Shown here in pieces: positions 1 to 33,681 of a stretch of 33,681 nt of DNA (its first letter is position 1; the number at the start of each line of letters is the position of its first letter). The stretch is from the NCBI GenBank assembly GCA_013694745.1, contig JACDBU010000029.1, forward strand, positions 1 to 33,681, read 5' to 3'. The notes under the pieces are model-generated. The model was not told where the DNA came from, did no database searches, and worked only from the letters and a program-made list of their open reading frames with translations. This DNA is from Chitinophagaceae bacterium. GTDB lineage: Bacteria > Bacteroidota > Bacteroidia > Chitinophagales > Chitinophagaceae. A program made the position numbers and the translations under genes.

Positions 1-870
1 AATGAAGTATTGCAAAAAATTGCTTCGCTCAATAAATATAGCGAGCATCCTTTGGCAGAAGCCATTGTAAAATATGGTAAAGAAAAACAAATCTCCTTTT
101 CTGATGTAAATGATTTTACTGCCGTAGCCGGCAAGGGTGTAACCGGAACAGTAGATGGCAAAAAAATAGCTTTGGGAAATAAAAAATTAATGGAAGAAAT
201 TCATTCAGCAATATCTGTAAAACTGGACGAGGAAGTAACAAAGGAACAATCGTCCGGAAAAACTGTATCGTATATTTCAATAGATAATAAAGCTATGGGT
301 TATATAACAATTACCGACAAAATAAAAGAGACAAGCAAAAACGCAATTGAAGAATTGTTGAAAGATCATATTAATATCATTATGCTTACCGGCGACAATG
401 CAGGCACGGCAAAAGTGGTGGCTGACGAATTGCACTTAACAGGATTTAAGGCTGAAGTGTTACCGGAAGATAAATTAAATGAGATAAAAAAATTGCAGGA
501 TGAAGGGAAAAAAGTGGCAATGGCAGGTGATGGAATCAATGATTCCCCGGCCCTTGCCCAGGCAGATATTGGAATAGCTATGGGAACAGGAACTGATGTG
601 GCTATAGAAAGTAGTGAAATAACCCTGGTAAAAGGAGATCTGCTGGGAATTGTGAAGGCAAAAAAATTAAGTAAGGGCGTAATGAGGAACATACACCAGA
701 ATTTGGGTTTTGCTTTTATTTACAATGTGCTTGGCATTCCCATTGCCGCAGGAGCATTATATCCCATTTTTGGAATTTTGCTTTCCCCAATGATAGCTGC
801 ACTGGCAATGAGTTTTAGTTCAGTTTCTGTAATTGTAAATTCTTTGAGATTGAAAAATATAAAATTGTAA
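1..870 (+). CDS. copA: Heavy-metal P1B-type ATPase, C-terminal part (5' truncated by window edge), Cu+-type
   Basis: Frame open from base 1 (NEVLQKIASLNKYSEHPLAEAIV); SEHPLAEAI motif, MLTGDN, GDGINDSPALAQADIGIAMGTGTDVA hinge, C-terminal TM motifs YN and MSFSS typical of Cu+ P1B ATPases. Confidence 0.93.
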   Translation, partial: NEVLQKIASLNKYSEHPLAEAIVKYGKEKQISFSDVNDFTAVAGKGVTGTVDGKKIALGNKKLMEEIHSAISVKLDEEVTKEQSSGKTVSYISIDNKAMGYITITDKIKETSKNAIEELLKDHINIIMLTGDNAGTAKVVADELHLTGFKAEVLPEDKLNEIKKLQDEGKKVAMAGDGINDSPALAQADIGIAMGTGTDVAIESSEITLVKGDLLGIVKAKKLSKGVMRNIHQNLGFAFIYNVLGIPIAAGALYPIFGILLSPMIAALAMSFSSVSVIVNSLRLKNIKL

Positions 871-999
871 GGGCTATTAACTGTTGTGAAGTATACTAAT
901 TGTATGAAATTTTCTGGCTTAATCGATTTAATGGACTCTTGTTTGCTACATAATTCATTCACGAACACCTAAATCTGTTAATAAATTAAAATTTATAAT

Positions 1000-1200
1000 A
1001 TGAAAAAGAAAAAACCAGTTACTCCTAAAACTACCCAAAAAGACCCCGGTGCTGGAAGCAATCCTGAAAACAAATTTAAAAAAAGTAAAAGTGGAGATGG
1101 CACCAGTTCGATAACAAGCGTACTTGATCAAACCAGGGCAAGATCAGGAAGAGGATTCGATGATACAGGCACCGTTGTTTCTTATGACCAGGAACGTTGA
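1000..1200 (+). CDS. Small basic hypothetical protein (66 aa)
   Basis: ATG ORF, Lys-rich, no recognised domain. Confidence 0.5.
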   Translation: MKKKKPVTPKTTQKDPGAGSNPENKFKKSKSGDGTSSITSVLDQTRARSGRGFDDTGTVVSYDQER

Positions 1201-1435
1201 TTAATTTGTTGAGATCTAATAGAAGTTAGGTATTTGCAAACATGTGAGTAAAAGCTATAGAACCAACATAAATAAAACATGCTGTAAGAAATGCAAAATG
1301 CGTGGCTTTCAATTTTACCGCCTGTTATAACTATTGCCTTTGCCATTTGGTCAAAGAAAATTTAACCGGCTAAATGAATTTTACTATAATGAAATTTTTT
1401 AAATTAAATAATGGAATTAGTTTTACACTGGATAT

Positions 1436-1900
1436 ATGAATAAAAGAAGCTCCATACAAGTTAAAGCAGCATTCTTAATGATCGTTTTCTCATTAAACAC
1501 GATTATAGGTTTTGCCTGCGCTGTAGGTATGGATATGGGGTTTAATACGCATCACCATGATGAAGAAGAAAAAGAGATTACAACGCATATACATTCAGGT
1601 GGAATAAAACATGAACATCATAACGAAACAGGAAAACATCATGATGAAGCAGGCAATCATAAAGAAAAAGGTAAAGATGATTGCTGCCACGATAAAGTGA
1701 TTAAAATAATCCAGGTTGATAAAGCTGTTCCACAATCCTTATCGGCAATTAATCCTGTTTTCTTTACAATATTTATTTCCTCTTTTTATAATATTGATCT
1801 TTTATATAATTCACGTACTACGAGCATCAAATATTTTGTCCGAAGTCACCACCCTCCCATACCTGACATTCGCCTAGCAATCCAGAGTTTTCAAATATGA
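1436..1900 (+). CDS. Exported His-rich protein (HYC_CC_PP-like), putative metal binding
   Basis: N-terminal hydrophobic segment; HHHDEEE, HEHHNETGKHHDEAGNHKEKGKDDCCHDK and C-terminal HHPPIPDIR motifs. Confidence 0.7.
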   Translation: MNKRSSIQVKAAFLMIVFSLNTIIGFACAVGMDMGFNTHHHDEEEKEITTHIHSGGIKHEHHNETGKHHDEAGNHKEKGKDDCCHDKVIKIIQVDKAVPQSLSAINPVFFTIFISSFYNIDLLYNSRTTSIKYFVRSHHPPIPDIRLAIQSFQI

Positions 1901-1973
1901 TTTGATTAATGTTTTAGCATGGTATTAATTACTGTGCCTGTAATTGTTTTCACTAAACATTAATCAAATAAAA

Positions 1974-2474
1974 ATGAAAAAGATACTTTTAATCGTTGCA
2001 ATATTTGCAACAGCATTTGTGCAACAAAGCTTTGCGCAACCTGTCCCGACCAATCGGGAGGATCTCCCAAAAGAAACTCAATTATCGCAATTACTAACTG
2101 ATTACTATAACATAAAAGATGCACTGGTGGCGGGCAATGCAGCTACAGCCTCCTTAAAAGCCGCAGATTTTGTAAAACAGCTCAATGAGATTGATGCTAA
2201 AATAACCTCCCGGGATAATTTAGCCGCATTACTTAAAGATGCTAATCAAATATCAGAAAGCAAGGATATAAAACATCAGAGAGAACACTTCGCAAACTTC
2301 TCTGTTAATATGTTTGCATTAGCCAAATCTGTCAAGTTATCCTCAGATCCCATTTATGAAGCATACTGCCCAATGAAAAAGGCATATTGGCTAAGTAGTG
2401 AGACGGCTATCAAAAATCCTTACTTTGGTAGTTCCATGCTAAGCTGTGGCAGTATAAAAGAAACTTTGAAGTAA
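1974..2474 (+). CDS. DUF3347 domain periplasmic protein
   Basis: Signal peptide MKKILLIVAIFATAFVQQSFAQ; HQREHF...YCPM...KNPYFGSSMLSCGSIKETLK; ATG at 1974 preferred over the track start at 1944. Confidence 0.8.
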   Translation: MKKILLIVAIFATAFVQQSFAQPVPTNREDLPKETQLSQLLTDYYNIKDALVAGNAATASLKAADFVKQLNEIDAKITSRDNLAALLKDANQISESKDIKHQREHFANFSVNMFALAKSVKLSSDPIYEAYCPMKKAYWLSSETAIKNPYFGSSMLSCGSIKETLK

Positions 2475-2512
2475 TAACCAACTTACATAAACAACAATTA
2501 AAAACTTTTAAC

Positions 2513-3094
2513 ATGAAAAATATAATTATTGGTATAGCTGTATTTGCTACAACCTTATCCGCATGTAATAATAGTAGTGATAAATCAAACGAAGCTAAAA
2601 ACAAAAACAGTGACAGTGTTATTACAAGTTCAAAAACAAATCAGGAACCAACAAAGGTTACAACCTCTGTTAAAGATATAATAGATGGCTACTTACAAAT
2701 GAAAAATGCTTTGGTAAATGACAACGGAAGTGATGCTGCAAATGCGGGCAAAACAATTATGACAGCAGTAGATAAAATGGACACATCTTCTTTATCAGAT
2801 CAGCAAAAGAAATCGTTTGCAGATGTTGCTGATGATATAAAAGAGAATGCTCAACACTGCAGTGTAAACGGGAATAAAATAGAACATCAGAGAGAACATT
2901 TTGAAATGTTAACCCAGGATATGTATGATCTGGTAAAATCGGCTGGTGCAGGTCAAACCCTGTATTACGACCATTGCCCGATGTACAATAATGGCAAAGG
3001 GGCAAACTGGATCAGCGAGATAAAAGAGATTAAAAATCCATATCTCGGTAAAAAAATGCTAACCTGCGGTTCTGTAAAAGAAGCATTAAAATAA
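2513..3094 (+). CDS. DUF3347 domain lipoprotein, paralog of previous gene
   Basis: Lipobox-like TTLSAC; HQREHFEML...HCPM...KNPYLGKKMLTCGSVKEALK. Confidence 0.82.
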   Translation: MKNIIIGIAVFATTLSACNNSSDKSNEAKNKNSDSVITSSKTNQEPTKVTTSVKDIIDGYLQMKNALVNDNGSDAANAGKTIMTAVDKMDTSSLSDQQKKSFADVADDIKENAQHCSVNGNKIEHQREHFEMLTQDMYDLVKSAGAGQTLYYDHCPMYNNGKGANWISEIKEIKNPYLGKKMLTCGSVKEALK

Positions 3095-3100
3095 TTCCTG

Positions 3101-3571
3101 ATGAAGTTGATCAAAAAAATCTTGCTGGCAATATTGATTGTATTGGTAGCGATACAATTTATACAGCCTGGCAAAAATAATAGTAACGAAATATTGCCCA
3201 CTGATATATCAAAACAGTTTAGCATTCCTGAAAGTGTACAAGCTGTTTTAAAAACATCCTGCTACGATTGCCATAGCAATAATACCCGTTATCCCTGGTA
3301 TTCATTTATACAACCCGGAGCCTGGTGGATGGCATCGCATATTAAAAACGGAAAAGCAGATCTCAACTTTAGTGAATTCGGAAGCTACTCAACTCATAAA
3401 CAACAAAGCAAACTAAAATCAATAGCAAACACCATTAATGATGGTTCAATGCCTTTGTCTGCCTATACAATAATTCATAATACTGCAAAACTTTCAAAAG
3501 AAAATAAGGCATTGGTAATAGATTGGGCGACAAAAATGAAAGACAGTCTTTCACAAAAAATTAAATTATGA
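3101..3571 (+). CDS. Haem-binding domain protein (Haem_bd-like)
   Basis: N-terminal TM segment; SCYDCHSNNTRYPWYSFIQPGAWWMASHI; CxxCH haem c motif; 4-nt ATGA overlap with next CDS. Confidence 0.85.
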   Translation: MKLIKKILLAILIVLVAIQFIQPGKNNSNEILPTDISKQFSIPESVQAVLKTSCYDCHSNNTRYPWYSFIQPGAWWMASHIKNGKADLNFSEFGSYSTHKQQSKLKSIANTINDGSMPLSAYTIIHNTAKLSKENKALVIDWATKMKDSLSQKIKL

Positions 3572-6348
3572 AAAGAATTTTTTTAATAGCCAATATCTTG
3601 TTTCTCTCTGTATTTGCATTTGCACAGCAGGATATGAAAGATATGCCGGGTATGAAAATGGATAAGGCAAAATCGCAACCTATTAAAAAACCCCAGGCAA
3701 AAAATAAACAAACGGAACAAACACAGAAAGTAATATACACTTGTGTAATGCATCCCGAAGTAAAAATGGATAAGCCTGGCAATTGCCCTAAATGTGGGAT
3801 GAAACTGATTAAAAAAACAGTAAACATTTCAAAACAGAAATCAGACAAGCAAATACATGATGGTATGCAAATGGGAAAAGATACTATGCCTATGAATAAG
3901 GAAATGAAAGACATGCCCGGTATGCAAATGCCTGCCCAACCAAAAGGTGGGAATAAAGATAAACATGCGGGAAACCAAACGGACATGGGCAATATGAAGA
4001 AAGATATGGACGGCATGAAAATGAACATGTCTGCCGAGCCAGCCTATACCAAATTTCAGAAAAATTATCTCCCCAATAATAATCCTCCCAGAACAGTTAG
4101 ATATGATTTGTATATAGGTGACACCATGGTTAACTTTTCAGGCAAAGTAAAAAGAGCTATTGCTGTAAATGGCCAGATACCCATGCCCACACTTACTTTT
4201 ACAGAAGGTGATACCGCAGAGATTTATGTACACAATAATTTAAAAGAAGAAACCGCTTTACACTGGCACGGGCTGCATTTACCCAATCAATATGATGGCG
4301 TTCCTAATCTTACACAGATGCCGATTATGCCTCATACTACTCATTTGTATAAATTTCCAATCATACAAAACGGAACACACTTTTATCATAGTCACTCAAT
4401 GTTCCAGGAACAAATTGGCATGTATGGAATGTTTATCATGAATAAGAGAAAGGAGTGGGATATACCAACGATACCTGTTGTATTAAGTGAATGGGCAGAT
4501 ATGAAACCGGAAGAAATTAACCGCAGTTTGCACAACGCCACAGATTGGTTTGCCATAAAAAAAGGTACAACACAAAGCTATGCTGAAGCTATAAAGACTG
4601 GTCATTTTAAAACAAAGATTACCAACGAATGGAAACGGATGAATGCAATGGATGTTAGCGATGTGACTTACGATGCATTTTTAATCAATGGAAAAAAACA
4701 GGATGAATATCCTCAATTCAAGGCTGGTGATAAAGTGCGGTTACGTATTGCAAACGGCGGCGCATCAGATTATTATTGGCTTACTTATTCAGGTGGTAAA
4801 ATAACAGTTGTGGCAAGTGATGGTCTTGATGTAGAACCGGTAGAAGTTGACAGGTTAATAATAGCCGTGTCTGAAACCTATGATGTAGTAGTAACCATTC
4901 CTGAAAATAAGAGCTATGAATTTTTAGTAACACCGGAAGACCGTACAAAATCAACATCACTCTGGTTGGGAAGCGGCGAAAAAGTACCTGCAACGAAGAT
5001 GCCAAAGCTAAAGTATTTCGCAGGTATGAAGATGATGAACAATATGATGGATATGCATGGAAATATGATTGAGATGGAAGGCATGAAAATGCAAAACCAG
5101 GAAATGGATATGAACACGATAATGTATCCCGAAATTACAGGTTTTGAAAATCCTAAAGACACTATGCAGCCCCACAAGATGCAAAGCATGAAGATGGATG
5201 ATAAAATGCAGGTGAATGCCCGGCATATGCAGATGAACAACGGCAATCACAGCATGGCAGGTATGGATATGGATAACATGAGTTCTGATATTGTTACACT
5301 CAACTATGGCATGTTGCGATCAACATATAAAACCACTTTAACAGAAGGTCCGGTAAAAGAAATGAAGTTCGATTTAACAGGCAACATGAACAGGTACGTG
5401 TGGACGTTAGATAACAAAACCATTTCTGAAAGTGACAGGATATTAATTAAGAAAGGTGAGAATGTAAAAATAATAATGTTTAACAATAGCATGATGCGAC
5501 ACCCGATGCACTTGCATGGTCATGACTTCAGGGTATTAAACGGCCAGGGTGATTATTCACCCCTAAAGAATGTGATTGATATAATGCCAATGGAGAGAGA
5601 TACCATTGAGTTTGCTGCAAATAAAAGTGGTGACTGGTTTTTTCACTGCCATATTTTATACCACATGATGAGCGGCATGGGCAGGATATTTAGGTATGAA
5701 AACTCTCCTCCAAATCCTGAAATACCAAACCCGGCACTGGCATACCGGAATTTAAAATCGGATGACAGAATGTTTCATTTTATGACCAAGGTGGACATAC
5801 AAAGCAATGGAAGTGACGGACAAGCCATGCTGGCAAATACACGTTATAAAATTTCAGAAATGTGGCACTTAGGTTATCATGCTATGCATGGTTATGAAAG
5901 TGAAACAATGGTTGGTCGTTACTTAGGTAGAATGCAATGGTGGTATCCGTATGTTGGTTTTGATTATCATTATAAAACGGAGGGTGCATACCAAAAAAAC
6001 TTCTTCGATTTAAGCGGCAGCGTTAAGAATATTTTTGGTAGTGAAGAAAAGAATTGGTTTGGGCAAAAAAGCAATAAGAACAACCGGCATACAGTAGTGG
6101 CAGGTATTGCTTATACATTACCTACATTAACAATTGCCGATTTTCGTGTTGATGGTGATGGTAAACTTAGGTTTCAATTATCCAGGGAAGATATTCCGCT
6201 CACTCCACGCTTACGTTTCAACTGGATGTTGAATACCGACAAAGAATACATGGCGAGCTTTCGATATATAGTTACAAAATATTTTTCTCTTTCATCTCAC
6301 TATGACAGCGACATGGGCATAGGAGCAGGCATAACAATTACCTACTAA
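3568..6348 (+). CDS. Multicopper oxidase with N-terminal heavy-metal-binding domain, Met-rich insert and C-terminal CopB-like barrel-type extension
   Basis: YTCVMHPEVKMDKPGNCPKCGMKL; MCO copper motifs HWHG, HFYHSHS, HPMHLHGH, HCHILYHMMSGM; about 200-aa aromatic/alternating C-terminus. Confidence 0.9.
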   Translation: MKRIFLIANILFLSVFAFAQQDMKDMPGMKMDKAKSQPIKKPQAKNKQTEQTQKVIYTCVMHPEVKMDKPGNCPKCGMKLIKKTVNISKQKSDKQIHDGMQMGKDTMPMNKEMKDMPGMQMPAQPKGGNKDKHAGNQTDMGNMKKDMDGMKMNMSAEPAYTKFQKNYLPNNNPPRTVRYDLYIGDTMVNFSGKVKRAIAVNGQIPMPTLTFTEGDTAEIYVHNNLKEETALHWHGLHLPNQYDGVPNLTQMPIMPHTTHLYKFPIIQNGTHFYHSHSMFQEQIGMYGMFIMNKRKEWDIPTIPVVLSEWADMKPEEINRSLHNATDWFAIKKGTTQSYAEAIKTGHFKTKITNEWKRMNAMDVSDVTYDAFLINGKKQDEYPQFKAGDKVRLRIANGGASDYYWLTYSGGKITVVASDGLDVEPVEVDRLIIAVSETYDVVVTIPENKSYEFLVTPEDRTKSTSLWLGSGEKVPATKMPKLKYFAGMKMMNNMMDMHGNMIEMEGMKMQNQEMDMNTIMYPEITGFENPKDTMQPHKMQSMKMDDKMQVNARHMQMNNGNHSMAGMDMDNMSSDIVTLNYGMLRSTYKTTLTEGPVKEMKFDLTGNMNRYVWTLDNKTISESDRILIKKGENVKIIMFNNSMMRHPMHLHGHDFRVLNGQGDYSPLKNVIDIMPMERDTIEFAANKSGDWFFHCHILYHMMSGMGRIFRYENSPPNPEIPNPALAYRNLKSDDRMFHFMTKVDIQSNGSDGQAMLANTRYKISEMWHLGYHAMHGYESETMVGRYLGRMQWWYPYVGFDYHYKTEGAYQKNFFDLSGSVKNIFGSEEKNWFGQKSNKNNRHTVVAGIAYTLPTLTIADFRVDGDGKLRFQLSREDIPLTPRLRFNWMLNTDKEYMASFRYIVTKYFSLSSHYDSDMGIGAGITITY

Positions 6349-6380
6349 ATATTTTTTAATAATAATTAAACAAACACACG

Positions 6381-6593
6381 ATGAAAAAAACAATTATTGC
6401 AATTGCTGTATTATTAGCAGCAAACACGGGCACATTTGCTCAGGACGGTACAAAAAAACATACTGCTGCAAAGCATAGTATGACAACAAAATACACCTGT
6501 ACTATGCATCCGGAAGTGGTAAGAAATAAGCCAGGCAAATGCCCTAAATGCGGAATGACATTAGTTAAGATGAAATCTGGTAAAATGAAGTGA
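6381..6593 (+). CDS. Small exported heavy-metal-binding domain protein
   Basis: Signal peptide; YTCTMHPEVVRNKPGKCPKCGMTLVKM. Confidence 0.8.
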   Translation: MKKTIIAIAVLLAANTGTFAQDGTKKHTAAKHSMTTKYTCTMHPEVVRNKPGKCPKCGMTLVKMKSGKMK

Positions 6594-6643
6594 ATGAAAA
6601 TGTAAACAACCTCAACAATTTCTTAACTATTAAATTTAAAAAT

Positions 6644-6985
6644 ATGAGTCACGGAAATCATCAACAAATTATAGCTGCATTAAATAATTGTGCGGCCGAA
6701 TGCAATCATTGTGCAAATGCCTGCTTAGATGAACAGGATGTAAAAATGCTTGCGAAATGTATTAAACTGGATATTGACTGCGTTGAAATATGCAGTACGA
6801 CTGCCTCATTGCTTGCACGGGATTCTGCACATGGACATCATCTTTTAAAAGAATGCGTAGAAGTTTGCAATGCCTGTGCTGAAGAATGTGAAAAACATTC
6901 TGCAATGGGAATGGAACATTGCAAGACATGCGCAGATGCCTGTAGAACTTGCGCAGATGCCTGCAGCAAACATCTAAATACCTAA
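6644..6985 (+). CDS. Four-helix bundle copper-binding protein (Csp/DUF326-like)
   Basis: CAAECNHCANAC...CIKLDIDCVEIC...CVEVCNACAEEC...CKTCADACRTCADAC; internal ATG at 6644 preferred. Confidence 0.85.
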   Translation: MSHGNHQQIIAALNNCAAECNHCANACLDEQDVKMLAKCIKLDIDCVEICSTTASLLARDSAHGHHLLKECVEVCNACAEECEKHSAMGMEHCKTCADACRTCADACSKHLNT

Positions 6986-7097
6986 TTATCATATAGGAAT
7001 TTTGTTCCTCCATCTTTTCCCTTTGCACAAAGTAAAGAAGCATGTACAAATAGAGAGGCAATAAAAGAATAAGTTAGTAATAAAAACTAATTATTAA

Positions 7098-8300
7098 ATG
7101 ACCAATCCTTTCAGCCCTTTAAAAGAAAAAATATTTGTAAGGCTTTATCTTTCGCAAACTATTAGCCTGTTAGGTGATGCCTTTACATGGGTAGGCATAG
7201 CCTTATTAGCATTTCAATTTGGAGGTTCACATTCAGCAGAAATCTTATCTATTGCATTAACCTTAAGAGTATCAGCATTTATTATTTTCGGTCCTTATGC
7301 TGGAGTATTTGCAGACAGGATAGACAGAAAAAAAATAATGTACATCACCCACTTTGTCCGCATGGCAATAGTGGGATGCTTACCCTTTGTAACAGCAGCA
7401 TGGCAGATTTATGTTCTCATTTTTTTTCTAAATATTTTCAATGCTTTTTTTACGCCGGCTTACCAGGCGGCCTTGCCACAATCCATTCATATAAAAAAGA
7501 ATTATAGTTCAGGTATTGCATTATCTAATGCAACCAATCAATTGCTTGGAGTGTTAGGCCCGGGTATAGCAGGCGGTGTAGCAGCATGGCTTGGCGCAAG
7601 ACAAATATTTTTTGTAGATGCTGCTTCATTTATTATTGCGGCAGTATTTATTGTCACGCTTCCTTCATTATTAGTAATTAAAAAAAGTAGCGTAAAAAGA
7701 AAAATACCAAAAGTATGGACTGATGTATTAAAAGGCACACATTTATTATTCACTGATAAAGCGGTTCGTTTCGCTTTATTGATTGAGTTTGTTTCAGCAA
7801 TTGCAGGAGCACAAATATTAGTGAACACGGTAGGTTACATAAAAGGGCAGTTACATTTAACTGATAAACATTATGGTTATGTTATGGCTGCATTCGGTAT
7901 AGGTGCGGCGATAGCAGCTTTTGCTTCAGGCAACTTTGATAAATCAAAAAACAGGATAGCTTCATTAATGATTGGAGGAGGATTAGTTTGTGTTTCTATT
8001 TCCTTTGGAAATTATGTTGCTTTTATGCCATTATTAATTCTATGGCTGATAGCAGGCTTTGGACAAACATTAGCAGAAATGCCGTCACAAATTTTAATAG
8101 CAGAAAAAATTCCAAAAGAAGAACATGGTAAAGTTTACGGAGCACATTTTGCCTGGTCACATTTATGGTGGGCATTCGCTTATCCTATTGCAGGATATGT
8201 AGGAATACATTTCCAAAGCAGGGAGTTTTTGATAGGGGCAGGAATATCACTAGGGTTATTTGTAACTATTATTTTGCTCTTTCATCCCAGAAAAGCTTAG
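7098..8300 (+). CDS. MFS transporter
   Basis: 400 aa, about 12 hydrophobic segments, GVFADRIDRKKIM loop. Confidence 0.88.
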   Translation: MTNPFSPLKEKIFVRLYLSQTISLLGDAFTWVGIALLAFQFGGSHSAEILSIALTLRVSAFIIFGPYAGVFADRIDRKKIMYITHFVRMAIVGCLPFVTAAWQIYVLIFFLNIFNAFFTPAYQAALPQSIHIKKNYSSGIALSNATNQLLGVLGPGIAGGVAAWLGARQIFFVDAASFIIAAVFIVTLPSLLVIKKSSVKRKIPKVWTDVLKGTHLLFTDKAVRFALLIEFVSAIAGAQILVNTVGYIKGQLHLTDKHYGYVMAAFGIGAAIAAFASGNFDKSKNRIASLMIGGGLVCVSISFGNYVAFMPLLILWLIAGFGQTLAEMPSQILIAEKIPKEEHGKVYGAHFAWSHLWWAFAYPIAGYVGIHFQSREFLIGAGISLGLFVTIILLFHPRKA

Positions 8301-8308
8301 GGCATCCA

Positions 8309-8320
8309 GCGTAATTACGC
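8309..8320. repeat. 12-bp perfect palindrome GCGTAATTACGC just after MFS stop
   Basis: Direct reading; self reverse-complementary. Confidence 0.75.
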
Positions 8321-8528
8321 AGAAGTTATTAAAGCCTGTATGCATACTCCTCAATTTATATGGATTTCAATAGTTTAAAACCTTTAAACGAAATGATTGA
8401 CCTTGGATAACGCAAGCTGGATTATTTTAAATCTTCCAGAAAAGAGTTCGACATTTGTTCGATATGGACTCGAGATATTAATGTATTAATAAACAACATT
8501 TGCAGTCTACAACCTTATCGGAATATCG

Positions 8529-8604
8529 AACTTTTAGGAGAATTTTTTTTATAAGAATCCAAATCTAACTTTTAGGAGAATTTTTTTTATAAGAACCCAA
8601 ATCG
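8529..8604. repeat. Two-copy tandem repeat, 38-bp unit
   Basis: aacttttaggagaattttttttataaga[a/a]tccaaatct (8529-8566) followed directly by aacttttaggagaattttttttataagaacccaaatcg (8567-8604), two mismatches. Confidence 0.95.
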
Positions 8605-8793
8605 TTTTAAAATAAATTTTTGTTTGACGATTTTGGCGCATCTATTATTGTTTGTTGAAGGTATGATCTGAAATACTCAAGCATATCAAAGCAAAAACTC
8701 ACTTATTTTAAGTGATTATTCTCTGGCAATTTTTTTATACTTAGTTATTTACTCAATCTTAGTAAAAAAATGGTAAGTACTTTTGCTTTCTGT

Positions 8794-8822
8794 AAAAGGC
8801 TTGATAATAGCCTTTTATTATT
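8794..8822 (+). terminator. Putative intrinsic terminator
   Basis: aaaaggct-tgataat-agcctttt: 8-bp perfect stem, followed by attattt. Confidence 0.6.
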
Positions 8823-8910
8823 TACCAACTGGATAAAATAAATTCTTCGTGGATAGAATAAAAGAAATTGTAATCGAATAATTAAATTCAGAATAACAAA
8901 GCTTTATATT

Positions 8911-10155
8911 TTGCAGATATACAATCTCATTACCGTCATTATTGTTATAACCGCTGTCTTTGGTTATATCAATTTTCGTTTTATAAAGTTGCCTGCCACT
9001 ATTGGTATTATGCTTATATCGTTGATCGTATCATTATTAGTTATTGCCACAGGTTATATACACCCGGGCATCTTTATAAAGATTACAGACGTAATCAAGA
9101 CCATTGATTTTAATACGGCATTAATGAAAGTGATGTTAGCATTTTTATTGTTCGCCGGAGCCATTCACATTGATATTAAAAAATTAAAAAGAGAAAGTGC
9201 TGCAATTATTACCTTTTCAACTTTGGGTGTTATCATTTCAACTTTTGTTGTAGCAGTATTGATGTTTGCAATAACAAAATGGTTCGGTATGCCAATAGGT
9301 TTTATTTACTGTTTGCTCTTTGGCGCATTAATTTCTCCAACAGATCCTATTGCAGTTTTAGGAATATTAAAACGTGCAAAAATCCCTTCAACATTGGAAA
9401 TAAAGATATCGGGCGAGAGCCTGTTCAATGATGGTGTTGGAGTAGTTGTATTTATTACCATATATGAAATTATTAAGGTAGGGTATGAAAACGTTTCAGC
9501 ACTTCAAATTATATGGCTCTTTTTAAGAGAGGCTGGCGGTGGTCTTCTTTTTGGATTATTGCTTGGATACATTGGTTTTTGGATGTTACGCTCAATAGAA
9601 AATTATATTATTGAAGTGCTGATAACACTGGCTATTGTTATGGGCGGATATGCTTTAGCAGATTACCTGCATATCAGCGGTCCACTTGCAATGGTAGTGG
9701 CAGGCATTGTAACCGGTAATAAAATTCTTGAGGAAGAAGTAAGTGATATTACAAGAGATTATATTGATAAATTTTGGGAAATGATAGATGAAGTAATGAA
9801 TGCAATTCTGTTTTTATTGATCGGTTTTGAAATGCTGATCATACCATTCTCTCAAACATTATTTTGGTTAGGTTGCGTCACCATATTAATTGTTTTACTG
9901 GCAAGATTTATTTCTGTTATTATTCCCATTTCTTTTTTAAAGTTTTCGAAAACATTTGAGCGGAATGCTATACCAATTCTTGTTTGGGGAGGATTGCGCG
10001 GTGGTATTTCTGTTGCACTTGCGCTTTCACTTCCTAAAAATTCTTACAGCGAAGTATTTGTTTCCATAACTTATATGGTTGTTTTGTTCTCGATAATTGT
10101 TCAGGGGCTTACCATCGGAAAATTTGCACAGAAGCTTGCAAAAAATAAAAAGTAA
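8911..10155 (+). CDS. Sodium/cation:proton antiporter (CPA1-type)
   Basis: 414 aa, multi-TM; ALISPTDPIAVLGILK, GESLFNDGVGVVVF, WGGLRGGISVALALSLP; probable TTG start. Confidence 0.9.
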   Translation: MQIYNLITVIIVITAVFGYINFRFIKLPATIGIMLISLIVSLLVIATGYIHPGIFIKITDVIKTIDFNTALMKVMLAFLLFAGAIHIDIKKLKRESAAIITFSTLGVIISTFVVAVLMFAITKWFGMPIGFIYCLLFGALISPTDPIAVLGILKRAKIPSTLEIKISGESLFNDGVGVVVFITIYEIIKVGYENVSALQIIWLFLREAGGGLLFGLLLGYIGFWMLRSIENYIIEVLITLAIVMGGYALADYLHISGPLAMVVAGIVTGNKILEEEVSDITRDYIDKFWEMIDEVMNAILFLLIGFEMLIIPFSQTLFWLGCVTILIVLLARFISVIIPISFLKFSKTFERNAIPILVWGGLRGGISVALALSLPKNSYSEVFVSITYMVVLFSIIVQGLTIGKFAQKLAKNKK

Positions 10156-10339
10156 AAATATGGATTTGTGACAAAATACCTTCAGGGCATATTAAGTTTA
10201 AGAGATGCATCTGATTTTGAAAAGGCAAAGTTAACCATTAGCAAAGCCAGTCGGTTACTCGTGCGCAGTAACTCTATAAATTTCTTCTCGCAAGATTGAA
10301 TAAAGACACTCTCCTTTTAATAAAAAAATAATAGAAACA

Positions 10340-11104
10340 ATGAAGCAACAATTAGTCCATGAAAGAAATAAACTTTTAAATGAAGTAGAACAATTGCTGG
10401 AAGGTCCGATGATCTTTCTGGGCTTTGTTTGGCTTATCCTTCTTGTGGTTGAATTAATATGGGGACTGCCAAAATTATTACAATACGCAACATTTATAAT
10501 TTGGATAATTTTTATCATTGACTTTATTATCAAGTTTATCCTTGCACCTTATAAAATTAAATTCTTTAAAAAAAACTGGCTCACAGCAATCTCTTTATTA
10601 ATTCCCGCACTGCGAATATTTCGCATTTTCCGTTTTATAAAATTGTTACAGGGAGTAAGAAGCATAAGCATAGTAAGAATTGTTTCTTCCCTCAACAGGA
10701 GTATGAAAAGCCTGCGGGCTACAATGAAAAGAAGAGCATTTGGATATGTTGCTTTGCTTGCTGTTGTGGTTACTTTTGCCGGCGCTGCTGGAATGTATGC
10801 ATTGGAAAAACCAAACCCCGGATTCAATAATTTCGGAATGGCTTTGTGGTGGACAGCTATGCGGATCATTACTGCAGGCAGTGATTATTTTCCTCAAACT
10901 CCCGAGGGGAGAGGATTAGCTTTTTTATTATCATTATTTGGATATGCGATCTTTGGTTATGTTACTGCAACGTTAGCAACCTTTTTTATTGGGCGTGATG
11001 CTGAAGAAAAAGATGCACCGGTTGCCGGAGCAAAAGATGTAGAGGAATTAAAAGCCCAAATTAAATTGCTTACCGTTTCTATAAACCAATTAATAGATAA
11101 ATAG
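10340..11104 (+). CDS. Ion transporter / voltage-gated-channel-like protein
   Basis: S4-like ALRIFRIFRFIKLLQGVRSISIVRIV; pore region WWTAMRIITAGSDYFPQTPEGR; C-terminal coiled-coil-like tail. Confidence 0.85.
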   Translation: MKQQLVHERNKLLNEVEQLLEGPMIFLGFVWLILLVVELIWGLPKLLQYATFIIWIIFIIDFIIKFILAPYKIKFFKKNWLTAISLLIPALRIFRIFRFIKLLQGVRSISIVRIVSSLNRSMKSLRATMKRRAFGYVALLAVVVTFAGAAGMYALEKPNPGFNNFGMALWWTAMRIITAGSDYFPQTPEGRGLAFLLSLFGYAIFGYVTATLATFFIGRDAEEKDAPVAGAKDVEELKAQIKLLTVSINQLIDK

Positions 11105-11169
11105 AAAGTTTTAGTTAAACGATTCTCTGCTATTGGTTTGGTATTTGATATTTCATTGAAAACTTTATA

Positions 11170-11937
11170 ATGCTATTACTTACTTTTCCATTATGGGCAA
11201 AAGCAACTTTTTGGGGATTAGTATCCGGCTCAGCATTAATTATTGGGGCTCTGTTAGGATTTTATACTAAAGTTCCAAAAAAGATAATTGCTTTTGTGAT
11301 GGCTTTTGGCAGCGGTGTATTGATCTCTGCACTTGCTTTCGACCTTATGGACGAGGCATATAAACGTGGAGGCTTTGATTCTACCGCCATTGGTTTTGTA
11401 AGTGGCGCTGTTATATACTCTGGCGTAAATTTTTTTTTAAGTAAAAAAGGGGCAAAGCATAGAAAGAGATCAGGACAACAACAGCCTTCAGAAAATGATA
11501 ATAACGGAAGCGGATTAGCAATTGCGCTTGGTGCTTTATTAGATGGGATACCTGAATCAATTGCCATTGGCGTAAGCATGATTGCGGGTGGCGCAGTAAG
11601 CACGGCAGCAGTGATAGCTATTTTTCTTTCTAACATTCCCGAATCATTATCAAGCACGTCAGGAATGAAAAATTCTGGTAGATCAAAGAAATATATCTTT
11701 TGCATCTGGATAGGGATTACCCTGATTTCAGGAATTGCTTCATTCTGCGGGTATACAATTTTTAAAAATTTTTCTCCTGATATTATTGCCGCCACGGTTG
11801 CAGTTGCTGCAGGTGCAATACTTGCAATGCTAAGCGATACCATGATGCCGGAAGCATTTGAAGAAGGTCATGATTTTATTGGAGTCATTACTGTGTTTGG
11901 TTTTCTTGCTGCCTTCCTTCTTACAAAAATGCAATAG
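11170..11937 (+). CDS. ZIP family metal transporter (non-canonical metal site motifs)
   Basis: 8-TM-like profile; GALLDGIPESIAIGVS and FLSNIPESLSST. Confidence 0.8.
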   Translation: MLLLTFPLWAKATFWGLVSGSALIIGALLGFYTKVPKKIIAFVMAFGSGVLISALAFDLMDEAYKRGGFDSTAIGFVSGAVIYSGVNFFLSKKGAKHRKRSGQQQPSENDNNGSGLAIALGALLDGIPESIAIGVSMIAGGAVSTAAVIAIFLSNIPESLSSTSGMKNSGRSKKYIFCIWIGITLISGIASFCGYTIFKNFSPDIIAATVAVAAGAILAMLSDTMMPEAFEEGHDFIGVITVFGFLAAFLLTKMQ

Positions 11938-11988
11938 CGCTAATCCATTATCGGTTTGATTTTTGATAAGTTTAAAAAAAAAATTATT

Positions 11989-12321
11989 ATGAAAGGGTAT
12001 CACACTTACAAAACATGCATTGATGCCTGCCTTAATTGTGCAGCAATCTGTAATCATTGTGCAAGCTCCTGCACGCAGGAGGAAAATATAAAAATGATGG
12101 CACGTTGTATCCAACTGGATATGGAATGTGCAGCCACCTGTTATGCAGCAGCACAGCTAATGAGTGTAGGCAGCGAAAAAGCAAAAGATATTTGCCGTAT
12201 CTGTGCCGACATCTGCGAGGCTTGTAGTAATGAATGTGGCAAACATAAAACAGAGCATTGCCAGGAATGCTCACAGGCATGTAAGCATTGTGCTGAGGAA
12301 TGCCGGAAGATGGCAGCTTAA
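11989..12321 (+). CDS. Four-helix bundle copper-binding protein (Csp/DUF326-like), second copy
   Basis: CIDACLNCAAICNHCASSC...CIQLDMECAATC...CRICADICEACSNEC...CQECSQACKHCAEEC; ATG at 11989. Confidence 0.85.
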   Translation: MKGYHTYKTCIDACLNCAAICNHCASSCTQEENIKMMARCIQLDMECAATCYAAAQLMSVGSEKAKDICRICADICEACSNECGKHKTEHCQECSQACKHCAEECRKMAA

Positions 12322-12361
12322 ATTTATGAGGGGAGGATTATCCTGCATTTGCTTCGACGAG

Positions 12362-12463
12362 CTTCCGCAGTTGTTGGTTTAGTGACCAACAACTTTTTTT
12401 GGGTGTTCGTTATAACAGACGCAACGTTTTCTAACGGAGTCGTTCCTGAGAAATAGGAAAGAG
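12362..12463. repeat. Intergenic repeat element, copy A
   Basis: cttccgcagttgttggtttagtgaccaacaactttttttgggtgttcgttataacagacgcaacgttttctaacggagtcgttcctgagaaa...; aligns with 13427-13516. Confidence 0.85.
12369..12400 (+). terminator. Intrinsic terminator after second Csp gene
   Basis: agttgttggt-ttagtg-accaacaact, 10-bp perfect stem plus T-tract. Confidence 0.85.
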
Positions 12464-12509
12464 TGGCATTTTGTAAAATGAAAAAAGTTTTTTTTCAGTC
12501 CCACCGAGA

Positions 12510-13403
12510 TTATTTTATTGCAACAGGGCCCATTGGCATATTTGCTGGTGGTGTTTTTGCGCTGAGAATAATAATATCTCTCGTGCCTCTTCCACCGTTA
12601 ACATCTGCATTTGCTACGGTAATTTCAGTACCATAATGCCATACACGTTTATCGTTCCAGTAAATTAATTGCCCCCGTGGTATCACAGAATTAAAAATTA
12701 ATTCTTCGGTTTTTTTACCATTATCATCCATAACATATTGGCTAACTCCTGAATCATCGGTTATATTATCTCTATTTACAACCAACATCCCTACGTGCCT
12801 GTTTCCATCCTGGTGAAAACCCTCAACAGCGGGCATTCCTGCCCGGTTTGTATAACAGTCAACTCTTTGAAATTGCGCTAAAAGAATTGCATCACTCCAT
12901 CCAAAAAATGTTGCATAGTGAACTAATAACTTATGAAAATCTGCACTGTTTGTAATGTGCTCACTAATTCGTGGATACTCTCTGCGCATATCTCCATGAA
13001 CCGGGTTATAGGCTATTGATTGCTGCATAGCATACTGGGGCAGATTCCAACACCAATATCCTGTTTCAGCCGACTTCCATGTTGGTTCTGCGGTACTTAA
13101 ATAGTTTTTGCTTTCTACCTCACTAATGTCACTAAGCTTATTAACAGCAGTTATGCGTTCATCAATTTCTTTAATTGCAGGGGCCATACAATGCTTAATT
13201 CTAAACCATGCAATGGATTTATAGCGATAGCCATCTTTAATGTACTGATCAACAGGAATTTCTTCAAAGAACTGTTTCCATGAATTTATGTTGATAAAAG
13301 ATGATGCATCAATTGATTCATAAATAAAGTTTGATAAGTCTCTTTCAATGGGTTGTTGATAGGGATCAGGGATTGATTTGGCAGTATCAGTAAGGTTATC
13401 CAT
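12510..13403 (-). CDS. 2OG-Fe dioxygenase family protein (2OG-Fe_Oxy_2-like; possible amino-acid hydroxylase)
   Basis: AVEGFHQDGNRHVGMLVVNRDNI ... VIPRGQLIYWNDKRVWHYGTEI (HxD...H facial triad pattern). Confidence 0.75.
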   Translation of the reverse strand: MDNLTDTAKSIPDPYQQPIERDLSNFIYESIDASSFININSWKQFFEEIPVDQYIKDGYRYKSIAWFRIKHCMAPAIKEIDERITAVNKLSDISEVESKNYLSTAEPTWKSAETGYWCWNLPQYAMQQSIAYNPVHGDMRREYPRISEHITNSADFHKLLVHYATFFGWSDAILLAQFQRVDCYTNRAGMPAVEGFHQDGNRHVGMLVVNRDNITDDSGVSQYVMDDNGKKTEELIFNSVIPRGQLIYWNDKRVWHYGTEITVANADVNGGRGTRDIIILSAKTPPANMPMGPVAIK

Positions 13404-13426
13404 TTTAAAGATTATTTATTTATTTT

Positions 13427-13516
13427 CTTCCGTTGTTGTCTTTTGACCAATAACTTTTTTTGGTGTTCGTTATAATTTAACGCATCGTCCCTGACGGAGA
13501 CGTTGCTGAGAAAGAG
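13427..13516. repeat. Intergenic repeat element, copy B
   Basis: cttccgttgttgtcttttgaccaataactttttttggtgttcgttataatttaacgcatcgtccctgacggagacgttgctgagaaagag; same orientation as copy A. Confidence 0.85.
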
Positions 13517-13517
13517 G

Positions 13518-13573
13518 ACTTGCTACTTGCCACTTACTACTCGTTACTCGCTAATTGCTACTTGCTACTTGCT
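13518..13573. repeat. Degenerate heptamer tandem repeat, 8 units of ACTTGCT
   Basis: acttgct acttgcc acttact actcgtt actcgct aattgct acttgct acttgct. Confidence 0.95.
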
Positions 13574-14350
13574 TCCCCCATAAACCACCTGCTCATCTGT
13601 ATAATACGTTTTCATCATTCCTTTTTGTTCAATCTTTATAGGAGCACCTGTTGGACTCTTCTCTTTTAATTTTGTATGGATGCGGTGATAAAATTTTATC
13701 TCGCCCTGGATGAGGCCGGGATGATTTTTAAAGATCCGGTTGGTGGCTCTTTTTAACACGCGTTTTATGGTTGTCGCCAGCTCCTTTATCTTTTCATCCG
13801 GGATGGCATTGGCAATTGAAAAGGGAGATATCTTCGACTCCCATAATATTTCATCTGAGTAACCATTTCCAATTCCCCTTATAAGATCCTGGTTAAGTAA
13901 AATGCTTTTGATCTTTGCTTTCCTATTCAATAATTTTTTAAGATATTTAAAATTTAATTTTTTATCCAAAGCATCTACGCCCTCCTTATTTCCCGGGTTT
14001 AATTTTACCCGCGCATTTTTCATCCTGTCTGTCAGCGCCAGGTTTTTACCATTATCAAAATAAAATTCTACGATCGTGGATTTGCGTTCATTCTTTTTTT
14101 CAAACAAAAAAATATCGCCTGTCAGCATCAAATGCATTCCTAAAATATTGCCGTTATCAAACTGGAAGCGCATTTCTTTGCCCGATCTAAAAATATCTGT
14201 AAGCATGCCTCCTGCAAAAGATTTAGAAAGATCTTTCGGTTTATCTACTAATTTCTTTCCATTGATCACTTTTATTTTTAGCAGTTTTGATCCATTAAAA
14301 ATATTTTTGAGGTTGCGTGAGAATACTTCTATGTCCGGCAATTCTGGCAT
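13565..14350 (-). CDS. Fpg/Nei-family DNA glycosylase, cysteine-free
   Basis: MPELPDIEVF N-terminus, GMHLMLTGD, LIRGIGNGYSDEILW H2TH signature; no Cys in the protein. Confidence 0.88.
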   Translation of the reverse strand: MPELPDIEVFSRNLKNIFNGSKLLKIKVINGKKLVDKPKDLSKSFAGGMLTDIFRSGKEMRFQFDNGNILGMHLMLTGDIFLFEKKNERKSTIVEFYFDNGKNLALTDRMKNARVKLNPGNKEGVDALDKKLNFKYLKKLLNRKAKIKSILLNQDLIRGIGNGYSDEILWESKISPFSIANAIPDEKIKELATTIKRVLKRATNRIFKNHPGLIQGEIKFYHRIHTKLKEKSPTGAPIKIEQKGMMKTYYTDEQVVYGGSK

Positions 14351-14409
14351 TTCTTTTTTTACAACAAATTTATTTGATAATATTTATTAATTACAATTAA
14401 ATACCCAAC

Positions 14410-14997
14410 ATGCAACAACCTTTAAAAAAGAAAAAATTTTATCCGGTTTTTGATCATTCCTTTGCAGGTATGATGATCAAAACACAACATCTCCGGCTTA
14501 AATTATTTTCTATTTCCTATGCTGATGAAATGTTTAAAGGCCGCGAATATTTTGAGAAAGCATTAGGGGTTACCGTGCCGGAAAACTGGACAAATGAAAA
14601 AGATGCACTCGAAATTTTTTACAATGAAATGAAAAAAGATTCATCAAACGCGCACTGGTGGGCATACCTGATAATTCATACCAAAGATAATAAGCTCATT
14701 GGCTGCTGTGGTTATAAAGGCCAGCCCAAAGATGGTACGGTAGAAATTGGTTATGAGATACACCCGGAATACAGGAGCAGGGGGTATGCAGTTGAAGCTG
14801 CTAAAGGATTAATAGAAAATGCTTTTACTTTCCCTGAAGTATCAAAAGTTTTGGCACATACCCTGGCTGAAAAAAATGCCTCGGGAAGTGTTCTTAAAAA
14901 AAATGGCTTTACCTACGTTAAACAATTAACTGACCCTGAGGATGGCGAGTTATGGCAATGGGAATTTGAACGACCTGGAATAAAAAAGCCCTGTTAA
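14410..14997 (+). CDS. GNAT family N-acetyltransferase
   Basis: KLIGCCGYKG...VEIGYEIHPEYRSRGYAVEAAKGLIENAF; ASGSVLKKNGF. Confidence 0.88.
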   Translation: MQQPLKKKKFYPVFDHSFAGMMIKTQHLRLKLFSISYADEMFKGREYFEKALGVTVPENWTNEKDALEIFYNEMKKDSSNAHWWAYLIIHTKDNKLIGCCGYKGQPKDGTVEIGYEIHPEYRSRGYAVEAAKGLIENAFTFPEVSKVLAHTLAEKNASGSVLKKNGFTYVKQLTDPEDGELWQWEFERPGIKKPC

Positions 14998-15008
14998 AAA
15001 AAAGGGCT
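14987..15008. terminator. Putative bidirectional intrinsic terminator
   Basis: agccct ... agggct stem flanked by A and T tracts between convergent genes; minus-strand T-tract is stronger. Confidence 0.75.
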
Positions 15009-15033
15009 CACTTTTATGAAACAAAAATCCAAC

Positions 15034-15423
15034 TTAATTATTTCCTGCAGGCTTGTCTCCACGAGGTCTTCGCATGGCCGGTTCTAAATCGTTTTTAAAT
15101 TTGTTATACTGATCTTCTTTTAGCACACCCTTAAGCTTAATATCTCTTTCACCACTTATTTTTTCCATATCAGCTCTTTCGGGCCTGGTACCTTCCGGTA
15201 AGCCTTCTCTTAATTTATCCATTGCCTTATAAGAGTCAAGAAAAATATCCGAGACAGCTTTTTGCTGAACAGTAGTAAGTTTTAAACTGTCAGAGATGCG
15301 GTCTACCATCATTTTTGCGCGCTCATCCGGTGTGCGACGCTGAAAACCTTGCTGCTGCTGAGCCTGCATAGTGAAAATGCCAGCGAACATCAGACCAATA
15401 AATAATATTATCCTGTTTTTCAT
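15034..15423 (-). CDS. LTXXQ/Spy-like small periplasmic protein
   Basis: Signal peptide; LKLTTVQQKAVSDIFLDSYKAMDKLREG; helical, Arg-rich. Confidence 0.65.
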   Translation of the reverse strand: MKNRIILFIGLMFAGIFTMQAQQQQGFQRRTPDERAKMMVDRISDSLKLTTVQQKAVSDIFLDSYKAMDKLREGLPEGTRPERADMEKISGERDIKLKGVLKEDQYNKFKNDLEPAMRRPRGDKPAGNN

Positions 15424-15491
15424 TTGTTACTTTTTTAATTAATGATTTAATTTTTAGACGACATGTATTGTAAAAATCCTTTGCAATAAAT

Positions 15492-15986
15492 TTATTTTTG
15501 TGGGGGACCATTATGTGACTTCCTGAAACCGCCGGTCATTTTTGAAACGATCGTTTTTATAACGGAATCAAATTTGGGCAGCTGATCCGGCGTACACAAG
15601 TTTCTCTCATTTTTTAAGTGCTGGAACATTTGCATATCCAATATTTTTTGACTTTCGCCTATTTTATCGGCAGCATTTCCAAGTTCAGCATCGGAAACAG
15701 AATCTTTGAACAACAGGTTATAGAAATTTTCCTTTGTAATCTTGATGCTATCGAATAAAGGGCGTGCCTTTTTAAAATGTTCATTTCGAAGGCTATCATA
15801 TTGCGCAATTTGCGCAGGGGAAAAACCAACTTCTTTCTTTAAAAGGTTTGTTACTTCTTCTCTCCCATGATTTGGTCTCCTGGGATTATTTCCTAAAACC
15901 ATAAAAAAAACGATCATGGCGATATTGGACAACAGGAGAAATACAACGATTGCCACAAGAGATTTTATTTTTTTTTCAGGGTTCAT
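15492..15986 (-). CDS. Membrane-anchored periplasmic heavy-metal-sensor-like protein (CnrX/Spy-like fold)
   Basis: N-terminal TM; VGFSPAQIAQYDSLRNEHFKKARPLFDSI; stop/start TGATG overlap with upstream gene. Confidence 0.65.
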   Translation of the reverse strand: MNPEKKIKSLVAIVVFLLLSNIAMIVFFMVLGNNPRRPNHGREEVTNLLKKEVGFSPAQIAQYDSLRNEHFKKARPLFDSIKITKENFYNLLFKDSVSDAELGNAADKIGESQKILDMQMFQHLKNERNLCTPDQLPKFDSVIKTIVSKMTGGFRKSHNGPPQK

Positions 15987-16342
15987 CAGGGCTTATTATT
16001 TTCAATATCATCATAAATATTAGTTTGTTGGGCATATTCATCGCTGGTTGCAAGCTGAGCCGTTTGATCATCTGTATTAACCGTATTTTGATTGGAAAAT
16101 ATTACCATCACATTCATAAGAATTATGAGGCAAACCACCGCAAAAGCAAATGCAGGCCGGGTAATAAATGAACTTGCGCGCAGCAAAGGGCTTTCATGCC
16201 TTTTTTGCATTTTCGCTACAAGCCGCGTATAAAAATATGGCTGTGGTGTAGCCCGCTGAATACCTTCAAAACTGTTAAGGACAGCATCAGGCCGATCGTT
16301 AAGCGGCATATCCTGTATTTTATTATTTTCTTGCATACTCAC
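15986..16342 (-). CDS. Single-TM protein, probable anti-sigma factor or accessory
   Basis: 118 aa with one central TM; immediately downstream of ECF sigma gene. Confidence 0.5.
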   Translation of the reverse strand: MSMQENNKIQDMPLNDRPDAVLNSFEGIQRATPQPYFYTRLVAKMQKRHESPLLRASSFITRPAFAFAVVCLIILMNVMVIFSNQNTVNTDDQTAQLATSDEYAQQTNIYDDIENNKP

Positions 16343-16380
16343 TAAGTTAGACGTGAAATGATGATAAATCCTTTGTTAAT

Positions 16381-16953
16381 TTATTTATAATTATGGTAAT
16401 AAGTTTCCAGGTTTTTCTTGAGATTAGTTTTGGCACGTTGCAGCAGCGAATCAACAGCAGATTCGCTGATTTTCATCACCTCGCTTATCTGCTGATAAGT
16501 TAATCCTTCTACTTTGTTCAGTACAAAAGCTACGTTTTGGTTTTGTGGTAAAGTGGCTATGGCTTTGAACAGAACATTGGAGTTCTCTTTATTTTCAGCT
16601 ACTACACCCGGATGAAAAAAATCAGGCGGATCGTTTACCAGTTCATCATTTTTTCCAAACAGGCTTTGTACAAAAGCAAATCGTTTCTTCCGTTTTTTTC
16701 TTCTTAAATGATCCAAAGATTTGGTTACTGCTATCCTGTAAACCCAGGTTGAAAATTTTGAATCACCTTTAAAACTTTGTATAGATTCATATACCTGTAT
16801 GAAGACTTCCTGGGTCACGTCTTCCGCATCTTCTGCACTTTGCACTATACCAATAACCGTATTGTAAACCATATCCTGCCAGGAATCTACAATAGTTTTA
16901 AAAGCCCTTTCATCCTTTAGCTTTAACTGCTCAATTAATTCCCATTCTGTCAA
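16381..16953 (-). CDS. ECF-type RNA polymerase sigma factor (TTG start)
   Basis: DAEDVTQEVFIQVYESIQSFKGDSKFSTWVYRIAVTKSLDHLRRKKRKK; GLTYQQISEVMKISESAVDSLLQRAKTNLKK. Confidence 0.92.
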   Translation of the reverse strand: MTEWELIEQLKLKDERAFKTIVDSWQDMVYNTVIGIVQSAEDAEDVTQEVFIQVYESIQSFKGDSKFSTWVYRIAVTKSLDHLRRKKRKKRFAFVQSLFGKNDELVNDPPDFFHPGVVAENKENSNVLFKAIATLPQNQNVAFVLNKVEGLTYQQISEVMKISESAVDSLLQRAKTNLKKNLETYYHNYK

Positions 16954-16963
16954 GAGTAATCAT

Positions 16964-19867
16964 TTAAAAGCCACGCATTTCATCCGGCCTGTTTTGCCTG
17001 TTATTCTGACTCCGTGCCGCAGGCGTTCCGAAATTCTTTAATTTATACGTGAAAGTTAGCATAAAATATTGGCGCAGTACCTGGCTTTGTACATCTTCAA
17101 TATAAGTTTCAGTTACCGTACGGGTTATACTCCTGTTTTGTTTTAAAAGGTCAAATACTGAAAGTTTTAATTCTCCTTTTTGGTTTTTCAGGAATTTTTT
17201 CCCCGCGCTTAAATTCCATAATATAAATTGCTGATCCGGTATGGTTGTACTCTTATAATTATAGGATTGTAAATTCAAATCATTTTGAAAGAACCAGCCT
17301 TTTTTCGACAACAAATTAAATTGTACCCCGGCAGATTGTGTAAAATAATTATTATCGGGCTGATGTGCGATCAGGTTGAAATTGGCATTGTAAGAAAGAT
17401 TAAAATCAACGTACTGGCTAATATTACTTCCAATAACAGCACCTGCACTGTAAACATAATTATCGATCAGTGTTTTGGTGTAATTACTAAAACCAGGCAG
17501 CTGGTTATAGGTAAGTCCAGCATTCAAATTTAAATTTGACTTAATAAATTTAATCGGTGTGCCATAAGTAAGAAAAGAACGTACACTCCAATATCCATCA
17601 ACGTTGACGGGCTTGGTTAAGGTAACTCCTCTGGGCAAAATAATGCCTGATGTTAAGGTGGAATCATGCAATGCAAAAAAACTTGCATTGGCGATATAAT
17701 TATTTGTTTTTTGCACAAAAAGATTGGCAAAAAAGCTTTTACCTTTTAAAGTATTCGTAAAAGTATAACGCGATACAAGGCTTGAGGTATATTGTTGTTT
17801 CAAATCAGGATTACCGGTAGAATATTGCAGCTGGTTTGTATTATTTACTACATCCTGCAACTGGTTAACCGAAGGCGCATTTACAGAAGTTCTGAAGAAT
17901 ACATTTAAACTGCTTTTGGCAGAAAGCTTTTTCCGGTATTGAAGATTAGGCAAAACATTGAAAAAAGATTTATGTATGGTTGTTGCCAGAGGAAATTTTT
18001 CATCGCTGGAAAGAACCGAGTTTTGTGCACTAACACCAACCGAAAATTGTTTGTCTTTATCTCCCACCCGGTACGATATACCACCGTTTTGTGTTGTGTA
18101 AGTATTGTCAAATTTATTGGATAAGGCGGTGTCAAGAATTGAATAATTTTTACCAATCGCATCGTACTGGAATGTTTCCTGGTCAGCTTTATTTTTAGTG
18201 AACGACGGACTATAATTTAATTGCAGTTGTCCTTTTTTGCCCACCGGTTCGGTATATGCAATATTACCCGCAAGCGTATATCCATTGGTTAAATTATCGG
18301 TGAATTGCTGTACAGAAGAATCCGTAGCAAGGCCATTATCATAAAATTTTGTATCAGAATTCAGGTAAGAATTCCCGGTTTTATGATTAAGGCTTGTATT
18401 AAACCCTACCGAAATAGTTCTTCCCCTTTTAGCAAATGAATGGCGGAATAAAATATTGTTATTTAAATTGTACCCCTGTATAAGTGCATTTGCAGATGAA
18501 GTGGATTGATTAAGCAAATTAGCCAGGTCAAAATTATTACTATAGGCGGTTGCCGCCGAAAGGTTATTGGTGCTGTTATTTTTTTGAAAGCTTATAACCG
18601 GTGTAATAATGAGTGAATTGGCAGAATCAATTTTATACTCTATCCGTGCATTTATACGGTTGTTGTAATTGGTGCTGGATGATAAACTATTCTCCCTGTA
18701 AAATACAGATGAGTCGTGCCTTAAAAATGTTTGCCGGTTGGTTAACTGGCTGTTAGCATTATTAGTATTATTAAAAAAGTAACTTCCCGATACCGTTAAT
18801 TTTTTTGTCCATTGATCAGAATAATTTAAACCAATTGCATTGGTATTACTTATACCATTTTGCTGACCCACCAAAAAGTTTTGCTGTCCACCACCAAAAT
18901 TCCCTCCACCACCACGATTACCACCAGGGCCACCACCGCCACGATTTCCACCCTGTCCACCACCACGATTTCCACCACTACTTGTTACACCCAGGAGATC
19001 CTGTGAAGAAAAGTTTTGCTGGTTGATGTTGTTGAATAAGCCTACAAAAGATAAGCGCCGGTTACCCTTAAAAAAACTCATATTTCCCCCGGCAGAATAG
19101 CGTTCGTCAGTTCCATATCCTGCATATAAACGGCCAAATTGGCCATTGCGCATATTCACTTTTGTAACCACGTTGATCGATTTTTGTGAATTGCCATCAT
19201 CAAAGCCTGTAAAGGCAGCCTGGTCACTTAGTTTATCAAACACCTGTATCTTATCAATAATTTCTGATGGAAGGTTGCGTAAAGCTGCAGTGGCATCATC
19301 ACCAAAAAAATCTTTGCCATCCACCGTTACTTTTTTAACCTGGTCGCCATGTGCAGTAACTGTTCCGGCCTTATCAACGGTGATGCCCGGCATTTTCTTA
19401 AGCAGGTCTTCTGCAGTAGCATCGGGGTTAACTTTAAAGGCATTGGCTGAATATTCAATCGTATCAGTCTTTTGTTTTACAGGGGGGGCTGACACTACGA
19501 TAGTTACTTCATTAAGTATTTTTGTGGTTTTGGAAACCGGAATATTACCCATGTCATTGATACCACTGTCTCTTATAGAAACGGTCATTTGAAAAGATCC
19601 ATATCCAATTGAAGAAACTGATAACCTGTATATCTTACGCAATACATTATCAAAAGTAAATGCGCCTGTTTTATCGCTAACCGCCGTAAAGGCAACAGAA
19701 GGGTCCTTATTTATAGAATCGGGGCGGTTAATAAGTTTTACAGTTGCGCCGGTCAAAGGTGTTTTACCATTTTCATCAATTAAAACGCCCTTTAATGATT
19801 GTGACTTAGCAAAAATGGTGGTTAGGAATAACACCAAAAAAAACAAAGAGCGCAAAATGATCTTCAT
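16964..19867 (-). CDS. Outer membrane beta-barrel / TonB-dependent-receptor-like protein with carboxypeptidase-regulatory-like N-terminal domain
   Basis: Signal peptide; LKGVLIDENGKTPLTGATVKL; plug-like region DLLKKMPGITVDKAGTVTAHGDQVKKVTVDGKDFFGDD; aromatic C-terminus. Confidence 0.88.
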   Translation of the reverse strand: MKIILRSLFFLVLFLTTIFAKSQSLKGVLIDENGKTPLTGATVKLINRPDSINKDPSVAFTAVSDKTGAFTFDNVLRKIYRLSVSSIGYGSFQMTVSIRDSGINDMGNIPVSKTTKILNEVTIVVSAPPVKQKTDTIEYSANAFKVNPDATAEDLLKKMPGITVDKAGTVTAHGDQVKKVTVDGKDFFGDDATAALRNLPSEIIDKIQVFDKLSDQAAFTGFDDGNSQKSINVVTKVNMRNGQFGRLYAGYGTDERYSAGGNMSFFKGNRRLSFVGLFNNINQQNFSSQDLLGVTSSGGNRGGGQGGNRGGGGPGGNRGGGGNFGGGQQNFLVGQQNGISNTNAIGLNYSDQWTKKLTVSGSYFFNNTNNANSQLTNRQTFLRHDSSVFYRENSLSSSTNYNNRINARIEYKIDSANSLIITPVISFQKNNSTNNLSAATAYSNNFDLANLLNQSTSSANALIQGYNLNNNILFRHSFAKRGRTISVGFNTSLNHKTGNSYLNSDTKFYDNGLATDSSVQQFTDNLTNGYTLAGNIAYTEPVGKKGQLQLNYSPSFTKNKADQETFQYDAIGKNYSILDTALSNKFDNTYTTQNGGISYRVGDKDKQFSVGVSAQNSVLSSDEKFPLATTIHKSFFNVLPNLQYRKKLSAKSSLNVFFRTSVNAPSVNQLQDVVNNTNQLQYSTGNPDLKQQYTSSLVSRYTFTNTLKGKSFFANLFVQKTNNYIANASFFALHDSTLTSGIILPRGVTLTKPVNVDGYWSVRSFLTYGTPIKFIKSNLNLNAGLTYNQLPGFSNYTKTLIDNYVYSAGAVIGSNISQYVDFNLSYNANFNLIAHQPDNNYFTQSAGVQFNLLSKKGWFFQNDLNLQSYNYKSTTIPDQQFILWNLSAGKKFLKNQKGELKLSVFDLLKQNRSITRTVTETYIEDVQSQVLRQYFMLTFTYKLKNFGTPAARSQNNRQNRPDEMRGF

Positions 19868-20004
19868 AACAAAAATTTAGTATAGCCCTTTTAGACGCTG
19901 TGGGGAAATGAAACCTTCGAATTTGTTAATTATAAATTTTCATACCAAAATTTGTAAAAAGTTTACCGGTAGGGTTTAAATTGCAGCAATTTTAAAAACA
20001 GTAT

Positions 20005-20523
20005 ATGGATTATAATAAGATCATTTCAGTAACAGGCCTGAGTGGGTTGTACGAACTAGTAACTTCCAAAGCAGATGGTGCCGTAGTAAGGTCGCTTGAA
20101 GATAAAAGCACCAGGTTCGTCAGTAGTCGTTTACATAATTTTTCTCACCTGGAAAGTATTGAGGTATTTACGGTTACAAATAATACTAACCTTGCAGATG
20201 TTTTTACTGCAATGAACAATAGCAGTGAAAAGTTGCCGGATGCAAAAGCAGAAGGGAAAGAATTAAAAAGCTATTTTGAAAAAGTTTATCCGGACCTTGA
20301 TTTTGACAGGGTGTATGCCAGCGATATGAAAAAAATGATAAAATGGCTTGGCATTTTAAAAGATAATAAAATTGATATAGCCGCGAAGACCACTGAAAAT
20401 GAAGAAGGTGGAGAGGAAAAACCAAAAACAATCAAACCCTCAAAAAAAGGTATCACCCCGGTACGGGAAGGAAAACCTGTTAATTCCACTACCCGTAAAA
20501 TTGAAAGCAGGGGCGTAAAATAA
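20005..20523 (+). CDS. DUF5606-like protein
   Basis: MDYNKIISVTGLSGLYELVTSKADGAVVRSLEDKSTRFVSSR. Confidence 0.75.
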   Translation: MDYNKIISVTGLSGLYELVTSKADGAVVRSLEDKSTRFVSSRLHNFSHLESIEVFTVTNNTNLADVFTAMNNSSEKLPDAKAEGKELKSYFEKVYPDLDFDRVYASDMKKMIKWLGILKDNKIDIAAKTTENEEGGEEKPKTIKPSKKGITPVREGKPVNSTTRKIESRGVK

Positions 20524-20524
20524 T

Positions 20525-22273
20525 ATGGATACTATTGACCGGCCAGCGAGCCAGCTTTACACCGCGAATATTCAAAAGATCACACGTCATTTTTTGCCTG
20601 CAGATCTTACCATAGATAAATGGGAAACCCTTGAGCCATGGTTTAAAGAGTTGTTGGAGAGAAAGATCAATTCAAAGACTGAGTTGGAAAAATGGCTTAT
20701 GGATATGAGTGAGCTGGAAGCAGTAATCAATGAAGATGTTTGCTGGAGGCAGATCCGCATGACGTGCGACACGGAAAATAAAGTGTTGGAAGATGCATTT
20801 AATTTCTTCTGTCTCCAAATACAACCACATATTCAGCCTTATGCAGATGCGCTTAATAAAAAACTCATTGCAAGCCCGTTTACAAAAGAACTTGATCATG
20901 CAAAATATTTCACCTACCTGCGGTCAGTGAAAAAGAACATCGATCTTTTCAGGGAAGAAAATATCCCCTTACAGGCTGAGCTTTCCGTTATGCAGCAGCA
21001 ATATGGAATGATAAGCGGTAAAATGACGATTGAAGTTAACGGAGACGAATACACGCTGCAACAGGCTTCGAAATTTTTAGAAAACCCCGACAGGGAATTG
21101 CGGGAAGAGGTGTATCGTAAGATGAATGAGCGTCGTTTACAGGATAAGGATGCATTAAATGATCTGTACACACAGCTCATTCAAAAGCGCAACCAGGAAT
21201 CAATAAATGCAGGATTTGAAAACTACCGCGATTTTAAATTCAAAGAACTTGGCCGTTTTGATTATACAAAAGAAGATTGTTTCCAGTTCCACGAATCGGT
21301 AAAGCAACATGTGGTGCCACTGGTGAATAAAATTTATGAAAAGAAAAAAGCGAAATTAAAAGTTGCAGCACTGCGCCCCTGGGATGTGGAGGCGGAACCC
21401 GTGGGCATAAAACCGCTTACCCCTTTTACAAATGGAAGTGAACTTTTGCAAAAGTCGATCGATTGCTTTACCAGGCTTCGCCCATTTTTTGGAGAATGCC
21501 TGGAACAAATGGATAAAATGAAGCACCTTGACCTGGAAAGCAGGAAGGGCAAGGCGCCGGGCGGATATAACTGCCCGCTTGCTGAAAGCGGGGCGCCTTT
21601 TATTTTCATGAATGCTGCAGGCCAAATGCATGACGTTACCACCATGTTGCACGAAGGTGGCCATGCCGTACAATCATTTTTAACGCATTCGCTTGAGTTA
21701 AATGCTTTTAAGGAATACCCCATGGAAATTGCCGAAGTTGCCAGCATGGCAATGGAACTTTTTACCATGGACTATTGGGATGTTTTTTTTGATAACAAGG
21801 ATGATCTTAAAAGAGCTAAGGAACACCAACTGGAAAGAACAATAACCCTTTTTCCCTGGATCGCTGTTATCGATAAATTCCAGCATTGGATATATGAAAA
21901 CCCCGTACACTCGGTTGAAGAAAGAACCCAGGCATGGCTTGATATACTCAACACGTTTTCTGATGGAGTTATTGATTACAGCGGACTTGAAAAGTATCGT
22001 GAAATTAGCTGGCAAAAACAATTGCATTTATTTGAAGTACCATTTTATTATATAGAGTATGGTATAGCACAGCTGGGCGCCATCGGTATGTGGATGCAAT
22101 TCAAAAAAAACCCGGAAAAGGCACTTGATAATTACATGTATGCGCTATCGTTAGGCGGTACAAAAACTTTACCGCAGCTGTATGAAGCCGCCGGCCTGAA
22201 GTTCGATTTTTCTCCCGGAAATATTAAAATGCTTATGGATTTTGTACAGGAGCAGCTGGAAGAACCCGGTTAG
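20525..22273 (+). CDS. M3 family oligoendopeptidase
   Basis: MLHEGGHAVQSFL HEXXH-like zinc motif (HEGGH); FYYIEYGIAQLGAIGMW. Confidence 0.92.
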   Translation: MDTIDRPASQLYTANIQKITRHFLPADLTIDKWETLEPWFKELLERKINSKTELEKWLMDMSELEAVINEDVCWRQIRMTCDTENKVLEDAFNFFCLQIQPHIQPYADALNKKLIASPFTKELDHAKYFTYLRSVKKNIDLFREENIPLQAELSVMQQQYGMISGKMTIEVNGDEYTLQQASKFLENPDRELREEVYRKMNERRLQDKDALNDLYTQLIQKRNQESINAGFENYRDFKFKELGRFDYTKEDCFQFHESVKQHVVPLVNKIYEKKKAKLKVAALRPWDVEAEPVGIKPLTPFTNGSELLQKSIDCFTRLRPFFGECLEQMDKMKHLDLESRKGKAPGGYNCPLAESGAPFIFMNAAGQMHDVTTMLHEGGHAVQSFLTHSLELNAFKEYPMEIAEVASMAMELFTMDYWDVFFDNKDDLKRAKEHQLERTITLFPWIAVIDKFQHWIYENPVHSVEERTQAWLDILNTFSDGVIDYSGLEKYREISWQKQLHLFEVPFYYIEYGIAQLGAIGMWMQFKKNPEKALDNYMYALSLGGTKTLPQLYEAAGLKFDFSPGNIKMLMDFVQEQLEEPG

Positions 22274-22344
22274 GAACCCAGCAGCTGGACCGATGAATAC
22301 AAGCGGATCTATAAATTATTTGAAACCAATTTGAAGTAAATATC

Positions 22345-22761
22345 TTACTTACAATCACCGCATATTCCTTTCACAACCATCTCTGCAATTTTTGGAGAAA
22401 ACCCTTTGGGCAACTTTACAACGGGCACAACAACATCATCAAGGCAAATGGTTTTGTTGCATGCGTCACAAATAAAATGAACGTGTTCATCGTGGTGGTG
22501 GCCGGCTTCGCAATCATCTTTACAAAGGGCATATTTTATGGAATTATCCGTCGTGGGAATTAAATGGATAATTCCATTTTCAACAAATGTTTGCAGGGTG
22601 CGGTAAACCGTTACACGGTCAAATCCTTCCCGGGTTTGTTTCTCTATATCGGCATGCTCCAAAGCGCCATTTGCGCGGAGAAAAAGTGATAATATCTTCT
22701 GCCGGCTAACGGTAAGGCTTAAATGATTTTTCTTCAATATTTCTTCTGTAGTGGTGCTCAT
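22345..22761 (-). CDS. Fur family transcriptional regulator
   Basis: FDRVTVYRTLQTFVENGIIH; HHHDEHVHFICDACNKTICLDD; GICGDCK. Confidence 0.92.
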   Translation of the reverse strand: MSTTTEEILKKNHLSLTVSRQKILSLFLRANGALEHADIEKQTREGFDRVTVYRTLQTFVENGIIHLIPTTDNSIKYALCKDDCEAGHHHDEHVHFICDACNKTICLDDVVVPVVKLPKGFSPKIAEMVVKGICGDCK

Positions 22762-23432
22762 GGGTTGTTGCTGAAAGGGGAAATACTGAATCCTGCAGCC
22801 GGTTCTTTTTCTTTTAACAAGCCGGCTATATCGCCTTTCAGTTTAGTCAATTCATCCGGTTTAAGACCATCGTAAATTCCGCGTACCCTGCCCTGCTTAT
22901 CAACCAGCGAAAAAAATTGTGTATGAATAAACTGGTCTTTGATGTTAACGCTATTGTTTTTTTCATTATCCAGCAAATAACTTTGTCTTGCCATTTTGTA
23001 TAATGAATCTTTTATTCCCGTTACAAAAAACCAGTTTGCGGTTTGTTGTTTATTGTTTGATGACATGAACATTTTTGCCTCATAGGCTTTTAATAAAGGC
23101 ACGGAGTCTGTTTCAGGCATACACGTATGGGAGATTATAGCAAAGCCCGGATCGTTTTTGTATACATCATACACCGTTTTCATGTTTTCATTCATCATAG
23201 GGCAAATGCCTTTGCAGGTAGTAAAAAAATATTCTGCCACATACACTTTTCCCGCCACATTTTTTTGGGTGACAGGGTGATCATTTTGATCTGTGAAAGT
23301 AAAGGGCTGCACGTAGCTGAGTACCGGCAATTTAGATTTGTAATAATCGGTGCCGGCAAAAAGAAAATACCAGAATCCCGCAAGTAACAAAATGAAAAAT
23401 CCTACAATCAATATCCAGTTCCTTTTCATCAT
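22758..23432 (-). CDS. SCO1/SenC family protein
   Basis: VAEYFFTTCKGICPMMNENMKTVY (CxxxCP) and downstream IHTQFFSLVD; 4-nt overlap with fur-family gene. Confidence 0.9.
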   Translation of the reverse strand: MMKRNWILIVGFFILLLAGFWYFLFAGTDYYKSKLPVLSYVQPFTFTDQNDHPVTQKNVAGKVYVAEYFFTTCKGICPMMNENMKTVYDVYKNDPGFAIISHTCMPETDSVPLLKAYEAKMFMSSNNKQQTANWFFVTGIKDSLYKMARQSYLLDNEKNNSVNIKDQFIHTQFFSLVDKQGRVRGIYDGLKPDELTKLKGDIAGLLKEKEPAAGFSISPFSNNP

Positions 23433-23533
23433 TTTGCAAAGTTACCATTTATGCAGGGTTTTTTATATGATGTATGGATTGAAAAGTCATAAGGAAATAC
23501 TATTTTAATATGGTGAATGCGCTTTAAATATAT

Positions 23534-23550
23534 TTGCATCAATGTTGCAA
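23534..23550. promoter_or_regulatory. Candidate Fur/Zur-type operator
   Basis: TTGCATCAATGTTGCAA, 17-bp near-palindrome in the divergent SCO-fur / merC intergenic region. Confidence 0.6.
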
Positions 23551-23579
23551 AATCATTATTTTTAAGCTATATTTATACT

Positions 23580-23972
23580 ATGGAATTAAAAATTAACTGG
23601 GATTTTTTAGGAATTGCAACCTCAATTGCCTGTGCTATCCATTGCGCATTGCTGCCCTTAATTTTGAGCTCACTACCTGTATTCGGGATTAATATCATTC
23701 ACAATTCTTTTTTTGAATGGGGAATGATAGGGCTGGCATTCGTGGTGGGCAGTTATTCTCTTGTACATAGTTACATCAGGCATCATCGCAAATTGCTCCC
23801 CCTTTTACTATTTTCATCTGGCTTTATTTTTCTTGTTTCGAAACAATTTTTTCCCGCATTTGAATATGTATTTTTATGCAGTGCTGTTTGCTTTATCTTA
23901 ACTGCGCATTTCATGAATTATAAATATTGTCACTTATCTAAGCCTTGCGATTCACCCCATCATAATCATTAA
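23580..23972 (+). CDS. MerC domain-containing membrane protein
   Basis: IATSIACAIHCALLPLILSSLP; about 4 TM; C-terminal CHLSKPCDSPHHNH; ATG at 23580 preferred. Confidence 0.85.
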   Translation: MELKINWDFLGIATSIACAIHCALLPLILSSLPVFGINIIHNSFFEWGMIGLAFVVGSYSLVHSYIRHHRKLLPLLLFSSGFIFLVSKQFFPAFEYVFLCSAVCFILTAHFMNYKYCHLSKPCDSPHHNH

Positions 23973-24025
23973 ATAATCACACTGGTAAAATTTATATTTT
24001 TCATAACTTTCTGATAAAATTCATC

Positions 24026-24457
24026 ATGAAGCGAATTAATTTAATGCTGATCGCTCTTGGCATTTTAATCTCTGTAACCGCTAATGCACAATCCGGCGAT
24101 GTGGCTGCTATTCTGGATCTCTTAAATAAACAAACCAAGGCCTGGAACAATGGACAAATAGAAAAATTTATGGAGGGCTACTGGCAGAGTGACTCTTTAA
24201 TGTTCATCGGGAAATCTGGCGTCACTTATGGCTGGCAAAAAACACTTGATAATTATAAAAAGGGTTACCCGGATACGGCAGCAATGGGCAAATTAGATTT
24301 TAATTTACTTCAATTTAAATCACTATCACCCACCTGTTATTTCGTTGTTGGAAAATGGCATCTTGCCAGGAGTATTGGAGAGGTTGGCGGCGTATTTACA
24401 CTTCTGTTCAGGAAAATAAAGAAGAAATGGGTTATAATTGCGGATCACAGCAGCTGA
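24026..24457 (+). CDS. DUF4440 / NTF2-like exported protein
   Basis: Signal peptide; LLNKQTKAWNNGQIEKFMEGYWQSDSLMFIGKSGVTYGWQKTLDNYKKGYP. Confidence 0.85.
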   Translation: MKRINLMLIALGILISVTANAQSGDVAAILDLLNKQTKAWNNGQIEKFMEGYWQSDSLMFIGKSGVTYGWQKTLDNYKKGYPDTAAMGKLDFNLLQFKSLSPTCYFVVGKWHLARSIGEVGGVFTLLFRKIKKKWVIIADHSS

Positions 24458-24579
24458 TAAAGCAGAATATTTTTGGGGCTAAAGCCCATGCTGTGATAGG
24501 GTCATGCTCCCTGCCTGAGGTCGGGAGTATCGTTTAAGTAATGGGGCCAATTGCAAGCTGGTTAAGGCTTCGGCTTGAT

Positions 24580-24801
24580 TTAAAATTTCCATTTTTTGTA
24601 GAGGTAATAAATAAGCCAGCCCAGGCTTATTACAAACCAAATATAGAAGATATAATTACCGATCGTTGGCTTGTCTTCGAAAAAGGCATATTTGAAGAAA
24701 ATACCAAATGTAGAATTGATGAGCATCCATAACACAGATACAGAAAGCGAAATGGTGATCTTTGCTAAAAAATTTCTCACTTCAGGCTCCATATCACTCA
24801 T
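24580..24801 (-). CDS. Small hypothetical membrane protein (73 aa)
   Basis: Two TM-like segments. Confidence 0.55.
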   Translation of the reverse strand: MSDMEPEVRNFLAKITISLSVSVLWMLINSTFGIFFKYAFFEDKPTIGNYIFYIWFVISLGWLIYYLYKKWKF

Positions 24802-24809
24802 ACCGCCCT

Positions 24810-25841
24810 TTATTTTTTTTGAGGAAAATTCCCGTCATCAACATCTTTGATAAAACTGACAACACCTTTAAAATATGTTTGCTGATCATCCCACATACTC
24901 AGGTGACTTCCATTTTCGCATAACAAAAATCTGCCTTGTTTTACCTGTGTACTCATCCATTTCATGTGTTCAGGATCCATGGTATCAAAATTGCCTCCGA
25001 TGGTTAAAACAGGAACCGTAATTTTTGGAAGATCTTTTTTCCGATCCCAGTTTTTAAGTCTGCCGCCCACGCCAAATTCTGAAGGACCCTGCATCATAGT
25101 GTAAATTTCATTATTCTGATGTTTGAAAGCACGCATTATGGGTTCAGGCCATTGCGGTAGGCGACAAACGTGCTTAGCATAAAAATTAGGCATGAGCAAA
25201 TCGAAATATTTAGGATTTTTGAAGTCATTATTTTTCTCCATTGTTCGCAGTGTATCCAACACTTTTGCATCCATGGTTTTTGCCAATACCTCATCAGCAT
25301 ATTTTCCATAATCGGGGCAGCTCGACATCATATTTGAAATGATAAGTCCCTTTAGATTCTGCTGATATTTCAATGCATATTCCATGGCGAGGATCCCGCC
25401 CCAGGAATGCCCCAGCAAATAAAAATTATCCTTATTCAACCCCAATGCGATCCTTACCTGCTCTACCTCATCAACAAAATGATCTATTGTCCAGAGGCTG
25501 CTGTCTGTAGGCTGATCGGAATAAGAAGAACCCAACTGGTCATATTCATAAAATTCTATTCCTTCCTTTGGAAAAAAACTTTCAAAGCATTCCATGTATT
25601 CATGACCGGTAGCGGGACCACCATGTAACAGCAAAACTTTTATCCTGGGATTGTTTCCAAATCGCTTTGTCCAAACATTAAATTTTCCTACCGGCGTTAC
25701 AATATTTATCATTTTGATACCTCCCGCTTGCACACCGGTATCGCTGTTATTAAAATATCCGTTTGATGCGGCAGAAGGAGTATTCTTTTGATCGCAGGAA
25801 AATAAAATTACCGCTAGAAAAAAAATTAAAAAGTATCTCAT
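24810..25841 (-). CDS. Proline iminopeptidase-type alpha/beta hydrolase (lipoprotein)
   Basis: Lipobox ILFSC; LLLHGGPATGHEYME; GHSWGGILAMEYA; catalytic C-terminal H in ENGSHLSMWD. Confidence 0.88.
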   Translation of the reverse strand: MRYFLIFFLAVILFSCDQKNTPSAASNGYFNNSDTGVQAGGIKMINIVTPVGKFNVWTKRFGNNPRIKVLLLHGGPATGHEYMECFESFFPKEGIEFYEYDQLGSSYSDQPTDSSLWTIDHFVDEVEQVRIALGLNKDNFYLLGHSWGGILAMEYALKYQQNLKGLIISNMMSSCPDYGKYADEVLAKTMDAKVLDTLRTMEKNNDFKNPKYFDLLMPNFYAKHVCRLPQWPEPIMRAFKHQNNEIYTMMQGPSEFGVGGRLKNWDRKKDLPKITVPVLTIGGNFDTMDPEHMKWMSTQVKQGRFLLCENGSHLSMWDDQQTYFKGVVSFIKDVDDGNFPQKK

Positions 25842-25877
25842 AAAAATATTTATAAAATTGGTTTAGCAGCAAAGGCT

Positions 25878-26651
25878 TTAAAATCTCGATTCAATATAAA
25901 AGGGAAGCATAGCCCGCCAGGTTGGCCAGTCATGGGTCATATCTTCTCCCCAAATATCCAATTCATAATTTATTCCTTTGTTGTATAATTCACCGGCAAA
26001 TTTTCTTGAAGCATCAGGATCTTCATAAGAACCGCTTCCGCTGAGAATATGAATATGATTGCTTTTGCGAATATTATCAAGGTACCAGTCGTCTGTTAAT
26101 TTTGGTACATAGTGCATGGGAGAATTAAAATAAACCTGGTCATCCCAATATCCTTTACTGTATTCGGTGAGATCGTAAACGCCACTCATTGCAATAACCC
26201 CATTGATAATATCCGGTCGTTTCAAAAATAAATTCATGCTGTGCAATGCGCCGAAGGATGCGCCACAAGTGATAACCGGGGTTTCTGCAGAAGTGTGCAC
26301 TTTAATAAAAGGAATTACTTCATTAAATATGTATTGATTAAACTGGTTTTGGCGGATGGCTTTATGTTCACCTGCCATTTCATTATTTAACCAGCTTTCA
26401 TTGTTGATGCTGTTAACCGAAAATACTTTTACCTTACCACTATCTATATATGGCTGCAGGGCATCTATCAAAAGAAACCGTTCATACTCAAGGTAATCGG
26501 CTGCAGCAGTAGGCACTAACAATAATGCAAAGCCGTAATCACCATAAGAAACAATTGGCATGTCTTTTTCGAGTGCAGGACTGTACCAGCCAGAAAGTTC
26601 TTTTTTCATATCAAAGAATTTAGATGGCACAAAATAAAGAATATCAAACAT
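25878..26651 (-). CDS. Esterase family alpha/beta hydrolase
   Basis: ITCGASFGALHSMNLFLKRPD; GVIAMSGVYDL; DMTHDWPTWRAMLP. Confidence 0.8.
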   Translation of the reverse strand: MFDILYFVPSKFFDMKKELSGWYSPALEKDMPIVSYGDYGFALLLVPTAAADYLEYERFLLIDALQPYIDSGKVKVFSVNSINNESWLNNEMAGEHKAIRQNQFNQYIFNEVIPFIKVHTSAETPVITCGASFGALHSMNLFLKRPDIINGVIAMSGVYDLTEYSKGYWDDQVYFNSPMHYVPKLTDDWYLDNIRKSNHIHILSGSGSYEDPDASRKFAGELYNKGINYELDIWGEDMTHDWPTWRAMLPFYIESRF

Positions 26652-26660
26652 CTTTCCTGC

Positions 26661-26689
26661 AAAAAAAAGCTGCCTGGAAGGACAGCTTT
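26661..26689 (-). terminator. Intrinsic terminator of DUF1579 gene
   Basis: Minus strand AAAGCTG-TCCTTCCAGG-CAGCTTT followed by T-tract. Confidence 0.75.
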
Positions 26690-26709
26690 CAAATCAATTG
26701 TTTCAAAAA

Positions 26710-27372
26710 CTATTTTCTTTTTAATGCAATTTCCATCACTTTATTTTCTTTACCATTCTGTATTTGAAACATTTCAATTTTTTGATGGTTATCATCTATC
26801 ATCGTAAATGTTTGACGTTCATCCATATCTTTCCCGGTTGAAGGATCAGTGGATTTGCCGCGTAAGGTAACCATGTGGGTTGTTGAATCGTATGTACCTT
26901 CCATATTCAGCATACCCGTTCCCATATTATCAATCCAGGTACTTATTATAATTTTTTTGGCATTATCGTATCCCATTATTCCCATTCCTTCAAAAGGCAT
27001 CCCCATAAAAGTACCGCTGGAATGTAATTCCTGGTAACGCCCGCCCATTATCATTTTATTGGTTGCTGTTGCTTTTCCCATAGTTGGCGGCTTGCTGGGA
27101 TCCATCCACATGGTTACATCTTCATCCCAGGTGCCATTTGATTTGGCGATCATTGCCTGCACTGGCCCTGGTGTCATGTAGGCCATCCAGGCTTTCATCA
27201 TAGATGCTGAATCCATGGGTGCAGCCATAGCCTGGGTATTCATTTTACTGGTTGTATCAGTGCTCATTTTACCAGAATCTGCTGTGGCTGTTTTTTCATC
27301 AGTTGTTTTGGTATCGTTACAACTACAAAATAAAAAAGCTGCAGCGCAAATAGTTAAGGTTATCCTTTTCAT
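26710..27372 (-). CDS. DUF1579 family lipoprotein
   Basis: Lipobox AAFLFCSC; WDEDVTMWMDPSKPP; GRYQELHSSGTFMGMPFEGMGIMGYDNAKK. Confidence 0.82.
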   Translation of the reverse strand: MKRITLTICAAAFLFCSCNDTKTTDEKTATADSGKMSTDTTSKMNTQAMAAPMDSASMMKAWMAYMTPGPVQAMIAKSNGTWDEDVTMWMDPSKPPTMGKATATNKMIMGGRYQELHSSGTFMGMPFEGMGIMGYDNAKKIIISTWIDNMGTGMLNMEGTYDSTTHMVTLRGKSTDPSTGKDMDERQTFTMIDDNHQKIEMFQIQNGKENKVMEIALKRK

Positions 27373-27555
27373 AAAAAAACATTTTTTAAAGATATAAAAC
27401 GGGATTGTTGTTTAAAAGCGAATGCTTATTTTTTTTTCAAAGAAGTTGAAAGCGTATAAAATACTCTATGAAGTGGTAAAATTATAGGGAGATTGATTTA
27501 TGAATTATTTTTAAACCAGTACAAAAAGTAATAAATTCATATTCAAAAAACTGTT

Positions 27556-28419
27556 ATGAAAACATCAATATTATTATTGCTTGCTGCCTTTACCGGCTCA
27601 CTACATTCTATCGGTCAAAATGTAGGCATTGGTACTACCACTCCCAACCATCCGCTTACCGTTGTTTCAACCTCAGATGGTATCGTTTCAAAAAGTGGAA
27701 CAGTAGAAGTAGGAACCTGGGTTAATTCTGGAGGCGGTGCTTACCTGCAAACTTATTCAAATCATCCTTTGAATTTTGCAACCGGCAACTCAATTGCACA
27801 GATGACACTCCTCACCAATGGAAATTTTGGAATTGGAACAAGTAACCCTTCTGCAAAACTTGAAGTAAATGGAAATTTAAAAATCACTGATGGTACACAA
27901 GGAGCAAATAAAGTACTTACAAGTGACGCATCAGGAAATACGGCCTGGCAAAATGCTTCATTTTCTGCGCCTGACAGGTTTCTGCAAACCTTTAGCATAT
28001 CAGGAGGTGCCAGAAATTATACTACTAATTATAATAACGGAACTGCGTTTTCAATCACAAATGAAATTGTAACTATCAATAAGACGGGATTATATCATTT
28101 TGAAAGTGCTGTGAGTTTAATTACTACCACACAAATAGATGTTACGCAACAATCTGCAAATCCTAATATGCTTGAATTAAGGCTGATCGTTAATAACGCA
28201 CCTAATATTGGAAATAATATTTGGTTTGAATTGGATTATAAACCATTTTTTCAACCCGCTGGTGGCTCATTTTCTTCCCAGGCATTTGTAAAAGGATCAC
28301 AAGATTTATATATCCAGGCACCGGCAACAATTACATTCTTTTATTATTCAAATAATTTTGCCAATTTTAGTACATCAGGGTACTCTAATTATTTCTCCGG
28401 ATATTTAATTGCACCTTAA
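27556..28419 (+). CDS. Exported hypothetical protein with NVGIGTxxP / LEVNGNLKITDG repeats and beta-sandwich-like C-terminus
   Basis: Signal peptide; NVGIGTTTPNHPLTVV and NFGIGTSNPSAKLEVNGNLKIT. Confidence 0.65.
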   Translation: MKTSILLLLAAFTGSLHSIGQNVGIGTTTPNHPLTVVSTSDGIVSKSGTVEVGTWVNSGGGAYLQTYSNHPLNFATGNSIAQMTLLTNGNFGIGTSNPSAKLEVNGNLKITDGTQGANKVLTSDASGNTAWQNASFSAPDRFLQTFSISGGARNYTTNYNNGTAFSITNEIVTINKTGLYHFESAVSLITTTQIDVTQQSANPNMLELRLIVNNAPNIGNNIWFELDYKPFFQPAGGSFSSQAFVKGSQDLYIQAPATITFFYYSNNFANFSTSGYSNYFSGYLIAP

Positions 28420-28425
28420 TTATAT

Positions 28426-29694
28426 TTAACTTTTCATTACTCCTATTCTATCTCCTTTCCATCCGGGAAATAAAACCTGGTCGTTGTTGATCTTTAAATG
28501 CCTGTCGGCCACTTCACAAAAAACACTTCTGAAATCGGTGGAAACTGCGAGGTCGCGGCCATCTTCAAGATTTTCAATAGCCAGAGATTTCACATTCCCA
28601 TGAACGATCCCGCCACTTACATCATTACCTAAAATAAAGTTACAGGAAGCCCTACCATGATCGGTTCCACCGGTACCATTCTGTTTTACGGTACGGCCAA
28701 ATTCAGTCATTGTCATAAGGGTCACATCGTCCTGGTATGCCGTTCCGAGGTCGTTCCAGAATGCGGTTATACAATTGCTAAGGTCCATTGAATTGCGTGC
28801 AAATACACCTAATTCCGTTCCCTGGTTAAAATGCGTATCCCATCCGCCGGATTCAGCGAATCCAACTTCCATACCCACATCCATTTTTATCAGTTGGGCA
28901 ATTTGTTTTAATGCATTTCCCAGGGCACTCGCGGGATATACAACATTGTTTGAGGGCCTGTAATTTTTGGTGTCTAATTTTTCCAGCATCTTCACTGCAT
29001 CAAAACTTTCTTTGCCTGTCTCTTTTAATAATCCTGATGAAGTTTGATCGTAAAGATCTTCAAAACTTTTTGCAGCCATATTTGCCCCCAGTGGATTGCC
29101 TTTCATTTGTATAGCAAAATCCTGGAGGTTGCTGATTGATACCGTTTGATTATCACCATAAAAAGATCGCGGCATAGAAGAAGTTAAGCTTACGGCTCTG
29201 AAAGGTGTGGCATCATGCCCCATTAAACCTATGGCGCGGTTAAGCCATCCACTCCCGGTGCCTTTATCGAAAGGTGTTCCGGATTCCATATAATCCTGTG
29301 CATCAAAATGCGAACGCGTATTATTGGGGGAGCCGATGCCATGAACTATAGCAAGTTTTTTATCGCGGAATAGTTGTTCAAATGCTTTCATTCCGGGGTG
29401 CAGGCCAAAGCGGCCATCAAGGTCAATGAGTGGTGTTGTTTTAGCATCTTTAGCGGCCGACATAAATAAGGTTGGCCTTGCTGCCTGAAGGTACTGATCA
29501 GTAAATGGTGTCACTGCCATCAGGCCGTCCATTGCGCCACGCTGGAAAATACAAACGAGTACTTTATTTTTTTTATATGGAGAAAATAACTTTGTATTAT
29601 TTGCAGCACGTGCTATAAAAGTTGGTACGCCACCTACGCTTATTCCGAAGGCTGCAAGCCCGCCAGATTTTAGAAAACCTCTTCTTGATACCAT
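28426..29694 (-). CDS. DUF1501 family protein, Tat-type signal
   Basis: MVSRRGFLKSGGLAAFGISV; GAMDGLMAVTPF; SHFDAQDYMESGT; GGWDTH; TEFGRTVKQNGTGGTDHG. Confidence 0.9.
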   Translation of the reverse strand: MVSRRGFLKSGGLAAFGISVGGVPTFIARAANNTKLFSPYKKNKVLVCIFQRGAMDGLMAVTPFTDQYLQAARPTLFMSAAKDAKTTPLIDLDGRFGLHPGMKAFEQLFRDKKLAIVHGIGSPNNTRSHFDAQDYMESGTPFDKGTGSGWLNRAIGLMGHDATPFRAVSLTSSMPRSFYGDNQTVSISNLQDFAIQMKGNPLGANMAAKSFEDLYDQTSSGLLKETGKESFDAVKMLEKLDTKNYRPSNNVVYPASALGNALKQIAQLIKMDVGMEVGFAESGGWDTHFNQGTELGVFARNSMDLSNCITAFWNDLGTAYQDDVTLMTMTEFGRTVKQNGTGGTDHGRASCNFILGNDVSGGIVHGNVKSLAIENLEDGRDLAVSTDFRSVFCEVADRHLKINNDQVLFPGWKGDRIGVMKS

Positions 29695-29717
29695 TTTGAT
29701 ATAGTTTAATTTTTAGT

Positions 29718-29765
29718 CGTTGAAACGTTTATCCGTTAATTCGTTTATCCGTTTATCCGTTACTT
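29718..29765. repeat. Degenerate octamer tandem repeat, about 6 units of CGTTTATC
   Basis: cgttgaaa cgtttatc cgttaatt cgtttatc cgtttatc cgttactt. Confidence 0.9.
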
Positions 29766-31760
29766 TCTTTGAAATTCCGGTGATCCGATAATGATCCCTA
29801 CTACCTGTGATAACATATTATTATTACCGGGAGCATATTGAATTTGGTTGCCATTATTTTTCTTAAACCCTTTTCCCAATTTTTCCGGCTTTTCTTTTAC
29901 ATCTGTATTCATTAATACATCATCATTTTTAGCCATGTCAGGTTGTGAAGGAATCTGGGTTTTACCTGCTGCGCCCTCAACCTTTTCACTTAAACCCTGT
30001 GCAGTTAACAATGGCGTTAATCTTTTTACAGTTTGTTGAAGATCACGTTCGGGCATGATGAGTTTTCCGTATGTAGTTAGTGCTGCTTCTGCACTTTCTG
30101 GTTCGTGATGATTATTCAAAGCCAGCAGATCGAGTTGTGTTCCCGGGATCCGCTGGGATGCGAAAGCCAATCCAAAATTCATTCGATTAAGCAATGCGCC
30201 AGTGTTTATCCAGTACTGCCCTTTATCCGGAAACCCGGTAGGAGCCTGGTAGAAATACATTTTTTCTCCCATTTTATCTATCCAGTTAAAAACCTGGTAA
30301 GGTTGTTTAACATCGGCATTAACGGCCCGGATAGCGCTTACAGCGAGCTCAAACGGGGACTTGGTTTTTTCTCGAACAACAGTACTGCTCCAAAATTCCG
30401 GCGAAGTTGCCATTGTTACCAGTACCTCTTTTATATCACCATCTTTTTCTGTAAATGTTTTTGCCATTTTATCTAACAGGCTTTGCGGGGGATTATCGCT
30501 CACAAAACGAACAGCAATTTTTTTACAAATAAATTTAGCAGTTGATGAATTATGTGCAAGCATATCCAAAAGCTTTACGCCTTCATCATAACCCCCATTT
30601 GCTGGAAAGGTTTTTCCGAGTACCGTTTTTTCTCCGTTATCATGCCTGTTCATGGCAAACAAAAAATCACCATCATGCACAAAACCACGTTGTACTAATT
30701 TATCTTCACCAACTTTTTCAATAACTTTTTTAATGGCATTACCATATCCTTTATCATCCATAGGATAAATCGTCCAGCCTGTAAGTACCCGTGCAGCCTG
30801 GGTTACATCGGTTTGTGTATAGCCGCCATCCACGCCAAGGGTATGTAATTCCATTACTTCGCGGGCATAATTTTCATTTAATCCCTGGGCTTTTTTTCCT
30901 TTCTTTAATTTTTCAACCGTTTGCAGGGAGGCTGAATCATTCATCATTCTTGCCGCAATTATCTTTCGCATTTGCTGGTTACCCGGCATATCTGTATTGC
31001 TGTTAGTTCCTGAACTGGAAAAGTTATCGAGGTAAAAAAGCATGGCAGGAGATTTTGCCGTAGCGAGTAAAAGCTCTCCAAACTTACCCGTAACATTAGG
31101 GCGGATAGCATCCCTTTCATAGACTGGAATGAATTGTGCGCAATCATTTTTTGTAATGGAGACATTAAAATGATTGAACCAAAAATCTGTAAGCACTTCG
31201 TGTAGCTGGTTATTGGAATAAGCCGCCCTGATGATTTTTTGATTGATGAATTGCCGCAACAATTCCTGCTCCGGCTTAAGTCCTTTCTGATCCATATATG
31301 CCCTTAACTGCTCGCGGTATTCTTTTTTATCAGATTTATTTACTGAATCTTTATTTATGGTACCATCAGCAATTGCCATTTTTAAAATCTGCCCGGGTTT
31401 AGGATATCTTGCTACTATTTCACTATTGGATAGTTTTAAAGCATCATAACCCGCCAGCCTGGAGTTTACAGAATCGTCGGGTAAAGCCCCCTTCAATTGT
31501 TGCTCAAACCATTTTTCCAAACCCATATTTACTACTTCATCAACCTGCCCCGGTGTGGCTCCGAATGTAAAACGGCTTAATAGATGAGCAGCAGCCTGCC
31601 TCTCCGTAAGACCTGCTTTTTTGTAAGGAAATATAAAATGTGGTTTATAAGCCGGGCTTTTAAGTAAAAAGGAAAATAGTAAGAAGCAGCTGACAGGTAA
31701 TAATAAGTATTTAGTAAGCTGCGTGAATTTATTTCTCATGATAAATTTTATGAAGATCAT
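29760..31760 (-). CDS. DUF1800 family protein
   Basis: AAAHLLSRFTFGATPGQVDEVVNMGLEKWFEQQL; NENYAREVMELHTLGVDGGYTQTDVTQAARVLTGW. Confidence 0.92.
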   Translation of the reverse strand: MIFIKFIMRNKFTQLTKYLLLPVSCFLLFSFLLKSPAYKPHFIFPYKKAGLTERQAAAHLLSRFTFGATPGQVDEVVNMGLEKWFEQQLKGALPDDSVNSRLAGYDALKLSNSEIVARYPKPGQILKMAIADGTINKDSVNKSDKKEYREQLRAYMDQKGLKPEQELLRQFINQKIIRAAYSNNQLHEVLTDFWFNHFNVSITKNDCAQFIPVYERDAIRPNVTGKFGELLLATAKSPAMLFYLDNFSSSGTNSNTDMPGNQQMRKIIAARMMNDSASLQTVEKLKKGKKAQGLNENYAREVMELHTLGVDGGYTQTDVTQAARVLTGWTIYPMDDKGYGNAIKKVIEKVGEDKLVQRGFVHDGDFLFAMNRHDNGEKTVLGKTFPANGGYDEGVKLLDMLAHNSSTAKFICKKIAVRFVSDNPPQSLLDKMAKTFTEKDGDIKEVLVTMATSPEFWSSTVVREKTKSPFELAVSAIRAVNADVKQPYQVFNWIDKMGEKMYFYQAPTGFPDKGQYWINTGALLNRMNFGLAFASQRIPGTQLDLLALNNHHEPESAEAALTTYGKLIMPERDLQQTVKRLTPLLTAQGLSEKVEGAAGKTQIPSQPDMAKNDDVLMNTDVKEKPEKLGKGFKKNNGNQIQYAPGNNNMLSQVVGIIIGSPEFQRK

Positions 31761-31979
31761 TTAAACAGGTAATATGACTTGTTCCCCGTACAATCGTTTA
31801 ATGAGCCGGATTATTTAACAGCTGGCTTACCTCAAATTTAAATTAGATGGGGTAACTACTATAAATAACAGGAAGGTTTTATGTTTTTCTTATGACCGGG
31901 CTAATCTTATTAAATTAATAACATAAGTCGGGTAAACGACATCTGGCATAGTTTTTTCTTATATTTTTAAAAAACCAGT

Positions 31980-32168
31980 ATGTACTCATTTAGCTCAATG
32001 CTGAAACCCTTTGCGAAACTTTTACCAAATGATATGGTATCCAAAAGGGATTTTTTAAAAATTGCGCACGAAAAATCAAGACCTGAACAAAGAAAATTAT
32101 TAAACCTTCTTGAGATGCTCCAGTTTTCACAGGCTCACAGGGAAGGTGAGGAACTGATACTTGAGTAA
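31980..32168 (+). CDS. Small hypothetical protein (62 aa)
   Basis: ATG ORF in a gap; amphipathic/charged, no recognised domain. Confidence 0.35.
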   Translation: MYSFSSMLKPFAKLLPNDMVSKRDFLKIAHEKSRPEQRKLLNLLEMLQFSQAHREGEELILE

Positions 32169-32465
32169 AAGCTGTGTCAATCTTTTAATATAAACTGGAT
32201 CCATTCCATACAATATTGATATCTCTAAGATTGAGTAAATATATTGCTCCATGAATTTTCTTATAAGTTCTTTTAAAGCCTGGTTATAAAAGTGGATTGG
32301 ATCACCAATTCTTTTTATCAGCTTTATCCTGTTACATGAAATCATGACTGTTTAAAAATTATAACAATCAGCATGCAACCTAATATTTACTGATACAGAC
32401 TTTGTTTACTAACACACATTTCAAAAATAAAAAATCAGGAATAAAATCCTGGGGAGGATATAATC

Positions 32466-33681
32466 ATGAAAAAAATATTTTCAATAATAGTCCTGGCCGG
32501 CTTTATCACAAGCTCTGCCATAGCTCAAACAACAACCATTACTTTTGATGGTATACCTAATAACAGGACCTTCCAGGTGGTATTGGATGGCACCACTTAT
32601 AATTCAAGTAATACCAATTATAATAATGGTAATACTCCCAATACAAATGGCGTTAATACCAATCAAACCATTACGGTAAATAATCTGCAGCCGGGGTCCC
32701 ATAACCTCGCCGTTTATCGTGTGAGAAATAATTACAATAACGGGAATAATAATAACGGGAATGGCAACAATGGTGGTAACAGAAATGCTATTTATTCTAA
32801 TACATTCCAGGTAAGGCAGGGATATGATATGAATATCTCCATAAAAGGGGGCGGAGAGGTGAGCTTTAGTGAAAAAAGAATAAGGAACAGGAACAATGGA
32901 GGATATGGGCAACGGACAGCCATGGATGATGCGCAATTTAATCAGATAGTACAATCTATCAACAGAACCTATAATCCTACTGCAAGATTAACTACTGAAA
33001 GAAACCTGGTTAATACTACAGGTTATTATTTTACAACCAGCCAGGTTAGGCAATTATTATCATTGATAAGGGGCGAAAGTAGTAGGCTTGAAATAGCGAA
33101 ACTGGCTTATCAAAAAGTAACCGATCCCACCTCTTTTAGGCAGGTTTATGATGTTTTTAGCTACCAGAGCAGCCGTAATGAAATGAATGTATACATACAG
33201 AATAATCCAAATAATTATGGCGCGTATAACCAGGGTGGAAATAATCAAAATGGTAATACAAATAATAACCGGGTGGCAATGTCCGATATTGATTACACTC
33301 GATTATACCAGAGTGCTAATAATCATGTTTATCCTGCTGATAAAACAAGAGATGTTCAGGAAGCATTTACAACATCAGGTTATTATTTCAGCACCGCCCA
33401 GGTAAAATCTTTACTACGGATAGTTGCCTCAGAAAATGACCGTCTTACATTAGCTAAACTGGCATATTTAAAAACTACGGACGTTGCAAATTTTAGTTCT
33501 GTTTACGAATTATTTAGTTCACCCTCAACACGCGATGATCTTAATGCTTACGTTATGAACAATGGTGGAGTTAATACTGGCTATTCCAATACACAATACA
33601 ATAATCGTGTTGCTATGGACGATGCATCTTTTAGCCAGTTATTCCAAAAAGCAGGTAATCATTTTTTACCATGGGATAAGG
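32466..33681 (+). CDS. DUF4476 repeat protein, exported, truncated by window end
   Basis: Open frame from ATG 32466 (MKKIFSIIVLAGFITSSAIAQTTTITFDG...) to window end; repeated units MDDAQF..., MSDIDY..., MDDASF...; absent from the ORF track because no stop lies in the window. Confidence 0.88.
   Translation, partial: MKKIFSIIVLAGFITSSAIAQTTTITFDGIPNNRTFQVVLDGTTYNSSNTNYNNGNTPNTNGVNTNQTITVNNLQPGSHNLAVYRVRNNYNNGNNNNGNGNNGGNRNAIYSNTFQVRQGYDMNISIKGGGEVSFSEKRIRNRNNGGYGQRTAMDDAQFNQIVQSINRTYNPTARLTTERNLVNTTGYYFTTSQVRQLLSLIRGESSRLEIAKLAYQKVTDPTSFRQVYDVFSYQSSRNEMNVYIQNNPNNYGAYNQGGNNQNGNTNNNRVAMSDIDYTRLYQSANNHVYPADKTRDVQEAFTTSGYYFSTAQVKSLLRIVASENDRLTLAKLAYLKTTDVANFSSVYELFSSPSTRDDLNAYVMNNGGVNTGYSNTQYNNRVAMDDASFSQLFQKAGNHFLPWDK

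Follow-up and report, generated by a model that had tools for sequence, protein, structure and literature searches.

Two repeats lying on either side of a 2OG-Fe dioxygenase gene in a 33,681-nucleotide stretch of Chitinophagaceae DNA (contig JACDBU010000029.1, referred to here as the window) are, with a probability of about 0.85, mosaic intergenic repeats drawn from two small palindromic families, the 3' half of each being a RAYT-type REP element, REP2. REP2 comprises intergenic hairpins of 34-35 nt and is a new family of a known kind of repeat. In their own genome the two copies are worn relics, copy A being more worn than copy B.

Make-up of the two copies

Copies A and B were found where an earlier note on this DNA had placed them, in a common orientation and on either side of the dioxygenase gene. 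The features are as follows.

12362..12463, + strand: copy A, a composite of REP1 palindrome, linker and REP2 unit (BLASTN and alignment)
12369..12401, + strand: REP1-like palindrome of copy A (AGTTGTTGG..CCAACAACT), then a T run (-14.7 kcal/mol, z -4.95)
12402..12417, + strand: linker of copy A, the GGTGTTCGTTATAA block (sequence comparison)
12418..12452, + strand: REP2 unit of copy A, decayed, subtype GCAACGTTTTC-TATC-GAAGACGTTGC
12510..13403, - strand: 2OG-Fe dioxygenase gene (PF10014, E = 1.5e-32), between copies A and B
13427..13516, + strand: copy B, a composite like copy A (BLASTN and alignment)
13432..13461, + strand: REP1-like palindrome of copy B, imperfect, then a T run (-7.2 kcal/mol, z -2.5)
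13479..13512, + strand: REP2 unit of copy B, with a bulged-A stem and a TGAC loop

The blocks said to be common to the two copies, TGACCAAYAACTTTTTTTGG and TTTTTTKGGTGTTCGTTATAA, are present and 95% identical. When the whole genome, a MAG of 2.75 Mb in 261 contigs and 86.55% complete, was searched by BLASTN with copy A and its flanks, copy B was returned as the second match (E = 1.9e-12, 80% identity). The same genome holds further copies of the 3' half, so the objection that no other copies exist does not apply. The pair may have arisen either by local duplication or through insertion, more than once, beside REP1.

A DUF326 gene on the + strand ends before copy A, and a Fapy-glycosylase gene on the - strand lies beyond copy B. 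Between copy B and the Fapy gene there is a tandem repeat of the heptanucleotide ACTTGCT (8 copies, 79% matches, 13518-13573). The window encodes two cysteine-rich DUF326 proteins, at 6590-6985 and 11956-12321, which are separated by approximately 5 kb, share 42% identity over the match and lie near Zip and metal-resistance-like genes. These two proteins may be copper-storage-like.

The REP1-like palindrome of copy A forms an 11-bp hairpin 48 nt downstream of the DUF326 gene and, as a GC-containing hairpin followed by a T run, was scored as an intrinsic terminator. The 5' half of copy A is probably now also the transcription terminator of the DUF326 gene. This hairpin gives some support to the view that A and B arose by duplication of a terminator region, with palindromes acting chiefly as transcription terminators. 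That view is unlikely: the terminator scan did not list the palindrome of copy B, which has no + strand gene that it could terminate, the argument applies to the 5' half only, and same-strand terminator-like sites immediately upstream of REP2 are rare (2/212). The same count led us to reject the idea that REP2 is an insertion 3' of terminators. Among congeners, G001, G012 and G016 have related palindromes, CCGTTGTTGGTCTTGTGACCAACAAC, and G014 has a weaker match; the window's own genome holds one more, on contig C111, and none was found in viral contigs. Among all loci compared, the GGTGTTCGTTATAA linker was seen only in copies A and B.

Hairpin and distribution of REP2

The earlier note had drawn an inner hairpin, CGTT-ttct-AACG in copy A and CGTC-cct-GACG in copy B, and had taken the difference as a compensatory change. 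The letters are present as quoted. However, across 75 REP2 units only 35% of cells are paired in this stem, about the same as in slid controls, and the additional sequences therefore do not support covariance for the inner hairpin as drawn. The 75-sequence alignment gives instead an 11-bp stem in which columns 4-14 pair with 18-29 and A21 is bulged. In this stem 88% of cells are paired, against 30-54% in slid controls, and both sides have changed in 28 cells, against 8.5 in shuffles. Its apical part is 91% paired, with covariation that was matched in 0/500 shuffles; the pairs observed are C-G, U-A and A-U at columns 13/19 and U-A and C-G at columns 14/18. The proposal of a repeated element with a selected fold thus stands, since the bulged-A stem covaries, although the stem cited for it was the wrong one.

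The REP2 half of copy A scores 27 against the copy on contig C211 and 18.5 against copy B, while the REP2 half of copy B scores 26 against the copies on C59 and C144 and 18.5 against copy A. Copy A belongs to a CGTTTTC-TATC-GAAG subtype and copy B to a CCC-TATC-GG subtype. Because each copy is nearer to other genomic copies than to its partner, the stem difference between them reflects, as judged from sequence comparison, membership of two subtypes and not compensatory change in a sister pair. By coincidence, CGTT and CGTC find complements in the loop letters TAAC and TGAC; such complementarity is absent from the other copies compared in the same genome, whose loops are TATC and TGCC.

A covariance model, R1, was built on the family hairpin of the 75-sequence alignment. 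With R1 the REP2 unit of copy A scored 33.5 bits (E = 4.8e-9) and that of copy B, which has a folding energy of -11.7 kcal/mol, 47.2 bits (E = 6.2e-14), both units being in the training alignment of the model so that the two scores are not independent. R1 found 17 matches in the window's own genome and up to 14 in congeners, and an exact-pattern scan of genome contigs found at least 117 stretches with REP2, nearly all of them from Chitinophagaceae or relatives. The consensus of 230 units from the matches listed is nACGCAACGTCCCTTnCAGGAGACRTTGCTGAGAA, a short imperfect palindrome with many intergenic copies; among these units only 4/230 lie inside ORFs, which make up 77% of the DNA. Neighbouring units are in direct rather than inverted order in 79/108 cases, which was counted against the RAYT reading. 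Direct neighbours are mainly 17-180 bp apart and many units are single, while inverted pairs with outward-pointing ends are 22-640 bp apart. In several Chitinophagaceae MAGs (L132, L090, L077, L125 and L121) there are tandem arrays of units of approximately 122-135 bp, each ending in a REP2 hairpin and all in one orientation. The CALPIT02 records (L073, L075 and others), from a MAG titled as Streptomyces griseus, are packed with REP2, and the title looks wrong.

A covarying hairpin, together with the terminator-like hairpin of copy A, might suggest that REP2 is a structured RNA, such as a regulatory leader, an attenuator or a small RNA, selected for its RNA fold. We regard this as highly improbable. 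No Rfam family matched the region with a meaningful score, only chance-level scores being obtained; REP2 units occupy tandem, convergent and divergent gaps in both orientations; and an RNA role leaves unexplained the inverted pairs around RAYT genes described below.

RAYT genes of related genomes

Scanning relatives with R1 revealed inverted REP2 pairs approximately 600 bp apart in genomes G007 and G017. The gene between them encodes 184-197 aa with the motifs PNHVH and YMHNNPC or YMHDNPC. In G017, a congener, one end of the paired elements matches part of a Ginsengibacter hankyongi record (L145) exactly, and the window's host genus thus appears to be Ginsengibacter. In congeners and relatives alike, inverted REP2 pairs point their TTCTCAG ends outward around an HUH/Y1 RAYT gene. 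The left unit is on the minus strand and the right unit on the plus strand at L264, L265 and L272 (congeners) and at L268, L270 and L289; at L266 two units flank the RAYT gene in a single orientation. The closer members of the clade among 101 relatives are REP2-flanked (G007, G017, G054, G027, G099 and G012), with weak matches at G040, and several RAYTs of 41-57% identity have no REP2 (L267, L271, L273 and L291). REP2 was found in 0/34 loci of other Y1 transposases in the window's own genome and 12 REP2-rich genomes. Given the REP2-flanked RAYT genes and the absence of REP2 from the other Y1 loci, the reading we favour is that a Bacteroidota RAYT clade similar to subclass 2.6 has REP2 as its cognate REP.

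A Pfam Y1_Tnp search of the same 13 genomes had given the impression that REP2 has no link to a transposase. This was rejected, since the best-scoring matches were other Y1 families; the true partner lies near the Pfam cut-off and was located by inspecting the DNA between paired REP2 copies. The RAYT of G007 is above the Y1_Tnp cut-off. Among NCBIfam models it matches REP_Tyr_transpos best (E = 1e-16), although at 61-63 bits the RAYT protein stays under the curated cut-off of 80 bits. The top PDB match of the family profile is TnpA-REP, 4er8 (E = 5e-4), and the H-U-H histidines, the Y and HSS are invariant in the alignment. Outward-ended inverted pairs would also be expected if REP2 units were the terminal inverted repeats of a small DDE-type DNA transposon. 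The genes between such pairs are HUH/Y1 RAYTs, and many REP2 units are single or in direct arrays, which leaves that explanation practically negligible.

Clade members without REP2 (e.g. G089 and G008), as well as G040 and G012, have inverted flanking hairpins of a different stem sequence; hairpins of this kind in the clade include GCATCGTC/GACGATGC and GCGAGTC/GACTCGC. Varied but matching flanking hairpins are what would be expected if enzyme and hairpin co-evolve. More distant RAYTs, including the one on contig C21 of the window's own genome, have a different palindrome, GGTTCGTGTC..CACGAACC, on their flanks.

REP2 flanks RAYT genes in relatives and does not do so in the window's own genome. 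No intact cognate RAYT was found in this MAG at 86.55% completeness, the closest intact RAYT being 28% identical and flanked by another palindrome. On C59 of this genome (G000; L295, 6362-6463) there is a 34-codon RAYT start of the REP2-linked clade, which ends at the start of a REP2 pair or cluster; upstream of it lies a GGGGTTTTCATTT..AAATGAAACCCC palindrome resembling the one beside the G008 RAYT. On C21 (L306, 392-1579) a single 396-aa frame runs from a CarboxypepD_reg region at its N-terminus into a RAYT domain (aa 222-383) and is bracketed by GGTTCGTG palindromes; a REPtron seemingly landed in frame.

The arrangement resembles the known REP/RAYT REPtrons (E. coli REP; Nunvar 2010, PMC2817692; PMC8266576) in that a hairpin of 20-65 nt is present in many intergenic copies, single or grouped, and flanks a Y1/HUH transposase gene. 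The bulge in the stem is also a feature of E. coli REP, where TnpA-REP binds the single-stranded REP, requires both a guide tetranucleotide and the bulge, and cleaves at a dinucleotide close by (PMC8266576). Unlike classical REPs, REP2 has many direct arrays and lacks the GTAG/GTGG foot, having TTCTCA on one strand and nAC on the other. A likeness to its RAYT is found in the Bacteroidetes TnpA-Y1 subclass 2.6, RAYT group 5, which is reported to be flanked by 'atypical secondary structures' (PMC6006769). The phylum, the size of approximately 180 aa, the NH[LIV]H, Y-x-H-x-NP and SS motifs and the non-GTAG flanking hairpins repeated in the genome are all shared with that group. Set against the subclass 2.6 motifs (about 179 aa, NH[LIV]H, YIH[QN]NP, SS), the present RAYTs have PNH[VLI]H, Y143-x-H145-x-N147-P148 and HSS, with one member having SHVH and some deviating at I or [QN]. 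As aligned here, they have V[WF]E or VFK where the WQ motif is expected, and because WQ is missing the RAYT is described as resembling subclass 2.6 rather than as a member of it.

The CGTC-tagged REPs (PMC3733652) are likewise short intergenic palindromes, and Bacteroidetes is one of several phyla in which they have been reported. They differ from REP2 in having an unpaired terminal CGTC tag, an 8-9 bp stem and a CCA tail; the CGTC of REP2 is within its paired stem, with neither unpaired tag nor CCA tail, and REP2 is linked to a transposase gene while the CGTC REPs are not. No description of the specific REP2 sequence was found in the literature searched.

The dioxygenase gene and the proposed movement of REP2

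The earlier note had also suggested that the dioxygenase gene could have moved as a cassette with the repeats as its ends, whether integron-like or as a passenger of a RAYT. The gene is certainly rare. A homology search found none in 19 congeners, and elsewhere in the class only 2 other genomes of 395 have one, G024 with a broken copy and G412 with a gene of 35% identity. The composite of REP1 and linker is, moreover, unique to A and B among the loci compared. Nevertheless, movement as a cassette is very unlikely. On C211, unrelated genes also have REP2 clusters to either side. There is mostly no gene between REP2 units, given the short spacing of direct neighbours and the many single units, whereas integron attC repeats are separated by cassette genes. 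The two copies are only approximately 80% alike, with REP2 halves of different subtypes, the gene has the GC content of its neighbours, and no REP2 lies beside the broken copy in G024, the only close relative of the gene. That the REP1-linker-REP2 composite is itself mobile, its two direct copies letting a RAYT move the dioxygenase gene as a single-stranded passenger, is scarcely to be credited.

The broken copy in G024 (L067, 1504-1796), a complete Chitinophagaceae genome, consists of pieces 49-72% identical to the gene with the frame lost. The gene was not found on phages, and on plasmids there were only matches of 22-28% identity. The neighbouring Fapy and DUF326 genes were used to look for an empty site; their homologues sit in other contexts in congeners, and no empty site was found this way. 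The rarity of the gene leaves horizontal gain open, and the gene may well have been gained in this way; nothing ties such a gain to the repeats.

For the REP2 halves of A and B, which we read as RAYT-type REP elements, the bulged hairpin, conserved foot, intergenic placement and REPtrons in relatives fit known REP biology. On the minus strand the 35-nt unit reads 5'-TTCTCA-GCAACGTC-T-CC..loop..GG-GACGTTGC-GT, and as single-stranded DNA it would form a hairpin of 11 bp that has a single bulged base and, at its foot, the conserved TTCTCA. By analogy with the biochemistry of TnpA-REP, the RAYT, an HUH tyrosine transposase, would bind the folded hairpin at replication, nick beside its foot through a 5'-phosphotyrosine link and transfer REP2 copies into new single-stranded sites. 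Insertions that damaged genes would be selected away, and the surviving copies would be those between genes. We infer from this analogy that REP2 is moved by its RAYT.

A and B mark old mobile-DNA activity and do not in themselves show that the gene they bracket travelled as a cassette. A riddle about a flanked gene thereby becomes a named kind of mobile DNA, with a well-defined pair of enzyme and hairpin that lacks the GTAG foot. The Chitinophagales RAYTs of the REP2-linked clade are flanked by inverted hairpins whose stems vary by member yet stay paired, and the recognition of 'atypical' hairpins by RAYTs of the Bacteroidetes type becomes testable in vitro.
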